Source: a virus
Length of the DNA: 64,000 nt
Virus record (IMG/VR): IMGVR_UViG_3300047548_000628
Coordinates: 1-64,000 of that record
Strand: one strand, 5' to 3'
In this document: positions 1 through 64,000 of the stretch, in pieces
How the letters are laid out: each line of letters starts with the position of its first letter
Position numbering within the stretch: the stretch's first letter is position 1
The notes under the pieces: model-generated
What the model saw: only the letters and a program-made list of their open reading frames with translations
Databases searched by the model: none
Told to the model about the DNA's origin: nothing
Program-made: the position numbers and the translations under genes

Positions 1-77
1 TAGACAGTATCCTTGAATTCACGAAGGATTTTACCATTGGCTTTTAGGCTGGCCACCAGCTTTTGATTGTACATCAT
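1..77 (-). CDS. 5'-terminal fragment of an unidentified phage protein
   Basis: Only the first 25 codons are inside the window; the gene continues past base 1. It reads MMYNQKLVASLKANGKILRE and onward without a stop. An AAGGA ribosome-binding site lies a few bases before the ATG, which supports the start; the second ATG is an equally possible start. The opening looks like a phage structural protein N-terminus, but I cannot name the family from 25 residues. Its 109-base leader carries two inverted repeats. Confidence 0.6.
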   Translation of the reverse strand, partial: MMYNQKLVASLKANGKILREFKDTV

Positions 78-94
78 ATTTTCCTTTTCTGGTC

Positions 95-172
95 ACACTC
101 TAAGACCATAATATTTAAAGAGTGTTAGGTGAAGCCCCATGCTTCAACAGTATTTAGTGTAGCATAGGGCTT
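95..172 (-). promoter_or_regulatory. leader with two stem-loops before the partial gene
   Basis: Two inverted repeats lie between the gene at 187 and the gene at 77. An 11-bp stem pairs 132-142 with 162-172 (one G-T pair); its loop contains ACTAAATA, similar to the late-promoter box used elsewhere in the window. A 7-bp stem pairs 95-101 (ACACTCT) with 119-125. Neither stem is followed by a U-run on the minus strand, so a simple terminator is unlikely. Function is inferred only from position. Confidence 0.35.
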
Positions 173-186
173 TGATATTTTAAAGA

Positions 187-756
187 TTATTGGTCGTTCT
201 CGTCATCATCGGACCAGTCCTCAGCATCCAAATCGATATCGCCGGTCCCTTGATACTTTGGGTCATCGTACATCCTGTAGTATCCTTCATTAGGCATGAG
301 TTTTCTAAAGTCAGTATCAGACAACATTAACGCAAGATAAGTTACATCCTGTTCGTTAAAAATATCAGTGATATGGAAAGATGTTGTACATGCGCCACCT
401 ATAGTTTTGATAGGGCCATGCTTGATTTTCTTTTCTCGTAACAACTTACGCAACTTTTGTCCTCCCCAGTTACGCTCACTAACTGTAACGCGGGTGATAC
501 CTTTTTTGGTATTACGGATTCGTGCTTTGTCAATTTCTGTGATGGGTGATATTTTGGCTTCGTTGTTATCGGCAATCTGTAACAAACAGTCTCTGACTTT
601 AATAGAGCCTTTAGTATGTGAATTGTCAGGAGTCTCTTTAGTAGACCATGGAACATTGCATTCCACATGATTCACATAATATGTTTCACCATGAAATTTT
701 AAGACCCACATGGGAATGGTCTGATCTTCTAGGTGTTTCTTGTTGAAGTGAAACAC
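187..756 (-). CDS. hypothetical protein, N-terminus interrupted by an in-frame UAG
   Basis: Unidentified soluble protein with an acidic Asp/Glu tail over the last 20 residues. The open frame begins at a GTG (756) with no convincing ribosome-binding site. Eleven codons upstream, at 787-789, is an ATG preceded by GGAG at good spacing, in the same frame. Codon 3 from that ATG is TAG (781-783), and the eight codons after it are open into the annotated frame. The natural product is therefore probably about 200 residues and needs UAG to be read through. Alternatives are internal initiation at the GTG or at Met16, or a recent nonsense mutation. A CUA-anticodon tRNA lies 250 bases upstream in the same transcript direction. 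Confidence 0.75.
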   Translation of the reverse strand: MFHFNKKHLEDQTIPMWVLKFHGETYYVNHVECNVPWSTKETPDNSHTKGSIKVRDCLLQIADNNEAKISPITEIDKARIRNTKKGITRVTVSERNWGGQKLRKLLREKKIKHGPIKTIGGACTTSFHITDIFNEQDVTYLALMLSDTDFRKLMPNEGYYRMYDDPKYQGTGDIDLDAEDWSDDDENDQ

Positions 757-780
757 TATGTCTTTACAATCAAATTCAAT

Positions 781-789
781 CTATGCCAT
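781..789 (-). other. ATG-GCA-TAG: start codon with in-frame amber at codon 3
   Basis: ATG (787-789), GCA, TAG (781-783), followed in frame by the hypothetical gene ending at 187. The GGAG of the ribosome-binding site overlaps the end of the preceding small gene (TGG AGA TAA). This is a candidate site for suppression by the CUA tRNA at 1032-1105. Confidence 0.5.
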
Positions 790-791
790 TT

Positions 792-944
792 TTATCTCCA
801 AGTTTTTTGTGCAATCCAATGTTGAATGCGCTGGATGCGCCACGCTGCCCATTCGGGCGCTCTGAATAGAGCTTCGCCATTAGGAGTATAAAGCATGTTA
901 TCGCTTCCTACTCCCATTAATCCTATAAAAGGTAACTTAATCAT
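792..944 (-). CDS. 50-aa hypothetical protein
   Basis: ATG at 942-944, TAA at 792-794. It starts MIKLPFIGLMGVGSDNMLYT and continues with a Trp/Arg/Gln-rich C-terminal half. No family is recognised. The element AATAAATA lies 5 bases before the ATG (950-957), the same arrangement seen before several late genes here, though it also overlaps the stop of the preceding gene. Its last codons form the ribosome-binding site of the next gene, so the two are likely translationally linked. It is short, but tight packing with both neighbours supports it. Confidence 0.6.
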   Translation of the reverse strand: MIKLPFIGLMGVGSDNMLYTPNGEALFRAPEWAAWRIQRIQHWIAQKTWR

Positions 945-952
945 ACAGATAT

Positions 953-1360
953 TTATTTCTTTTCCCTGAGCTTTTTCAAATTCTCTAATAGAGAAGTTGA
1001 CTTAGATTTCTCCTTAGCTTTAGGTTTTGTTTGGTGCGCTCGGTGGGAGTCGAACCCACTACCTTGAGTTTTAGAGGCTCTTGCTTTCCGATCAGCTACG
1101 GGCGCATCCGGGTCTGATAATTCTACTAGACCCTTAAATTTGTCATACGTATCAATTATAATTGTTTTAACTGTGTTATCAACTTTAATGGGCAAGTCTA
1201 GATGAATTGTTAGGCGTGGGCCGTCTTCTTCATTGATCATACCATCCCCGTATACTGTGCCAACAAAAGGAATCTTATTCCATTTACCGAACACACGTGT
1301 ACCGAACTCAAAATAAGGTTGAGGACGGTTCTTCTCAAAATATTCAGCTAGACTTGCCAT
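953..1360 (-). CDS. hypothetical protein with a tRNA gene embedded in its 3' third
   Basis: A 135-aa protein starting MASLAEYFEKNRPQPYFEFG, one base after the AhpD stop codon. Residues 1-82 look like a compact beta-rich domain. Residues 83-112 are the translation of a tRNA gene lying in the same strand (1032-1105). The tail is Lys-rich and may be coiled coil (ending NLKKLREKK). The frame stays open through the tRNA, although the tRNA (74 nt with CCA) is not a multiple of three. Either the tRNA was inserted and the reading frame extended through it, or the true protein ends differently. No known family is recognised. Confidence 0.65.
   Translation of the reverse strand: MASLAEYFEKNRPQPYFEFGTRVFGKWNKIPFVGTVYGDGMINEEDGPRLTIHLDLPIKVDNTVKTIIIDTYDKFKGLVELSDPDAPVADRKARASKTQGSGFDSHRAHQTKPKAKEKSKSTSLLENLKKLREKK
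1032..1105 (-). tRNA. tRNA with CUA anticodon (putative amber suppressor)
   Basis: Read on the minus strand. Acceptor GCGCCCG pairs with CGAGCGC (6 of 7, one C-A). There is TA at 8-9, a 3-bp D stem GCT/AGC with GG in the loop, and anticodon loop CTCTAAA giving anticodon CTA. The variable loop is AGGTA and the T arm is GTGGG-TTCGACT-CCCAC. The discriminator is A and the CCA is encoded. The anticodon stem is weak: three central pairs with mismatches at both ends. The acceptor resembles bacterial tRNA-Arg(UCU). An alternative register would give UCU, but that puts C instead of the near-universal U at position 33 and pairs worse. The charged amino acid cannot be read from the sequence. Confidence 0.75.
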
Positions 1361-1361
1361 A

Positions 1362-1880
1362 TTAGTTTGCTACTACTTTAGATACTGAGTTAATGACACT
1401 TGCAATGCGACCTATATCACGTAGTTGTTCTACTGTATAGCCCATTTTCTTTAGTCCTTCATAATGTGCTTTTACACAGAAGTGGCACTTACCAACAATA
1501 CTTGCTGCCAAGCTATATGCTTCAAAACGTTCTTTAGTTGTACCACCGCTTGTACTAATAGCATTCATACGTAATTGAGCAGGAAGACCTTTTAGATTTT
1601 CGTCATCAGCCATTTCAACAAACGGATACCAAACGTTGTTTTGTGCCATCAATGCTGCCGCTGTAAGTGCTGCATGTGTCTCAGTCTTGTTAGCAATCTG
1701 ACTTTCCATCCAAGTCCATAGTTTGCTATTGCCTGTTGCAAATGCTGCTGCTAATGCAACCGCTTCTGCCTCTTCTACGGGAAGTGCTGAACGCTTGATA
1801 ACTGCGTCCATATTTAACTTTGTATCCTTTGCATAATCAGGGATACTTTGTTCTTTTAATGCGTCTACCCATTGTGTCAT
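1362..1880 (-). CDS. ahpD: AhpD-family alkylhydroperoxidase
   Basis: A 172-aa carboxymuconolactone-decarboxylase/AhpD fold protein. AhpD enzymes are CxxC thiol-disulfide proteins that reduce peroxides or regenerate AhpC. The catalytic signature is KCHFCVKAH, with Cys132, Cys135 and His139. Glu120 lies 12 residues before the first Cys, the spacing seen in mycobacterial AhpD (Glu118/Cys130/Cys133/His137). A GAGG ribosome-binding site precedes ATG 1880. It is in one minus-strand run with the CDGSH-like protein, the aldolase, the DOPA-dioxygenase-family protein and AhpC, so peroxide handling during infection is the likely shared task (inference). Confidence 0.92.
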   Translation of the reverse strand: MTQWVDALKEQSIPDYAKDTKLNMDAVIKRSALPVEEAEAVALAAAFATGNSKLWTWMESQIANKTETHAALTAAALMAQNNVWYPFVEMADDENLKGLPAQLRMNAISTSGGTTKERFEAYSLAASIVGKCHFCVKAHYEGLKKMGYTVEQLRDIGRIASVINSVSKVVAN

Positions 1881-1882
1881 AA

Positions 1883-2050
1883 TTATTCCTCTCTTGTTTT
1901 TTCTTCTAAAACTGTTTCTTTATATTTTGATAATTCTAATTGAAATTGATCTTCTGTTAGACCGTGCCAACCGATACAGTCACCGGTGGGGCTACGACCG
2001 CAACCACACGTACCAATTCTTTTACCTTCTTCTGCTACTCTTACTTGCAT
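1883..2050 (-). CDS. 55-aa CDGSH-like Cys/His small protein
   Basis: ATG at 2048-2050 behind AAGGAAAT, TAA at 1883-1885, with two bases before the AhpD ATG. It starts MQVRVAEEGKRIGTCGCGRS. The ligands Cys15, Cys17, Cys25 and His29 lie in CGCGRSPTGDCIGWH, close to the CDGSH iron-sulfur pattern (C-x-C ... C-x3-H). The gap between the second and third Cys is one residue shorter than usual. The C-terminal half is charged and probably helical. CDGSH proteins bind a redox-active, pH-labile 2Fe-2S cluster; here that is an inference from the ligand pattern, and zinc binding is the alternative. The redox-enzyme neighbours fit. Confidence 0.7.
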   Translation of the reverse strand: MQVRVAEEGKRIGTCGCGRSPTGDCIGWHGLTEDQFQLELSKYKETVLEEKTREE

Positions 2051-2059
2051 TTTATTTCC

Positions 2060-2683
2060 TTAGTATTTTCCGGACGCCAATACGATTTGGCAAATGTGTT
2101 CTAGTCGTTCGATATGCTCAAACGCTCTCCATGGACTTGTATCAATAGCTACAACTCCATGACCTTTAATGCCAACAATATCATACTTTATGTTACCTGA
2201 ATATTCATCAAGTTCCAAATTCTTATGACAAGCATCAGCCAGTTCTTGACTAATTGGAGGAACATCTCCTACGTTAGGTGCAACTTTTGTATAGCGACTA
2301 AGTTCAGGAAAATCTTTTGCAAGATTTCCCAACTCAATTCCCCTATGCATTGCAGCAACACAATATGTGGGATGTAGATGTACTACAACTCTAACATCAT
2401 TGCGATGTTGCCCCATTGCTCTTTGCAAACCAAAATGCAGTGGTAATTCGCCGCTAGGTTTTAATTTAGCACTTATGTCTGTATAATGTTCCTCTTGCCA
2501 AAGCAACCCATGAATACTAATTTTCTTGAATTGATCGGGCTGTAGAGTTTGCTTACGCACGCCGCTAGGAGTAATATAAAAATGATTTCTGTCATGGTGA
2601 CGAATGCTTACATTGCCATCACGACTGGTAATCCAATTACGTTTATATGCTTCTACTAATGTATCACAAATAGTTTCTAACAT
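2060..2683 (-). CDS. class II aldolase/adducin-family protein
   Basis: A 207-aa protein with family landmarks: a SRDGNVSIR substrate loop near residue 20, the KPSGELPLH segment with the catalytic-type Glu, the zinc-binding pair in VVHLHPTYC, and a further His in the C-terminal FEHIERLEH helix. Class II aldolases such as L-fuculose-1-phosphate aldolase cleave phosphorylated sugars using zinc; related members include ribulose-phosphate epimerases and methylthioribulose-phosphate dehydratases. The exact substrate cannot be told. ATG 2683 overlaps the stop of the upstream 21-aa gene (TAATG), so the two are coupled. Confidence 0.9.
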   Translation of the reverse strand: MLETICDTLVEAYKRNWITSRDGNVSIRHHDRNHFYITPSGVRKQTLQPDQFKKISIHGLLWQEEHYTDISAKLKPSGELPLHFGLQRAMGQHRNDVRVVVHLHPTYCVAAMHRGIELGNLAKDFPELSRYTKVAPNVGDVPPISQELADACHKNLELDEYSGNIKYDIVGIKGHGVVAIDTSPWRAFEHIERLEHICQIVLASGKY

Positions 2684-2748
2684 TATTTACCTTGACAAGT
2701 AGGGCAGTGTTCTCTTTTTAGATACTCAAATAAATCACGAAAGTTCAT
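2683..2748 (-). CDS. 21-aa CPTC-containing peptide
   Basis: ATG at 2746-2748 overlaps the TGA of the upstream gene (ATGA). Its TAA (2683-2685) overlaps the ATG of the aldolase (TAATG). The start reads MNFRDLFEYLKREH and the end is CPTCQGK. The CxxC suggests metal or thiol chemistry. It may be a real peptide or only a coupling element between the two larger genes; perfect overlaps at both ends argue for translation. Confidence 0.5.
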   Translation of the reverse strand: MNFRDLFEYLKREHCPTCQGK

Positions 2749-3080
2749 TTTCTTTCTCCTCTCATATAGTTTCTTAACCACTCAATGTTTAGAGTAAGTT
2801 TGTTCCCAATCCACCTTGCACCAGTTGTATGATCACGCACATCATCTCCTGTATCTTCATGCAACAGAATATCTAGTTTAGTTTTAGAAAGAAATTCTTC
2901 AACGTCTTCTGCAATATTGCTATTGTAATTAACTTGATACATTGCATAAGGATGAGGACCAATTGGTTCATCATGCATCGAGCCGAGTTGGCAACCCAAC
3001 TCTTGCAAAGGTTGTCTTAGTTTTAGTGCTTCAAACCTTTGCGCTTCATTCTGCCAGTAGATGTGTGCGTGATAATACAT
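2745..3080 (-). CDS. DOPA 4,5-dioxygenase-family protein
   Basis: A 111-aa protein, the usual size of the small DOPA-dioxygenase family (PF08883 type). Family features seen: an N-terminal AHIYW strand with His, IGPHPYAMYQVNY in the middle, and ILLHEDTGDDVRDHTTGARW near residue 80. Several conserved His and Asp residues could bind the metal. Members cleave catechol rings extradiol-wise in fungi and plants; bacterial and phage members have no assigned substrate. It ends with the ATGA overlap to the 21-aa peptide. Its start overlaps the AhpC stop at 3080. Confidence 0.85.
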   Translation of the reverse strand: MYYHAHIYWQNEAQRFEALKLRQPLQELGCQLGSMHDEPIGPHPYAMYQVNYNSNIAEDVEEFLSKTKLDILLHEDTGDDVRDHTTGARWIGNKLTLNIEWLRNYMRGERK

Positions 3081-3625
3081 TATAGTGTCTCACCACCGAT
3101 TGGACGTGAGCATGGGCATAGTTCACCGGTTTGCAATGCGTCAAGAATACGCAATGTTTCATCTGGGTTACGACCAACGTCCAAGTTGTTTACTGTAACG
3201 TGCTGGATAACGTTATCAGGGTCAACGATGAATGTAGCACGAAGTGCCGCACCTGCTGGACCATAGAAGATACCTAGTTGTTGTGCTAGACTGTTTTCGT
3301 CACGTGCAACATCAGCGAATGACCAAGAGTTTGTCTCTTTTAGATCCGCGTGTGCATTACGCCATGCTAGTTTACAGAATTCATTGTCAGTACTACCGAT
3401 CAATAGAACTGCGTCACGGTCACTAAAGTCACCATTGAGCTTGTCATAAGCAACAATCTCAGTAGGACATACGAAAGTGAAGTCCTTAGGATAGTAAACA
3501 ATAACTTTCCATTTTCCTTCGAAACTTTTGTCAGTAATAGTTTCGAATGCGCCCTCTGGAGTAAGTGCGCCGGGCTTAACGCCAGTAACTGCAAAACTTG
3601 TAATTTTATCGCCGATTGTTTTCAT
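3080..3625 (-). CDS. ahpC: AhpC-type 2-Cys peroxiredoxin
   Basis: A 181-aa peroxiredoxin that reduces hydroperoxides. The peroxidatic Cys53 is in PKDFTFVCPTEI, the canonical P-x3-T-x2-C site. A second pair, CPC (170-172), near the C-terminus supplies likely resolving cysteines. ATG 3625 has a good AAAGGAAA ribosome-binding site. It lies upstream of the AhpD gene on the same strand, so peroxidase and reductant-like partner are probably co-expressed from the promoter at 4096-4125. The C-terminus is shorter than that of enterobacterial AhpC. Confidence 0.94.
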   Translation of the reverse strand: MKTIGDKITSFAVTGVKPGALTPEGAFETITDKSFEGKWKVIVYYPKDFTFVCPTEIVAYDKLNGDFSDRDAVLLIGSTDNEFCKLAWRNAHADLKETNSWSFADVARDENSLAQQLGIFYGPAGAALRATFIVDPDNVIQHVTVNNLDVGRNPDETLRILDALQTGELCPCSRPIGGETL

Positions 3626-3643
3626 TTGTGTTTCCTTTGTGTG

Positions 3644-4015
3644 TTAATGAAATTTTCTCTGTGCCCTACAATTGGGGCATATCAACATTAAGTTGTCTTC
3701 CTTTGTATTGTAACTATCACCATCACGATAAGTTACATCTAGTGGAATCTCTTTCCCATTGTGTGTTTCATTGCTACATGATTCACACTTGTGCCCTCTG
3801 TTATCAATCAAATACTTCCTAATCCAATCGGGAATTTTTGCCCAGGCTTGTGGCTCTTTGCTTTCTTTCCAACGCTGAACATTTTCAAACGCTTTGTGGC
3901 GTCTTTGATGTTCTTGCTGACAACTGTTATTGCAGTATTTGTTTGTATAACTGTGACCCTTTATCGGATTGACTTTCCCACAATTTAAACAAGTAAAACA
4001 ACCTAAATTTGACAT
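3644..4015 (-). CDS. HNH-endonuclease-like protein, degenerate active site
   Basis: A 123-aa protein with an N-terminal zinc-ribbon (CLNCGK ... CNNSC) and a C-terminal HNH-like module (CESC ... DGDSYNTKEDNLMLICPNC). In active phage HNH enzymes the central motif is typically DHIDG and the end is CPNCH. Here these read VTYRDG and CPNCRAQ, so both catalytic histidines appear replaced. It is probably an inactive or DNA-binding remnant of a homing endonuclease. It is first in the redox operon, downstream of a sigma70-like promoter. An AGGA sits unusually close to the ATG. Confidence 0.75.
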   Translation of the reverse strand: MSNLGCFTCLNCGKVNPIKGHSYTNKYCNNSCQQEHQRRHKAFENVQRWKESKEPQAWAKIPDWIRKYLIDNRGHKCESCSNETHNGKEIPLDVTYRDGDSYNTKEDNLMLICPNCRAQRKFH

Positions 4016-4030
4016 TTCCTATACTTTCGT

Positions 4031-4083
4031 AGAGCACTTTACTAGAGCACTCTATACATTTACTTAGTGGTCTACAGAGTGCT
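4031..4083. repeat. AGAGCACT direct and inverted repeats
   Basis: AGAGCACT occurs at 4031-4038 and 4044-4051. AGCACTCT (4046-4053) is complementary to AGAGTGCT (4076-4083). The repeats lie in the leader between the minus-strand promoter at 4096-4125 and the gene at 4015, where an operator or RNA hairpin could regulate the redox operon. The function is unknown. Confidence 0.4.
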
Positions 4084-4095
4084 AAGTATGCGACT

Positions 4096-4125
4096 ATTAT
4101 AGTTAATTTACCCATAATAAGTAAA
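4096..4125 (-). promoter_or_regulatory. sigma70-type promoter for the redox operon
   Basis: On the minus strand: TTTACT (4120-4125), an 18-base spacer, then a perfect TATAAT (4096-4101). It points at the HNH-like/AhpC/aldolase/AhpD run. No T4-type late box is present, so these genes are probably expressed early by unmodified host polymerase (inference). Confidence 0.5.
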
Positions 4126-4142
4126 ATGATTTGGGAGAAATT

Positions 4143-4388
4143 ATGGAATCACACACAAGGACAGTTGCCCGAGCGGCGAGTTGGAGAGTTACTGCGACGG
4201 CTGTTACAGCCGTTTTTACTGGGTTAGAAGGAGCTATACTAATCAATATAGCAATGACATTTGTTCATTACATACACGAACGAATATGGTTAAAATTCAA
4301 ATGGGGAATGGAAATAGAGGCTCAAAATGAGCCTCTTGTTTTAAATAAACAACCGGTTACGAGTTCCGGTACTACTCAATCAGTGTAG
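4143..4388 (+). CDS. DUF2061-family small membrane protein
   Basis: The start is ATG 4143, behind GGGAGAA; an upstream in-frame TTG at 4131 is part of that ribosome-binding site. The protein has 81 aa and starts MESHTRTVARAASWRVTATA. Its hydrophobic middle contains FVHYIHERIW, matching the DUF2061 pattern (E-S-R..A.SWR ... HER.W) of predicted inner-membrane proteins. The tail after about residue 60 is polar and phage-specific. It ends with TAG, one of only two TAG stops I found in the window. It converges with the pstS gene, leaving 4 bases between the stops. Biochemical role unknown. Confidence 0.85.
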   Translation: MESHTRTVARAASWRVTATAVTAVFTGLEGAILINIAMTFVHYIHERIWLKFKWGMEIEAQNEPLVLNKQPVTSSGTTQSV

Positions 4389-4392
4389 TCGA

Positions 4393-5397
4393 TTATTTGA
4401 TTTGACTCCAAACTCTTTCACGAATTTGTTTGGTTAATGAGTCAGGAAGCGGGACGTAATCTAAATCAATTGCGTCTTTCTTTCCGTTCTTAAATGCCCA
4501 GTCAAAAAATTTCAAAACGTCTTGACTTGCTTTTTTGTCAGTTGGATTTTTATACATGATAATAAAACTAGCTGTAGAAATAGGCCATACATCATTTCCT
4601 ACTTGGTTTACGATACTGATTCCCATTCCCGGTACGCTGAACCAATCTGCTTTACTAGCAGCGGCTGCAAATGTTAAATCATCAGGACTTACATATCTAC
4701 CGCTTTTGTTTTGTAACTGTAAGAAGTTCATGTTGTTTTTCTTAACATAAGCATACTCAACATATCCTATTGCACCCTTGACACGGTTGACATTGGCAGC
4801 AACACCCTCGTTTCCCTTGCCCCCTACACTACTGGAAGCGGGCCACTTCACGGCAGCGCCTTTTCCTACTTGTTCTTTCCACTTAGTACTAACTTCATTA
4901 AGATAATCAGTAAAGTTAAATGTTGTTCCACTACCATCTGCTCTGTGTACAACAGTTATGTTTATGTTAGGTAAATTCTTACCTGGATTCAATTCTTGCA
5001 GTTTAGAGTCATTCCATTTTGTTATCTCACCTAAATAGATTTCTGCTAACACAGTACCAGTAATTTTAAGTTCTCCTGGTTTGAACCCATCCAAATTAAT
5101 TACAGGAACGGTTCCTCCGATAATTGCAGGAAACTGAACTTGTCCATTCTTATCTAAATCTTCACTTTTTACTGGTGCATCACTTGCACCGAATGTTACA
5201 GTTTTGGCATTAATCTGTCGAATACCACCTGAGCTACCGATGCTTTGATAGTTAAGCCCAACACCTGTTTCTTTCTTGTAGACTTCTGCCCACTTAGAGT
5301 AAATGGGATAAGGGAAAGTAGCGCCGGCACCTGTAATATCAGCAGCATAAGCAACTGACATTAAGAAAGCAAATAAACCTATAATAAGTTTTTTCAT
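4393..5397 (-). CDS. pstS: periplasmic phosphate-binding protein PstS
   Basis: A 334-aa ABC-transporter solute-binding protein. Residues 1-18 are a Sec signal peptide (MKKLIIGLFAFLMSVAYAA). The mature part opens with ITGAGATFPYPIYSKWAEVY, the PstS hallmark, followed by the SIGSSGGIRQ and FGASDAP phosphate loops and HRADGSGTTFNFTDYL. No transporter permease or ATPase is seen, so it would have to supply the host Pst system. A Pho box lies about 47 bases upstream and AAAGGAG precedes the ATG. Phage pstS genes are known from marine cyanophages, where they are controlled by the host PhoB response; the same logic is suggested here. Confidence 0.96.
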   Translation of the reverse strand: MKKLIIGLFAFLMSVAYAADITGAGATFPYPIYSKWAEVYKKETGVGLNYQSIGSSGGIRQINAKTVTFGASDAPVKSEDLDKNGQVQFPAIIGGTVPVINLDGFKPGELKITGTVLAEIYLGEITKWNDSKLQELNPGKNLPNINITVVHRADGSGTTFNFTDYLNEVSTKWKEQVGKGAAVKWPASSSVGGKGNEGVAANVNRVKGAIGYVEYAYVKKNNMNFLQLQNKSGRYVSPDDLTFAAAASKADWFSVPGMGISIVNQVGNDVWPISTASFIIMYKNPTDKKASQDVLKFFDWAFKNGKKDAIDLDYVPLPDSLTKQIRERVWSQIK

Positions 5398-5443
5398 GTG
5401 TGTTTCTCCTTTGTGTTACACATAATTATTTACTTGTAGAATT

Positions 5444-5461
5444 GTGACAATACTGTGACAA
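5444..5461 (-). promoter_or_regulatory. Pho box upstream of pstS
   Basis: On the minus strand TTGTCAC-AGTA-TTGTCAC: two direct 7-mers separated by 4 bases, the geometry of the PhoB-binding Pho box (CTGTCAT-N4-CTGTCAY). It ends about 47 bases before the pstS ATG, with AT-rich -10-like sequence between. It lies downstream of a terminator, so pstS is a separate transcription unit. Confidence 0.8.
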
Positions 5462-5482
5462 CCTGAAAAATATGCCAAAATA

Positions 5483-5504
5483 AAAGGCTACCGAAGTAGC
5501 CTTT
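5483..5504 (-). terminator. rho-independent terminator after the outer-membrane barrel gene
   Basis: A 9-bp stem AAAGGCTAC/GTAGCCTTT with a UUCG tetraloop on the minus strand, followed by TATTTTGG. It lies 18 bases after the barrel gene stop and separates it from the Pho box and pstS. Confidence 0.8.
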
Positions 5505-5521
5505 GTGTGAGAAGTTCAATA

Positions 5522-5974
5522 TCAGAACTTATAGCTTAGACCAACTGCGACAGTATTACCATCACTAGACTTAACACGGTCTTGACCACGTTGACTAGCT
5601 AGGTCTAGACCTAGACTAACTTGCTTAGTGATAGGAGTAGAAATACCAACACCAGCAGTCATAGCATAACCGTCTTGACCAACTTGGTTGTTCAAATAAG
5701 CTACACCCAATTTAGGAGTCACGGTGAATCGACCGACTTTAGCCATGTCGTATCCAGCTACAACACTATAACGATCCTGGTCGTTTGAACCCTTAGTAAA
5801 GCGGTCAAAACCAGCAGTGACGCCGACAGCACCATAACGCTGTGTTAGACTAACACCACCACCGTTGCGGTCAGGTTCACCTGAGTAATCACGTGTTACT
5901 GATGTACCTACTTCTAAGGCAGATGCTGCTGTAGCAGCCAAAGCGATAATAGATGCGATTGCGATTTTCTTCAT
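5522..5974 (-). CDS. small outer-membrane beta-barrel protein
   Basis: A 150-aa protein with a signal peptide cleaved near ATAASA-LEVG. After it come repeated amphipathic strands (SLTQRYGAVGVTAGF, RYSVVAGYDM, FTVTPKLGVAYL, MTAGVGIST, SLGLDLASQR). It ends TVAVGLSYKF, with the terminal Phe recognised by the Bam machinery. The length fits an 8-strand OmpX/OmpA-like barrel. Ribosome-binding site AGAGGA. Phage-encoded barrels could alter surface receptors or permeability; no specific function can be read. It is followed directly by the terminator and the Pho-box pstS unit. Confidence 0.8.
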   Translation of the reverse strand: MKKIAIASIIALAATAASALEVGTSVTRDYSGEPDRNGGGVSLTQRYGAVGVTAGFDRFTKGSNDQDRYSVVAGYDMAKVGRFTVTPKLGVAYLNNQVGQDGYAMTAGVGISTPITKQVSLGLDLASQRGQDRVKSSDGNTVAVGLSYKF

Positions 5975-6006
5975 ATTGTTTTCCTCTTAAAGATTTATTT
6001 AGTATG

Positions 6007-6315
6007 TTATTCTGAGCCATCAGAATTTTCTAGACCGTTGCTATGACGGTCTCTTTTTTGTTCCGTATCTTGGAACAATCTTTTCTCTTGTGCAGTCAAT
6101 CTATCTTTATGAGATTTTCGTGGATTACCACACAAGAAGCATTTGGGATTACCACAATCCATTGTGTGGTGTTTTGCTAATCTGTGGGGTTCTTTGATGG
6201 GCTTGTCGTTGAAGCCTAAATTGTGTTGTTTTGCAATTCTGACTTGTCTTGCGATTGCAACGTCGGTCTTATGACGGCGGCGTGAGTTTAGAAATTTTGC
6301 TTGCTCATTGCTCAT
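6007..6315 (-). CDS. zinc-ribbon-like conserved hypothetical protein
   Basis: I place the start at ATG 6315 (MSNEQAKFLN), because the 16 codons upstream look non-coding and hydrophobic and a later ATG fits the basic protein better. The product has 102 aa, is strongly basic, and has a CGNPKCFLCGNPRKSHK motif near residue 55 with CxxxxCxxC spacing. Similar motifs occur in small bacterial and phage proteins of unknown function. Nucleic-acid binding is plausible. The terminator at 6355-6375 lies upstream and isolates it from the tmRNA locus. Confidence 0.75.
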   Translation of the reverse strand: MSNEQAKFLNSRRRHKTDVAIARQVRIAKQHNLGFNDKPIKEPHRLAKHHTMDCGNPKCFLCGNPRKSHKDRLTAQEKRLFQDTEQKRDRHSNGLENSDGSE

Positions 6316-6354
6316 GATGCAAGTATATATGCATAACATATTGTTTACAAAAGA

Positions 6355-6375
6355 AAAGGGCAACTAGTGCCCTTT
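6355..6375 (-). terminator. terminator downstream of the displaced tmRNA fragment
   Basis: An 8-bp stem AAAGGGCA/TGCCCTTT with loop CTAGT on the minus strand, followed by TCTTTTG. It directly follows the tmRNA tag remnant at 6376-6437 and has no protein gene to terminate on that strand, consistent with being the original tmRNA terminator. Confidence 0.65.
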
Positions 6376-6437
6376 CTGAGGTTCTGTTGCGAGGTATGTC
6401 TTACCCCAAGCTGCCGTTATCAGGCTGCTAAAGCATA
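6376..6437 (-). pseudogene. ssrA: displaced 3' end of a tmRNA coding piece (tag ...YALAA)
   Basis: On the minus strand TAT GCT TTA GCA GCC TGA TAA (6417-6437) encodes YALAA followed by two stops. This is nearly identical to the end of the Escherichia coli ssrA tag (TAC GCT TTA GCA GCT TAA TAA). The following GGCAGCTTGGGG segment resembles post-tag tmRNA sequence, and a terminator follows. The HNH gene (plus strand) lies between this fragment and the intact tmRNA. I read it as the original tmRNA end, separated when the HNH element arrived with a replacement end. Confidence 0.65.
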
Positions 6438-6441
6438 AATA
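6434..6441 (+). promoter_or_regulatory. CATAAATA late-promoter-like box before the HNH gene
   Basis: CATAAATA with 5 bases to the ATG at 6447. It resembles T4-type late promoters (TATAAATA), but it overlaps the tmRNA tag remnant on the other strand, so chance is possible. Confidence 0.4.
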
Positions 6442-6446
6442 AAGTT

Positions 6447-7073
6447 ATGAACTACACCAAACACTATAATTTGTTAATAGAAAGAGCAAAAGAAAGATTG
6501 TTAGAGGGATACAAAGAAGCCCATCATATTATTCCTAAATCTATGGGCGGGACTGGTGACCCGGATAATCTTGTTAATTTAACAGCCAGAGAACATTATG
6601 TAGCACACATTCTTTTGGCAAAAATCTACGGAGGAACCCAATGGCATGCTGTAAATCTAATGGGTAGAAAAAAGAACTATACCAACAGATATTACGAAAG
6701 AGCAAGGTTAGAACATTCAAAATTACTTTCTGTTCAAAATAAAAGAACAAAAACTAAACCAAAAGAAAGTAGGCAATATTTATGTTTAGAGTGTTCAAAG
6801 ATTTTTAGTAAGTTAGAATTTTGTCATCATCCGTTACGAGAAAAGCCTTTTTGCAGTCAATCTTGTGCCGCAAGAAATACTGCTAGAAATAATATTGGCA
6901 AGAGACTTGTAATTAAAAATCCAAGAGTAAGTAGTTGGAATAAAGGGCTTTCAAATCCTCAGGCTGCCGAAAATGCTAGAAAAGGTGCCGCTAAATTATC
7001 TACTAAGGTTAAGGGCAGAACGAGATTATATAGAGAGGACGGGTCTTGGACTTGGCAATATCCAGAAAAATAG
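6447..7073 (+). CDS. HNH homing endonuclease inserted in the tmRNA locus
   Basis: A 208-aa protein. Residues 21-60 hold an HNH core (YKEAHHIIPKSMGG ... DNLVNLTAREHYVAH) with the His-His pair and downstream Asn/His. Residues 108-145 form a Cys-rich zinc-ribbon (CLECSKIF ... CSQSC). The C-terminus is basic, with a WNKGLSNPQAAENARKGA segment typical of modular DNA-binding ends of phage homing endonucleases. These enzymes cut a specific site and spread their gene by repair. It sits inside the tmRNA locus, opposite in strand, and its TAG stop lies within the new tmRNA terminator hairpin. Confidence 0.93.
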   Translation: MNYTKHYNLLIERAKERLLEGYKEAHHIIPKSMGGTGDPDNLVNLTAREHYVAHILLAKIYGGTQWHAVNLMGRKKNYTNRYYERARLEHSKLLSVQNKRTKTKPKESRQYLCLECSKIFSKLEFCHHPLREKPFCSQSCAARNTARNNIGKRLVIKNPRVSSWNKGLSNPQAAENARKGAAKLSTKVKGRTRLYREDGSWTWQYPEK

Positions 7074-7089
7074 GGACTGAGTCCCTATT
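7069..7089 (-). terminator. tmRNA terminator
   Basis: A 9-bp stem AATAGGGAC/GTCCCTATT with a 3-base loop. On the minus strand it is followed by a U-rich TTTTCTGG run, so it ends the tmRNA transcript. It overlaps the stop codon of the HNH gene on the plus strand. Confidence 0.8.
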
Positions 7090-7404
7090 ACTATTTTGGG
7101 TTATAAGGGATAGTTCCCCCAGAGATTATGCCGCTAGGGCAAATACCTCATCATTGGCTGCGTTTGCAGTTATAGATTTTCTTCTTTTTACATCGTTGCT
7201 GATGTGCTGTCCACTCTGTTACTCTTTGCCCTGTCGAAAACCAAAGTCATCCCCATCATAAACACACTAACTAGATGGGCGCTTAGAGTTCGTCTTGCGA
7301 GGAAACATCTAACCGTTTTGTCCCAACTAGTGTGCTTATGGTGGAGATGCCGGGAGTCGAACCCGGGTCCAGAACACTTTTCTCTTTGCTTCATACAGCA
7401 ATAA
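7090..7404 (-). ncRNA. ssrA: circularly permuted two-piece tmRNA (ssrA)
   Basis: Order on the minus strand: promoter, acceptor piece with T arm CCGGG-TTCGACT-CCCGG and 3' end CATCTCC-A-CCA (CCA at 7339-7341), an intervening segment 7255-7338, then the coding piece starting GGGGATG at 7254. GGGGATG pairs with CATCTCC (7 bp, one G-U). The pairing continues into the intervening segment (7328-7339 with 7258-7269), which would hold both ends together in the precursor. The coding piece encodes ANAANDEVFALAA. tmRNA rescues stalled ribosomes and tags proteins for proteolysis; permuted two-piece forms are known from alphaproteobacteria, some betaproteobacteria and cyanobacteria. Exact ends of the mature pieces are not visible. 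Confidence 0.9.
7126..7167 (-). other. ssrA: tmRNA tag reading frame ANAANDEVFALAA
   Basis: GCA (7165-7167) is the probable resume codon and TAA at 7126-7128 the stop. The 13-residue tag ends in ALAA, the C-terminal degron recognised by ClpXP/SspB systems, and contains the AAND element common in bacterial tags. Confidence 0.9.
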
Positions 7405-7406
7405 CT
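7367..7406. repeat. 40-bp direct repeat, copy 1 (inside tmRNA acceptor piece)
   Basis: These 40 bases recur identically at 7890-7929 in the same orientation. This copy is the functional one: it runs from about the tmRNA transcription start to just before the T stem. The acetyltransferase gene at 7435-7848 lies between the two copies. Confidence 0.95.
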
Positions 7407-7409
7407 CAC

Positions 7410-7438
7410 ATTGTATATTTATTTTTGAGTGTTGTCAA
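7410..7438 (-). promoter_or_regulatory. consensus sigma70 promoter of the tmRNA
   Basis: Minus strand TTGACA (7433-7438), a 17-base spacer, TACAAT (7410-7415). The predicted start is close to 7404, just where the 40-bp repeat begins. The -35 box overlaps the last codons of the acetyltransferase gene, so this promoter came with, or was built on, the inserted gene. Confidence 0.85.
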
Positions 7439-7848
7439 CTCTTAAAGGGATCATACCCACGAGGCATGATATGCTTTGATTGTTTGGCTTGATGCCAAGA
7501 ACGCCACATTCTATTGCCAGCATCCGATTGTATTTCGTGCGGAACGATGTCGTTGCCCAACATCTTGGCATAGGCATACATTGTGGTAGCAACACCTTGC
7601 TCTTGGTATCGGCCGTCCACCCAGGTGTCGTTGCTGACCAACCGAGGTGGTTTTTCGTCAGCAATTATCTCAAAGTCACATTTTCCAATTTGCTTTTTAC
7701 CATCAAACGCTTGGACAACTAGCTCCAGACCATAGTTGGTGCTGGTTGTTGCAGTATAGGTGTAATCCCCAATCTTTTGTTCGTGACGGAAATGTGGATT
7801 GAGGATATCTGGATTTATTTCTTCTGTGATAATTTCCGAAATACGCAT
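7435..7848 (-). CDS. GNAT-like protein with capsid-targeting-like N-terminus
   Basis: A 137-aa protein. Residues 1-10 (MRISEIITEE) resemble the T4 capsid-targeting sequence (MKTYQEFIAEA) and contain I-T-E, a candidate prohead-protease site. The rest looks like a shortened N-acetyltransferase fold, with acetyl-CoA-binding-like loop YQEQGVATTMYAYAKMLG near residues 82-99 and the final AGNRMWRSW segment common in phage GNATs. A CATAAATA box stands 4 bases before the ATG. Lying between two 40-bp tmRNA repeats, it appears to be an insertion. The acetylated target is unknown, and the GNAT call is moderate. Confidence 0.75.
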   Translation of the reverse strand: MRISEIITEEINPDILNPHFRHEQKIGDYTYTATTSTNYGLELVVQAFDGKKQIGKCDFEIIADEKPPRLVSNDTWVDGRYQEQGVATTMYAYAKMLGNDIVPHEIQSDAGNRMWRSWHQAKQSKHIMPRGYDPFKS

Positions 7849-7852
7849 CTAG

Positions 7853-7860
7853 TATTTATG
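7853..7860 (-). promoter_or_regulatory. CATAAATA late promoter box
   Basis: It lies 4 bases before the ATG of the GNAT-like gene at 7848. With a T4-type late start a few bases downstream of the box, the mRNA would begin at or next to the AUG. Confidence 0.6.
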
Positions 7861-7889
7861 CGTGGTAGAAGAACTGTTAAGCGCCTTGC

Positions 7890-7929
7890 GTCCAGAACAC
7901 TTTTCTCTTTGCTTCATACAGCAATAACT
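7890..7929. repeat. 40-bp direct repeat, copy 2 (tmRNA acceptor-piece fragment)
   Basis: Identical to 7367-7406. It is the 5' part of a tmRNA acceptor piece cut off before the T arm. Upstream on the minus strand a weaker promoter can be read (TTGTTT, 17 bases, TAAAAT), as if this were the original tmRNA start stranded by the acetyltransferase insertion. Confidence 0.9.
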
Positions 7930-7939
7930 TTTATTTATT

Positions 7940-8023
7940 TTACATTAAAACTAATGCAAAAACAAGAGCACAGATTACCATTCCCACAGCAAAGTGTATC
8001 ATGTTGTCATCTGGGTCATACAT
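7940..8023 (-). CDS. 27-aa single-span membrane peptide
   Basis: ATG at 8021-8023 with GGAG seven bases upstream, right after the stop of the second GNAT gene; TAA at 7940-7942. The start is MYDPDDNMIHFAVGM, then a run of hydrophobic residues to the end. It is a predicted single transmembrane helix with the acidic end probably outside the bilayer. Function unknown; good spacing and ribosome-binding site support translation. Confidence 0.55.
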   Translation of the reverse strand: MYDPDDNMIHFAVGMVICALVFALVLM

Positions 8024-8036
8024 TATTTTACTCCGG

Positions 8037-8921
8037 TCAATTTATGCCTGTCCAAACTGCATATAGACCAGTGTCTGAATTATAACTACCGTAGACTTTG
8101 CTTAGGTTTGTGTCTACATACGCTTGTAATTCTTGTTTAGTGGTGCTAGGTTTTACGTCAAAGGCAAAGTAATGTCGGTCAGAGGCTTTGCCTATATATT
8201 GTCCACCTAGTTCACCCATGATAGTATCTATTCTTTGTTCCGCGTGTTTGTTCTGATTAGCTGCCCAACGCTTGTCACGAGCGTTACTTACATCAGAAGT
8301 ATCGCGGGTCTCTAGGTCATAGTCATCTATTTTTAAATAACCCTTCATTTCCACGCCGGGAATTTGACTTAGGCTTAACCAGTTTTTACGACCACCGGGT
8401 GTTTGGCTAGAACCAGCTAGCAAAGGTCGACGCATGATAGTCAACACAATGCCATACAGTGCTTTGGCCAAGCCCATGCCGCGATAATCTTCGTCCACAG
8501 TGATGGTGCCCACTTGTACAGCACCGGGCAGTGGGAAACTACCGCCGACATCGTCTACTGTGAGTTGACCTATCAATTTACCAGGCGACCTATCATATAC
8601 TCGCTTGCGGTCAACATCCCGTTGTTTGATACGCTCTATGCGTTGTTCCCACTCTCGTCTGGTATAAAAGGACGGGCGCTCGGCATCTATAGGTGTAGGC
8701 TCAAACGGATCTTTGTTGTCCTTGTCCCATAGCTTGATGATAAAATCGCCGCCACTGACGGTGGTTATGGAATACAGCAGGCCGCTACCCCCGGGCAATG
8801 GCTGAACAGACTTTTCTCTACTGTAGCTGTCTAGGTATTCTTTGCCGCCTTCAAAGCCGCTTTTACTTAGACGTCCTATTTCTTGAATTATATTTTCAGT
8901 TATAAATTCGCTTGATTTCAT
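8037..8921 (-). CDS. GNAT acetyltransferase with capsid-targeting-like N-terminus
   Basis: A 294-aa protein. It begins MKSSEFITENIIQEIG, close to the T4 internal-protein leader (MKTYQEFIAEA), with F-I-T-E as a possible prohead-protease site. Residues 130-165 hold the acetyl-CoA signature (VGTITVDEDYRGMGLAKALY, with RGMGLA as the pyrophosphate loop), followed by SSQTPGGRKNWLSL. The C-terminal 80 residues form a separate mixed domain. ATG overlaps the upstream stop (TAATG), so it shares the late promoter at 9492-9499. Likely packaged in the head and delivered with DNA (inference). Confidence 0.85.
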   Translation of the reverse strand: MKSSEFITENIIQEIGRLSKSGFEGGKEYLDSYSREKSVQPLPGGSGLLYSITTVSGGDFIIKLWDKDNKDPFEPTPIDAERPSFYTRREWEQRIERIKQRDVDRKRVYDRSPGKLIGQLTVDDVGGSFPLPGAVQVGTITVDEDYRGMGLAKALYGIVLTIMRRPLLAGSSQTPGGRKNWLSLSQIPGVEMKGYLKIDDYDLETRDTSDVSNARDKRWAANQNKHAEQRIDTIMGELGGQYIGKASDRHYFAFDVKPSTTKQELQAYVDTNLSKVYGSYNSDTGLYAVWTGIN

Positions 8922-9487
8922 TATTTGATTCCAATTACCATAAATCTATTATATTTAGCCTCAGGATCTTCTAGATTCTTTGACCCCTGATATAACACAC
9001 GAACTGGAAATTTTCTGACAATATCTTTTGGGCTAGAAAATTTCTCTCCCGGGTCATTATCTCTTGCTTGCATTACAACTAATGTACCAGGTGGTATATT
9101 ATCAAACCAATCTGTACCCTGCATGTCCGTAAGGCTAGTATTAATAACTACACCGTCATTGCCCAACTGACGATAATCTAGGGTATTGGCATCCTTTAAC
9201 ATATATTGTATGTTGGTTGCCCCTAAATTATCCAATAGTTTTTTGCTACCACTTAAAAATTTCTTGTTTGATTCAACATTGATTAGGGTGTCGTAGTCGA
9301 TATTATTAAGTAGTTCTAACAGAATGGCGGTGTTACCATACCAAGAACCTAACACATATATAGTGCTAAAACTATCTGATATCTTGGATAGTTCATCTAA
9401 TAACCAAACTTTACTAGTCACTAAGTCACTAGTAAAACTGCCCCTAAGGCTATAGCCACTGGATTCTGTCAAGTCTTTGATTCGCAT
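8921..9487 (-). CDS. class I SAM-methyltransferase-like protein with capsid-targeting-like start
   Basis: A 188-aa protein. It begins MRIKDLTESSG (L-T-E, a possible prohead-protease site). A Rossmann-like core follows: motif I-like TIYVLGSWYGNTAILL (about residues 43-58), an acidic end of strand 2 (INVESNKKF), DANTLDY after strand 3, and VVINTSLTDMQ for strand 4. The glycine loop is GSWYGN rather than GxGxG, so SAM binding is probable, not certain. A CATAAATA box ends 4 bases before the ATG. It is first in a late unit with the GNAT gene and the membrane peptide. Confidence 0.75.
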   Translation of the reverse strand: MRIKDLTESSGYSLRGSFTSDLVTSKVWLLDELSKISDSFSTIYVLGSWYGNTAILLELLNNIDYDTLINVESNKKFLSGSKKLLDNLGATNIQYMLKDANTLDYRQLGNDGVVINTSLTDMQGTDWFDNIPPGTLVVMQARDNDPGEKFSSPKDIVRKFPVRVLYQGSKNLEDPEAKYNRFMVIGIK

Positions 9488-9491
9488 AAAG

Positions 9492-9499
9492 TATTTATG
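9492..9499 (-). promoter_or_regulatory. CATAAATA late promoter box
   Basis: Four bases before the ATG at 9487, same box and spacing as at 7853-7860. Confidence 0.6.
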
Positions 9500-9508
9500 C
9501 AGTTTTGG

Positions 9509-9604
9509 TCATTCGCCGTCTTCGTGCTGACTTTGCCAATCCATAATCCAATAAATGCATGCGGCTACAATCGCTCCACCAATAATCCAAGCTACATAAG
9601 TCAT
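9509..9604 (-). CDS. 31-aa single-span membrane peptide
   Basis: ATG at 9602-9604 overlaps the TGA of the repeat protein gene (ATGA); TGA at 9509-9511. The start is MTYVAWIIGGAIVAACIYWI, a clear transmembrane helix, followed by a polar acidic tail (QSQHEDGE). It is the last gene of the modification operon. Function unknown. Confidence 0.6.
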   Translation of the reverse strand: MTYVAWIIGGAIVAACIYWIMDWQSQHEDGE

Positions 9605-11934
9605 TTTTCAAACCTTTCTTTAATCCAGGCCCAATCATAACTTAATTTTAGTTTTTCAATATCACCATTGACTGAGTTGTAATATTCAACAGCGTCTTTA
9701 GCTCCAAGTAAACTATATTGGGCAAAATCACCATTTGCTATTGTTAGCCATATATTTAGTCTAGCTAGACTCTCACTATCACCATAATGCTTCAATTTAA
9801 TACATTCACGGAATGCTGTTCTGTATGTGTCCCATTCGCTTGTATTGTATCTACTGATACCGCTATTGATATTGACAACTTCATGTGCGCTATCCATAGT
9901 AAAGTCAAGACCTCGAACTACTGTGTTCAGTGTCAGTATTTTGTTATTAGCAACAATAGCTTGGTGTCCATATTCTAATCCGTTAACTGGATTGGTTGCT
10001 CTAAAGATATAATGTCTACGTGACTTTAGTATATCAGGTTGCCAATTAAAATCAAAATCTTTGTTAACTTGTAACTTAGCGTTTACTAAGAAATACCAAT
10101 CAGTATTGCTAGCTTGTGCTGCCGCATGTTGGCTTGCCACACGACCATTCACACCTTTGATATGAACTATTCTATTCGGTAGATTTAGACTCAATAGATG
10201 ATCCATGTTTTCATCTGCACATGCTTCACCATTACTGAAGAATATAATGTCTAGCGGCTTAGTTTCTCTATCGTAATGTCTTACAACATTATAATAATCA
10301 GTTAACTTATCATGTATTAACATTCTACAATTTCTAGGTACAATAGCACTATCACCTGCAATGTGAAGTGTATCAATTTTACCACTGATAATTTTACTAA
10401 GGTCAATCTCAGTACCAGGCTTCGTAAACAATCCATATGCAGTTTCAAACTTACTGTCGATTACACTTTCATAAATTGAATCCGTATAGTTTATAACTGT
10501 AATGTACAGATTTGCCTTAATATCAGTTACATACTTATTACCAACAGTCTGTTTACTTTTGTACATCAGTGTAGGCATTTTCTCAGCATCAAAATACTGA
10601 TTACCGAAAACATACGTGTAGTTTTCTTCTGTTGCGTCAGGATGCCAACTAAAATCAAAGGTATCTTTAACAATAGGTTCAATGATTCTCCAATTGCGTA
10701 AATTGGGTAACTTTATTGCTCGTTGAATGTCTACGAACTTAGTATGTTCAGCTCCTTTAACTATGTACTGAGGTCCGCCTGTTTTTTGCCATTGCGTACC
10801 GAACTGATATATGTATGGTGGCTCATTGGGGTCAGGTACCCAACTAAAATCAAAATGTGTTACATCAACATCATCAGGAATATTCCAATTAGTTAAGTCT
10901 GGTTTCAATATTGCTTTTAAAGCATCAATGTATTTTGTAGCTGTTGCACCTTTGACTTTATATATGACAGTAGGCATTTTATTACTGCTGTGCCACTGAT
11001 TGCCAAATACATAATTATAAGCAGGTTCTGTATCATCTGGGTGCCAACTATAATCAAACTCAACATTAAACATTGGGCGCCATGCTCTGTTATTAGGATC
11101 AGCTAATTTAACAACACGCATAAAATCCATGAACTTCGTTACACCATCTCCTATAACTAATTTAGGTCCACCTGTCTTCTGCCATTGAGTTCCAAATTGG
11201 TACGTTTGTTTGGGTTCGTGTATACTGGGATACCAACTGTAGTCAAACTCTGTATCATCTATATGATCGGGAATTACCCATCGTGATTTATCAGCGATTA
11301 GTGTAGCTTTTACATCGTCTATATATTTCTCAGTTACTGCTCCGCTAACACAATACATCAGTGTGGGCATATCTTTACTATTATGATGTTGGTTACCGAA
11401 CACATAGTTGTAGGGAGGGTCATATGGATGTGGTACCCAAGAATAATCAAAATCAAACTGTACTTCTGTCAGTGATTTGAACTTTTCTTTATTAGGTAAT
11501 AGTTTCGCTGTAACATCAGCAACAAACTTCTTTTCAGTAGCGCCTTTAACTCTGTACATCACTGTAGGCATGAGTTCAGGACCATAATGCTGATTGCCGA
11601 ACACATATATAAAGGGAGGATCTGTTTCGTCAGGGTGCCAAGAGTAATCCATTTCAATATTAGCTAGCATTGGGCGCCAGCTTCTATCATTCTCGTTTTG
11701 TACTCTTATTGCTGTTTGACTAGTTTGATATTTTATCCCTTCATTTTGAGGGACAACAAATCTAGGTCCACCTGTCTTTTGCCATTGTGTCCCGAACTGA
11801 TGAATATATGGTCTATCCCATGGATCAGGGCGCCAATCGAAATTGAAGTTACTTGTATCTAAATTTTCGGGTACTTCCCAATACCCCTGTGCCCACAAAT
11901 CTTGTCGGCGTTGTAGTTCGTCTTGTGTAATCAT
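9601..11934 (-). CDS. aromatic-repeat protein with C-terminal glycosyltransferase-like domain
   Basis: A 777-aa protein. Residues 1 to about 470 consist of repeated units, each with F-D-F/Y-S-W-x-P-D (for example FDYSWHPD, FDFSWVPDP) followed by a Y-x-FG-N/T-Q element. Two unit types alternate: one continues QWQKTGGP, the other ends MPTVMYRVKGA. I count eight S/D-W-x-P copies before residue 480. The C-terminal 300 residues (PLDIIFFSNG ... GRVASQHAAAQASNTDWYFL) resemble the GT-A-like protein at 19696. ATG overlaps the carbamoyltransferase stop. It could be a glycosyltransferase with binding repeats, or a scaffold or substrate for the radical-SAM enzymes (inference). Confidence 0.75.
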   Translation of the reverse strand: MITQDELQRRQDLWAQGYWEVPENLDTSNFNFDWRPDPWDRPYIHQFGTQWQKTGGPRFVVPQNEGIKYQTSQTAIRVQNENDRSWRPMLANIEMDYSWHPDETDPPFIYVFGNQHYGPELMPTVMYRVKGATEKKFVADVTAKLLPNKEKFKSLTEVQFDFDYSWVPHPYDPPYNYVFGNQHHNSKDMPTLMYCVSGAVTEKYIDDVKATLIADKSRWVIPDHIDDTEFDYSWYPSIHEPKQTYQFGTQWQKTGGPKLVIGDGVTKFMDFMRVVKLADPNNRAWRPMFNVEFDYSWHPDDTEPAYNYVFGNQWHSSNKMPTVIYKVKGATATKYIDALKAILKPDLTNWNIPDDVDVTHFDFSWVPDPNEPPYIYQFGTQWQKTGGPQYIVKGAEHTKFVDIQRAIKLPNLRNWRIIEPIVKDTFDFSWHPDATEENYTYVFGNQYFDAEKMPTLMYKSKQTVGNKYVTDIKANLYITVINYTDSIYESVIDSKFETAYGLFTKPGTEIDLSKIISGKIDTLHIAGDSAIVPRNCRMLIHDKLTDYYNVVRHYDRETKPLDIIFFSNGEACADENMDHLLSLNLPNRIVHIKGVNGRVASQHAAAQASNTDWYFLVNAKLQVNKDFDFNWQPDILKSRRHYIFRATNPVNGLEYGHQAIVANNKILTLNTVVRGLDFTMDSAHEVVNINSGISRYNTSEWDTYRTAFRECIKLKHYGDSESLARLNIWLTIANGDFAQYSLLGAKDAVEYYNSVNGDIEKLKLSYDWAWIKERFEK

Positions 11935-13415
11935 TAACTATAGACTTTAACATTATATAGCTGTTCAAATCTATCCGCATCTGCCCGATCATTAACCATT
12001 GGTTCGCCTCGAATGTTTAAACTAGTGTTCAATAACATTGGGCACCCAGTCTTTTTATGCCATTCTTCTAATAGCTTACGAATTCCTGATCCGTCTTTAG
12101 GAACAGTTTGCACTCTGCTAGTGCCATCTACATGCACGATTGCAGGGAATCGTTCAGGATTCTTGCACTTAGCAACAACTTGCATATAACGTGAATTCTT
12201 CCAATTTAATGGCATAATGAAATAGTTAGGTGCATGTTCTTCTAATATAACAGGTGCGAAAGGTCTGAACTTCTGTCTGCGCTTAATTTCGTTTACCTGA
12301 TCTTTTATGTCTTTACTTCTAGGATCTGCTAATAAACTTCTATTACCAAATGCTCTGGGGCCGAACTCAGCCTTACCACTAGCAACACCTACTATCTTGT
12401 CTGTCAACAATCCTTGCAAGATATTATGAACTGGATATTCACCTTGAATTTCGTGACCCAAGAAAGCTGAATTAAATTCTACTTTTTTTCTGTAACCTAA
12501 ACATGCTGCTCCTAAACTAGAGCCAGCATCACCTGGATTGGGCATTATCCAAAGGTTAGAGAAATATTTTCCAATCAAACGATTAGCTAAACAATTTAAT
12601 GCTACACCACCTGCATAGACAAGATTATTGCTTTCACTCAATGTTCTAGCTTTTTGCATAATATTCATTATTGAGTGTTCGACTATATCTTGTGCTGAGC
12701 GGGCAATATCTTCATCTTTTGCATTTGGTAAGAAATCTTCGTCAAACCCTATATGTAAATTTTTTCTAAATTTTAATTCATTTAAGTCATCAAAAACTTC
12801 AGAACATAACTCACTTATAACTACAGGTGAACCATAAGCAGACATTCCCATAGTGATGTATTCTTCATCATTGGGTCTCAACCCTACACGCTTAGTAACT
12901 GCGCTATAGAAAAGACCGATACTATTTGGATAGCGTTTTGTATAAAGTTTTTTGTATACCGCATTGTGATTATAATCATAATGAGCACTCCAAATAGTTA
13001 CAGTATCAAACTCACCGATAGCATCAATAACGACAATAGTTGCTTCATTAAATGGGCTAGTTTGAAACCCTGCAGCAGCATGGCTTAAATGATGACTGTG
13101 TGTATGAATAGTCTTTTTCCCTAACATTTCGTGATAACTCTTACCGATCACATTGCTAGTAAATATATTAGACCAATGAGTTTTTTGTCCAGCGTACCAT
13201 TGACGCAAAACCTTTAACCAGGGTTTTTCATAATAATGCAATTCGTGCGGGCCATCAATATAACTTAATGCATCTTTGATGAGGTCAACGTCTAAATTCT
13301 TGTCATTTTTTATTTTACTATAACGTTCACTGTGACCCGCAAATAGAATTTGTCCGTCTTTAAGAACAGTTACGGATGCATCGTGAAACCCTGATGATAT
13401 TCCAATATAATTCAT
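11934..13415 (-). CDS. NodU/CmcH-type O-carbamoyltransferase
   Basis: A 493-aa protein of the carbamoyltransferase family (NodU, TobZ, CmcH). These make carbamoyl-adenylate and transfer the carbamoyl group to a sugar or other hydroxyl. The N-terminal Kae1-like domain starts MNYIGISSGFHDASVTVL and includes the metal-binding THSHHLSHAAAGF near residue 105, VVIDAIGEFD and YAGGVALNCLANR. The C-terminal domain has EFGPRAFGNRSLLADPR, FRPFAPVI and LLNTSLNIRGEP, all typical. It is slightly shorter than many members but complete. It is likely to decorate a sugar made by the neighbouring glycosyltransferases (inference). Confidence 0.93.
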   Translation of the reverse strand: MNYIGISSGFHDASVTVLKDGQILFAGHSERYSKIKNDKNLDVDLIKDALSYIDGPHELHYYEKPWLKVLRQWYAGQKTHWSNIFTSNVIGKSYHEMLGKKTIHTHSHHLSHAAAGFQTSPFNEATIVVIDAIGEFDTVTIWSAHYDYNHNAVYKKLYTKRYPNSIGLFYSAVTKRVGLRPNDEEYITMGMSAYGSPVVISELCSEVFDDLNELKFRKNLHIGFDEDFLPNAKDEDIARSAQDIVEHSIMNIMQKARTLSESNNLVYAGGVALNCLANRLIGKYFSNLWIMPNPGDAGSSLGAACLGYRKKVEFNSAFLGHEIQGEYPVHNILQGLLTDKIVGVASGKAEFGPRAFGNRSLLADPRSKDIKDQVNEIKRRQKFRPFAPVILEEHAPNYFIMPLNWKNSRYMQVVAKCKNPERFPAIVHVDGTSRVQTVPKDGSGIRKLLEEWHKKTGCPMLLNTSLNIRGEPMVNDRADADRFEQLYNVKVYS

Positions 13416-13416
13416 A

Positions 13417-13518
13417 TTAGTAAATAAACGGATCTGCTTTCTTTAGCTTTTTGATTCTTTTACGATATCTAATATCAAATATTACCTTACAAAAGATTTT
13501 TTTAAAAAAATTAAACAT
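13417..13518 (-). CDS. 33-aa basic peptide ending DPFIY
   Basis: The ATG overlaps the end of the SGNH gene. The stop TAA (13417-13419) is 1 base before the carbamoyltransferase ATG. The product starts MFNFFKKIFCKVIF and ends in a Lys/Arg-rich stretch and ADPFIY. It has an amphipathic or membrane-surface character. Tight coupling on both sides supports it; function unknown. Confidence 0.55.
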   Translation of the reverse strand: MFNFFKKIFCKVIFDIRYRKRIKKLKKADPFIY

Positions 13519-14407
13519 TGTTAAACCACTCTACTATCTGTTTTGTTGCCTGATTATGAAAGTATATTCCCGGATGATAACCATAATGACTGCCATTTTT
13601 TGTCAAAACGTCCCTGGCACTAAAATTATTTAAATATTCCACAGAAGTTGGATCTAGTTTATTCTCTTGATCTACTATATGTGTAAATCCAATGTCAGGA
13701 TATTTTTTTAAAAAAGTTTTTAAATCCGATTGATATGTAGTAAATTCAAAAAGTCTAATATTAAATGCGCTACATAACAGTTTTACAGTAGATCGGATAA
13801 ATTCAAATCTATTATACAGATGTGATTCTTCCATAAGAAATGCTCTATATGCATTTTTCCAATAATATGAGCCTAAATCTGCGTTTACTAGATAAAATTC
13901 CATGGTATTGTTTTTCCAATAAAAAGTTCTAGTTATCTCTGGCCAATTTATAATAATTGCTTTCGGTTTTATCTTCGCAGTTGAAATTAATTTCACAATA
14001 TTATGAAATGCATAGTCACAGGAAGATCCGCTTACAGCGCCATTAACATAGTCTACATTTAACTGATTTGCTGATTTATATGCAAATGTATATGTTAACG
14101 GTAAACCAATACCTACTGTAAAACTACATCCAAAAAAGGCAATATAGTTAGATAAATCTACTTCATCTAACTCCTTGTCCATTCTATAACCATGAGAATT
14201 GTGATTGTAATTTATAGGAATGGTAGACCAAATCCATTCCGGACCAAACAACAATTTGTTTGTATTAAAATTACTTTTAATATCAGTATGAGCGAAACTT
14301 TTATTTATCGAGTGTTCATTCCCGAACGGTGATGTTAGTAAATAACTCATTTCATTTGTATCCAAGTACAGCGGACCATTCAGTAAATATTTCAGAAAAT
14401 CTTTCAT
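13511..14407 (-). CDS. SGNH/GDSL-hydrolase-like protein
   Basis: A 298-aa protein. Block I is FFGCSFTVGIGL near residues 89-100, with Ser as nucleophile. Block II is likely VNGAVSGSSCDYAF near 119-132. Block III-like AIIINWPE follows near 150. Block V may be the late ARDVLTKNGSHYGYHP with Asp and His. SGNH enzymes are esterases or O-acyltransferases, often acting on glycans. The Asn of block III is present (INWPE). Its start overlaps the end of the upstream radical-SAM gene by 56 bases in another frame. Acyl removal or transfer on the product of this operon is an inference. Confidence 0.7.
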   Translation of the reverse strand: MKDFLKYLLNGPLYLDTNEMSYLLTSPFGNEHSINKSFAHTDIKSNFNTNKLLFGPEWIWSTIPINYNHNSHGYRMDKELDEVDLSNYIAFFGCSFTVGIGLPLTYTFAYKSANQLNVDYVNGAVSGSSCDYAFHNIVKLISTAKIKPKAIIINWPEITRTFYWKNNTMEFYLVNADLGSYYWKNAYRAFLMEESHLYNRFEFIRSTVKLLCSAFNIRLFEFTTYQSDLKTFLKKYPDIGFTHIVDQENKLDPTSVEYLNNFSARDVLTKNGSHYGYHPGIYFHNQATKQIVEWFNNV

Positions 14408-15506
14408 TTCGATGGGTGTCCAACCATTTATTGTATATCATCCCCTGATTAAATAACTCTGTATTTATGTCAGTAGAAACTTGATTTAACAAATTACCAA
14501 AGTTAGATATCTTATCCTGTAATTGGTATTTGATATGTTCTGGTAGGATGCATATACTATAAAATTTAGGATCATAAACCAGATTTGTTTGTGTTGGTAT
14601 ATTCAAATTATCAAAGTATTTTTTGAATTCATCTACGTAATAGATGTTCATCCAACTTACTGTTTGAGTGACACTAAATTTTATCCAATCATTTTCTTTT
14701 ATTTTTTTTAGACTTTTCTCAACATCTTCCCATTTAGTTCCTTTTCGTATGTAACTATTGCGCTGGCCAAGATCATCTACACTGCCATGAACTTCTACTT
14801 CTTTGAATTGTTTCCAAATGTTAATTAGTTTGTCAGGTACATTTGTCATGTTAATACTGTACCACAATTTAACTTGTTTATTCAGTCCTTTATCAATTAA
14901 TCTTTCTAAATAATTCCAGTGTTTTTCTACTAATGTTGGTTCTCCACCGTTGATATATATTAGCTCAACGTCTTTACTGTTTTCTAATAAATCTTCCCAA
15001 AATTGATCTGATTGTGTCCAATCTGTATTAATCTTACTATCATAGTGTGTGACAAAAGATAATTCATTTTGTAGTTTGTTATACTCAGTAATCCATTGAG
15101 TGCTAGATGCAGGGTTACAGGTTCTACATTTAACATTACATAAATTGCCCAGGCGCAACTCAATAAACTTTAGATTAGGATCTATTATACCATTATTATC
15201 TCTGTAATCAGTGCCAAATCTGGAAGTTTCTAATTCTCGTTTACTAACAATGCCCATATCTTCTTCATTGTAACATCTCAAACAAGATTTTGGCTTAATG
15301 CCCTGACGCATCTGATTTCTGACCTCAACATAATAATCGCTGTTCATTATTTCAATTACTTTATTTCTGTTAAGATTTAAAACTTTACCGTTGGTTCTTG
15401 CAACAGACATGTTGTTAGTATGGTCGCTCACACAGCATAATGTAGCTTTACCCTCAGGATGTGTCGCTAAATGCATCCAAGGTAATGGACAAAATGTCTT
15501 ACTCAT
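14352..15506 (-). CDS. radical-SAM protein 1 (N-terminal extra Cys cluster)
   Basis: A 384-aa protein. The radical-SAM cluster motif is LCNVKCRTC with Cys123, Cys127 and Cys130. INGGEP follows as the SAM-binding GGE motif. Before the core lie Cys6 (FCPLPWMHL), Cys24-Cys25 (LCC) and Cys75/Cys78 (CLRC), a SPASM/twitch-like auxiliary-cluster set placed at the N-terminus rather than the usual C-terminus. Radical-SAM enzymes generate a 5'-deoxyadenosyl radical. The substrate is unknown. It shares the N-terminal layout with the next three proteins, pointing to an expanded family in one operon. Confidence 0.9.
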   Translation of the reverse strand: MSKTFCPLPWMHLATHPEGKATLCCVSDHTNNMSVARTNGKVLNLNRNKVIEIMNSDYYVEVRNQMRQGIKPKSCLRCYNEEDMGIVSKRELETSRFGTDYRDNNGIIDPNLKFIELRLGNLCNVKCRTCNPASSTQWITEYNKLQNELSFVTHYDSKINTDWTQSDQFWEDLLENSKDVELIYINGGEPTLVEKHWNYLERLIDKGLNKQVKLWYSINMTNVPDKLINIWKQFKEVEVHGSVDDLGQRNSYIRKGTKWEDVEKSLKKIKENDWIKFSVTQTVSWMNIYYVDEFKKYFDNLNIPTQTNLVYDPKFYSICILPEHIKYQLQDKISNFGNLLNQVSTDINTELFNQGMIYNKWLDTHRNERFSEIFTEWSAVLGYK

Positions 15507-16819
15507 ATATTTTTATACCAATCTGATAATTCTTTATTCCGACTTAAAATATTCAATAATAAATCTTTTTCTTTTCTATATTCATCAATCCGAATATATC
15601 TATGTTTACCGTCAGATAGCCCTTTATTAATATCAGGATACTTGTCACTAAAGTTCGGTCTGGTCTTCATATCGTTGAAAGTTTCTTTATATATTTTAGT
15701 GAATTCATTTCCATGTGTCTGTTCGTATTCTATTAAATCGTCCAATATCGGATTTAATATATTTCTAGGTACACACATAGGACTCATTATTGCGCTAGGG
15801 GTAAAGTCAAAACATATCTTTACATAACTTTTAACTTTTAATTCAACTGCTAAATCAATTAAATTTTTCATATCTAACAAACCGGGCAATGTTAGTGTAA
15901 CATCTAATACCATTGCATCCATGCCATAAATGTCGTTTAAAAAGATTCCGCGTTTAAAGTTATCTAACCAAATATCCCAATCAAGGCCTGTTCTAATATA
16001 TTCTGCAACTTCTCCGGTGGCATCCATACTAGCACAGATGTTTACTTTCTTAAAGTGCGGTAGTAAATCATATAACTCTACACCTTTAAATGAAGTTTTA
16101 CTAAGGTTGGTATTATATCTAACAACTACATTTTTTGCTAAATCATTTTCTACAAGATATTTCATTATGTCCCAATGAATCTCGTACATTAATGGTTCTC
16201 CACCGACCCAGTAAATTTCTTCTATTGTTCCGTTCTTTACCGCTTCCCACAACTCATTTTCAGCAACAGTTTGTTGAAAGTTTTCTATTTTAGCTTTATT
16301 TTCAGGAAGCATCCATCGGTCATGTGTAGGTGACCACATATTCATTTTACGCTTTTCGGTTTCCCATGAACTAGATAGCTGTTCTCCGCACATTCTGCAC
16401 TTAAAATTACATAGATTGTAAATGCGATAATCAAATGAAATTGGTTTCATTGTAGTATAACCAGTTTCATCAGTGGATGATAATATTTCATCAACTTTAT
16501 GTGGGAAAAGATTGTTAGTAAAATATTGACGATATGTGTATAGATTCAATAAGTTATTATTGCAAACTTGACATTCTGGGATACTTTCTCCATTCAATAT
16601 ACGGCGGCGAACACTTTTCATGTGTTCACTATTCCAGTGTTCTTCCAGTGTTACGGGGCTGTATTCATTATATTTGTCACCGCTATCGATGTACTGTTTT
16701 TGAAAACTAGCAGTTTCTCTACTAGCACAACACAATCTACGTTCACTTTGGGGACTTAGATAAGTATGAGTCCAAGGCGCGACACAAAAATAGTCAGATA
16801 CCTTCTTTTGGTCGCTCAT
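15503..16819 (-). CDS. radical-SAM protein 2
   Basis: I choose ATG 16819 (MSDQKK); the in-frame GTG at 16831 overlaps its GGAGAAA ribosome-binding site. The product has 438 aa. The cluster motif is LCNFKCRMC (Cys137, 141, 144); WVGGEP is the GGE motif. N-terminal cysteines FCVAPWTH, LCC and CQVC repeat the auxiliary layout of the neighbour. The stop overlaps the next start (ATGA). The predicted activity is radical chemistry on a peptide or sugar; no specific reaction can be read. Confidence 0.9.
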   Translation of the reverse strand: MSDQKKVSDYFCVAPWTHTYLSPQSERRLCCASRETASFQKQYIDSGDKYNEYSPVTLEEHWNSEHMKSVRRRILNGESIPECQVCNNNLLNLYTYRQYFTNNLFPHKVDEILSSTDETGYTTMKPISFDYRIYNLCNFKCRMCGEQLSSSWETEKRKMNMWSPTHDRWMLPENKAKIENFQQTVAENELWEAVKNGTIEEIYWVGGEPLMYEIHWDIMKYLVENDLAKNVVVRYNTNLSKTSFKGVELYDLLPHFKKVNICASMDATGEVAEYIRTGLDWDIWLDNFKRGIFLNDIYGMDAMVLDVTLTLPGLLDMKNLIDLAVELKVKSYVKICFDFTPSAIMSPMCVPRNILNPILDDLIEYEQTHGNEFTKIYKETFNDMKTRPNFSDKYPDINKGLSDGKHRYIRIDEYRKEKDLLLNILSRNKELSDWYKNI

Positions 16820-18314
16820 AGTTTTCTCCACCTGGATTTACATTACTAGGTTTTAATATCCACTTTTCGTCATTTGCTCTTTTGACTAACTCTAATTGCA
16901 CATGAGACCAGCCCTTTGTACTATCACCGTCTTTGAACTCTTTAAGTGGTTCTAGTTTAGTGATAGGTATATTGTTATACCACTCAGTTAATTCAGGAAA
17001 TGTTGCTAAAAAGTTTTTCTTTCTTCTAGTGTCATATTGCATAAAGAAAGTTTTAAAGTCACGTTCTCTACTTTCAATACTTGATGTATGGCTGTGACCC
17101 TCACGTACTTCTCTAAGATATGCAATTAGTCTAGCGATTCCGTCACGCTCCATTTGGTGTAGGTCAGTTTTATCTTTAACCCATGTTTCCAATTTATCAG
17201 CTTGTGCTCTGCATATAGATTCAGGTAATGTAACTGCACTCATAAAACTAGGGAAACGTAGAATGTTAAAACTCATCATAGCATGATTCCTTCCATACTT
17301 TTTCTTGAGTTTAATCATGTCATCCATAAAATCAGTAATGCTAAACAAACAAAGACTATTAATAGTCATCATAACATGCGTACCTTTGCAGTTACCATTT
17401 TCTATCATGTATGTTAGATTCTTTAACCAATTTTCATAGTTCAATCCGTCACGAATGTATTCGGCATGTTTTCCGTGTGCTTCGTTACTTGTATATAAAT
17501 GGAAGTTTTTATGACTATGGGTAGCTTTGCACAATCTTTCTGTTAATTGTGTAACTGTTCCCAAGTTGCTGTTAATGGCTAAACTTACCTGGCACTCTGG
17601 ATGTTCGTTCCACCAATCTAGCAACTTCCAAAAGTCTTGACTCATAGTGGCTTCGCCACCTGTAATTCTCAATTCTTTTAGTGAATGTTGTAGGTCGCTT
17701 TCCCACCATTTCCAAAATGCTTCAATGTATGGATTACCTTCATTCTTTAATCCATACGGTTGTGCCCAGCTACCGTCTTGTTGGTACGCACCGCCACCGT
17801 CACTAACTAAATTCTGATAAGGGCCATTGACTTTAACATCACTCATCCATGTTGTGCTGAAACTAGGATTGCAATAGCTACATGCAAAGTTACAATTAGC
17901 ATCAAACGCAATTTCTAGTGTTTCCAAATCAACATCTAATTTACTACCAAATATGTCTTTTGCTTTTATTAACTTGTCATCAGAATATATAATTGATTTG
18001 TAAACTCTATCGCTAACTTTATCGTCGCCCAAATCCTCAATACGCCAGCAGTAATCACACTCTGTGGGTCTTTCACCTCTGAGCATCTGTTCTCTAACGA
18101 GTTTTTTATATTCTGTATTATGAAGTGCTTTGTAGTTTCTCTTAATTTCTTCAATAGGAATTTTGTGTGCAGGTGGATGATGGCAACTAGCAGTTGTTCC
18201 AGATCCTAACCATATAGTAGCATTGTACCACTTAGCTCCGCAGAAGCTAGGGCTTATAGAGTTGATTACTCTATCTCTATATTGTTGGTATGTTTCTTCT
18301 GGCTTCTTTGGCAT
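16794..18314 (-). CDS. radical-SAM protein 3
   Basis: A 506-aa protein. The cluster motif is NCNFACSYC (Cys141, 145, 148), with RITGGEAT as a GGE-type motif. N-terminal cysteines: FCGAKW, SCHHP and ECDYCW. It is a close paralogue of the protein encoded at 18314-19696, sharing HKIPIEEIKR, ALHNTEYKK and SDRVYKS. It is the longest of the four, with a C-terminal extension after the barrel. Start ATG overlaps the upstream stop (TAATG). Confidence 0.9.
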   Translation of the reverse strand: MPKKPEETYQQYRDRVINSISPSFCGAKWYNATIWLGSGTTASCHHPPAHKIPIEEIKRNYKALHNTEYKKLVREQMLRGERPTECDYCWRIEDLGDDKVSDRVYKSIIYSDDKLIKAKDIFGSKLDVDLETLEIAFDANCNFACSYCNPSFSTTWMSDVKVNGPYQNLVSDGGGAYQQDGSWAQPYGLKNEGNPYIEAFWKWWESDLQHSLKELRITGGEATMSQDFWKLLDWWNEHPECQVSLAINSNLGTVTQLTERLCKATHSHKNFHLYTSNEAHGKHAEYIRDGLNYENWLKNLTYMIENGNCKGTHVMMTINSLCLFSITDFMDDMIKLKKKYGRNHAMMSFNILRFPSFMSAVTLPESICRAQADKLETWVKDKTDLHQMERDGIARLIAYLREVREGHSHTSSIESRERDFKTFFMQYDTRRKKNFLATFPELTEWYNNIPITKLEPLKEFKDGDSTKGWSHVQLELVKRANDEKWILKPSNVNPGGENYERPKEGI

Positions 18315-19696
18315 TATAATCCTAAGTAAAAATCTTTTAATTCTGGGAAAGTTTTTATAAAGTTTGTGTTTTTTCTGGAATCATATTCTTTATAGAAACT
18401 TCTAAATTGTTCACGCAACGTATCTATATTATCCGGATCAGTATACATAAAATTTTTCAATCTTTCGGCTTGATCTATTTCTTCCAAATAAAATCTCCCA
18501 GCACGGTTGCTACTGTTGTTACGATCCCGTTGTTTCATAAAAGTTATGATTTCATCAATGTAACGCTGTTTAATTTCATTAGGCAATACTCTAACATCTT
18601 GGAACTGTGGCCAACGCAAGTAACTAATCATTAATGGAATTCGATTGATACTATCATTTTCGTTATATTTTACTCGCAAATCATACATGTCACTTAAAAA
18701 CTTAGTAAAGCTAGTTATACTCAATGCATTGAATGTAACCATAAAATTAACTCGGGTGTCAGTTTGTGTCAAAATCTTATTGACGTTTTCCATAAAACGT
18801 TCATACTTCATACCATAACGAATATATTCAGCTTGCTCACCGTGTGCTTCGCAACTAGTATAAATTTCGACTTGTTTAACATTTTTCTTCAGTTCATGAA
18901 TATACTGAATTAACTTATCGATTAAATTGTCAGGAACATCCATATTACTATTAATGCCCAACGTCAAATTAGGGTTAGGTTCTTTTAGTAATTCGTCTAA
19001 TGTGCGCCACATGTTTTTGCTCAACAGTGGCTCACCACCAGTAATTCTAAAATTGGTTAAGTTTTCTTTAACTTTAGGAAACCATTCGTGAAATGCGTCA
19101 ACGTATGGATTATATTCTCTTTGAGGAATTGGCATCTTTCCAGAAAGTTGCAACCATTCAATATTACCTACCCCAACTGAATATGGGCCATGCTGTTCTA
19201 TTTCTTCCATCCATTTGCTGCTAATGTCAGGAGTACAATACATGCATTTAAAATTACAAGTGTTATCAAAAGCAACTTCAAGATAGGTAGGGTCTACATC
19301 TCCTGTGTCTTGTGTATCTATAACTCTATCTAAAAACGAGTAACTCCATTCAACGTTTGCACTCTTGTACGTCCTATCACTTATGTTACCGGTACCCAAG
19401 TTTTCGATATTCCAGCAATATCTGCATTCATCCGGTTGTTCACCGTTGAGCATTTTGCCGCGAACTTGTTTTTTATATTCCGTGTTGTGTAGTGCGCTAG
19501 GACTTCTTTTTATTTCGCTAATAGGTATTTTATGTGTGCTGGGGTGGTGACAACTGTGAGTAAACCCGTTCATTAGATAAATTGTACTTTGTAACCATTT
19601 TGCAGTACATACAGTTTTGCTGCCAAGTTTGCTCTCTATCTCAGTCATTCTGGTCAACATATTTTCTATGTTCATTTGATTTAGGTTCTTTGTCAT
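18314..19696 (-). CDS. radical-SAM protein 4
   Basis: The start ATG 19696 overlaps the stop of the glycosyltransferase-like gene (TAATG); an upstream TTG two codons earlier is less likely. The product has 460 aa. The cluster motif is TCNFKCMYC (Cys147, 151, 154), with RITGGEPL as the GGE motif. Auxiliary-cluster candidates: VCTAKW, SCHHPS and ECRYCW. It is paralogous to the 506-aa neighbour over most of its length, so the pair probably arose by duplication and may act on related substrates or as a heteromer. Confidence 0.9.
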   Translation of the reverse strand: MTKNLNQMNIENMLTRMTEIESKLGSKTVCTAKWLQSTIYLMNGFTHSCHHPSTHKIPISEIKRSPSALHNTEYKKQVRGKMLNGEQPDECRYCWNIENLGTGNISDRTYKSANVEWSYSFLDRVIDTQDTGDVDPTYLEVAFDNTCNFKCMYCTPDISSKWMEEIEQHGPYSVGVGNIEWLQLSGKMPIPQREYNPYVDAFHEWFPKVKENLTNFRITGGEPLLSKNMWRTLDELLKEPNPNLTLGINSNMDVPDNLIDKLIQYIHELKKNVKQVEIYTSCEAHGEQAEYIRYGMKYERFMENVNKILTQTDTRVNFMVTFNALSITSFTKFLSDMYDLRVKYNENDSINRIPLMISYLRWPQFQDVRVLPNEIKQRYIDEIITFMKQRDRNNSSNRAGRFYLEEIDQAERLKNFMYTDPDNIDTLREQFRSFYKEYDSRKNTNFIKTFPELKDFYLGL

Positions 19697-20643
19697 TACC
19701 AACCCTCAATCTTTCTAATAACATCGATTTCTCTTACTAATGGTCCGAGATTATACTTATCGGCATTATAGTGTCTTTTGAAGAAAATAGACTGTTCTGG
19801 TGACAATACACACATCGGTAATCCAAGTTTGTCTTTTAATTTTTCACCGATAATATCAGACTGTTCTAGTGGATCTACATTGCCATATCGGTCCCATAGT
19901 TCAGTAAAGTTATCAAACCATTGTACTTTGTTAACATCCCAATCTTGCAACATCGTTAAGTATGTGCCTAATCTAGCTCCGTAAATAGCCCATAAACCAT
20001 TTTCAACGTCAGCTCCTACATTATGCCATATTGTTAGATTGTTCATATTTCTACTTGCAACATTGCGTTTGAAATCATTTATTTCAGGAACATTACCTCC
20101 CACTAAACACATCTTAACACCTTCACGGAATCCGGCTCGCCATGCTTGAAATGGTGTGTAATTAGGATAGGTTGTTGAATAACAATCATGCATTGCCCAA
20201 TATATACTGTTCTGATAGTCTAAGCAAAAGTCAACTGTCGTTGTACTATCTCCGTTACTAGCTTCGTGAGTTTTCATGTTCATGACGTATTCTTTTGTCC
20301 ATGAACTAATACCACCGTTACCGTAACGTAAACCATTAATGTGATTCTTTGCTCTCCATCTATATTGTGCTTGTTCATATATAGGGTCTTTGTTAGTGAA
20401 GTCTAACGCTAAGTTGAAAAACTCCATATCCGGTAAGTTATCACCGTCAATAAGAATGAATCTATCTGTAAAACTTTCTTCGGCTGCTGCTTTGTGTGCG
20501 GCATCTGATCCTTTCACACCGTCTACTCTACGTGCCCATGGAATCATGTTTTTGATTTTAAGCCAAAATTCTTCTTTCTGCGGTTCATCGTAGCTTAGAT
20601 AGATACAATCTAAATCTGCTATATCAATTATTTTTGAACTCAT
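19696..20643 (-). CDS. GT-A-like glycosyltransferase
   Basis: A 315-aa protein. YLSYDEPQKEEFW opens a nucleotide-sugar-like Rossmann half. ILIDGDNLPD near residue 83 looks like a D-x-D metal site, and WRAKNHINGLRYGNGGISSW follows. The region around VKGSDAAHKAAAEESFTDRF matches the C-terminal domain of the 777-aa repeat protein, so the two share a family. Acceptor and donor are unknown. The start overlaps the small gene at 20624. Confidence 0.7.
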   Translation of the reverse strand: MSSKIIDIADLDCIYLSYDEPQKEEFWLKIKNMIPWARRVDGVKGSDAAHKAAAEESFTDRFILIDGDNLPDMEFFNLALDFTNKDPIYEQAQYRWRAKNHINGLRYGNGGISSWTKEYVMNMKTHEASNGDSTTTVDFCLDYQNSIYWAMHDCYSTTYPNYTPFQAWRAGFREGVKMCLVGGNVPEINDFKRNVASRNMNNLTIWHNVGADVENGLWAIYGARLGTYLTMLQDWDVNKVQWFDNFTELWDRYGNVDPLEQSDIIGEKLKDKLGLPMCVLSPEQSIFFKRHYNADKYNLGPLVREIDVIRKIEGW

Positions 20644-20923
20644 ATTGTTTTAATTTCCACTTGGTTGTTTTACCAGTGTAGCTACTATCGACTATAATAT
20701 TAATGTCGTCACTGCTACACAAAGTACCATCAGGATCAATTGTCATTTTTTCAACAACAATGCTATCTTGTAGTTTGACTATCTTACCGTCTACTACTTT
20801 TATGTCAAATCTGCATTCGGCATAAACATCTTTATCAATGACAATAAAATTACCCTCAGGTTTATCACAAGTATAATACAAAACGTTACCGTTGTCATCA
20901 TAGTAAAGACGCATTTCTGTCAT
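20624..20923 (-). CDS. 99-aa hypothetical protein
   Basis: It has an AAGGAC ribosome-binding site before the ATG and starts MTEMRLYYDDNGNVLYYTCD. It is acidic and predicted beta-rich (alternating V/I strands), with no catalytic motif seen. It overlaps the genes on both sides (26 and 20 bases), so it belongs to the same translationally coupled operon. The family is not recognised; it may be an accessory subunit of the modification enzymes or a structural phage protein. Confidence 0.7.
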   Translation of the reverse strand: MTEMRLYYDDNGNVLYYTCDKPEGNFIVIDKDVYAECRFDIKVVDGKIVKLQDSIVVEKMTIDPDGTLCSSDDINIIVDSSYTGKTTKWKLKQYEFKNN

Positions 20924-21710
20924 AATTGTCCTTTAATTTTTTCCCAAATGATTTAATATGATAATGAACTGGGTAATTAGGAGTAAACGTGTGAATTCTT
21001 AATGGTTTAGTGAACTCATAGACTAATTCATTTGTCCAGTCTTCGGTCATCAAGTTGTTAATGTATTGCTTCATGTGAATCATGCTGAACTCTGTGAAGC
21101 GAGGCATTGTCGTGTTTTCTACACCTAAAATATGGCATGCTATACTATATGCCCAATCTGTAGTCGCGGTTTCATCAGCGTTACATACAAATATTTCTTT
21201 GTACTTGTCCCAATTTTCAAACACATCTCTTACAATTGAAAAGAATTGTTTAGCAATATCTGATTTACGAAAGTACGTGATGGCGTTATAAACATCGGGT
21301 AGTTTGTTATCATCAATGAATTGTCGGTATACTCTCACGTTAGACTGTTGATTTTTGTAATCACGTATAGTCGAAGATACGTTTATATCTCTATCTTTTA
21401 ATATATCAAACCAGTATTCAATATTCGCAGGAATATACATGTCAGCTTCCAGTTTGATAGTGTATTCGTAGGGGCTTGCTTCGTACACTTGCCAGTCATT
21501 GCTTAGTTTCCATTCAGAGTTAGGTACAGTATCACCGTGAGGTAATGAAACTATATTATCAAACACAGTAGAAGTAACATGCTCGTTAGATATTAAAGTA
21601 ACACTTACGTTAGGCATTACTGTTTTAATCGAATAGGCTAAAGCCTCAGCACATTCAACGTAGTTAGTGCTAATTGTATTTTGGGCTAAGATTACAAATC
21701 CTTTATTCAT
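20898..21710 (-). CDS. GT8-like glycosyltransferase
   Basis: A 270-aa protein. GFVILAQNTISTNYVECAEA starts a nucleotide-binding fold; IKLEADMYIP near residue 87 is a likely metal-binding ExD site. Later NADETATTDWAYS and IHMKQYI, then PVHYHIKSFGKKL near the C-terminus, give the His-Lys end typical of GT-A enzymes of the GT8/GT24 type. It is paralogous in plan to the next gene upstream. Predicted to transfer a sugar from a nucleotide sugar; specificity unknown. Confidence 0.75.
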   Translation of the reverse strand: MNKGFVILAQNTISTNYVECAEALAYSIKTVMPNVSVTLISNEHVTSTVFDNIVSLPHGDTVPNSEWKLSNDWQVYEASPYEYTIKLEADMYIPANIEYWFDILKDRDINVSSTIRDYKNQQSNVRVYRQFIDDNKLPDVYNAITYFRKSDIAKQFFSIVRDVFENWDKYKEIFVCNADETATTDWAYSIACHILGVENTTMPRFTEFSMIHMKQYINNLMTEDWTNELVYEFTKPLRIHTFTPNYPVHYHIKSFGKKLKDNYDRNASLL

Positions 21711-22482
21711 TAATTAGTCCAATGAAAGTATCTTTATTTAGGCAATGAAAGTCAGTATCGTTCAACATACAATAACGCTTTTTATCGGTCATATCTTCTA
21801 TTGCAACATAAGATGTATCTGTTTTTCTAAGAATTTTTACATCCTTTGTCACGTGAAGCAAATCCCAAGGCAGATAATTTACAGAATTTTCTGTTTGACC
21901 ATTAACAATATTCAATGCAATTGTTAATGCAAAATCATTTCTGTACGTGTATCCTAAAATATTATGTAGCTGTACATAGTAGCTATAGTTTTCTTGAACC
22001 ATTTTCATGCATTCAAAAATTTGTTTTACTTTTTTAGTTTTCTTAAAAGCAATGACAGTAGCCCACAACGACTGATGTGATTTTTGACTTAACATTTCAT
22101 CTGGTTGATTTTCATACAAAACATATGATGCTTCTTTGGGACACATGAAATCATCGTATATATCAAATATAGTTAATAGTCTGTCAGAGTTTATTAGGTA
22201 ATCTACATCAATTAGTAACGTTTCATCATATGGGGAAAGGTCATATGCTTGGTATCTACCTTTGTTTATCCAAATGTCTTTATTCTTTGTATTGGTAGAG
22301 TCTGAGCTAACTAAAAACACGTTATCAAACTTATAGTCATACAGTGATAAATCAGTATTTTTATCTGTAACTACCGATACAGGTAAGCCCAAAAATCGAT
22401 TGGCTCGTTTTGCAGTATATACAGCTAAACTAAAATAGTCTACGGTAGGACTATTAAATGCAAAAAGGAGAACGCCCTTCAT
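21703..22482 (-). CDS. GT-A-like glycosyltransferase
   Basis: A 259-aa protein. It starts MKGVLLFAFNSPTVDYFSLA. LLIDVDYLINSD near residue 88 is a clear D-x-D metal-binding site, preceded by NKGRYQAYDLSPYDE. Together with the previous gene it suggests sequential sugar additions. Its ATG overlaps the stop of the 22479 gene (ATGA). It is the first enzyme of the modification operon after the fibre genes. Confidence 0.75.
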   Translation of the reverse strand: MKGVLLFAFNSPTVDYFSLAVYTAKRANRFLGLPVSVVTDKNTDLSLYDYKFDNVFLVSSDSTNTKNKDIWINKGRYQAYDLSPYDETLLIDVDYLINSDRLLTIFDIYDDFMCPKEASYVLYENQPDEMLSQKSHQSLWATVIAFKKTKKVKQIFECMKMVQENYSYYVQLHNILGYTYRNDFALTIALNIVNGQTENSVNYLPWDLLHVTKDVKILRKTDTSYVAIEDMTDKKRYCMLNDTDFHCLNKDTFIGLINE

Positions 22483-22784
22483 CTATTATTCTTCAATGAC
22501 TCATATTCAGCATGCCACTCTCGCATGACAGCTTCATAAACTTCGATTGCTTTTACACGCAATTCATCTCGTTTTATTTTCACTGGATTTTTATAGTTAT
22601 CTAATAACACAACTTCATCTGATGTTAGACAATGTAGTGTTCCAAATAATTCTGGGCCTGCTGCCCAAAGTCCGCCCTGAGAGGCGAACAACAATTTACT
22701 ATTGTATTTTTGTGATAATTGTATTTTTTGGTAGTTGTGATGAAACCTGGCTTTGGCTTCTTTTATCAAATCTTCAGTATTCAT
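22479..22784 (-). CDS. conserved phage hypothetical protein (101 aa)
   Basis: The start is ATG 22784 (MNTEDLIKEAKARFHHNY). The open frame extends upstream to 22862 but that part overlaps the fibre gene and has no ribosome-binding site. The protein is mostly helical, with GGLWAAGPELFG and VVLLDNYKNPVKI in the middle and a basic-acidic C-terminal helix. AGTAAATA lies 5 bases before the ATG. Proteins of this size and pattern sit beside tail genes in large phages, but I know no function. Confidence 0.75.
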   Translation of the reverse strand: MNTEDLIKEAKARFHHNYQKIQLSQKYNSKLLFASQGGLWAAGPELFGTLHCLTSDEVVLLDNYKNPVKIKRDELRVKAIEVYEAVMREWHAEYESLKNNR

Positions 22785-22789
22785 CTGAA

Positions 22790-22797
22790 TATTTACT
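22790..22797 (-). promoter_or_regulatory. AGTAAATA late-type box
   Basis: Five bases before ATG 22784, same close spacing as at 7853 and 9492, and just after the last fibre gene. It could start transcription of the modification operon late in infection. Confidence 0.45.
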
Positions 22798-22819
22798 GAA
22801 GAAGTGTTGGGTGAAAATT

Positions 22820-23773
22820 TTATGAGCCGGTAACGAATCCAGATACAGTAACCATTCCCCAAGTATTATTTATGTTAGCTGTGCTAGGAGGTCTGATAGT
22901 GACAGTAGTAAACGTACCTGCAGATGCTACTAAGCCATTGGGGACTTCATCCCAAATTGTAGTGATAGTAATAGTAGAACCGTTGTCGCCGTTAATTCCT
23001 CTAGGTCCGTTAGCCTTTGCACTTACTTTAATGTAGGAAACACCGTATCCAGTAGTAGCTGTAGTGGTTTGTGCAGTTTGTGAATATAAAACAGAATCAA
23101 CTGATGATAATCTAAAATATCCGTAATCGGTTTGGTACACTGATCTACCTAGGGTTTTAATAGAAGAACTACTAATTTGCGTAAATCCAGTATATGCGGT
23201 GCCCGCAACAGTTGCTGTTGGACTACCTGTTTTTGCACCTGCACTAATTACTAATGTACCCATTTTAGATATTAAATTTTGCCAAACTATATCCATTGGT
23301 GCAGAGCCATTTTTTTGAAAGCTCATTGCGATTTGTCCGCCGGCATTGAAAAAATAACGTGCAGCGTCACCTGAAGCAAAGGTTATTATGTGTGTAAACG
23401 TTAATGAATTACTCCAACTAGAAGAAAACGGGGTCGTTACAGTAGTTGTAGAACCTTGCGCTGCTGCTTTCCAATTCTTGTTAAGAATTGCATTCTTGCC
23501 ATTTTCTATCGATGACAGATATTGTATAAGATCACCTTCATTTATTGAGGGTATAGTAGTTATAGCGGTGCCCTGGTGTGCCGCTACTTTAGTTATTGTA
23601 TCTCCTAGATTATCCCATTCAGTATTATCAACCGTGTTGCCCTCACTGATTTGAGTCAATGCAGTTTGACCTAAACCGGTCTCAGCAAAACCCACTGAAT
23701 AGACTTTGTTTACATCTAAAACCAAACTGTTGTAGTCAGCGGCTGTAATTTTACTGTTTTTAGCGTATGTCAT
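22820..23773 (-). CDS. tail fibre paralogue C
   Basis: A 317-aa structural protein. The N-terminus MTYAKNSKITAADYNSLVLD and the end VSGFVTGS match the two following genes. Shared internal landmarks are SSWSNSLTFTHIITFASGDAARYFFNAGGQ and the TIWDEVPNG segment (I give only parts of each). It has no enzymatic motif. It is rich in Ser/Thr/Gly beta-strand sequence, typical of fibre or collar proteins. It is the last of three tandem copies, and the closest to the glycosylation genes. Confidence 0.8.
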   Translation of the reverse strand: MTYAKNSKITAADYNSLVLDVNKVYSVGFAETGLGQTALTQISEGNTVDNTEWDNLGDTITKVAAHQGTAITTIPSINEGDLIQYLSSIENGKNAILNKNWKAAAQGSTTTVTTPFSSSWSNSLTFTHIITFASGDAARYFFNAGGQIAMSFQKNGSAPMDIVWQNLISKMGTLVISAGAKTGSPTATVAGTAYTGFTQISSSSIKTLGRSVYQTDYGYFRLSSVDSVLYSQTAQTTTATTGYGVSYIKVSAKANGPRGINGDNGSTITITTIWDEVPNGLVASAGTFTTVTIRPPSTANINNTWGMVTVSGFVTGS

Positions 23774-23776
23774 AAA

Positions 23777-24715
23777 TTAGCTGCCGGTTACTGTTCCTGC
23801 AAAAGAAATATTTCCCCAGGTATTCCTAATATATAAATTTCTAGGTGGTTTTACAAAGCAAGAAACTTTTGTAGTTCCTGAAACAGTTAAGCCATTGGGA
23901 ACTTCATCAAACACTATTCTGAATGTCAATGTACTACCGTTGTCATTATTGATGCCATCTGGACCATCAGTTTTAATACTTAAATTAATATATGATCCAG
24001 AACTATAGGCGCCGCCAAATGTATCATCGCTGAATATTTTAACTGCTTCTTGATAATTTGTAGTTAGATTATAATAACCCAAAGTCGTGTTTATGTTGCT
24101 AGGTGATACGTTTGATCTGCCACCTAGTTTAGTAAATGGTGTATAGGTAGTACCTACAATCTTTCCACCTAGACCACTAATTACCCAAGACCCACATTGT
24201 GTTGCTAAACGATTGAAAAAGACAGAGCCAGTTGCTTGATTGCTATTGACCATACTAGGCTGTATTACTATTTGACCACCTGCATTAAAGAAGTAACGAG
24301 CAGAATCACCGGATGCAAATGTAACAGTTTGAGTGAAAGTTAAACTATTTGACCAAGACGAAGTAGTCTCAGTTGAATTAACTATCATAGTCCCCTGTTC
24401 TGCGGCGCTTCCCTTGTTTGCATTCAACGTAGTTAAACTAGTCTGTAGTCCAGCTACATAGGCAATTAAGTCACCTTTATTAAAAGCAGGTAAAGAGGCT
24501 ACAACACTGCCCTGAAATACACCTAAATTAGTTATGCCTGCGGCTAAATTTTTCCATTCGGTGTTTAATACACTAGATTCTTGTAGGACTTCGCTTAGAG
24601 TTGTAGTTTGTCCTAAACCTGTACTCCCCAAACCCGTACCCCATAATGTATTATATGCACCAACTAATGTGTTGTAATCAGTTGCTTCTATTAGACTATT
24701 TGCGCTGTATGTCAT
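23777..24715 (-). CDS. tail fibre paralogue B
   Basis: A 312-aa protein. It starts MTYSANSLIEATDYNTLVGA and ends FAGTVTGS, with the same ARYFFNAGGQI and FDEVPNGL elements as its neighbours. Spacing to the next gene is 3 bases. Sequence divergence between the copies is large except at these anchors, which suggests an old tandem duplication with different binding surfaces. Confidence 0.8.
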   Translation of the reverse strand: MTYSANSLIEATDYNTLVGAYNTLWGTGLGSTGLGQTTTLSEVLQESSVLNTEWKNLAAGITNLGVFQGSVVASLPAFNKGDLIAYVAGLQTSLTTLNANKGSAAEQGTMIVNSTETTSSWSNSLTFTQTVTFASGDSARYFFNAGGQIVIQPSMVNSNQATGSVFFNRLATQCGSWVISGLGGKIVGTTYTPFTKLGGRSNVSPSNINTTLGYYNLTTNYQEAVKIFSDDTFGGAYSSGSYINLSIKTDGPDGINNDNGSTLTFRIVFDEVPNGLTVSGTTKVSCFVKPPRNLYIRNTWGNISFAGTVTGS

Positions 24716-24716
24716 A

Positions 24717-25673
24717 TTATGATCCTATTGTAGTAGCATTTACTATTACAGACCCCCATGAATTGGTAAGGTTTGTTGTTTCGGGAGGACGGATAGTGCA
24801 ATTAACTGTCGTAGTCCCGTCGACTACTAAATTATTCGGTACCTCATCAAACGTAGTTGTAATAGTTATAATACTTCCTGCATCTCCGTAACTTCCTTGA
24901 ACACCATTGGATCGCATACTAACACTGATAAAAGAATTAATGTACCCCGACGGAGTCAACCCAGCAGCTAACTGCTTGAACACTAAGGTGTCAGTAGTAG
25001 TTAAAGCATAATATCCATTTGATGTTAGTAAATCAGATGGGGTGCCACTACCGCCTATTTTCTGAATACCAGTATATGTTGTTCCTGCAATAGAAGCTGT
25101 GTTAGTTGATGTAGGGGCACTTAGATATATAGTTCCGCAACGTGAGGCAAGAGTTTGAAACAAAGAATAGATTGAAGTTGTTCCACCAGACAGTGAAAAG
25201 TTCAAAGAGATTTGGCCACCTGAATTAAAAAAGTATCTAGCCTTGTCACCGGATTCAAATGTAACAGTATGTGTAATAGATACTGCATTTGACCATGAGG
25301 TTGTGCGTTGTCCGGCGGTCGTAGAAGTCGTGCCCTGCGTAACCGCATTCAATCTGTTTGCGTAACAACTAGTTAAATCAGTACTAACAGTGTTAACGGC
25401 ATTTAGTCTAGAACCAGTAGTTACAGTAGGCAATGCAGTTATTGAAGTGCCTTGATGTGCGCTAGCAGAAGTCATGCCGGTAAAGAGGCCACTCCAAGAT
25501 GTAGCATTTACTTTGCCACCGCTTTCTATCTGACTTACCTGTGGTTGCCCATATCCTACGTTGCCGAATCCAACACCCCAAAACGTGTTTAATGCGTTAG
25601 CTGTGTTTCCGTTAACAGTACCAACAAACGTGTTAAAGTCGGATGCTAATACCTGATTATACTGATCGTACAT
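24717..25673 (-). CDS. tail fibre paralogue A
   Basis: A 318-aa protein. It starts MYDQYNQVLASDFNTFVGTV behind AAGGAT and ends VNATTIGS. It has the ARYFFNSGGQISL and FDEVPNNLV anchors of the family. It is first of the three tandem copies. The N-terminal 60 residues, which contain the conserved N-T-F-V/L and G-Y/L-GQ elements, are probably the part that docks to the baseplate (inference). Confidence 0.8.
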   Translation of the reverse strand: MYDQYNQVLASDFNTFVGTVNGNTANALNTFWGVGFGNVGYGQPQVSQIESGGKVNATSWSGLFTGMTSASAHQGTSITALPTVTTGSRLNAVNTVSTDLTSCYANRLNAVTQGTTSTTAGQRTTSWSNAVSITHTVTFESGDKARYFFNSGGQISLNFSLSGGTTSIYSLFQTLASRCGTIYLSAPTSTNTASIAGTTYTGIQKIGGSGTPSDLLTSNGYYALTTTDTLVFKQLAAGLTPSGYINSFISVSMRSNGVQGSYGDAGSIITITTTFDEVPNNLVVDGTTTVNCTIRPPETTNLTNSWGSVIVNATTIGS

Positions 25674-25681
25674 TGTAATCC

Positions 25682-26875
25682 TTATCTAAGTATAACAATG
25701 GCTTCTACAGTTCCTAATCCAGAATCTTCTTTGTTTGCTAGTGCTCGACCGATAGTGTTGAATGGAGTTACTTCGTGTTTTTGTGCGGCTCTAGCATAAC
25801 CTTTACCTGCACTGACTAGTCTATCATTCTTTTTGACTTTGCCCTTAACTTTAACAAATACTCGACCTGTTACAGCTACTGGTGGGTGTGTTTCGTCACT
25901 ACCTGCCATACCGTTCATAACGTAACCGGCTGTGTTAGAAATAACCCCGAATACCGATTCGCTTAATTCTTCTTTAGCTACAGTAATTTCTTTTTCGCCA
26001 CCTAATTCAACAACTGTGCCTGGCTCATAGTATGTATCAGCCTCAAAACGTTCTGCCAAGTCAGCATATGTAGAATTCAATCTAGAACCGGCAGACAGTG
26101 TCCAGTTACCAGTAATAGTACCGGCAGTAGTGTTTGCTCCTGCACTTAATGTTGTACCACTAAATGTCGCTGTTCCTCCACCGACGTTACCGTTATATGT
26201 AACAATATAGCTAGCTACGTTAGAGTTGCTATATGTACCAGCTGGGTTGAATGGTTGACCATTTCCGTACATGTAGTTGTCACATCTAATACCTACGTTT
26301 GCATTAGCAAATAGCAAGTTAGCATTAAATGTGGGTGAGCTAGTAATTGTCCAATTACCGTTTATTGTAGCATTACCTGAAATAGTATTGACATTACCTG
26401 TAAAGATTTTTGCTAAGTTAGCAGTGGTAACAGAAATATTTGCTACTGCTAAATTAGCGTTGATTGTTGCAGTATTAGCAACAATGTTATCTGTAGTAAT
26501 TGTATTTGCTACACCAAGATTAGCACCTATGGTAGCTGTACCGGATGCTGAAATGTTACCAAAGTTTGAATTTCCACTATTAATTGAACTTAATACAACC
26601 CAGTTGCTAGCGTTTAATTCCCCGTCTGAAGGACACATACGCAATACAGGTGGAGTCGTGGTTGTATCACACCACAACTGTCCTCGAATTGGGTTGCTAG
26701 GAACATCCGAGAAAGCAAAATTTTCAAGTAGACGAACAAAATTAGTGTCTAAAACGTTACCATAACCTGCGTAGTTTCTGCCAGGTAAACCTAGTGAAGT
26801 ACTGGATGTGTTGATTGTACCGTCGGCGATTGTAGTTAGAATATTGCCGTCAGTTTTGATGATTGTGTATGCCAT
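25682..26875 (-). CDS. tail fibre or spike protein
   Basis: A 397-aa protein. The middle (residues 110-200) is a repetitive beta-structured stretch of N-A-T/N-T units (ANTATINANLAVANISV). The C-terminal 120 residues start DLAERFEADTYYEPGTVVE and form a globular end domain seen at the tips of phage fibres. The N-terminus has a conserved RNYAGYGNVLDTNFVRLLEN attachment-like segment. GGAG ribosome-binding site and a GATAAATA box upstream. It is probably a receptor-binding or accessory fibre. Confidence 0.8.
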   Translation of the reverse strand: MAYTIIKTDGNILTTIADGTINTSSTSLGLPGRNYAGYGNVLDTNFVRLLENFAFSDVPSNPIRGQLWCDTTTTPPVLRMCPSDGELNASNWVVLSSINSGNSNFGNISASGTATIGANLGVANTITTDNIVANTATINANLAVANISVTTANLAKIFTGNVNTISGNATINGNWTITSSPTFNANLLFANANVGIRCDNYMYGNGQPFNPAGTYSNSNVASYIVTYNGNVGGGTATFSGTTLSAGANTTAGTITGNWTLSAGSRLNSTYADLAERFEADTYYEPGTVVELGGEKEITVAKEELSESVFGVISNTAGYVMNGMAGSDETHPPVAVTGRVFVKVKGKVKKNDRLVSAGKGYARAAQKHEVTPFNTIGRALANKEDSGLGTVEAIVILR

Positions 26876-26895
26876 TTATTGCTCCGCTAATAAAA

Positions 26896-26903
26896 TATTT
26901 ATC
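26896..26903 (-). promoter_or_regulatory. GATAAATA late promoter box
   Basis: It lies 20 bases before ATG 26875, leaving room for the GGAG ribosome-binding site. It points to the fibre gene cluster. Confidence 0.6.
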
Positions 26904-27524
26904 TTATACTGTTACTAAGTTAGTCAAACTTTGAATTCTAACTGTGTAGTCAATTTGTATTTGTCTATTCAAACTCTTTTGAACTGGGTGAAAAATTACA
27001 TGTGTTAACAATTTTGTTAGTTCTACACCAGCATTATCAGTTCCGTTATATGATAATAAACCAAGTTCATCAAACACAAATGTAGAATCTGAATATGTTG
27101 CATTATCAAATGCGTCTTGTCCTGATGGTTCATTGTAATCTAACAAACATTGAACAATAATATCAGTATAAACTTTACCAGAAGAGTGTGCGACTGTCAT
27201 CTTGTTTAATGTAGGATTAAAGTTTAAAATGTTTGTATCATCGACAACTTTGGCATATGTTTGATTGTATAAACTAGCATTTTCACCTGTTGTATTCGGT
27301 GGCAAGTACGTGATTATACCAGTTGAGTCAACGCTGGATCCACCGTTACCAAAAGCCATTTTGTAAATAGCACCAAAACCTCGGTTGCTTAGTGTTTGTG
27401 CTATCGCTACACTAATATTTTCATAGTGGATAGCATTTTTCTTGTCCACTAATACTTCGCCTGTATTAGGATCATGGATCTTAATAAAGCCTTCAATTTG
27501 AATCGGAATCATGGTCTGTGACAT
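26904..27524 (-). CDS. tail structural protein
   Basis: A 206-aa protein. It starts MSQTMIPIQIEGFIKIHDPN, followed by an 'EVLVDKKNAIHYENISVAI' segment, a pattern common near the N-terminus of baseplate-attached fibre proteins of large phages. It is probably beta-rich. ATG overlaps the stop of the preceding 48-aa gene (TAATG). No enzymatic motif is seen. Confidence 0.7.
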   Translation of the reverse strand: MSQTMIPIQIEGFIKIHDPNTGEVLVDKKNAIHYENISVAIAQTLSNRGFGAIYKMAFGNGGSSVDSTGIITYLPPNTTGENASLYNQTYAKVVDDTNILNFNPTLNKMTVAHSSGKVYTDIIVQCLLDYNEPSGQDAFDNATYSDSTFVFDELGLLSYNGTDNAGVELTKLLTHVIFHPVQKSLNRQIQIDYTVRIQSLTNLVTV

Positions 27525-27670
27525 TAGTTATCGCCTCGTTGTTGTACTAATACTTCTTTTGTATTTGGGTCGTATATTTTGATAGCAGAACTGAAAAAGA
27601 AGCCCGAAAGCTCATTTACGGGCCTTTTTTCTTCTTTTACGGGTTCTTCTTTTTCAGGTTTTTCACTCAT
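27524..27670 (-). CDS. 48-aa protein related to the start of the next tail protein
   Basis: ATG at 27668-27670, TAA overlapping the next ATG. It starts MSEKPEKEEPVKEEKRPVNE and its last part is IKIYDPNTKEVLVQQRG. This parallels IKIHDPNTGEVLVDKKN of the following 206-aa protein, so it may be a duplicated and shortened copy of its N-terminal domain. A GATAAATA box stands directly upstream. Confidence 0.65.
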   Translation of the reverse strand: MSEKPEKEEPVKEEKRPVNELSGFFFSSAIKIYDPNTKEVLVQQRGDN

Positions 27671-27677
27671 AATATTT

Positions 27678-27685
27678 TATTTATC
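27678..27685 (-). promoter_or_regulatory. GATAAATA late promoter box
   Basis: It lies 7 bases before the ATG of the 48-aa gene at 27670 and just overlaps the stop codon of the giant tail gene. Confidence 0.6.
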
Positions 27686-27686
27686 T

Positions 27687-30600
27687 TCAATTTGATGCGC
27701 TACTTTGTAAAAACTGAGCAATTTCCGTTGTACTGATCTGTAATGGATCTGTTTTAGGAATCTCGTCATAATATGAAGTAGATACAATATCTGTACTTTC
27801 CCAAACTACACTATATTGCTCAGGCGTCAATCTTCTTGCATCGTTGATACCATATCCTATAGCATATTGAGGATGAACCGGAGCTACTAGTGTTCCGTCA
27901 ACACCGCGAGTCAATCCAGAAATAGTATTATTTTCAATAGAAATTGTACTGAATCTAATACGCTCTCCGTTAATTTCTACAGTGTCTCCCAATATTAACG
28001 TTACTGTTATTGAGTCACCTTCTTCTGCACCGTTTGTGAATGTCAACCCACTTGCGCCTGAAATCAAGCTCAAAGTGAAATCATTACTGCTTAGTGTAGT
28101 AAGAGTAGTATTATTATATACAATAACTTCCTTAATCTGGTTGATATTAACTTGCAATAATGTATATAACTCTGTACCATTTGCAATTACGGTTAGTGTC
28201 TTAGAAATAGATTCTACTAAGTTGCTTACGTTAAAGAACGTCATATAATCCGTTTCACCTGTAAATTCTTCAGTTAACCAAGAACCATCTTGCAAGTTAG
28301 TTCTATATGCCACCGGAGTTGAATACTTATTGATGTTAATATCAAACGTCATTGGGTTTGGACTTGCTCCTGTAACCATAGCAGTTATTACTACCTGGTC
28401 ACTGCTAGAAATATCACTGATTATACTCAACTGATTATTCTCACCAAAAATTACAAGTGAAGGGTCTATTCTCTTGCTATTTACAGTGATCCATGTTCTA
28501 CTTCCTTCAGTATATGTCATTGGATCCATTCCGAACGGAACATCTGGGTAGGGTACTGAGAATGTACTTTCACTTGCTACACCACCACCAGTATACGTGC
28601 CGATATCGTGACCAGTAACTGGATAGTATAAATCAGCATCGGTGTATATTTCATAATAATAGACACTATCCACTTCAACTGGTTTTACATAATAAGCGTT
28701 TCTATTTAGTTCTACAGTTCCGTTAGTGCCATTAATATACACCATTGTCCCTGAACTATATGCTGGATCAGTTTCAAATGTAATTGTCGCTACAGCCAAT
28801 GAAGTATCTATATAACTTATAGGGTACACTGAAATGCCAGTGTAGGTATCAGTTACTAACCATTGTCTAGAAGTATCATTGTAAGTAGTAATGGCTACAA
28901 TATCGTCACTAGTGACTGAATTTACTAAAACAAGTTGATTAGTTGATGTGTTAAATGAATATTCAGTGACTGGTATTAGGCGTTCACCATTAACTTCAAC
29001 AATTGCATTGTCTTCATTGGTGCCGATCGATATATCAAAATCTAAATCAATCGTTGTCTCAGTTCCTGTAGGTACATAAACTTGTGTTTCTGGAATACTA
29101 TAGTTTAATACTTGATTACGGTTTCTGAGAGTAGAACCTGTTGCCAATATTGCATACACTACATAGTCAGTTTCTGATGAGAGCGCGGTATTAAACTGCA
29201 ACATCAAGAAGTTTTCAGATGTGTTTGTTACAGTAAATTGGTTTGTATCCGTAAATGTAGTAACATATTCAAATTTTACACCATTAACAAATACTACAGG
29301 ATCTGCTACGATTTCTTGGTACAACTGTTCAAATACAATAATAGTTTTTCCATTTCCATCTGTCTTCATTGGGTAAATCTTAGAATTCGCTCTCACGAGT
29401 TCTTGACCATTACCAACTTCATAAACTTCAATCATGATAGATTCAGTGGCAGAAATTGCGCCAGACAATGTAATTGTCTCTGTTATCCAGTCAATAGAGT
29501 ATCCTATAGGATTACTACTGGTTGTGACCGGTGTATTAGAACTTAGGTCAGTATAAATTCTAGTACCTAATTGAGTTTCATCATCTATGACGAATACGCT
29601 CAATGTCATTGGGTTTACTACTAAACCTGCAAAACTAACAACATTGTCATTGTCAGGTTTAGCAACGACTGTCTGCATGTTAAATCCAGTGTGCTTGTAC
29701 CAATACGGAACATCTGGATTTATAGTAGTGACGGTATCCAAGTCCCAATATGCACCAGGTGCACTTCTTACATACATAGATAACGTGTCTGTTACTATTC
29801 CAGGGACTAATTCTTCAGGGCCGTAACCAAACAAGAAGTCATTACCTTGTACAATATAGTAAGGATCGTCAACTTGAATATTAGACATGTTTTCCCAATT
29901 TGACCCATTCAAACTTCTTAGTATTGTTGCGTTTTCACCTGCAGCATAGAAGTATCCATCTTCACCATAAGTAACCTTGTTTAGGTTGTTATTCGTAAAG
30001 AATACACTGGAAACTTGTGTCCAAGTTGTGCCGTTAGTAGAACGTAATATTAATCCAGGATCAGTAGAACTTGTACCTGTTTTATCTCCTACTGCAACAA
30101 AGACACCGTTACCAAATGCAACAGAATTTATATTTGTAGTCACGGGTGACCCTGAAATTACTCCCGCGGTCCATGTAGACATATTTGTTGTTGAGTATAT
30201 TAACCCTGATTCTCCCACTACTATAACAGACGTGGTAGTTGCAACCGCACCGTAAATACCCAATGTACTTAGTGTAGGAGTTTGCTTTGTCCAAACAGTA
30301 GTGTCATCACTTGTGTAAATTAAGGAACAACTACTTATCACTGGTGCAGCAGTACCTGCACCAGATGTAACTTCTTCTCCGACACCAAATGCCATGTAGC
30401 CAGTGAATGCTGAAATATCTACATAGATAATATCTTTTAGTATCTGATTTAAGTTAGATTGAATGTTGAATATTTCTTCCCAAACTACTTCATCAGTAGA
30501 TTTAGAAATAGATTGATTTCCTGTAACTAGTGAGAATTCATCGGCAGCAAGCGCGCCGTTCTTAGGATAACTTTCTACGACCAAACCAGAAGAATCATAT

Positions 30601-33600
30601 TGTAATTCATCATAATCCATAAAATCATAAGGACTATATGTACCAACTGTGAACCAGTTAACTGCATCATCACTGATCCACACTGATTGATTTTGATTTG
30701 TTGTAGTCAACACATATCTACCATTAGAGAATGATAAATCTGTTATTCCCAAAGATACTTCAGAAATATTATAGTTAGAGAACAAGGACGTTTCATTGTC
30801 GTATATTAATACAGAGCTTCCAGAGGTTGAGTCACCGACTGCAACAACAGTATTACCATTGAATACGACTCCCTTGATGTTAATAGTTCTAGGGTAGAAC
30901 GTATTATTTCGTAAGATGAAATCTAATGGGATTTCATCTTCAGGAGCAAACTTATTACCTAGATAAGTGTTATTAGGATATGATATACCCTTCATCAATT
31001 GCTGAGGATCTTTTCCTGGCATATTGATAGTAGGCTCATAGTATGCTTCAATTCTATCAAGCGCATTTAAGATGTAATTGTCACTGGATATAATTATCCA
31101 GTTATTGACGTTGAATTCACTATCATTATTTGCGTTGATACATTTCCACACATATCCCGCATAAGATACAACAGAACCAACGTTATAATTAAATGTGTAA
31201 TTGTCTACTATTTGTTCTGGTAAGTATCCGTAACTTGTATTAGTTCCGTTCCAAATGAATGATGCATAAGAAACAGGAATTAGTAAATTTTGATCAGAGA
31301 ATATTGACATTTCACACTGGTTCAATGCGGAGTCGTATGAATTTACTCTTACATAATAACGTCCAAAATCACCATTCGCAGTGCCTGAAATAGTTGCTGA
31401 GAAAATAGAAGTATCAGGGTTTACTTTGGTAATAACAATAATCGCATCGTTAATACCATTCTGTCCACCTAATAAACTTCCGGATATTCTAATTTCATTG
31501 CCCTCAGCGTATCCTAAGCCAGCATCTTCGATCAATATTTCATATAGATTACTGAGGTCAGAAGGGTTAAATTTAGGACGACTGATTCTAATCACAGCAC
31601 CGCCTGATAAACTATCATCGTAAACATAAATACCTTGGTTAGCTTCAGTTGGCTCAGTGAAGAAATACATATAAGTATTATTAATTTGGCCTGGCTTTAA
31701 TCCGCTGTAGTTTAAATCAACTGTAACCACTGCAGAACCATCAACACTAGACAAATCAGTTACTGGTAACAATGCACCTTGTAAACTTGCATAACTAGGA
31801 TTAATGTAAATCCCTTCAGTTGAGATGAATGGTGTGCCGGATACACTTACATCAGTTATACCACCGTCACCGTCAACTGCATCTACTGTAATAATGCAAT
31901 TATTTGAAGTAGTTCCGCCCAAAGAAGTTCCTAAGATAGTGATTACGTCACCTATATCATAATCTTGTCCCAAGTCTTCTACTGAAACGTTGTACTCGAC
32001 ACCAGTAACTACTACATATACAGTAAATGTAGCACCTGTTCCGCCTGCAGGGGAAACCGTTCCCGATACATTTTCATAAACCAAACTGTCATACAATTTG
32101 ATTGGGGAACTAGCATCATTACCATAACTAATATATTGACTAGAATAATACTCGTTAGGTGTCCATGGAGTTATCATAGGACGATAGCTAGTTCTATCGA
32201 ATCGTAGAGTTGGCTTTAATGAGCGAACTTGTAAGCTATCCATTGTGGCTCTAGCTCTTGCTCGAATTCCCACCGTGATAGTATAGGAATTACTTATATA
32301 TTCAGAGTTTGTAAAGTCTACTCGATTTATACCCTTAATACTATCTGCTAAAGTGGTATAGAAACTGACTAAGGACGTACCTGTTACTGATAGCAATGAA
32401 ATTTCAATTACATTAATATAGTAATATCCATCAGGTATAATTTTCTTACTTCCATTATCTGCACTGCTAGAAACATATACTAACTCACCGGTAGCAAGAT
32501 CAGTAGTTTCTACTTGAACCAAATTAGAAACAAAGTTGATAGCGTCTTTGGTAGAAGTATATTCCACACTTGATTCTATAACAATAGATGGGGTAGTTAC
32601 GTAACCTTCACCTGGATCTACAACAGTTATTGAAGCTACTTTGTCTACTGCCATAACAGCTTGCAATCTAGCTTCTCTCTTTGGTGGAGGATATTTACTC
32701 AAATCAACATAAGCAATGACGTTAGGTGTACTAGCATAGTCTCTACCAGCATCAAGTACTACAACTGCAGGAACATCCATATATACCGACGCATTAGCAG
32801 TATGTGAGCTGGACACTGTATCATCAAACCCTCTTATTAATCCAGTTAGTTTACCTTCAAGTTGAGAAATACCACCGTAAGAAATTTTTTCTTCACCTAT
32901 TCTTATAACACCAGTTACCGGTAAACTATTAGAGTTTTTAACATACAAGTAAGTTTGTGTGCTACTAATAAATTCAGATAATTCGGTAACTAACGTGTTA
33001 CTAATTTCTGAGAATATAGTACCGTAATTATTGAACCAATCGCTGTACTGATATTCGTTCCAAATATTATTCTCTACGCCAAATTTATAAGGACCGTTAT
33101 CTTGGTTAAATGTCAACTGTGGTGAAACAAATCTACCTATAGTGTCATTCCAAACTGCAGGTAAATCGAAGTCTGTTATCTCTCCTGCGTATAAATCAGT
33201 CTTACTATACTTTAAGTAGAAATCTTTTAATACAACTCTGTACGGCTTAAGTTCATTGATGTATCCTTCTAATAAAGTTTGATTATCTCTCTGGAATTTT
33301 TCATTTTCAGTGAGTTCTCTAACGGTATAATGAACATCAACAAAGCTGGTTTTTGTTAGCCATGGTAAATAGTTTTGGTTTTCTACACTTTCACTTTGAA
33401 TATATTCAAACATTAAGGTTAAACTATTATTTCTATGTTGTTGTAGGGATCCAACATAAATTTGTTCGTTAAGTGCTCGAATGATATAGCGAGTTTCAAC
33501 TGAAGGATATGAATCATATGGGGTGTTGTCAAAGAAATTCTCACCAAACCCAATTTGATTGCTACTGTAATCCCACAAAGAATCTAAGAATTGTATAGTA

Positions 33601-36600
33601 CCATCTTCAAGACCGATTCTAGACCACTTAGACTCACGATATACATATACTTCTCTCTTGCCTTGCGGATTTTGAGCAACACCTACTATTAATCCCTCTG
33701 TAGGAGTTAGTGTTAATAGATCACTATAAATCGGTACTTCGAACCTTGCCTTCGTAGTATTACTATATCCTTCTGCCCACCAATAAATATTTTCCCAATA
33801 GTTAGGTGTGTTATAGAATTCTCCCTGTGCATACAAGAAAGTAATATTTCCCATCTCATTTATGGGATATTGCTTAACTACGTTGTTAGCATACTCTAAG
33901 TAATTTTGTAGAGCTAATAGCCTATTATAGTAAAAACTTTGTCTAGGTCTTACACTAACACCTGATTGCATCAACTTAGGTAAAGTGATATCGGGAACAG
34001 GTGCACCCATCTCATCTGTGCCTGAGAAGCTATCGATATATTTGTCATATAAACTAGTGGGTACAGCATATCCTTTGCTAGTGTTTACAAACCCATACAA
34101 GAAATCATCAGTAAAGTTTGTGCGTATTAGTTGGAATTCTTGATGACCTGTATTGTCGTTGTCACTACTACTGTATCCTAAGTGGAAGTTTGTAGTTTTA
34201 TTATTAATATACTCTTTAGAGTTATAGAAAGCATATGTATTAGGTCTTAGTGGAGCAACGAATGCAATACCTGAATTCTTAGGATTAGCAATATACTGTT
34301 CAATGATAGAGTCAGTCAATGTTTTGCCAGCAGCAGTAAATAACTGGTTAGTTCCTCTTACCCAGAAGTAATATTTAGGAACTAAGTTATCATTGCTATC
34401 AGTTACATAAACAGTTGAGTACTTACCAGAATCATAGACTGTCCCCGGTCCCTCATACAATACCGGTAATACTAAACTTTCGATCCAAGTGTAGACAGTA
34501 ACGGTACTACCAGGGAATACAGAACCCCAATATTCACTATTATACGTAACATCGTTCTGATGGTAATTTAAGAACTTAGTAGTGCTTGTATCAAACCATA
34601 GTTTACCTACTTGTGCCCATGACCAAGTTGCACTTCCATTGTTTATGTCAACCGCTGTGTAGTTTGCAGGATCAGTCGTGGAAACAAAATCTAAGTTTTC
34701 TCCTACTACTCCTAATAACTTTCCTTGTAACGGATCAATGTAATCTAAAGAGACAAGAGTTTCGTTAGTTACGTTGTCATACAGTTGTGCTTTTTGAATC
34801 TTTTCTGTGTTAACGATTGGATCGCTTTCTCTATATGGGTGCCAATTTGGTTCCATAGAGTCATTAGCGAATATCCAAGTTTGTCCATTTTCAACACCCG
34901 GTTTAAACTGTGGGGCGCCGACCATAACAACACCATCATTGTAATCTACAACTTGTCCATAGTATGGGAAAGAACCATAATCATTAGTTGTGTAATTGCA
35001 TGATTGTGCATAAATGTAATTTCCGATATTGGTGAGACTCTCATCGTATGAAACAATATAATCATACATGTAGACACTACCTGCATTAAATGCACGATCT
35101 TCAAAGATAGTTAAGTCATTATCAAAGACAGTGTTTTTATGTGTGTCCTCATACTGCTCATCGAACGTAGTGGAATTATATCTATCACTAGATGGAGCTC
35201 CTACAACAAACGAGTCTTCTTGGTTAAATTTTACAGAATAACCAAATTGAGTATGTGTCTGTGCATGTGGGTCTTGAATGACCTGTGACTTAACATAATC
35301 TATAACACCTAACATTGTTAAGAAGTTACCATTAAACACACCTAAATTCAATTTGTTATTAGATTGACCTAAATTGTTCTTTAATAAGAAAATTTGTAGT
35401 CTGTTATCTTCAGTTGAGAATGCTCTGATATTATCAATATTTGTATTGTTAATTGCATTCGCAACATTTGCTGCGTTACCTAATGGCAATGTAACTGTAG
35501 TTGTTCCGGCAGTAAATGTTTGAGAAGACCCATTCTTAGTTGGTAGCGGAACTGCAAATGTTATTACACCTGTTGTAGCGTTTACACTAGTATAAGCAAT
35601 TGACTGTATGCTACCAGTTAACGTATTCGTAAACGAGATAACACCTGAGTTAGGTAAGTATGAGGCTGCTAATGCACTAATAGTACATGTTGTTGCACCT
35701 GTACTTATAGTAGCTAGCAATGGTGTTTCAGAGAATGCATTAACAATCTGACCGTTTAGTAATAAGTAAGTCGGTTCATATAGGTTGCATTCTATTACAC
35801 CTTGTATTCTTCCAAAACGCTTTCCTGCATTTGTAAAACGTATTACAGAACCCTCTTTTTGTGTATTATTCGACACATCGAACGGTACACCCACTAATAA
35901 CTCACTACCATACTTGTTAGAAGAAAGACTGTACCCGAACAACTCACCTTGACGCAAATCACTTAAATTGTCTTGGCTGAACAATTGTGATGTTAGCACA
36001 AAATTAATGCTGTTAACTGTTAAGATATCTCCTGCAACCATTCCAATATCATCAATAAATATTACACCAAATATAACAATATATTGATTACTCTGTAACA
36101 ATACACCGTTTAACAGTACTCTAGTTTGGTCTGTAGGTGTGAATGGAGGACGAATAACGAATGGTTGACCTTCTTTTTGATCATACTGTACTTCTACATT
36201 TATGATCAATCTGTCATATGCGAACACGACACCTGTATCTGTTAGACTTTCGCTAAAATCAGTGTACGGTGCTCCAACAAACAATTTACTACCATCGTAA
36301 TTGGTAGTTAGGCTAAAACCATACTTGTCGTCTTCTGCGGCTAATACTGATGATAGTATACCACCAATACTAAATGCATCTGACACTATAAAGATATTAG
36401 ATCCAGATGGAGTAGAATAACTAATTTCATCTTGCAACAAGAAAGTAGTTTTATTTGTAGACGAATTATAGGTGCTCGTTACAACAGTATGCACATCATC
36501 TTGGCTAAAAGTAATCTTGTAAATTGGGTTACCTACATTAATATTAGTTCCTGTAGCAAAGTTTTCTATAGTACTGAATACAGTTATTGTAGGTGCTGAC

Positions 36601-39600
36601 ACCGTGCCTGCAACTGTCATTGGTCCAGTCGCAGTTGATGCAAAGGTGACTTGAGTTGTAGTACAAGCTACTACGGTATGAGTTCCATTGTACGCTGCCG
36701 GTGTCATACCGGAGATTATAATTTTCTCTCCTATTTGGAAAGGTGCAACTGCTTGTGCTGCATAAGATACCGCAGCAAAGGTGCCATTGCCTGCAGCGCC
36801 GGTGATATTTAATGTTAGACCTTCATCAACATAGAAAGAACCAATTGTGTATGCAATTGTGCTACCGGTTCCAGATGTATTAAACGTCACTTGATCACCA
36901 TAGGATAATAATCCTGTTTGGTTACCCAAGACTTTAAATTCATTCATGAATTCAGTTATAGGGTAATAAGTTGTTACTCCTAAATTAGTATAAGCTGTTG
37001 AGAAACTTACACGCTGTCCTTCAGTTATTAAGTTACCTACATTACCGGAACATATAAACTGTTTGCTTCTGACCTGAGTAGCCGCCGCTAAACTAAGTCC
37101 TGAACCAGTGTGAGTTGGAACACGATCTAATTGGAATATTACAACTAGGTTGTTATCTTCACTTCCTAAATACAATAAGTTACTATCTTGTGAGATAGTT
37201 ACACTCTTACCTATAGTGCCACCAAATGTAATTACTTGTTGTAGTGTCAAACCATTGATACTGTTGGTAGTTGGTATTCTGTAAATATAAATTTGACTGA
37301 TCCCTAGGGCTGGACCCGGTGCAGTAATTACAACCAATTGTTCACTGTATGCAATTACTGTGCCAAATGTAGTACCAGGATATGACATAGTATCTTTTAA
37401 GAAGAAACTTCCGTTATCAGCCTGTACAAACACATAAACTTTTCCAGCAGCACTATCACCTACTAGATATCCAAAGTCAGGAATATACGCAACACTTGTT
37501 CCAAATGTTTCTGTTATCATTCCTCCTGATTTAGCAAATGGCACATTTGCGTAATTGTTAGTTTTTTCATAAACTGTCCAATTACCGTCAACGTTACTAT
37601 CTACCCATACTTTATTTGTAGAATACTCTGAATTTAAAAGCGGTAGACTAGGAATATCTCTAGCTGTAACAACTCTCTGACTTTGTAACAAGAAACTTAT
37701 ACCTGCACCGTTTATAACAGTAACGCCCGGATCAAGTGTCAATGAAACAGTCAATGACTGTAAACCAATTACATCTATAACAGTATGATATCCATCAATT
37801 CGACTATCGAATCCTAGTATACCCATAACTTGATTTTTGTATAAGTTATGGTTTTTATCAAACTCAACAGTAACAGTGCCATTCAAATTATTAACTACAC
37901 TGATTACTTGTGCGTTAGTTGATACCGGAGTATAGACTTGCCAGGTACTGCCTTTGTCGGCAACATACAAGTAATCATTTCTATATACTTCGTTAATTAA
38001 TGCATCTGGTAAATTACTTACATTGTATCCATATTGAGTAATATCGTTTAGGTTCACATAACCTGCTGAGGGTAATCTAGTATTACGTCCTTGTGGGATA
38101 GTAGGAAGGATATCTACTGATGTTACTGGTCTGCCATAATTTTTGATATTATATAATGGTATAGCTTGTTGTGTTCCTTCTACTGTATTTCTATCAACTA
38201 TAGAAGCAATACTAGGGTTGCCAGTTAATGCAGTTTCATCAAGTGTGATTTCTATGAAGTTTTGATTCAATATACCGCCAAACTCAGTAACTTTAATAGC
38301 CCAGTTTTCGTGTACATCATAATTTAATGTATTTTCTTGTAGATTAATTCCTTCAAGCTGCGTTACTCCGCTAACAGTTCCTTTAACCTCAATCATATTC
38401 TTGTACAAGTTTACCTGTGTTGCATCGTCTAGGTTAGCTTGAGCAAAATATTGTCTAGGTCTAAAACCAATCAAAGAAAATGCTAATAAATCAGCATCTG
38501 ATTCTAAATTGGGGTTAGTTGTGTCATAGTACAATGTGCTTTCATATGCACGTGTACTTGGATTAGGCAATAAGCCCTTTTGAATCATGTCGTAAGAAGT
38601 TTTTAACCACTTAGTATAATCAAAAGTAGGACTAGGGATAATTACCACTTCGTTAGCGATATAGTAATCATTCTTGAATTTAACAATAGTACCTTTAGTG
38701 TATTTTGTATTTTGTTGCCATTCTTGGATGTTATCTTGGTTAATGATAAAACCTGCAGCATTAACTGTACCATTCCATTCAGCGGTTTTAGATCCTTTAA
38801 CATACATACGCTGTTGTCTTAGACCGGTGGTAAGGTTATAAATTACGTCATTGAAAATAGTTTCATTGTCAAATACGACAACGTGTTCAATGGTACTAGT
38901 GTTTGCAGTGATAAATGATAGACTATCACCTTGATTCAACGATTTAACGTTGAAGTAAGTACCGTCACGATAAACATAAAGATCATTTAAGTTGATTGGT
39001 AACAAGTTTTGATTTAGTACAAAATTGTCTTTTGCAATCGTTAATGGTTGAACAACGTGACTTTCTTTGTCAATAATAATATTTCTAGCTGATGGGTTGA
39101 CATTTATTGTACTTCCTACTTCCCATCCTGTTAATGTCCAATAATACGTTTCATAGATCATTTGATCCCATGATAATTCTATACCGTTTTCAATATCAGT
39201 GAATTTAAGTCCTTGTGACGCTAAGTATAAACCATACCCTCTAATAAAAGTAGCTAACTCAGTAACATTACTGAATTCGTGACCATAAGGAATAATAACA
39301 CTTTTATCAACGTAATTCTTAGGTACATAAATTGTATTATTGTTTACTGTAAACTCAGTTGTCATCCCGTTACTGCTTGGAATAAAGGATTTGAAGTAAG
39401 TTTTTGTTTGGCTGTTGCCGTATACACGATAGCCATTAGTTGTTTTTTGAACTATTATAGAACTATAAATGATAGTATCGGTAGGCTGGTTATCATACAA
39501 TAGTATCGAGTAATTATCTTCTGGAATCAATAGAGAATTATTGCTACTTAATGTACTTCCCTTCTCAACAAAGAAATCTAATAAATCTTTATCACTAAAT

Positions 39601-42600
39601 CCAGCTAGACGATATGTTAATCTAACATCTAAGTTTCCAATTAAATTAGTAACATAGTCAGTGCCATTTACTTCATACTGATTTACGTAATCAATGAACC
39701 AATTCATGTAACTATGTGCAGCGACACCGTTACCGTAGATAGATGTTAGTGACAAGTAATCTCTGTATCGACCATTAAACAAATATTGTCCGAACTCACT
39801 GTCATATTTGTATTTGTCTACATCGATTCCCAAAGCAAAAAACTTAGCTGGATTAGTTAAAGCAGCAAGGCGCATCAAATCAAATGGCCATGTACTACTC
39901 TTTAAATAACTGTATTCGGCTGGACCGTCATCGCCCAAAATCCATGGATTACCGAAGTTATCAGCATCATAACTTCCTATTAGAAAATCGAACGGTGACT
40001 TTAAATCTCCGTTACTATCTACTGGCAATATCGACAATAAACCCGGTCTTGTTCTTTGAGTGTTAATATAAGGGTTACCGTTGTTCCAAACGTATCCATT
40101 CTCAATGTCTTGCCACATGAACGTGTTACCACTAGTATAAGGAGCAACACCATATCTTGTATCCCACCATTCTGGTTTAATAGTGAACCCTAACATTTCC
40201 CATGGTTTTGTGTCTGGATATATAGTGTCATATAGCCACAAGTATATTCCTCTCCAGCTACCTTGAGCTATTTTTTTGGAGTTGAATTTGTAGGAAGCTC
40301 CCCTGTAGTTAAATGTATATGGATTAGTAGATTGATAGTCATGTTCTTGATAATCGATACGGTTAGCGCCAGCCCAATTTAAGAACATACTAGAATACAT
40401 TGTGTTGTATTCCTCTAATGTGTACCCAACGTTTCTAAATTGACCAGGAACGATTTCGTCATAAGTTAAAGGAATCGCATTACTAGTTTTCAAGTTGTTG
40501 AATACTCGTTTCTCAAACTCTAACAAAACACGATCACGTAAATCATTTAGTACTCCATTTTCATAAGTACCGTATAATTTATTAAAGGAGCCATCGTGTC
40601 CTTGAATGAAGTATGTAGGATATCTATAAGAATCATCATAGATCACTTCAGGAATATACTTGGGATATAAACCTAATTTAGTTGGGGTATTTGGAACATA
40701 GCTTCCATACGTTTGATCATATTCTTTAATCGTAATTAAATCACCGGATTGTAAATCTTTTGTGACTGTAAGAATATTTTCAGTAGATGAAATAGTATAA
40801 TCTATATCCTTCAATAACTGTGTCTGCTGCATGAGGCCATTCACGCGGCGGGTTAAGTAAACTAACACTCCGTAGTAGTTTGCTGATGTAAAATCATATA
40901 CACGAGAAAGTGTAAATCTACTATTATCAATTGATGATTTGAATACGTAACTTTTTGTAGAGAATGAATCCTTATTAGGAATCATGTCACTCCAGAAAAA
41001 CGGATTTGTATCTGATTTGACACTAGCTACTTTTTCTAAAATGTCGTCTAGTACAAACTCTGTACTATCCATACTTGTATAATCATTGGTGACAACTAAG
41101 TCTACTAATAATGTTTTAAACTGTGTATATTGAACAGAATTATAAGCCAAGCTATCAAAGAAATTGTATATGTTTCGTAAGAACATACCAGAACTTACGA
41201 TGCTTGCACTATTTTGAATTATTTTTGTACCATAAGGAATTAGATTACCTAAATCTCTATAATTGTTGGCTCCAAACGCTATACCAGTTACACCAGGAGC
41301 ATTGTTTAAAATACTCTTGTAATGACCACGAATGTCACCTAAAGGAATTTGTTCGATTTCACCATTGAATGGGTTGCGATCTAGGTTAAACGGTACTTGG
41401 TAATAACCCTCAGAGCTTACTTGATCACTATAAATTAAAATATCAACAGGTGATCCAAGAACAATGTCATCCACGAGAGTTATAGTTGTACTATTAGTAG
41501 ATGTAGAAACGGTATACTTAGATGAATCTAATCTAGAATTATTTGCATAAACTACAATAGTTGGCCAAGCAGTAGATTGTGGATCATTTACTTTAACATC
41601 ACAAATAAATCGTGAGTTAGAAATCTCTGTAGAAACTTTGTTGAAAACTTGATATTGAAAACTTTCATCAACTGTTGTTTGCCATCCGATGTTGCGTGTG
41701 AACTTATCTCTAGTTTCATATTTGAAAACAAAACCAGAACCAACATTTAAAGTAGTATCAGTAAAGTTATCTAAATATTCAAAAGTTTGTGTATTGAGTG
41801 ACGCATTGAAAACAATGTCACCAAACTGATTGCCTGATGTGTACTTAATAGGGAATCCCAAAACGGCATCATCTGCACCTGATCCCGTTGCATACTCAAA
41901 CAGTGTACATCCATTGAATGTTGTACTAGGATAATACTCAGTATCTCCAAAACTGTTATTGTTTTTGTCGAAAACATCAAACAAAGGCGGTTGATTTTTT
42001 CTTTCTTTTGTTTGACTTTGCTTCCAATTCAACCCATCAAAATAAAATGATTTTTGTTTGTATGTTGTACCAGACGTAACAGTTACTTGTTGATCGAATT
42101 GAACTTGTCCGTTAGGTGACTCACTCAAGGTGATCACTGGAGGAGTAGATGGTGATACTGTTGATACTTGCGCTACATAAATTTTATTTCTTACATCAAC
42201 AGAATTGTCACCTGCAAAAATAATAGTGTCTCCACTGACTAGTGCAGTGCTACCGTCAGGATAAAAACTTGTAGTTCCTGCTACTTGCGTAAATGCATCA
42301 GTTACAGTAAAATTAATGTACTTCACGTTTTCACGATTTAGTGTTCCAGAATTGTAAAGTTTTAAATTTGGATAAAATTCAATTATAGGTCTCTTGGCAC
42401 GATTGTTTACATTACCCAAAGCCTCTAAAGCAATAGGACTAGTAACATTATATGCAATTGTTGCATTCAATACATCGATATGGAACCAACGATTGCTACG
42501 TGACCATTCATTTTTATCAAAACTATTTCGTGCAATAGTGATGTAGTCCGGTGTTGTAGCTTCTGTAATAGGAGGATTATCGAAGAATTCAGTAGGTATT

Positions 42601-44006
42601 AACTCAATAGCAGATCCCACTCCCTCAACATAATAGCTACCTGTTGCATATTCTACGGGAACAATGTTACCGACAAATGTGACTTTTAGCCCATTAGTAA
42701 ATGTTACATTATTAGGGCTAACGTATGTTTTTTTACCTAAAATGTCTAAGATATTAATAATAGGCAATGTTATAGGATCAACTAATTCAATTCTACCTAC
42801 TAGGTTAGGATTATTACTACTTTGATACCACAATACATCTAATGGTGCAGTTAAGTAAGGTATTAAAACTATTTCTGCATATGAGTTTTTTACAAACTGT
42901 CTACCACTGTATTCTGTGCCATACAATATATTTAAAGAAGTGTTGTCTGGTATTAAACCTGTTTCTGTTAGGTTCAGTACAGGTGAATCAACGTTACCTG
43001 CAGCAGTGATAGTATAATAATGTTTTGTAATATCGGTGTAAGTTGTTTCTGAGTAATCGTCATCATCATAACTATCACCGTAGAAATCATTATATGCACC
43101 TAATGTACCAGGTGTTGTGCCGTAAAATATAACAGTTTTACCGATTAGTGATTGAACTGCTAACCCGTCGATTTTTGTATTACTGGTTATAGGAAGGCCC
43201 TGTAATTCTTCCCATTTTAAAGTAGTTGCTAAGTCGATATCAATTGAATTAGGGAACAACCAAGTATCTTGAGCTGTTGACATTGGAACTGTAAAAGTAA
43301 TTGTTCCTTCAGAGATGCCATTGTTTTCAACTCCTAAAACTTCTCTTGTACTAAAATTAGATCGTGTTATGTTTTTGCCAGACGTGCCGGGTTCTGATTG
43401 AATCCAAAAATCATCAGTTTGATTAACTGCAAATGTATATGTGCCACCTCTAATTAAAGTAAGAGTAGGGTTGACACCTTCAATTACTGTCGTAGGACTA
43501 GTAATTACATATCCCGCAGAACCTTGCGTCACTATAAGACTTAATCTATCAAAGAAACTAGTATTAGTAACTTGAACTGCATCAGGTCCGTTTGGTAACC
43601 AATAATACTGTGCGTAGTTAACCAATGTATCTAGATTTACAAAACTATCCCAAGAATAAAATTCATTATTAAACAATTCTGAATCATTTGTTACATTTGA
43701 ACCCTGCAATGTTAGAGTATCTGTCAATCCAGGATAAGTTAGTAAATCTACAGCAGTATTTGTATTGGTCTTTTTAAATATTACTGCAGGTTCTAGTTGA
43801 TAATCTGAACGCACTTTCGTAGGTTCAACTAGATATTTGTCACGTGCATTAATTCCATAACCGAATTTACTGCCTATGTATCCTTGAATTCTTTTAAAGT
43901 CAGGCTGCTGAACTAGTTGATCTAGCGACCCCTTTAAAAATTGACTGTTTGATTTTGTCTTAAAAACTTCTGGAAGAAAATCAATTGTTCGAACTCTTGT
44001 TACCAT
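27687..44006 (-). CDS. giant baseplate/tail protein (5,439 aa)
   Basis: One uninterrupted frame of 16.3 kb. The N-terminus (MVTRVRTIDFLPEVFKTKSN ... YYWLP near residue 135) resembles the baseplate-docking head of large-phage tail proteins. Residues about 2150-3050 contain FG-GAP/beta-propeller-like repeats (FGTSVAYIPDFGYLVGD, FGYSLSSNKYGSELLVGVP, FGYSVKFNQEDSFVVGAPSS). Residues about 4440-4710 contain BNR/Asp-box-like units (ISDDAVNWFTVG, LIYSTTNMSTWTAG, ILRSTNGTTWTQ, ILRSLNGSNWENM). A motif IGEEKISY ... LIRGFDDT near 3725 recurs near the C-terminus as INGERIRF ... LTRGVDGT. Its position between gp6 and the fibres fits a connector or giant fibre, gp7/gp10-like in place only. Confidence 0.9.
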   Translation of the reverse strand: MVTRVRTIDFLPEVFKTKSNSQFLKGSLDQLVQQPDFKRIQGYIGSKFGYGINARDKYLVEPTKVRSDYQLEPAVIFKKTNTNTAVDLLTYPGLTDTLTLQGSNVTNDSELFNNEFYSWDSFVNLDTLVNYAQYYWLPNGPDAVQVTNTSFFDRLSLIVTQGSAGYVITSPTTVIEGVNPTLTLIRGGTYTFAVNQTDDFWIQSEPGTSGKNITRSNFSTREVLGVENNGISEGTITFTVPMSTAQDTWLFPNSIDIDLATTLKWEELQGLPITSNTKIDGLAVQSLIGKTVIFYGTTPGTLGAYNDFYGDSYDDDDYSETTYTDITKHYYTITAAGNVDSPVLNLTETGLIPDNTSLNILYGTEYSGRQFVKNSYAEIVLIPYLTAPLDVLWYQSSNNPNLVGRIELVDPITLPIINILDILGKKTYVSPNNVTFTNGLKVTFVGNIVPVEYATGSYYVEGVGSAIELIPTEFFDNPPITEATTPDYITIARNSFDKNEWSRSNRWFHIDVLNATIAYNVTSPIALEALGNVNNRAKRPIIEFYPNLKLYNSGTLNRENVKYINFTVTDAFTQVAGTTSFYPDGSTALVSGDTIIFAGDNSVDVRNKIYVAQVSTVSPSTPPVITLSESPNGQVQFDQQVTVTSGTTYKQKSFYFDGLNWKQSQTKERKNQPPLFDVFDKNNNSFGDTEYYPSTTFNGCTLFEYATGSGADDAVLGFPIKYTSGNQFGDIVFNASLNTQTFEYLDNFTDTTLNVGSGFVFKYETRDKFTRNIGWQTTVDESFQYQVFNKVSTEISNSRFICDVKVNDPQSTAWPTIVVYANNSRLDSSKYTVSTSTNSTTITLVDDIVLGSPVDILIYSDQVSSEGYYQVPFNLDRNPFNGEIEQIPLGDIRGHYKSILNNAPGVTGIAFGANNYRDLGNLIPYGTKIIQNSASIVSSGMFLRNIYNFFDSLAYNSVQYTQFKTLLVDLVVTNDYTSMDSTEFVLDDILEKVASVKSDTNPFFWSDMIPNKDSFSTKSYVFKSSIDNSRFTLSRVYDFTSANYYGVLVYLTRRVNGLMQQTQLLKDIDYTISSTENILTVTKDLQSGDLITIKEYDQTYGSYVPNTPTKLGLYPKYIPEVIYDDSYRYPTYFIQGHDGSFNKLYGTYENGVLNDLRDRVLLEFEKRVFNNLKTSNAIPLTYDEIVPGQFRNVGYTLEEYNTMYSSMFLNWAGANRIDYQEHDYQSTNPYTFNYRGASYKFNSKKIAQGSWRGIYLWLYDTIYPDTKPWEMLGFTIKPEWWDTRYGVAPYTSGNTFMWQDIENGYVWNNGNPYINTQRTRPGLLSILPVDSNGDLKSPFDFLIGSYDADNFGNPWILGDDGPAEYSYLKSSTWPFDLMRLAALTNPAKFFALGIDVDKYKYDSEFGQYLFNGRYRDYLSLTSIYGNGVAAHSYMNWFIDYVNQYEVNGTDYVTNLIGNLDVRLTYRLAGFSDKDLLDFFVEKGSTLSSNNSLLIPEDNYSILLYDNQPTDTIIYSSIIVQKTTNGYRVYGNSQTKTYFKSFIPSSNGMTTEFTVNNNTIYVPKNYVDKSVIIPYGHEFSNVTELATFIRGYGLYLASQGLKFTDIENGIELSWDQMIYETYYWTLTGWEVGSTINVNPSARNIIIDKESHVVQPLTIAKDNFVLNQNLLPINLNDLYVYRDGTYFNVKSLNQGDSLSFITANTSTIEHVVVFDNETIFNDVIYNLTTGLRQQRMYVKGSKTAEWNGTVNAAGFIINQDNIQEWQQNTKYTKGTIVKFKNDYYIANEVVIIPSPTFDYTKWLKTSYDMIQKGLLPNPSTRAYESTLYYDTTNPNLESDADLLAFSLIGFRPRQYFAQANLDDATQVNLYKNMIEVKGTVSGVTQLEGINLQENTLNYDVHENWAIKVTEFGGILNQNFIEITLDETALTGNPSIASIVDRNTVEGTQQAIPLYNIKNYGRPVTSVDILPTIPQGRNTRLPSAGYVNLNDITQYGYNVSNLPDALINEVYRNDYLYVADKGSTWQVYTPVSTNAQVISVVNNLNGTVTVEFDKNHNLYKNQVMGILGFDSRIDGYHTVIDVIGLQSLTVSLTLDPGVTVINGAGISFLLQSQRVVTARDIPSLPLLNSEYSTNKVWVDSNVDGNWTVYEKTNNYANVPFAKSGGMITETFGTSVAYIPDFGYLVGDSAAGKVYVFVQADNGSFFLKDTMSYPGTTFGTVIAYSEQLVVITAPGPALGISQIYIYRIPTTNSINGLTLQQVITFGGTIGKSVTISQDSNLLYLGSEDNNLVVIFQLDRVPTHTGSGLSLAAATQVRSKQFICSGNVGNLITEGQRVSFSTAYTNLGVTTYYPITEFMNEFKVLGNQTGLLSYGDQVTFNTSGTGSTIAYTIGSFYVDEGLTLNITGAAGNGTFAAVSYAAQAVAPFQIGEKIIISGMTPAAYNGTHTVVACTTTQVTFASTATGPMTVAGTVSAPTITVFSTIENFATGTNINVGNPIYKITFSQDDVHTVVTSTYNSSTNKTTFLLQDEISYSTPSGSNIFIVSDAFSIGGILSSVLAAEDDKYGFSLTTNYDGSKLFVGAPYTDFSESLTDTGVVFAYDRLIINVEVQYDQKEGQPFVIRPPFTPTDQTRVLLNGVLLQSNQYIVIFGVIFIDDIGMVAGDILTVNSINFVLTSQLFSQDNLSDLRQGELFGYSLSSNKYGSELLVGVPFDVSNNTQKEGSVIRFTNAGKRFGRIQGVIECNLYEPTYLLLNGQIVNAFSETPLLATISTGATTCTISALAASYLPNSGVISFTNTLTGSIQSIAYTSVNATTGVITFAVPLPTKNGSSQTFTAGTTTVTLPLGNAANVANAINNTNIDNIRAFSTEDNRLQIFLLKNNLGQSNNKLNLGVFNGNFLTMLGVIDYVKSQVIQDPHAQTHTQFGYSVKFNQEDSFVVGAPSSDRYNSTTFDEQYEDTHKNTVFDNDLTIFEDRAFNAGSVYMYDYIVSYDESLTNIGNYIYAQSCNYTTNDYGSFPYYGQVVDYNDGVVMVGAPQFKPGVENGQTWIFANDSMEPNWHPYRESDPIVNTEKIQKAQLYDNVTNETLVSLDYIDPLQGKLLGVVGENLDFVSTTDPANYTAVDINNGSATWSWAQVGKLWFDTSTTKFLNYHQNDVTYNSEYWGSVFPGSTVTVYTWIESLVLPVLYEGPGTVYDSGKYSTVYVTDSNDNLVPKYYFWVRGTNQLFTAAGKTLTDSIIEQYIANPKNSGIAFVAPLRPNTYAFYNSKEYINNKTTNFHLGYSSSDNDNTGHQEFQLIRTNFTDDFLYGFVNTSKGYAVPTSLYDKYIDSFSGTDEMGAPVPDITLPKLMQSGVSVRPRQSFYYNRLLALQNYLEYANNVVKQYPINEMGNITFLYAQGEFYNTPNYWENIYWWAEGYSNTTKARFEVPIYSDLLTLTPTEGLIVGVAQNPQGKREVYVYRESKWSRIGLEDGTIQFLDSLWDYSSNQIGFGENFFDNTPYDSYPSVETRYIIRALNEQIYVGSLQQHRNNSLTLMFEYIQSESVENQNYLPWLTKTSFVDVHYTVRELTENEKFQRDNQTLLEGYINELKPYRVVLKDFYLKYSKTDLYAGEITDFDLPAVWNDTIGRFVSPQLTFNQDNGPYKFGVENNIWNEYQYSDWFNNYGTIFSEISNTLVTELSEFISSTQTYLYVKNSNSLPVTGVIRIGEEKISYGGISQLEGKLTGLIRGFDDTVSSSHTANASVYMDVPAVVVLDAGRDYASTPNVIAYVDLSKYPPPKREARLQAVMAVDKVASITVVDPGEGYVTTPSIVIESSVEYTSTKDAINFVSNLVQVETTDLATGELVYVSSSADNGSKKIIPDGYYYINVIEISLLSVTGTSLVSFYTTLADSIKGINRVDFTNSEYISNSYTITVGIRARARATMDSLQVRSLKPTLRFDRTSYRPMITPWTPNEYYSSQYISYGNDASSPIKLYDSLVYENVSGTVSPAGGTGATFTVYVVVTGVEYNVSVEDLGQDYDIGDVITILGTSLGGTTSNNCIITVDAVDGDGGITDVSVSGTPFISTEGIYINPSYASLQGALLPVTDLSSVDGSAVVTVDLNYSGLKPGQINNTYMYFFTEPTEANQGIYVYDDSLSGGAVIRISRPKFNPSDLSNLYEILIEDAGLGYAEGNEIRISGSLLGGQNGINDAIIVITKVNPDTSIFSATISGTANGDFGRYYVRVNSYDSALNQCEMSIFSDQNLLIPVSYASFIWNGTNTSYGYLPEQIVDNYTFNYNVGSVVSYAGYVWKCINANNDSEFNVNNWIIISSDNYILNALDRIEAYYEPTINMPGKDPQQLMKGISYPNNTYLGNKFAPEDEIPLDFILRNNTFYPRTINIKGVVFNGNTVVAVGDSTSGSSVLIYDNETSLFSNYNISEVSLGITDLSFSNGRYVLTTTNQNQSVWISDDAVNWFTVGTYSPYDFMDYDELQYDSSGLVVESYPKNGALAADEFSLVTGNQSISKSTDEVVWEEIFNIQSNLNQILKDIIYVDISAFTGYMAFGVGEEVTSGAGTAAPVISSCSLIYTSDDTTVWTKQTPTLSTLGIYGAVATTTSVIVVGESGLIYSTTNMSTWTAGVISGSPVTTNINSVAFGNGVFVAVGDKTGTSSTDPGLILRSTNGTTWTQVSSVFFTNNNLNKVTYGEDGYFYAAGENATILRSLNGSNWENMSNIQVDDPYYIVQGNDFLFGYGPEELVPGIVTDTLSMYVRSAPGAYWDLDTVTTINPDVPYWYKHTGFNMQTVVAKPDNDNVVSFAGLVVNPMTLSVFVIDDETQLGTRIYTDLSSNTPVTTSSNPIGYSIDWITETITLSGAISATESIMIEVYEVGNGQELVRANSKIYPMKTDGNGKTIIVFEQLYQEIVADPVVFVNGVKFEYVTTFTDTNQFTVTNTSENFLMLQFNTALSSETDYVVYAILATGSTLRNRNQVLNYSIPETQVYVPTGTETTIDLDFDISIGTNEDNAIVEVNGERLIPVTEYSFNTSTNQLVLVNSVTSDDIVAITTYNDTSRQWLVTDTYTGISVYPISYIDTSLAVATITFETDPAYSSGTMVYINGTNGTVELNRNAYYVKPVEVDSVYYYEIYTDADLYYPVTGHDIGTYTGGGVASESTFSVPYPDVPFGMDPMTYTEGSRTWITVNSKRIDPSLVIFGENNQLSIISDISSSDQVVITAMVTGASPNPMTFDININKYSTPVAYRTNLQDGSWLTEEFTGETDYMTFFNVSNLVESISKTLTVIANGTELYTLLQVNINQIKEVIVYNNTTLTTLSSNDFTLSLISGASGLTFTNGAEEGDSITVTLILGDTVEINGERIRFSTISIENNTISGLTRGVDGTLVAPVHPQYAIGYGINDARRLTPEQYSVVWESTDIVSTSYYDEIPKTDPLQISTTEIAQFLQSSASN

Positions 44007-44022
44007 TTGTTATGCCTATAAT

Positions 44023-47000
44023 TTAACTGTTTGGTTGTAACTCTGCGGGAGTCAATGCTGCGATTACTACAATGTCTGACCCTTGTGCTGCACTTGCAAA
44101 AATTTCATAAGGGGTAGAATGTATTTCGTATAAATCACCGAAAGATAGTTGAGGATCGTTGGGTACTAAAACAGCAGAGCTAATCAAATCTCCGATTTGA
44201 TTGTGAAGATATGCTGCTAATTCACTAAAATAGAACGTGTCACCAAAATCCCAATTATCTATACTAAAGTAATTGTTAATTTCTGTTAACACTGCGCTAC
44301 GTATTTCATTGTCGCTAGCAGTGGTAGTACTTGATTTGATTACCTTAATCGTTGCTTGTAGCTCAGGTGGCGCTTTATCACCAAATAACGGTTTGAACTT
44401 TGCGCTATTGACAACTAAACTATCGCTCAACATTTTATACTCATTGACTTTATAATATGTTTGCGTTAATTCATTAATAGTTGGTTTTGCAGGTTCCGCA
44501 ACTGTACCGGTTGCGTCACGTAACCAGTTAGTATATTGAGTATAATATGCAGATGTCAAAATATATAAATCAATAATGTTTGTAGTTCCAGGATCAATAC
44601 GAGTTGTTTCGCTTGAAATATGTTTGTACTGGAAATAGAACCCTTGTCTACCTGTTCTAGCTACATAGTTATTTAACAATTCTAAATTTACTATATTTGC
44701 AGATGTAGCATCATTAACTGATCTATAGAAATTATTTTCAAGCACTGCATAAAATACCTGACCTACTCTATATTCGTATTTTACTAACGCAATATCTGCT
44801 TGAGTCCCGTATCCATACACAATGTCATTCGTAGGAACAATTTCGAAACGAGTCAATAAATTAGCGTCTGTTAATTTTCTAAAGAAAGTAAAATATTTGG
44901 TGTTTCGAGTATTGTTTACATAACCAACTAAATTTAAAAAGAAATCAGGATCTTTGAAAGTTCCTACATCGGTTATGTATCCATTACTTACCTCAACAGA
45001 ATAGTCATCAACATATCCATCAGATTCTAATAGCTGCCCAACTACACTTAGCCTAAAGTCTTTAGGCAATGGACTATTACTAGAAGGTTGTGAGTTTGAT
45101 TTCAATACAGAAATATAATCTTGCATCAACTTACCGGATGCTGGATCATAAATGATTTTGTCTCTATCAAATGAGAATCTAACGTCACTTACACTACCAA
45201 AGTAATATGTTAGCTTTCTCCAAGATACTAAGTACCTGCCTATGCCTACACTTTGAAATTTTACAAAATATTGTAGATCAGAATACGAACTGGTTGACCA
45301 ACGTTCTTGATTAATCAGTAAAGAATTATTGTAGACCAAAGAGAAATTTTGATTTAGTCTTATTTTAGTTGTGCATTCTTGTACTAATGCGTTGCTTAGA
45401 GTATTACTAAAACTAGGAATCACTACGGTTAGAATTGCACCGTCAGGTATAGTATTGTTTAAAATAACAGGACCAGAGTCGTTACTTAAATTGCCCTCAC
45501 CTGAATTAGACCCATCGCCTATAACTTCAGACACAGTTGTCCATATTGATGTTACATCACTAGATGTAGGTAAGCCTGCAATAAGACGATTATCAACTGG
45601 ATCAAAGTAATACCCAGGTGGCGCTGTAAACGAAATCATAGAACCAACTGTTACATATCTCAAGTTATTAGAACCATAAATACCAATGTTTACTGGAATG
45701 TTTGATGTGTTATAAAAATAACCAGTACTTTGTCCACCGTCATTCGTAGATTGATTCCACGTGATTGTGCCGTCGCCGCTTGCGTCATTTATTAATTTTC
45801 TAGAATAAAATTGAGTATAGTATTGATATGAGCGGTTGTCGCCCAACACGTTTGGTAGATATTCACTTAAAAAGTTAATAATATCATTTGTCGTATTTGC
45901 TACAAAAAACGTGAAACCATCATTCAACTCTTGGTATAAGGCACCATCGTCTGCAAAATCATTTGTACTAGAATACTTTCCGCTGGGATCAAGTAAATCA
46001 TAATTGCGACTTACTCCTATACTAGTGCGATTTATTGCTTTAGATTTTATAATAGAACTATACAAAGTAAACGGGAAGTTATTATAGTCTTCACCGTTGA
46101 CCATTCTGTTTTGTGTGTAATATCTTTGCGGAGCACGAAGTTTAATATCAGCTAAACTTTCTCGTGCCTGTGCTGTTGAAACAGGTAATTCTAGTGTTAA
46201 TGCCATAGTTAATGTTTCTACTCTGCCTCTTCTGCTAACATAGTTTAGATTAACTATTAGATTTTGGAATTCACTAGGGTCAATTACATATGATAGCCCG
46301 TTACTAGAGCGTACATACGATGTGAAGCTTCCTACAGGAATTTCACTAAAAACACCGTCACCAAAAATATAACTTACTTGATCGTTGGATCTTGAATTGA
46401 CGCTGAATAATTTTTTGTTTGATGTTAGTCTTTGTAAGTTAGAGCTAGCATAAACACTGTCAACTTTTATCCATTCAATAAACTCACCGGTTGTGCTATT
46501 AGTTTGATATAACCAAGTATCTGTGTTGTTGATACCTTCAATATTGATAGCGACCGATTGATTTGATATTTGTTCTTCTAGTAAGAAATCAAAAGTTTGT
46601 AATGTACCTTGTTTAAAGTACATAAAAAATCCTGTATTTGGACTTCCAAACCCCAACTTATCATTTCTATATAATAAATTAAACGTAGTAGCGATACCTG
46701 GACTTACTTCACGAACATCTTCGCTGTCAACCGTAGTTACACTGACTCCCTCAAATGACATGGGAATATTGTCAACAGTCGCAGTAAATGGAACTGTAGG
46801 AGAAGCTCCTGCAGGTAAAGCAATGCTATATTCGTCAGTCTTTACACCTAATACTGTCTTAGTGTTGCCGGGACTACCGAATTTTTGAGAGTCGATTAAT
46901 GCTGCATTAATAATGGTGTTGAATTGCTGTTGCCAATTTGGATTTGCAGGATCATTCCAGAGAATAGTAAGATTACTTAAATTGAGATTGTTAATGTCTC

Positions 47001-47388
47001 TAATTTGTTCAGTTGTAGAGATGCTAGATACTTTCAAATATCCTTGGCCTGCAATATTTCTTTTAGGGGTATAACCAACTAAATTAGCTAACTTGATAAC
47101 AGAATCTCTACGCTCAGCAGTATCGATGAAATTTTCACGGGTGTTTAAGTCTCCGCGGAACGCTAACGCTTGCCCCATATAGGCAATTACGTCTAAGAGT
47201 GCTACATATTCGCTAGACTCGATATAATCGTTAAACGTTTCTGGATAGTAGGTTCGAAGGTAATCTACAAAAGTTTTTCTGATAGTTTCAAAATCATAAC
47301 TCTGAAAGTCAGCTTGACTATAGTTTTTGTAGATTGTTTTCCAATCGTTTACACCAAAAATATTTGTTTGTCTTGAACTTGTGGCCAT
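44023..47388 (-). CDS. 6: baseplate wedge protein, T4 gp6-like
   Basis: The start is ATG 47388 (MATSSRQTNIFGVNDW) behind GAGATAATAG. An in-frame GTG at 47418 overlaps the late promoter box and cannot be the real start. The product is 1,121 aa, longer than T4 gp6 (about 660). Typical gp6 family sequence: YPETFNDYIESSEYVALLDV, DVIAYMGQALAFRGDLNTRE and RRDSVIKLANLVGYTPKRNI in the first 130 residues; the C-terminus has DNWDFGDTFYFSELAAYLHN. gp6 dimers form the inner ring of the baseplate. The gp25 gene lies just upstream, in the usual order. Confidence 0.92.
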   Translation of the reverse strand: MATSSRQTNIFGVNDWKTIYKNYSQADFQSYDFETIRKTFVDYLRTYYPETFNDYIESSEYVALLDVIAYMGQALAFRGDLNTRENFIDTAERRDSVIKLANLVGYTPKRNIAGQGYLKVSSISTTEQIRDINNLNLSNLTILWNDPANPNWQQQFNTIINAALIDSQKFGSPGNTKTVLGVKTDEYSIALPAGASPTVPFTATVDNIPMSFEGVSVTTVDSEDVREVSPGIATTFNLLYRNDKLGFGSPNTGFFMYFKQGTLQTFDFLLEEQISNQSVAINIEGINNTDTWLYQTNSTTGEFIEWIKVDSVYASSNLQRLTSNKKLFSVNSRSNDQVSYIFGDGVFSEIPVGSFTSYVRSSNGLSYVIDPSEFQNLIVNLNYVSRRGRVETLTMALTLELPVSTAQARESLADIKLRAPQRYYTQNRMVNGEDYNNFPFTLYSSIIKSKAINRTSIGVSRNYDLLDPSGKYSSTNDFADDGALYQELNDGFTFFVANTTNDIINFLSEYLPNVLGDNRSYQYYTQFYSRKLINDASGDGTITWNQSTNDGGQSTGYFYNTSNIPVNIGIYGSNNLRYVTVGSMISFTAPPGYYFDPVDNRLIAGLPTSSDVTSIWTTVSEVIGDGSNSGEGNLSNDSGPVILNNTIPDGAILTVVIPSFSNTLSNALVQECTTKIRLNQNFSLVYNNSLLINQERWSTSSYSDLQYFVKFQSVGIGRYLVSWRKLTYYFGSVSDVRFSFDRDKIIYDPASGKLMQDYISVLKSNSQPSSNSPLPKDFRLSVVGQLLESDGYVDDYSVEVSNGYITDVGTFKDPDFFLNLVGYVNNTRNTKYFTFFRKLTDANLLTRFEIVPTNDIVYGYGTQADIALVKYEYRVGQVFYAVLENNFYRSVNDATSANIVNLELLNNYVARTGRQGFYFQYKHISSETTRIDPGTTNIIDLYILTSAYYTQYTNWLRDATGTVAEPAKPTINELTQTYYKVNEYKMLSDSLVVNSAKFKPLFGDKAPPELQATIKVIKSSTTTASDNEIRSAVLTEINNYFSIDNWDFGDTFYFSELAAYLHNQIGDLISSAVLVPNDPQLSFGDLYEIHSTPYEIFASAAQGSDIVVIAALTPAELQPNS

Positions 47389-47408
47389 ACTATTATCTCT
47401 CAATAATG

Positions 47409-47416
47409 TATTTATC
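47409..47416 (-). promoter_or_regulatory. GATAAATA late promoter box before gene 6
   Basis: GATAAATA lies 20 bases before ATG 47388 with a ribosome-binding site between, the classical late-promoter layout. Confidence 0.7.
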
Positions 47417-47435
47417 ACAAGAAAAAACCGTGTTT

Positions 47436-47885
47436 TTAAGATGAGAGTGCGGTTGAAGTTGTCTTATCAAACAGTATTGAAAGTTGTATAGGATCGTTGA
47501 ACAATGACACAGCAATTTCTAATTCGATTAGAATTCCATTTTCTGTAGGGTAACAAGTGACATAGTTTAATATCAATCTAGGATCTAAACTTATTACTCT
47601 TTTGAGTTCTTCTTCTAATTGTGTTTGAACGTCAAAAACGTTTGGTTCGAATATAAAGTTCCAAATGTTAGTACCATATTCAGGTTTTCCAGGTAACTGC
47701 CCTTGTGGGGTGTTCAATGCATTTAGAAGGTCACGTATAACTAGTTCTTGGTCTAGTAATCTGAACTTTCTCGTAGGATTTACAGGATTTGTGATAGAAC
47801 CTGCTCCGCCATCAACACCCGAGGTAGTCTGAGTCCTACGTACTTCATCTAACCCTTGTGTACTAAAACCAATATATTTTGCCAT
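47436..47885 (-). CDS. 25: baseplate wedge protein, T4 gp25-like
   Basis: A 149-aa protein of the GPW/gp25 family, a conserved wedge component linking sheath and baseplate. Diagnostic segment: LPGKPEYGTNIWNFIFEPN near residues 67-85, followed by an amphipathic helix (QLEEELKRVISLDPR) and a strand pair ending in FDKTTS. AGGTGA ribosome-binding site. It lies between gp5- and gp6-like genes. Confidence 0.95.
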   Translation of the reverse strand: MAKYIGFSTQGLDEVRRTQTTSGVDGGAGSITNPVNPTRKFRLLDQELVIRDLLNALNTPQGQLPGKPEYGTNIWNFIFEPNVFDVQTQLEEELKRVISLDPRLILNYVTCYPTENGILIELEIAVSLFNDPIQLSILFDKTTSTALSS

Positions 47886-47903
47886 AAGTTCACCTAATAA
47901 TAT

Positions 47904-50846
47904 TTAGCTACTTGTTGCTAATGTAGCCAACTTCTCACGTAAAATTTCTATTTCTTTTAGCGTATTTTCGTAAGTGGCCTTTGCTGTCAGTGTTTCTCCA
48001 GCGTCTTTGCCAAATTCTCGAATTGCATCTAGATATTTTCTTCTTTCATCAAATTTAGCATCGTCTAACTCAGCCAATTGTCTACTTAAAGTATCATATT
48101 CTTGTGCGGTAGCACTGTTTGCACTCACTACACTTGATTTACCGAAGTTCAACGGTGGAATCTTTGGATTTCCTAATAGATTTTTACTTTGCTCTATTAG
48201 GCCACCGATATCATTTGTATCTAACGCAACAGTAGGTGCTTTAATATTTCCACCTGAGCCTAAAGAAGCAATTGCACCCTGTAAATCAGAAGAAATATTC
48301 TTAGGTAGCCCCGAAGTTACTGAACTAGTAAGATCTCCTTTACTAGTTAATGATGGCGTAATTGCTGTTAGTTTAGATTTTATTCCATTGAGTCCTGCGC
48401 TGATGCCTGAAGCAATATTCTTAATACTGTCAGAAAGAGTCTTAGAACCCAACGCACCTGAAATGCTTTCCCCGCCTGCTTTTACTATATTAGAAACTGC
48501 ACCTTCACCGCCGGGTATCGGAAGCCTAGAATCAGATTCTTGTGCAACATCAGACGAAGTAGCAGGACCTGAAAGTATTTGAGGTACATTTGCTTTGAGG
48601 TTTTTATAAGTGTCTTTAATTTTCGCAAATGCTCCTGCAGCGGCGCCTTTAAGGCTATCACCTACATCAACACCACCTAAAGTTCCGGTTGCTTTATCAG
48701 ATAGATTTGCTGCAAAGTTACCGGACTTGACTAACGATTCTATCGACCCGCTTATTGTATTGTTTAAATTAGCTGCGGCTGTCGTCACATTTGGAACATT
48801 AACTGCACCAGATGATGTTTGTTTCATAAACTCTGCTACTGCTGCAGTACCTTTCATTGCAGAGGCTAAAATAACTCCGCCTGTTTGTGTTAAACTTTCT
48901 TTTCCGGAAATTAAGTTAGCATTAACTAAGTCAGTTTTTCCCTGGTCTAACAACGATTCCATAGTTTTTGCTTGTGCATCTGAACTACCAACAAATTGAC
49001 TTAATGTTCTGATGCCATCCTTACCAGTAAACACATTGTTTGGTAAAGCTGCTGATAACGGTTTACCTTGTTGAATCAACGCATTTACTGCAACAGAACT
49101 TCCTGCTTTGATTATGCCTGCTTTTTCTAGTTGGGCTGGATTCAAACCCAAAGAACCTATAGATGCAGTATTAATGCCATTTACTGACACAATGCCTGCT
49201 CCTGAAGCGACTGCTGTAGCAGCCGGTCCCACAGATGCAGCTACAGCAGCTTGAGAAACTAACGCACTTGTTCCACTCTCACTATCAGAGTTAACACTTT
49301 GTGGTACAGTTGCTGTTAGTGCAGGGGTTGTAGGTGTGATGTTAGTTGTACTAACAGAATTATTTGTCTGTTGTAGATTTCTAGATGGAGCTGCGGGTAA
49401 ATTTGCATCTGCACTTAAATTAGTTTTAACATCTACACCCTGATTTGCATTTAACCATGGCATATGTGCAGGAGCTCTCGTCACAATACTTGGTAATTTA
49501 CCAGGTGCGGGTATATATCCCTTTTCTTGATCTCGTAGTGTGTCGGTATGAGCTACTATCGGAAGCTGTTTTACTTTTTCGGGTTGCAGTGAGCTTTCCC
49601 CTGTATTGAGATAAATGTTCGGGCCACCTTTTAAATAGTTTGAACCACCACTCTTAATCATGCTATCGCCTGCGCTAGCAAATGACATTTTGCCGTCAAC
49701 TTTAACTCCATGATTACCTTGAGTGTTTTGTTTAAAATCTTTACCCACATATTGTGTTGTTTCTTCTAAACTTTCAATATGAACGTTCTTTCCAGATATG
49801 TTTAAATCTTTTGCTGCGTTGATATTGATATTGTTGTCTGCATGTAGGTTCAAGTCACCTTGTGTGCGAATATTAACTGAGTTAGTTGAGTACATGTCAA
49901 TCGTACCCTCTTTACCTAATTCAATATAGCTAGAACCGTTAGCATGAATGATGAACAACGTTTGTGCATAATCGTTCATCATTATCATATGACCGCCCGC
50001 TGTTCTTATCCTTGTTAACTGATCTCTTCCTTCTAAATCACCATCATCTAAAACAATACTATGGCCGCCTCGTCTACCTATTACTTTATAATTTTGTGCT
50101 TGACCTTCTGCGGAAACAGCATTAGAAATAGTTTCGTCAGAATAACCACCTTCATAAATGGGTCTTCCTGGAGTGCTCATACCAAAAACTCTACTTGGAC
50201 TTTCTCTCATGCTAGAACTACTGATTACTCCTCGATCAGTGTCACGAATTAAGCCCTGCGCATTTAATATAGCTGCTTGGTAACTGTGTATTGGTCTAGG
50301 CGATTGTGTTACTACCGGACTGTTGTCTTGTTCTGCATTTGCGTTATTAAACTCAGTTACTGGTAATACACTGGCGCCACCGTAACCCACTGATTCGCCT
50401 TCATTGGGTATGACATTTTTACTTCCGGGAGCAGTAGCAGGAACCATATGAGTTAATGCAGGTTGCGGAATGCACCCGATATAATAACCAAAGTTAGGGT
50501 CACCGTTAATAAAAATACATACAACTTCAGTTCCAATATCAGGCGGGGTGGCCCAAAAGCCATAACTGTTCGGGTTGCCTACGTAATCACCTGGCGCATT
50601 AGGACTACCTGTATTTGGGGTATATCCAAAGAAAGGGCTCATGTAGCTAACAGTAGTCCAATACGACGGATTGTCTTGATTGGGTAAGTTTTGACGTTTT
50701 AGATAAACTTGAATCTTACCTGACTTCAATAAGTCAATATTGTTTTTAACTATGCCTATTATAGGATTGGAATACAGAGTCGAACCACCGCGGTCATCTG
50801 CATAAGTTTTTACTTTTCCACTTTGATTAATATAGTCTTCACTCAT
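47904..50846 (-). CDS. 5: baseplate hub/spike protein, T4 gp5-like without lysozyme domain
   Basis: A 980-aa protein. Residues 20-130 form the OB-fold of gp5/VgrG proteins (NPIIGIVKNNIDLLKSGKIQ, ATPPDIGTEVVCIFINGDPN). Residues 245-420 are a beta-helix/VgrG-like spike part (RIRTAGGHMIMMNDYAQTLF, IELGKEGTIDMYSTNSVNI, DLNLHADNNININAAKDLNI). T4 gp5 has a lysozyme domain between these; none is visible here. The C-terminal 500 residues are Ala/Ser/Gly-rich, low complexity, ending in a coiled coil (DAKFDERRKYLDAIREFGKD). It punctures the outer membrane during contraction. Confidence 0.92.
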   Translation of the reverse strand: MSEDYINQSGKVKTYADDRGGSTLYSNPIIGIVKNNIDLLKSGKIQVYLKRQNLPNQDNPSYWTTVSYMSPFFGYTPNTGSPNAPGDYVGNPNSYGFWATPPDIGTEVVCIFINGDPNFGYYIGCIPQPALTHMVPATAPGSKNVIPNEGESVGYGGASVLPVTEFNNANAEQDNSPVVTQSPRPIHSYQAAILNAQGLIRDTDRGVISSSSMRESPSRVFGMSTPGRPIYEGGYSDETISNAVSAEGQAQNYKVIGRRGGHSIVLDDGDLEGRDQLTRIRTAGGHMIMMNDYAQTLFIIHANGSSYIELGKEGTIDMYSTNSVNIRTQGDLNLHADNNININAAKDLNISGKNVHIESLEETTQYVGKDFKQNTQGNHGVKVDGKMSFASAGDSMIKSGGSNYLKGGPNIYLNTGESSLQPEKVKQLPIVAHTDTLRDQEKGYIPAPGKLPSIVTRAPAHMPWLNANQGVDVKTNLSADANLPAAPSRNLQQTNNSVSTTNITPTTPALTATVPQSVNSDSESGTSALVSQAAVAASVGPAATAVASGAGIVSVNGINTASIGSLGLNPAQLEKAGIIKAGSSVAVNALIQQGKPLSAALPNNVFTGKDGIRTLSQFVGSSDAQAKTMESLLDQGKTDLVNANLISGKESLTQTGGVILASAMKGTAAVAEFMKQTSSGAVNVPNVTTAAANLNNTISGSIESLVKSGNFAANLSDKATGTLGGVDVGDSLKGAAAGAFAKIKDTYKNLKANVPQILSGPATSSDVAQESDSRLPIPGGEGAVSNIVKAGGESISGALGSKTLSDSIKNIASGISAGLNGIKSKLTAITPSLTSKGDLTSSVTSGLPKNISSDLQGAIASLGSGGNIKAPTVALDTNDIGGLIEQSKNLLGNPKIPPLNFGKSSVVSANSATAQEYDTLSRQLAELDDAKFDERRKYLDAIREFGKDAGETLTAKATYENTLKEIEILREKLATLATSS

Positions 50847-50860
50847 TGTATCTACTCAGT

Positions 50861-53131
50861 TTATCTTCTTCTCGGTAACAACGTTCTCGGGTCCACATCA
50901 TTTGGGTTAAACAATACAGGTCTTCCCTCGTTATTTACTATATCCACTAGCCTTCTCTGCCCAGGGTCATCGGGAGATGCCGGAGCTAAATTAGGTTTAC
51001 CACTTAATAATTTGCCGGGTAATGGTACAGGTCTAGTATCTTTATCAGTTCTTTGAAATTCTGCACTGGTTATAGGTCTAGCGGTGGCACTCGCAGTCAC
51101 TTCTCGTTGGGTATCAACTTTATTGGGACTAGAATTGAGTGACGGGAAACTAGGTAAAATAGTTTTTAAATCCTGTGTGAAAGTGCCCCTACTAAATTTA
51201 CTAATTACTTGAGTAACAATATAAATTACTTTATTTTGAGCCAGTGATTTAACATCTCTGGGATAATCCCAAAACTGTATATCACCGTTTGGATTCAATA
51301 ATCCATCATTAATTTTTTCTCTACCTAATCTACCATCAGGAATAGACCCGTAATCTTCCACTTGATTAAATTCGATCTCTATAAAAACTTGCCCTGAATT
51401 AGGATTGATTGTGAAATCGGGTCCGTAAAATCTGTCAGCTTCAGTGATAATAGAGGGCGTAGCAATAGATGGCATCAAATAATCAGGGTCACCTAAAATT
51501 CTTATTTGTGCTTTTATCTGATCTCCTGGGCTGTACAAGAAGGTCATAATATTACCTACAACTTCATTCTTATTAGATTCTTTAGCTAACGGAGATGCAC
51601 CGGTTACTGGTTTAGCAGCAGAGCTAACTGCAGGATCATTATTTTTTATAGGAGCATCAGTTGTACTACTTGCAGCCAAATAATATAACAAATTATACTG
51701 TTGCTCATAGTTTATAATTTCAGTGTTTTCTCCTGTGTAGAAATAATTATATTCTTTGTGTGGTCCTGGATAACTTGTGAAATTATTTGCACTGACTGTT
51801 TTTACATATGGGATTCTATATGGTTGGATAATGTACTCAACTTTGTATGCGTAATCATTTCTGATGTTATCATGTTGTTCCTTCATAATAACTTGAGGTG
51901 TGATGTTATACCAGTATAGTTGTTTTGGATTAGGATTGGTATACGCAGTTTTGTCACCTTCTTGTGCAGGATCTGCTTCTTCGTCAATCACAACTAAACT
52001 ATCCCCAATAAAAGTACTTTGTGCAATAATCGCATCTAACGCTTTTAATATAGGTGTACCGGAGGCAAAGTGTATGTTTCGTTTAGCACGATTAACAGGA
52101 TATGATTTAGCACTGTTTTTAACATTTGAGTCTACGGAACTTTTTACAGGTAGCATACCAGTTCTTGATTTAACTTCTCCTTGATCCGTAACAAATGCTT
52201 CAGCAATCAATGGACTCAAAATTTTATAACTGTATTCGTCGGGTATTTCTTGTTTTCTGTTTGGGCCTGAACTAAGTTCTTGTTGTTTTTTATTAAAAGT
52301 TTCAAGTAATTGTTTAACTGCATCTTCAACCGTCTCGGCGTTTATATCAGTATCACCGTCTATAATACCGCGCTTTAAACCAAACGCTGTTTGCATATTA
52401 ACACTTTTAGCATTGATATCGTATACTGTAGTTCTGTTTTCTAGTTTAAATGTTAGTTTGTTTATAAAAATTGGGAACGCTCTTTCAAATGCACCGTTGC
52501 CAGAATTAGTAGCAAGTGGAGCCGATGTAGTTCCGGATGTGTTAACTATGTTACCATCTTTATCATACCCGTAAAATTTCACAACTAGTAACAACGGTGC
52601 CGCTAGCGCCTTGGTTGGTTGTTCAATTTGCAATCCTAATTCTGCACTAAGTTGTTTCTGAACTTCAGCTAAACGTGTAACAAAAGTCATAGAATATGGT
52701 TCATACACTTTAAATTTAAAGTCGATGGCATTAGAGGCGTATTGTGTTTCTTTTGTGTTGATTAGAGTGTGTATCTCTAAATCATCAATCGTAAAATCAT
52801 AATTAAAAAATCTGTTTCTGACTTGACCTTTTTCAGGATTTATACCGCCAGTTTGTATCAATAATTCCATTTTAGAAGTATCCCACTTACCCATTCTGTT
52901 AAAGTCAGCAAGAGCTTTTGGTGGCAATGCATATAAACTAACGATGTACGTAACGCTACTATAATTTCTAAGTGGGTTAAATGATCTCCTATTAGCAGCC
53001 TCACTATCAATCTGTCGTGGGGGTTTAATACGTGAAGCCGTAACTACTACTTCTCCTAAATCATTGGATGCAGATTGATTTCTTTTGTCTATACCTGAGT
53101 CGTCGGAAACTTTATTATCAGCCTGTGCCAT
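50861..53131 (-). CDS. baseplate/hub structural protein
   Basis: A 756-aa protein. The N-terminus is polar (MAQADNKVSDDSGIDKRNQS), with LGEVVVTASRIKPPRQ near residue 25. A long mixed alpha/beta part follows (NPLRNYSSVTYIVSLYALPP; SMTFVTRLAEVQKQLSAELG), and the C-terminal 80 residues are proline-rich. No enzymatic motif is seen. It stands immediately upstream of gp5 and downstream of gp53, the place of a hub protein such as gp27, but the sequence does not show a gp27 match. I call it structural with unknown fold. Confidence 0.75.
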   Translation of the reverse strand: MAQADNKVSDDSGIDKRNQSASNDLGEVVVTASRIKPPRQIDSEAANRRSFNPLRNYSSVTYIVSLYALPPKALADFNRMGKWDTSKMELLIQTGGINPEKGQVRNRFFNYDFTIDDLEIHTLINTKETQYASNAIDFKFKVYEPYSMTFVTRLAEVQKQLSAELGLQIEQPTKALAAPLLLVVKFYGYDKDGNIVNTSGTTSAPLATNSGNGAFERAFPIFINKLTFKLENRTTVYDINAKSVNMQTAFGLKRGIIDGDTDINAETVEDAVKQLLETFNKKQQELSSGPNRKQEIPDEYSYKILSPLIAEAFVTDQGEVKSRTGMLPVKSSVDSNVKNSAKSYPVNRAKRNIHFASGTPILKALDAIIAQSTFIGDSLVVIDEEADPAQEGDKTAYTNPNPKQLYWYNITPQVIMKEQHDNIRNDYAYKVEYIIQPYRIPYVKTVSANNFTSYPGPHKEYNYFYTGENTEIINYEQQYNLLYYLAASSTTDAPIKNNDPAVSSAAKPVTGASPLAKESNKNEVVGNIMTFLYSPGDQIKAQIRILGDPDYLMPSIATPSIITEADRFYGPDFTINPNSGQVFIEIEFNQVEDYGSIPDGRLGREKINDGLLNPNGDIQFWDYPRDVKSLAQNKVIYIVTQVISKFSRGTFTQDLKTILPSFPSLNSSPNKVDTQREVTASATARPITSAEFQRTDKDTRPVPLPGKLLSGKPNLAPASPDDPGQRRLVDIVNNEGRPVLFNPNDVDPRTLLPRRR

Positions 53132-53132
53132 A

Positions 53133-53432
53133 TTAGAATCCTAAATCAGTACGCAATGTTTGTATCTGCGGAATATAAATTTGTTTCCCGGTCACAAAGT
53201 CGAACAAAGGATCGACTAATGTATTTGGATTTCTCTGTGCGAAAACCCACCATAATTTACTATCATCATATAAGTCATAGGCCAGCAGATCAGGTCTTAA
53301 ATTATATGTGCTAGTTATGACCCATAATTCATCTAATGGATTCATTGTGATAGGACGATTTATCATTATATCCAGAAATTGATTTCTAAAAGTTTCTGTA
53401 AAATAATACGGACTAGTTGCAGGGTATTCCAT
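53133..53432 (-). CDS. 53: baseplate wedge protein, T4 gp53-like
   Basis: The start is ATG 53432, overlapping the upstream stop (TAATG); an earlier in-frame TTG is unlikely. The product has 99 aa. Core: YNLRPDLLAYDLYDDSKLWW, VFAQRNPNTLVDPLFDFV, and a LysM-like end (TGKQIYIPQIQTLR). gp53 bridges gp6/gp25/gp7 in T4. Family members are usually longer, but phage gp53-LysM proteins of about 100 aa occur. Confidence 0.88.
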   Translation of the reverse strand: MEYPATSPYYFTETFRNQFLDIMINRPITMNPLDELWVITSTYNLRPDLLAYDLYDDSKLWWVFAQRNPNTLVDPLFDFVTGKQIYIPQIQTLRTDLGF

Positions 53433-54481
53433 TACCAATAACCTTTCTTAACTAAATTACCTTTAGCATATTCAGACAGACTAAAGTTATCTGCAATATC
53501 ACCTCTAGTTACTATCGGTATAGCATTTATAATCAACTGAATCTTTGTGGGTACATATGTTGCTGCAGGATTACTCAATGGATTGAAGGCGGGTGTAGTT
53601 GGTCCACCTCCCTTAGATAAGTTGCTACCAAATAACCTATTTAAACTAGGTGCCAATGTAGATAGAAATGAAGGCTTTTGCTTGAATGGTGATAAGTTAG
53701 TACCCTGAATTGTAGCAACACTTCCGGCTCGTATATAATCAACATCATTGGGTAATGTGTATTGAAACCCTGATATTAAAACAGGGTGGTCACTGAATTG
53801 AAACTGACCATATCCTAGCAAATAACAAAGTGGGGGAGGAGTGCCATTGAGTGGGTTAGTGTCTTTCCCATAAAACATTTTAGTAACTGTTTTGAAGAAG
53901 TGGATTACCGCAAGCAAATAATTGGCTTCGGCGGTGTCTTGTGCGGTAAAGTCAGCAGTTATAGAAATTTCTTCAACTGAACTATTTTTATAGAAATATT
54001 GTTTATAGTTTGTATGGACTAGATCACTAACTTCATAATTAGATCGGTAGTTCAAAGATATACTAGGCGTATAGGGAAACACAACACCGTCGGTGTTTCT
54101 TAGTGGCCATAGTAAGTCGGTACTCGTAGCATTAGCATAAAAATAATTTGCATTTTTTGCCAGTTTCAGTCTTAGTCTCCAGTCTTCTTGGGCTCTAGTA
54201 TTGCTAGCTTGTGATTCACCACCTCGGGATCTTACTTGATTCACAGACGTTATGCCGTCACTTATTGTGGGACCATCTGTTTCGTTAAAAGCAGCTTCTG
54301 CTGCTAACCTCGATTCTTCGTCAAATGCGGTGACTGCTTCAATTTCGTTGTCAATTTCTCGTGGTGTCTTTCTAGTTTCAGCTATAGCATTTAACTCTTG
54401 TTGTTCTTCTATGGCTTGGTCTAGGTTCCCATACTCCGGGTCATTAGTTACTTCTGGTGGATTTGTTAATGGTTCTGCCAT
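53432..54481 (-). CDS. baseplate tail-tube-associated structural protein
   Basis: A 349-aa protein. The first 100 residues are acidic and disordered (Glu/Asp/Asn-rich). The folded part has DWRLRLKLAKNANYFYANAT, FPYTPSISLNYRSNYEVSDL and VEEISITADFTAQDTAEANY, then ITRGDIADNFSLSEYAKG near the C-terminus. The position ahead of gp53 and the beta-rich core suggest a tube-cap protein like T4 gp48 or gp54, but I cannot confirm which. AAAGGTAC ribosome-binding site and a GATAAATA box upstream. Confidence 0.7.
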   Translation of the reverse strand: MAEPLTNPPEVTNDPEYGNLDQAIEEQQELNAIAETRKTPREIDNEIEAVTAFDEESRLAAEAAFNETDGPTISDGITSVNQVRSRGGESQASNTRAQEDWRLRLKLAKNANYFYANATSTDLLWPLRNTDGVVFPYTPSISLNYRSNYEVSDLVHTNYKQYFYKNSSVEEISITADFTAQDTAEANYLLAVIHFFKTVTKMFYGKDTNPLNGTPPPLCYLLGYGQFQFSDHPVLISGFQYTLPNDVDYIRAGSVATIQGTNLSPFKQKPSFLSTLAPSLNRLFGSNLSKGGGPTTPAFNPLSNPAATYVPTKIQLIINAIPIVTRGDIADNFSLSEYAKGNLVKKGYW

Positions 54482-54501
54482 AAATGTACCTTTACTAAAT
54501 A

Positions 54502-54509
54502 TATTTATC
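54502..54509 (-). promoter_or_regulatory. GATAAATA late promoter box
   Basis: It lies 20 bases before ATG 54481, in the divergent region between the baseplate operon and the sigma-factor gene. It heads the whole hub-to-wedge operon. Confidence 0.7.
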
Positions 54510-54596
54510 GTATCAAAAACACCCGTTTTTTACCACAATACTTGCAATTCTGCACATAAAAGTATTACAATAATCACAACATAACTACGGAAAATT

Positions 54597-55496
54597 ATGA
54601 GCCTACCTTCTAAAAAACCAGTCAATTATTTAAATAACAAAGATATTCTTAAAGAGATACATTCTAGTAAAAACACATATTGTAAATATAGAACCCCTGA
54701 AGATCATAGATACGATTTCATCGTAGACATGCCAGAAGAATCATTAGAAAAATCGTTTGAATACATTCTTAAACCAGAAATTTTACAGGAAGCCAGAGAA
54801 AACCAAGCAGCTAGGTTAGAAGCTGAGCAGGGTTTGTCCAAGGGTTCGATTGAGCCATTGTCTATTCCAATAACCGATCTTGTTTTTAGAGTTATGACTT
54901 GGGAGCATGTTCCAGTAGCACCCAAACAACCTAGAAAAGTAGATAAAAAGAAAACTGCCAAAGATATATTTGAATTTGAAGACGACATTGACGAAATTTT
55001 TGAAGACTTGGAAGACCCAACTACTGCGAAAGAAATTGATGATATGGTTCATGTCAAAGTTAATTTCCCCCCTTTCCAACATTACAAAATAGATAATAAT
55101 GGATCTTTAATTTGTGTGGGCAAGAGTCATTGGAAAGGTGATCTGATTGACGGGGAGTTCAGCAAAGATCATGGTCAAATCACGAACAAATTAGCCAAAA
55201 TGTATATTATGATGTGTGAAAAATATGCAATGAAGTACAATTGGCGAGGCTACACCTACAACGATGAAATGCGTAACTCAGCTATTCTACAATTAACATA
55301 TGTTGGTTTACGATTCAACGAAGCCAAGTCAGCCAACCCATTTGCTTATTATACGGCTGCGATTACTAATAGTTTCTGTCGTGTTTTAAACACTGAGAAA
55401 CGTAACCAAAACATACGTGATGACATTTTAGAATTGAACGGGTTGAATCCTAGTTGGTCCAGACAAGGTATCAGTTCAGGATCTTACGAAGAATAA
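54597..55496 (+). CDS. 55: late-transcription sigma factor, T4 gp55-like
   Basis: A 299-aa protein. The C-terminal part, MRNSAILQLTYVGLRFNEAK, then ANPFAYYTAAITNSFCRVLN and TEKRNQNIRDDIL, is the region-2-like helix set of gp55-type late sigma factors. gp55 directs host RNA polymerase to TATAAATA promoters, which matches the boxes found here. The N-terminal 150 residues carry an acidic insertion (FEFEDDIDEIFEDLEDPT) not found in T4 gp55 (185 aa). It is longer than usual but has no break. Confidence 0.88.
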   Translation: MSLPSKKPVNYLNNKDILKEIHSSKNTYCKYRTPEDHRYDFIVDMPEESLEKSFEYILKPEILQEARENQAARLEAEQGLSKGSIEPLSIPITDLVFRVMTWEHVPVAPKQPRKVDKKKTAKDIFEFEDDIDEIFEDLEDPTTAKEIDDMVHVKVNFPPFQHYKIDNNGSLICVGKSHWKGDLIDGEFSKDHGQITNKLAKMYIMMCEKYAMKYNWRGYTYNDEMRNSAILQLTYVGLRFNEAKSANPFAYYTAAITNSFCRVLNTEKRNQNIRDDILELNGLNPSWSRQGISSGSYEE

Positions 55497-55546
55497 TTTA
55501 ACCAACAGCATTGCGTCACCCACTAATATTTTCATATACTACATAG

Positions 55547-56563
55547 ATGAGTAATTTATTTAAAAAGGCAGCAGTGATGACTGACATTCACTTTGGCCTT
55601 AAAAGCAACAGCATACAACATAACCAAGATTGTGCTAATTTTGTAGATTGGTTTATCACAACCGCAAAGAAAGAAGGTTGTGAAACTTGTTTCTTTTTGG
55701 GTGATTGGAATCATCACCGATCAAGTATCAATATACAAACACTTCAATTTGGTCTACAAGCACTGGAGAAATTAAATGCTGCATTCGATACTGTCTACTT
55801 TATCCCTGGCAATCACGATTTGTACTATCGTGACCGCCGCGACATTCATAGCGTTGAATGGGCGAAACATCTCACCAACGTTAAAATTATTAATGATTTC
55901 TTCAATGAAGGACAAGTCGTTATTGCGCCGTGGTTAGTAGGTGAAGACTATAAAAAACTTCAAAAAATGTCGGGTAAGTACTTGTTTGGTCATTTTGAAC
56001 TACCCAACTTTTTCATGAATGCCATGGTAGAAATGCCAGATCACGGTGAACTAAACGTTACACACATGACTGGATTTGATAAAGTATTCAGCGGACATTT
56101 TCACAAACGTCAGGCTAAAGGTAACGTATGGTATGTTGGTAATGCTTTCCCTCATAACTATGCAGATGCCGGTGACGATGCTCGTGGTATGATGATTTTA
56201 GAATGGGGTCAAGAACCTGTTTTCAAATCTTGGCCAAGACAACCGATTTATCGTGTATACAAATTGTCAGAAATTTTAGAAAACCCTGAAGGTCATCTAT
56301 TAATTGACAGTCATGTACGTGTTCATTTAGACATTGAAATTAGCTATGAAGAGGCTAACTTTTTGAGAGAAACTTTTATCCCAGAATACAAATTACGTGA
56401 AATGACTCTTATTCCTATCAAAGGTGAGGGCATTGAGCAAGGACAAAACGCAGATGGACTCAAGTTTGAGTCGGTTGATCAAATCGTAATTGACCAAATC
56501 AACGCAATCGAAAGCAAAAACTTCGACAAGAAAATTCTTTTGGACATCTATAACAATCTATGA
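55547..56563 (+). CDS. 47: recombination nuclease subunit gp47 (SbcD/Mre11-like)
   Basis: A 338-aa calcineurin-like phosphoesterase. Metal ligands in order: MTDIHFGL (Asp13, His15), GDWNHHRS, PGNHDLYYRD and GHFHKRQ. With gp46 it forms the Mre11-Rad50-type complex that resects DNA ends for recombination-dependent replication. The stop overlaps the gp46 start (ATGA), so the two are translated together. The length equals T4 gp47. Confidence 0.96.
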   Translation: MSNLFKKAAVMTDIHFGLKSNSIQHNQDCANFVDWFITTAKKEGCETCFFLGDWNHHRSSINIQTLQFGLQALEKLNAAFDTVYFIPGNHDLYYRDRRDIHSVEWAKHLTNVKIINDFFNEGQVVIAPWLVGEDYKKLQKMSGKYLFGHFELPNFFMNAMVEMPDHGELNVTHMTGFDKVFSGHFHKRQAKGNVWYVGNAFPHNYADAGDDARGMMILEWGQEPVFKSWPRQPIYRVYKLSEILENPEGHLLIDSHVRVHLDIEISYEEANFLRETFIPEYKLREMTLIPIKGEGIEQGQNADGLKFESVDQIVIDQINAIESKNFDKKILLDIYNNL

Positions 56564-58632
56564 TAACAATTAAAAATATCACTCTTCGGAATTTTTTAAG
56601 TATCGGTAACGTAACTCAAGCAGTTGACTTTGACAAGAAGGATATCACGCTAATTCTAGGTGAGAACTTAGACTTAGGCGGTGACGGTGCTCGTAATGGT
56701 ACCGGCAAAACCACGCTGATTCAGGGCTTGTCATATGCATTGTTTGGTCAACCCATCAACTCAATTCGCAAAGATAACTTAGTTAATCGTACTAATGGAA
56801 AAGGTATGATGGTTACGCTTGAGTTTACAGTCAATGGTACTGATTACAAGATTGAGCGTGGTCGTAAACCCAACATCCTTAAATTTTATGTTAACGATGT
56901 CCAGCAAAAGGCAACTGAAGATCAACAAGGTGAAAACAAAGAAACACAAGTTGCAATTGAGCGTGTGTTGAATATGACTCCGGAAATGTTTAAACACATT
57001 GTTGTGTTGAATACATATTCCGAACCATTCCTTGCTTTGAAAAACAATGAACAACGAGAAATCATTGAACAGCTACTGGGTATTACGTTACTATCTGAGA
57101 AAGCAGAAGTTGTTAAAGATTTGATTCGGCAAAGTAAAGATGATATTCAACAAGAAGAATTTAGAATTAAAGCAGTTGAAGAAGCTAACAAGCGTGTCAA
57201 AGAACAAATTGATGCTATTAAACGTAGACAAATGCTTTGGCAAAAAAAACATGACGAAGACCTCGCTTCACTTGTGTCCACGTATGATGAATTAAGTAAA
57301 ATTGACATTGACAATGAATTACTAGCGCACAAAGAATTAGTAATTTGGAATGAGAAGAAGCGTCAGCAAGAAGCCCATGATGCGTTAGTTGCGCGGCAAA
57401 TTGCTTGGCAACAAAAGCACGACAAAGACATTAAGTTACTCCAAGACAAAATGGATGTGTTGAGTCATATTGATTTTGCAGTAGAGCTACAGTCCCATAA
57501 AGACTTGATTACATACAATCAACAGGTTCAGTTAAAAGCTGCGTATGAAGGTAAAGTTGAAAGTCTGCGTAAAGAATTTGTAAAAGAAGATAAAAACCAC
57601 AAAAAGCTAGAGCAAGAAGTTAAAACATTACAAGAACACAAGTGTTATGCGTGTGGGCAAGACTTCCATGATGACCAGCATACTACGGTTTTGAATAACA
57701 AGATTGATTTGTGGAATGCTAGCAAAAGTCATTTAGATGATTTAAAGTTCCAGCTGGATGAGTTAGTTGCTAACCCAATAATTGTAAATGAAAAACCTTC
57801 AACACATTATAAGACAGAGGCTGAGGCAGTTCGTCAGTCAACGGAAATTGATAACATCAAAAAGCAGATTGACGAAAAATCCAGCGAGAATAACCCCTTT
57901 AGTGAACAACTTTTTGATACGCCTAGCGTCACTCTTGGCCCATGTCCATCTACTCATTATGATACAGAGTCACAAGCCGTTGAACATAGAACAAAGGTAT
58001 CATCTCTATTATCACAGATTGAGGCAAAGGCGGCGGAAATGGATCCGTATCAAGACCAAATTCAAGACATGGAGGCCCAAGCACTTCAAGAGGTAAAGTT
58101 TGACAAGATAAACGAAATTACAAAAGCAATGGAACACCAAAAGTTCTTGCTTGACTTATTGACTAGCAAGGACAGTTTTGTTCGTAAAAAGATCATCGAT
58201 CAAAACTTGAGTTATCTAAACGCACGACTAACTCACTACTTAGATAAAATCGGACTTCCCCACAGTGTTATCTTTAAAAACGATCTCTCAGTTGAAATAA
58301 CTGAGTTGGGTCGTGAACTTGACTTTGATAACTTAAGTCGTGGTGAACGCAACAGACTGATTCTTGGTTTGAGTTTTGCTTTCCGTGATGTATGGGAGAA
58401 CTTGTATGCTCCAGTCAATACATTATTCATTGACGAATTAATCGATAGTGGTCTTGACACTATGGGTGTAGAGAATAGTCTAGCGATTCTAAAAGATATG
58501 AGTCGCCGGCGACACAAATCTATTTGGCTTGTGTCTCACCGCGAGGAACTTGCAGGACGTGTACCTAACGTTTTGAAAGTTATTAAAGAAGGCGGATTTA
58601 CGTCATATAATACATCAGTAGAAGTAGAATGA
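56560..58632 (+). CDS. 46: recombination nuclease subunit gp46 (SbcC/Rad50-like)
   Basis: A 690-aa SMC-like ATPase. Walker A is ARNGTGKTT near residue 48. A long coiled coil carries the zinc hook CYACGQ near residue 361. The ABC signature LSRGERNRL lies near 590, and Walker B TLFIDELIDSG near 620. The glycine loop before Walker A (GENLDLGGDGARNG) is slightly extended. It overlaps the next gene by 4 bases (ATGA). Confidence 0.96.
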   Translation: MITIKNITLRNFLSIGNVTQAVDFDKKDITLILGENLDLGGDGARNGTGKTTLIQGLSYALFGQPINSIRKDNLVNRTNGKGMMVTLEFTVNGTDYKIERGRKPNILKFYVNDVQQKATEDQQGENKETQVAIERVLNMTPEMFKHIVVLNTYSEPFLALKNNEQREIIEQLLGITLLSEKAEVVKDLIRQSKDDIQQEEFRIKAVEEANKRVKEQIDAIKRRQMLWQKKHDEDLASLVSTYDELSKIDIDNELLAHKELVIWNEKKRQQEAHDALVARQIAWQQKHDKDIKLLQDKMDVLSHIDFAVELQSHKDLITYNQQVQLKAAYEGKVESLRKEFVKEDKNHKKLEQEVKTLQEHKCYACGQDFHDDQHTTVLNNKIDLWNASKSHLDDLKFQLDELVANPIIVNEKPSTHYKTEAEAVRQSTEIDNIKKQIDEKSSENNPFSEQLFDTPSVTLGPCPSTHYDTESQAVEHRTKVSSLLSQIEAKAAEMDPYQDQIQDMEAQALQEVKFDKINEITKAMEHQKFLLDLLTSKDSFVRKKIIDQNLSYLNARLTHYLDKIGLPHSVIFKNDLSVEITELGRELDFDNLSRGERNRLILGLSFAFRDVWENLYAPVNTLFIDELIDSGLDTMGVENSLAILKDMSRRRHKSIWLVSHREELAGRVPNVLKVIKEGGFTSYNTSVEVE

Positions 58633-59105
58633 ATACGATATACCTAGATATGGATGGAGTCGTAGCAGACTTCAATGAATATGCATTTCGTGTGCATGGG
58701 TTTGGTTCGGAAGTTGAGTATCCCGATAATTTATGGAATCAAATTGCACGAAACCCTAGACTATACAGAGATTTAAAGAAAACACCGTATGCGGATGATT
58801 TGGTAAATTTTTGCAGAACATTTGCTAAAGATAGAAACATGGAACTTTACTTTTTAACAGCAGTTCCAAAATCAAACAAACTTCATTGGGCATTTTATGA
58901 CAAGGTCATGTGGGGACAAACGTATTTCCCTGATGTTCCTGTACATTTCGGTCCTTTTAGTAAAGATAAACAGTTTCATTGTAAACAAGGAGACATACTC
59001 ATTGATGATAGAATACAGAATATTGATGAGTGGAATAGAGTCGGCGGTATTGGAATATTGCACGATTTGTATGAAAATACCATTTTTAGACTAAAAAATT
59101 TGTAA
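58629..59105 (+). CDS. HAD-family 5'(3')-deoxyribonucleotidase-like protein
   Basis: A 158-aa protein. The N-terminal motif YLDMDGVVADF has nucleophile Asp7 and general acid Asp9. FLTAVPKSNKLHWAFYDK and GDILIDDRIQNI supply motifs II-IV (Thr/Ser, Lys, and the Asp-Asp pair). It is the size of phage and bacterial deoxyribonucleotidases (NT5C type) that dephosphorylate dNMPs; T4-like phages also carry related HAD enzymes such as polynucleotide kinase phosphatase. The substrate is inferred. Confidence 0.85.
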   Translation: MNTIYLDMDGVVADFNEYAFRVHGFGSEVEYPDNLWNQIARNPRLYRDLKKTPYADDLVNFCRTFAKDRNMELYFLTAVPKSNKLHWAFYDKVMWGQTYFPDVPVHFGPFSKDKQFHCKQGDILIDDRIQNIDEWNRVGGIGILHDLYENTIFRLKNL

Positions 59106-59126
59106 TTTGTTTACACGGACATAAGT

Positions 59127-59678
59127 ATGAATATGCCATCACCGCAAAAAGCAAAAGGATCAGGATACGAGCGCACAGTCGCTAAATTTTTATCAGAGTT
59201 GTACAATGAATCATTCATTCGTGCACCTGGATCCGGCGCATATGTAGGTGGCAAGAATCAAGTCCGTAAAGAAGTGCTTCATGAGGGACAAATTCGTTCT
59301 TTTAAGGGCGACATTGTTCCGGGGCACTCCTTCAGTAAAATGAATGCAGAATGCAAATTCTATAAAGACTTCCCGTTTCACTTACTGCTTACCGGAAGCT
59401 GCAAACAACTTGATTCGTGGCTGGATCAACTTTTAGACGTTGAGGACGAAGGTGATTTAAACATTCTTTTTATGAAGTTTAATCGTATCGGACAATTCGT
59501 TGCAGTTCAACCAAAACTAACTTGGAGAATAGACAGTTATACTTTTTATTCTAGTAAAACATACGGTGATTGGTTGATCACAGAGTTTGACAGCTTTTTC
59601 AAACATAACAAAGACTTAGTAAAATTATATTCAGGTTCAACAACAGACACCACGTCAAATTTAAAATCACAAACTTAA
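59127..59678 (+). CDS. PD-(D/E)XK nuclease, Holliday-junction-resolvase-like
   Basis: A 183-aa protein. GSGYERTVAKFLSE holds Glu15, RAPGSGAYVGG follows, then GDIVPG (Asp62) and NAECKFYK (Glu75, Lys77): the E ... D ... ExK catalytic layout of RecB-like nucleases and Hjc-type resolvases. It sits next to gp46/gp47, so processing of recombination intermediates is plausible (inference). Start ATG 59127; an alternative ATG two codons later cannot be excluded, and the ribosome-binding site is weak. Confidence 0.82.
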   Translation: MNMPSPQKAKGSGYERTVAKFLSELYNESFIRAPGSGAYVGGKNQVRKEVLHEGQIRSFKGDIVPGHSFSKMNAECKFYKDFPFHLLLTGSCKQLDSWLDQLLDVEDEGDLNILFMKFNRIGQFVAVQPKLTWRIDSYTFYSSKTYGDWLITEFDSFFKHNKDLVKLYSGSTTDTTSNLKSQT

Positions 59679-59700
59679 TTTATTAACATAAAAATTAGTC

Positions 59701-60050
59701 GTCCTAGTTTGTAGGACCTCCTTGAAGATGCTTGAAAGATAGCTGATGGATCTGGAGTATGCAAGTAGTAGTGATACTGCTTGGGAGATCGAGAGGGCAA
59801 TCTATTAGGGAACCCTCAATGAGTACATATCTAATTCTGTCTTGCGGATATGTAACATGCGTTGCCGAGTCGTTGTATGAATGTTTCTAAGTACAATAGG
59901 CTCACTACAGTCCCATAACAATTTACAGGGCAACCGATCGCAGCTAGAGTCAGTACAGGGCGTCTAGCTGGGGAACAGACGGCAAAGGATGACGGGCATG
60001 GCATAGTTTATCCATTGGTAGTGCTAAAATAGCACTACCATGGCTTCAAA
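59701..60050 (+). ncRNA. large structured RNA candidate, family unknown
   Basis: A gene-free stretch rich in strong helices. GTCCTA/TAGGAC pairs 59701-59706 with 59712-59717. A 9-bp hairpin with GNRA loop GTGA pairs 59762-59770 with 59775-59783. TACATATC/GATATGTA pairs 59824-59831 with 59847-59854. CAGCTAGA/TCTAGCTG pairs 59941-59948 with 59963-59970. TGGTAGTGCT/AGCACTACCA pairs 60016-60025 with 60031-60040. TTGAAG (59722-59727) can pair with CTTCAA (60044-60049) to close the domain. The GNRA loop favours the plus strand. It does not show tmRNA, RNase P or group I intron core motifs that I know. Very different from the AT-rich spacers elsewhere. Confidence 0.6.
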
Positions 60051-60230
60051 GCGGCAGTATATATCCCCCTAATAAAGATTAGTATTAGAATCAAAAAGAA
60101 TTAATTAGAATAAATCAGTATACCAAGCAATGTGAACGAAGTGAACATTGTGAAGGTAAGATGACCGAAGGTCATCTACTAAAGATAAAAGTAAGATAGT
60201 GTAGTTTAGGATAAATGAGTAACTATGGAC
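60051..60230. other. AT-rich spacer with small hairpins
   Basis: No gene seen. Two hairpins: CAATGT/ACATTG (60128-60133 with 60145-60150) and GATGACC/GGTCATC with a GAA loop (60160-60176). They could end the structured RNA transcript or the converging minus-strand transcript, but no U-run follows either. Confidence 0.4.
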
Positions 60231-61049
60231 TTAGATTGAGTTCACATTGATATCCAAAGAGAACTCATATTCATGATTACATGATGTGCAAGTGAGATTC
60301 ACTGGTTTAATATCGGTGGCAGCACGTAAATCCAAATTTGTTTGCTTGATTTTATCGAATGTATCTTTGTCGCAATTTTCTAGGAATTCACGAATAAATT
60401 CCTTTTCAAACACTACATTGTCAGGGGTCTTTATATATTCAACTGCTTCCCCGACTAATACAAATGACATGTTGTTCAGTTCTTTAATAACTTCTGCTGA
60501 AATTTTAAGTTTTGCTTCTTCTGATGTTTGTTCATCAATTGAATCAATCTTTCGTTGAATCTGTGTTTGGGATTCATTTGCCTTCATGATTTGTCTATAG
60601 TTCAGTGGTTTGAACTTGATTGACAATCCATTCAAAGATAACAATTGGTCGTAGCCGCTATTACCAATAGCTGCAAGCATATCATATACGTTAATATCAT
60701 GTTTGTTTTCTGCGCTACAGTTTGGGCATTCGGTTTCGACTTTTAGCATCTTACCAGTAGTAGCAATTCTAATACCCAATAATAGGGTATCTAAATCAGT
60801 ACTTAAAATTTCCCAAGGGTCTTTGATATCAGGGATACAACTACGAACTAAACCAACAACTGCATTTCCGTTCGTTAGATTTTCAGGAGTCTTTACATTG
60901 ATCTCATCCATTGCCGTCATTGGGTATATAGACAACTCACCTGATTCAGGCAATTGTAATGCACCTTCTTTGTAACCTTGACCACCGCTAGGTAGTTTTA
61001 TTGTTAATGCAGGCTTGCGAAAATAATTTTTCAATGGGTTGTTTGACAT
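60231..61049 (-). CDS. 26: baseplate hub assembly protein, T4 gp26-like
   Basis: The start is ATG 61049 (MSNNPLKNYF) behind GGAGATATC; the open frame upstream to 61082 includes promoter sequence. The product has 272 aa. It belongs to the T4 baseplate protein family: FRKPALTIKLPSGGQGY, IYPMTAMDEINVKTPENLTN and VGLVRSCIPDIKDPWEI in the first 95 residues. Two CxxC pairs, CPNC (near 111) and CTSC (near 255), suggest a zinc site. It is a paralogue of the adjacent gene. gp26-type proteins help assemble the central hub. Confidence 0.85.
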   Translation of the reverse strand: MSNNPLKNYFRKPALTIKLPSGGQGYKEGALQLPESGELSIYPMTAMDEINVKTPENLTNGNAVVGLVRSCIPDIKDPWEILSTDLDTLLLGIRIATTGKMLKVETECPNCSAENKHDINVYDMLAAIGNSGYDQLLSLNGLSIKFKPLNYRQIMKANESQTQIQRKIDSIDEQTSEEAKLKISAEVIKELNNMSFVLVGEAVEYIKTPDNVVFEKEFIREFLENCDKDTFDKIKQTNLDLRAATDIKPVNLTCTSCNHEYEFSLDINVNSI

Positions 61050-61068
61050 GATATCTCCAATATTCGTG

Positions 61069-61076
61069 TATTTATA
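61069..61076 (-). promoter_or_regulatory. TATAAATA late promoter, exact T4 consensus
   Basis: TATAAATA on the minus strand, 19 bases before ATG 61049, with GGAG between. It is the only exact T4 late-promoter consensus I found in the window and anchors the interpretation of the C/GATAAATA variants. Confidence 0.8.
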
Positions 61077-61100
61077 GACCAAAAAAACGAGTTGTACTTT

Positions 61101-62153
61101 TTAGAAGAATGGTAACTGCGTCTTTTTAGTTGTCTCTAAGTTTTCTTTAATGATTTCGTTAATCGTTTCTCGTTCTCTGTCTGACAAATGCAGTATTTCA
61201 TTGAATGATATACCTCCACGCATATACCAGGACATTTTCAATGCACTATTCTTAATTTCTAATGCATCCTTTTCCATACTAGTTAACCATTCTTGAATTT
61301 CTTCCGGTTGCATATACAATAGTCTAACCCGAAAATATTCGCAATAGTTTAGCATTAGTAGTTGCTCATACTCATGTGAACAGTGAGTGCATTTTATAAC
61401 CAGTGGTTTGGTTTGTGTAGACTCTTTAAGAGTTGTATAACGCTCTCTGATTTTTCGGTAATAATCAACATTACAGTTTTCTAGGAACTCTCTTATAAAG
61501 TCTGCGTTGTTAACTAAGTTATCCGAAGTTTTAATGTATTCTATACTTGCAGTTATGCGTTCTATGTGCATCTCAAGCGAAGCCATGATGGCATCTATAT
61601 TCTTCTTTTCTTTTAGTTTTTCATCTTTTATCATATCAATTGAATTGATAATCTTTTGAAACTCAAACTCTTGGATATTGAATCTGTTGTAATCTTTGTA
61701 CTTTAATGGACGAAACTTAACGTAGATACCGTCAACTTCTAATTCAGAGTCGTAATCACCTAATTTTAAGTTATTCAATATGTTAGTTAAATTTAACCCG
61801 TACTTACTAGATTCGTTGCATTCAGGACAAGTTGAATCAATGTCCATGCCGTTTCCGAATGATGCTAACTTGATTGCAACCAATAGTGGGTCTAAATCTA
61901 CTACGGGTATTTCCCAAGGATCAGGAATATCGGGTACACAGCTTCTGATAACTTCAACTATTGCCGAACCGTTAAACAATGCGTCTACTGTTTTTATAGT
62001 GATTTCATCTAAACCCGTAGTGGGATACACCGGTAACTCGTTGTTAGGTGGCAACTTTAAACTATTTTCTGGGTAAAATTTACCGTTGCTGGGAAGTTTA
62101 AAGTATAATGCAGGTTTTCTGAAGGCTGGTGTAGACACAGTTTTTTCGGTCAT
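61101..62153 (-). CDS. baseplate hub assembly protein, gp26/gp51-like fusion
   Basis: A 350-aa protein. Residues 10-100 repeat the gp26 family pattern (FRKPALYFKLPSNGKFYPEN, VYPTTGLDEITIKTVDALFN). It has CxxC pairs CPEC and CTHC like its neighbour. The extra C-terminal 90 residues (SWYMRGGISFNEILHLSDRE, INEIIKENLETTKKTQLPFF) resemble gp51-type hub catalyst sequences of T4-like phages. So this copy may combine two functions that are separate in T4. ATG is 31 bases from the divergent tape-measure-like gene. Confidence 0.8.
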   Translation of the reverse strand: MTEKTVSTPAFRKPALYFKLPSNGKFYPENSLKLPPNNELPVYPTTGLDEITIKTVDALFNGSAIVEVIRSCVPDIPDPWEIPVVDLDPLLVAIKLASFGNGMDIDSTCPECNESSKYGLNLTNILNNLKLGDYDSELEVDGIYVKFRPLKYKDYNRFNIQEFEFQKIINSIDMIKDEKLKEKKNIDAIMASLEMHIERITASIEYIKTSDNLVNNADFIREFLENCNVDYYRKIRERYTTLKESTQTKPLVIKCTHCSHEYEQLLMLNYCEYFRVRLLYMQPEEIQEWLTSMEKDALEIKNSALKMSWYMRGGISFNEILHLSDRERETINEIIKENLETTKKTQLPFF

Positions 62154-62158
62154 AAATA
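62151..62158 (+). promoter_or_regulatory. CATAAATA late promoter for the tape-measure-like gene
   Basis: Plus-strand CATAAATA overlapping the start codon of the divergent gp26/gp51-like gene, 26 bases before ATG 62185. Confidence 0.65.
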
Positions 62159-62184
62159 CATTAGAATTATTTAATCACTAAAAA

Positions 62185-64000
62185 ATGGCTGACAATAATA
62201 TAGACCCAGAAGAAATTAGAAGATTGTCGGAGAGTATCCGAGAATTAACAGACTCTACCACTGGATTGGATTCTGGGTTTGGTAAATTCAATACTACTAC
62301 TGATACTACAAAGTCAACTGTAGCTAAGTTGAACAAAGAATTGGATAAGTTGTTAAAGAAAACAACTGAACTCAATACCACTACTTCTGCTGCTAAGAAA
62401 ACTAGCGATAATGCAACCCGAGGGTTTGGAGCCGTATCTGATTCTAGCAAGTCATTAGGTAAAGACTTTAAGAGTCTGTCAAAAGCAACTCAGGGATTGA
62501 TAACTCAATTCAACGAGTTAGGTAAAACATTAAGCAAGTTAACAAAAGTAAAAGTAGCCGGAACCGGCGAAGCTGGTGGTACTTTTAAGCAGAGTGAATA
62601 TGAAATAAGACTTCAATCCTTAGGTAAGAAAATTGACACTTATGGAAACATTGTTAATATCTTATCAAAAGAGCAAAAAGAAAATTTAAAACTTATCGAG
62701 AAAGAAAACAAGCGCAAAGCAGTTGAAGATAAAAAAGAAGATTTACGTGACCGAATGAAAGAAGAAAGCGGGAACGTACTCAAAGAACTTACTGACAAAT
62801 ATAAAACAGGTGGTTCATTCCTAGCAGATTTAAACAATAAAGTCTTTGATTTAATTGGAAAGAGCGCAACACTTAGCGCAGGTTGGATTCTACTAACTGC
62901 TGTTGGTACAGGATTATACAATGCAACTGCTAAGATGACTAAAGAAGTATACAACGGTGCTAGGGGTGCCGCTGTTTCTGCTAGAGCAGTCAAAGAGTTT
63001 ACTGATGAATTGGGAACAGCAACCCAAGCAATAGGTATTGCAATGATGTTAATACCTGGAATGGGCGCATTACGTTGGGTACTAAGGGGATTTGGGGCCG
63101 CACTTGCAATCGGTGGTACTGCTATAAAGAAAGCAGGTGAAGCAAACGAAGTAGCTGCTATACAGTCAGACAAATTATTTAAGTCATTCAACGATCTATC
63201 CCGTTCGGGTATTTTGTTATCCGGTGGCATGTCTGATGTTTTTGAACAGATGCAGACATTGGGGATGACTGTAGCTGAGATTGAAGAATTCAATAGAATT
63301 CTAGCCCAAAGTGCAAAAGATTTAAAGTATTTTGGGGCTACAACTAGCGAAGGAGCTAGACAGTATATTCGAGTTGCTGGAGAACTATTCAAAAGCGGCG
63401 CCGGAAAAGAATTAGAAGCATTGGGTATTGTTGCAAACGAGCAACGAGAACTTACCTTAAAATACATGGCCCAAGAAACTAGACTTGGGATGTCAAGGCT
63501 CAAAACTGAAAGTCAGTTAATTAAAGGGTCAGAAGCATATATCAAAGAGTTGGTTCTACTTCAAGAATTAACTGGTGCTACTAGAAAAGAACAAGAAGAA
63601 GCACGTGAAGCTATAATGGCTGTAGACGAGCTAAGAGCATCTATTTTAGAAGCAGAAGCTAGAGGAGCACCGCAAGCTGAATTAGAAAGATTAAGACAAT
63701 ACTATGAAGCTGCGGTTAGTATGCAAGCTATGGGTCAGTCTCAATTAGCTAAAGGTATTGCACAATACGGTGCTGGAGGTCCAGCATCAGCAGAAGCCGC
63801 AGCAGTATTGCAGTCAATGCCTAGACTTATACAAGGATTAGAAAGTGGTCAAAAAGCTAATCAATTATTAGGAAGCATAGCAGTTGATTTGAGGGAGGCG
63901 TTATTAAGAGTAGCACCTACTGTTAGATTTGGTGGTTCAGAAGCTGTTCAGGGTATTATACCAGGTAAGTTTGCAGGATTGTTAGACACCCAACAAAAAT
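62185..64000 (+). CDS. tape-measure-like/baseplate hub protein, 5' part
   Basis: An open frame from ATG 62185 to the window end (605 codons, no stop); the gene continues outside. It starts MADNNIDPEEIRRLSESIRE. Residues 1-220 are polar coiled coil (KLNKELDKLLKKTTELNTTT; KENKRKAVEDKKEDLRDRMK). Two hydrophobic segments follow (LSAGWILLTAVGTGLYNAT near 235; AIGIAMMLIPGMGALRWVL near 280), then long Ala/Glu-rich helices. That layout fits a phage tape measure, which sets tail length and may enter the membrane. T4 gp29 is the positional analogue; no direct match is claimed. Confidence 0.82.
   Translation, partial: MADNNIDPEEIRRLSESIRELTDSTTGLDSGFGKFNTTTDTTKSTVAKLNKELDKLLKKTTELNTTTSAAKKTSDNATRGFGAVSDSSKSLGKDFKSLSKATQGLITQFNELGKTLSKLTKVKVAGTGEAGGTFKQSEYEIRLQSLGKKIDTYGNIVNILSKEQKENLKLIEKENKRKAVEDKKEDLRDRMKEESGNVLKELTDKYKTGGSFLADLNNKVFDLIGKSATLSAGWILLTAVGTGLYNATAKMTKEVYNGARGAAVSARAVKEFTDELGTATQAIGIAMMLIPGMGALRWVLRGFGAALAIGGTAIKKAGEANEVAAIQSDKLFKSFNDLSRSGILLSGGMSDVFEQMQTLGMTVAEIEEFNRILAQSAKDLKYFGATTSEGARQYIRVAGELFKSGAGKELEALGIVANEQRELTLKYMAQETRLGMSRLKTESQLIKGSEAYIKELVLLQELTGATRKEQEEAREAIMAVDELRASILEAEARGAPQAELERLRQYYEAAVSMQAMGQSQLAKGIAQYGAGGPASAEAAAVLQSMPRLIQGLESGQKANQLLGSIAVDLREALLRVAPTVRFGGSEAVQGIIPGKFAGLLDTQQK

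Follow-up and report, generated by a model that had tools for sequence, protein, structure and literature searches.

The two-piece tmRNA of betaproteobacteria is said to have been presented by Sharkady and Williams in 2004 as a 'third lineage'. RNase P has a role in tmRNA processing, the G3-U70 pair of the acceptor stem is an identity pair for alanyl-tRNA synthetase (AlaRS), and tag ends of the LAA type are read by ClpXP. Two-piece tmRNAs are also encoded by phages: the available portion of PMC9004378 counts 133 unique phage tmRNA structures, 53 of which have this form (50 of the 53 being marine or aquatic), and describes a two-piece tmRNA in phage Melnitz, present in 17 of 47 Melnitz-like contigs. 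The doubt raised in the initial annotation about a precedent for a permuted phage tmRNA is thus removed by work already in print. The Rfam family RF04321 was built in PMC11915505, the accessible part of which deals with 79 phage tmRNA sequences, one- and two-piece forms not split, and names a tRNA gene and a repetitive element as the sole special contents of the intervening sequence. A protein gene or ORF within a tmRNA intervening sequence is mentioned neither in that part nor in the titles, mostly of open-access papers, found by a literature search. As a phage two-piece tmRNA, the gene described below belongs to a known kind, of which IMG/VR holds hundreds.

The window, that is, the whole stretch of DNA analysed, comprises positions 1 to 64,000 of the viral record IMGVR_UViG_3300047548_000628 (147,572 bases). 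Since a 260,148-base IMG/VR record is identical to this record over 6,411 bases around the tmRNA, the genome is probably jumbo-sized; matches in the record to a late sigma factor, SbcCD and virion structural proteins suggest a relationship to T4. Among the matches listed in the late sigma factor and tmRNA comparisons, no close named phage or bacterium was found. The late sigma factor was at most 43.6% identical, with PA5oct-like phages of Pseudomonas first (best 15 of 326 phage records), and tmRNA matches in named phages covered no more than 20% of the query (best 60 of 113). The tRNA calls amount to 42, with 41 at 136.9-147.4 kb (one without a clear type) and one at 1032-1105. The latter, on the minus strand, has anticodon CTA and is a candidate amber reader in which Rfam shows stem mismatches; TAG terminates one of the 39 mechanical ORFs of at least 150 aa in the window.

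The initial annotation had recognized a phage-encoded, permuted two-piece tmRNA, a reading upheld by ARAGORN, by two Rfam models and by the compensated pairing seen across hundreds of viral homologues. The sole tmRNA call of ARAGORN in the window is a permuted tmRNA at 7035-7431 on the minus strand with the tag ANAANDEVFALAA. The covariance-model search proposed in the annotation placed two families over their cut-offs, each along its full model length: RF04321 (tmRNA_permuted) with 119.8 bits (cut-off 47, E 8.2e-23) at 7400-7126, and RF01850 (beta_tmRNA) with 99.0 bits (cut-off 84, E 7.4e-29) at 7452-7067 (model positions 1-331), the latter leaving 69 nt of the intervening segment unaligned. 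As judged by a covariance-model score over the gathering cut-off, the gene is of the betaproteobacterial type (RF01850). The features of the locus, in window positions, are as follows.

7890-7929, minus strand: exact 40-nt copy (40/40) of the tmRNA 5′ motif at 7367-7406, followed by neither T arm nor CCA
7435-7848, minus strand: gene for a 137-aa GNAT-like protein, flanked by the tmRNA and the 40-nt copy (match to Acetyltransf_1 of Pfam at E 0.023, short of the cut-off)
7410-7438, minus strand: sigma70-like promoter candidate TTGACA-17-TACAAT (11/12 matches), in a region over which the RF01850 5′ leader is aligned
7339-7406, minus strand: acceptor piece, first in the gene (ARAGORN, Rfam), its exact 5′ end placed by inference from the -10 and the conserved motif
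7350-7366, minus strand: T arm, CCGGG-TTCGACT-CCCGG (sequence and covariance model)
7339-7349, minus strand: 3′ acceptor strand CATCTCC, discriminator A and encoded CCA (sequence)
7255-7338, minus strand: intervening segment of 84 nt, predicted to be removed
7322-7338, minus strand: 5′ arm of the 17-bp intervening helix
7259-7275, minus strand: 3′ arm of the 17-bp intervening helix
7255-7258, minus strand: UGAU directly 5′ of the coding piece, predicted RNase P site, able to pair with A73, C75 and A76
7092-7254, minus strand: coding piece GGGGATG... with putative 3′ end (ARAGORN, Rfam)
7126-7167, minus strand: tag reading frame ANAANDEVFALAA plus TAA (ARAGORN)
7069-7089, minus strand: terminator-like 3′ hairpin GGGACT-CAG-AGTCCC plus U tract, at the end of the RF01850 match
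6447-7073, plus strand: HNH homing-endonuclease-like gene (phrog_655, E 2e-43; Pfam HNH), its 3′ end abutting the tmRNA terminator

The T arm, CATCTCC-A-CCA, GGGGATG and tag named in the annotation were all located on the minus strand, the acceptor piece preceding the coding piece. Across the two pieces the acceptor stem forms seven of seven pairs, CATCTCC (7349-7343) with GGGGATG (7254-7248), including G3-U70. The tag frame is open, with resume and stop (TAA) codons present, and the 13-aa tag ends in ALAA.

Gene order, T arm, G3-U70, resume region and 3′ terminator are shared with the betaproteobacterial two-piece tmRNA (RF01850), and in several betaproteobacterial contigs an intervening helix ending in UGAU before GGGG is shared as well. 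The 84-nt segment and 13-aa ANAANDEVFALAA of the window differ from those of a Thauera locus (L196), which has 36 nt and the 10-aa tag ANDERFALAA. Melnitz, a Methylophilales phage (MZ577097), likewise encodes a permuted tmRNA and is a T4-related myophage; its tmRNA is of the alpha type (RF01849, 106.7 bits), whereas that of the window is of the beta type, and a glutamine riboswitch match (RF01739) lies just after it, whereas the Rfam search of the window gave no RF01739 hit. Permuted tmRNAs over the RF04321 cut-off were also found in five of five further named phages, Stenotrophomonas phages Marzo (Menderavirus) and DLP_6, Xanthomonas phage Rb1, Alcaligenes phage QDWS595 and Acinetobacter phage BUCT628, and in Ruegeria phage RpAliso and Melnitz. 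Four of the five (Marzo, DLP_6, QDWS595 and BUCT628) exceed the RF01850 cut-off, Rb1 being the exception, and the phage groups and tags of the five differ from those of the window. The best identity of the window gene to named phages was 63% (six in the alignment; Marzo was dropped).

The intervening segment had been described as containing a 12-bp helix; the helix is present but longer, with 17 contiguous standard pairs that begin right after CCA and end four nucleotides (UGAU) before GGGG. In the predicted fold (minimum-energy, without pseudoknots) the intervening region forms a single long hairpin, with A73, C75 and A76 also paired with UGAU. Conservation of the helix was assessed in 247 distinct phage segments of at least 40 nt (of 311). 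Helix positions 3-9 are paired in 93-96% of these, compared with 46-69% expected from column make-up; the in-register excess at these positions is 0.24-0.49, and the largest excess with the partner slid by one to three positions either way is 0.15. Three to six standard pair types occur at each of these positions (counting types in at least 3% of the 247 sequences), and TGAT ends 205 of the 247 segments. By a separate score, 73% of 252 phage segments reach a helix score of 8, versus 2.8% of shuffles; in bacterial contigs, among whose segments are probable false tmRNA calls (for example L142 and L216), 12 of 29 distinct segments (41%) score at least 8, versus 2.4% of shuffles. As the sequences are related, these counts are not independent events. 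The intervening helix is a feature of the whole family and not of the window alone.

The near-consensus promoter of the initial annotation, TTGACA-17-TACAAT, was found at 7438-7410, with 11 of 12 matches. Such a match is not rare by itself, since this AT-rich window holds three matches of that quality and each of eight shuffles two to eight; the candidate draws support from the position of its -10, which precedes the conserved 5′ motif AGTTATTGCTGTATGAAGCAAAGAG (also given as AGTTATTGC) by 3 nt. Among 38 phage tmRNAs with the 5′ motif, the window included, a -10 with at least five of six matches was found in 15 and a -35 of the same standard in seven, the two elements being searched separately; an own sigma70-like promoter is therefore not general. 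As for the terminator, a hairpin with a U tract is present at 7089-7069 as claimed, but the terminator scan scored it on the plus strand only, the minus-strand U tract overlapping the stem.

The 40-nt copy of the 5′ motif lies 523 bp from the motif of the tmRNA and continues with GC, as do other phage alleles; among 39 places with the motif it is the only one without a T arm or CCA. Because the 5′ motif is so conserved in the 38 phage tmRNAs, identity at 40 of 40 positions is no proof of recent copying. Gene placement differs among relatives: in three of them (G002-G004) the GNAT gene is more than 100 kb from the tmRNA and adjoins a homologue of a 777-aa gene (28-29% identity), and a homologue of the window gene at 3080-3625 is near the tmRNA in L528 and L532, so that the arrangement in the window is a mosaic. 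The 40-nt copy is a probable remnant of another tmRNA allele left after rearrangement. The 40-nt repeat had prompted the idea that the GNAT gene recently inserted into the tmRNA as a mobile element; this was set aside in view of the gene placement in G002-G004 and the conservation of the 5′ motif. In L532, too, a partial match of the HNH gene (50% over 40 aa) is found immediately upstream of the tmRNA.

From the observed anatomy, conserved pairing and viral relatives we infer expression, processing, charging, use of SmpB and a benefit to the phage. One transcript would run from at or near AGUUAUUGC to the hairpin at 7089-7069. The 17-bp intervening helix would stack on the acceptor stem and hold the CCA end against UGAU, and host tRNA-processing enzymes would excise the segment, with RNase P acting at UGAU|GGGG, together with 3′ exonucleases and perhaps RNase III on the duplex. 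The two pieces would remain paired, be charged with alanine through G3-U70 and make use of host SmpB and EF-Tu. The SmpB family PF01668 had no match in the 147.6-kb record, which may be incomplete, and SmpB was found in none of eight large related records, all possibly incomplete and one probably the same virus; host SmpB would accordingly be needed for function. Ribosomes stalled on cut mRNAs could then be rescued during infection, with ANAANDEVFALAA added as a tag and its LAA end read by ClpXP; rescue and steering to ClpXP are reasonable suppositions. Together with the 42 tRNA calls, this would keep translation going while host RNA is destroyed. Taken together, these data make it highly probable that a T4-related jumbo phage here carries a complete ssrA gene, permuted and of the betaproteobacterial type, that probably works, including its transcription, processing, alanine charging, rescue and tagging, and a part in keeping translation running. 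That a jumbo phage with about 42 tRNAs also has a permuted tmRNA of the beta type, whose 13-residue tag is unusual, fits the idea that jumbo phages maintain their own translation supply.

A modified or dead-end tmRNA could instead block host trans-translation, acting as an inhibitor and not as a rescuer. Such a role is reported in the available part of PMC11915505 for the CDS-less tmRNA of phage DS6A, and, no SmpB having been found in the phage record, the phage RNA would compete for that of the host. The window gene nevertheless has an open tag frame ending in ALAA with a stop codon, and its acceptor stem, T arm and CCA are intact. Open tags are also reported in its viral relatives, though ARAGORN reports only tmRNAs to which a tag can be given. 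An inhibitor is thus improbable, and a rescuing tmRNA remains the preferred reading.

The distribution of viral relatives bears on whether the gene might be a functionless captured fragment of host ssrA, either an attachment site or the product of imprecise excision. IMG/VR was scanned with a pattern consisting of T arm, acceptor strand, CCA, spacer and GGGGNTG, and sampled by spacer length. At least 120 stretches each were obtained for spacers of 75-105, 45-74 and 15-44 nt, 103 for 106-135 nt and 68 for 136-165 nt, some being second matches in known loci; the scan of bacterial genomes covered spacers of 15-44 nt only and gave at least 120 stretches. A comparison of intervening-segment length between phages and hosts was dropped, as the scans were sampled by spacer length. 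ARAGORN, which reports only taggable tmRNAs, called a permuted tmRNA in 449 of 509 scan loci (108/120, 110/120, 99/120, 90/102 and 42/47; repeats not recounted). Tags closely similar to ANAANDEVFALAA occur in viral loci L021, L305 and L325, and an identical one in L594. A relative of the 137-aa GNAT-like protein is encoded at 34 viral loci; in the 34 phage records concerned, RF04321 matched with E of at most 0.001 in nine and over the cut-off in eight. These eight, one of them probably the same virus as the window, all belong to the group of 12 records that exceed 90 kb in length; the 22 shorter records with a relative of the 137-aa gene have none. Genes for tmRNA recur in other jumbo phages at different loci.

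A midpoint-rooted tree was built from 333 permuted sequences of 499 ARAGORN calls, leaving out duplicates, over-long tags, contig-end cases and unmatched boundaries; its 24 host sequences came from the short-spacer genome scan, among the matches listed. The window gene belongs to an 88-member viral set (support 0.90) that includes not one of the 24 host sequences, the other nodes on its path, up to 92 viral sequences, having support of 0.11-0.81. In the alignment the closest viral sequence is 78% identical to the window gene, compared with 64% for the best of the 24 sampled host sequences, that of Stenotrophomonas chelatiphaga (L187), which may be prophage-borne; the second-best host sequence, located on a Herbaspirillum contig, has 64% identity as well. 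In the genus of Stenotrophomonas chelatiphaga a standard one-piece tmRNA exceeded the cut-off in 41 of 41 genomes, and a permuted tmRNA did so additionally in four (G035, G052, G040 and G041; loci L686-L689), for which the ARAGORN tag was plausible in two and odd in one, while the remaining genome yielded no gene. By this survey viral permuted tmRNAs are widespread, occurring also in phages of bacteria with a one-piece tmRNA, such as Stenotrophomonas. Capture of a host fragment would be consistent with the use of host ssrA as an integration site for islands, reported in the available part of PMC11915505, and with the partial motif copy 523 bp away. Against it stand the completeness of the gene with its promoter-like and terminator-like sites, the lower identity to the sampled hosts than to viruses, the occurrence of tmRNA genes at other loci in other jumbo phages, and conserved presence with compensatory changes in many phages, and we regard a captured remnant as very unlikely. 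A chance look-alike, assembled from two unrelated tRNA-like and hairpin fragments, has nothing in its favour apart from the risk that attaches to any motif recognized by eye and is refuted by the covariance-model matches, whose E values across the whole gene make a chance origin implausible, and by the independent ARAGORN call.

The intervening segments of related loci were searched for ORFs. The set consisted of 339 distinct phage segments, 242 of which are at least 60 nt long. In 45 of the 242 segments the longest ORF opening with ATG had at least 18 codons, against a mean of 20.5 and a maximum of 35 segments in 100 dinucleotide shuffles. Of these 45 ORFs, 31 contain a hydrophobic stretch, defined as a mean hydropathy of at least 2 over 15 residues (shuffles: mean 0.5, maximum 3). 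A stricter test, in which the ATG had to be close to CCA and the ORF almost full-length, gave 31 of 218 segments (shuffles: mean 6.9, maximum 13), with 28 of the 31 hydrophobic (200 shuffles: mean 0.67, maximum 3). Two looser tests that accepted any start were set aside as weak and as including chance ORFs: ORFs of at least 20 aa numbered 26 of 160 against 10.8 expected, and those of at least 18 aa ending at the TGA before GGGG numbered 33 of 218 against 18.4 expected. Among the spacer-ORF tests, the hydrophobic ATG class alone stands out from shuffles.

Lowering the hydropathy cut to 1.9 gave 33 hydrophobic ORFs (their loci include L014, L018, L019, L037, L049, L100, L119, L550, L576, L646 and L661). 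For 24 of these the stop codon is the TGA of UGAU|GGGG itself, and in 21 the stretch from CCA to ATG contains a Shine-Dalgarno-like core. In 31 non-independent pairs of hydrophobic ORFs, differences at codon positions 1, 2 and 3 numbered 182, 126 and 304, and the changed codons in frame comprised 159 synonymous and 258 non-synonymous ones (38% synonymous); when the same pairs are read in the other two frames, the synonymous share is 9.6% and 5.2%. Exceptions were the pair L019-L048, with 8, 9 and 9 differences by position, and L037-L056, with only two, both at first positions. Searched by tblastn against 50,697 phage records, two of the hydrophobic spacer peptides gave no match with E of 1 or less. 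In L533 (1643-1852, minus strand) the intervening segment of the permuted tmRNA houses an entire gene for a DUF2061 membrane protein, a 69-aa ORF that matches DUF2061 over all 52 positions (E 3.5e-20) and again stops at the TGA; this locus belongs to a 320-kb jumbo relative (G018) that also encodes a 47%-identical relative of the 137-aa protein of the window.

These findings make it likely that a phage permuted tmRNA gene can give two products, the discarded segment doubling as a tiny mRNA. Several unrelated-looking sets of contigs carry an ATG after CCA, often with a Shine-Dalgarno-like core, that opens an ORF for a peptide with a single membrane span, stopping mostly at the TGA of UGAU, and the jumbo relative carries its DUF2061 gene in the same place. 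The segment of the window would be the non-coding form: its one ATG ORF with a stop, 13 codons and not hydrophobic, is probably due to chance. If so, the cargo would be translated in competition with tmRNA processing on one transcript, and the annotation of permuted tmRNA loci would change. Genes for small membrane proteins in the discarded spacer of some related viruses look new. In Melnitz (L692, MZ577097 45984-46436) an unannotated ATG ORF of 54 codons with a Shine-Dalgarno-like site begins in the intervening segment; it was not counted, because its reading runs into the coding piece with no stop at UGAU.

Two further observations concern variety among permuted tmRNAs. In contigs of Duganella, Herbaspirillum, Roseateles, Variovorax and others (L150, L169, L190, L192, L198, L201, L207, L220 and L243), the ARAGORN tags of permuted tmRNAs end in GT or KQA(T), not LAA; these ends could be real or could come from a misread frame. 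In L530, L533 and L692 the loop of the T arm is of the GGCAGT type instead of TTCGA, with L533 and L692 matching the alpha model and L530 just reaching the beta cut-off, so that both tmRNA types occur among phages that share the neighbouring gene of the window.
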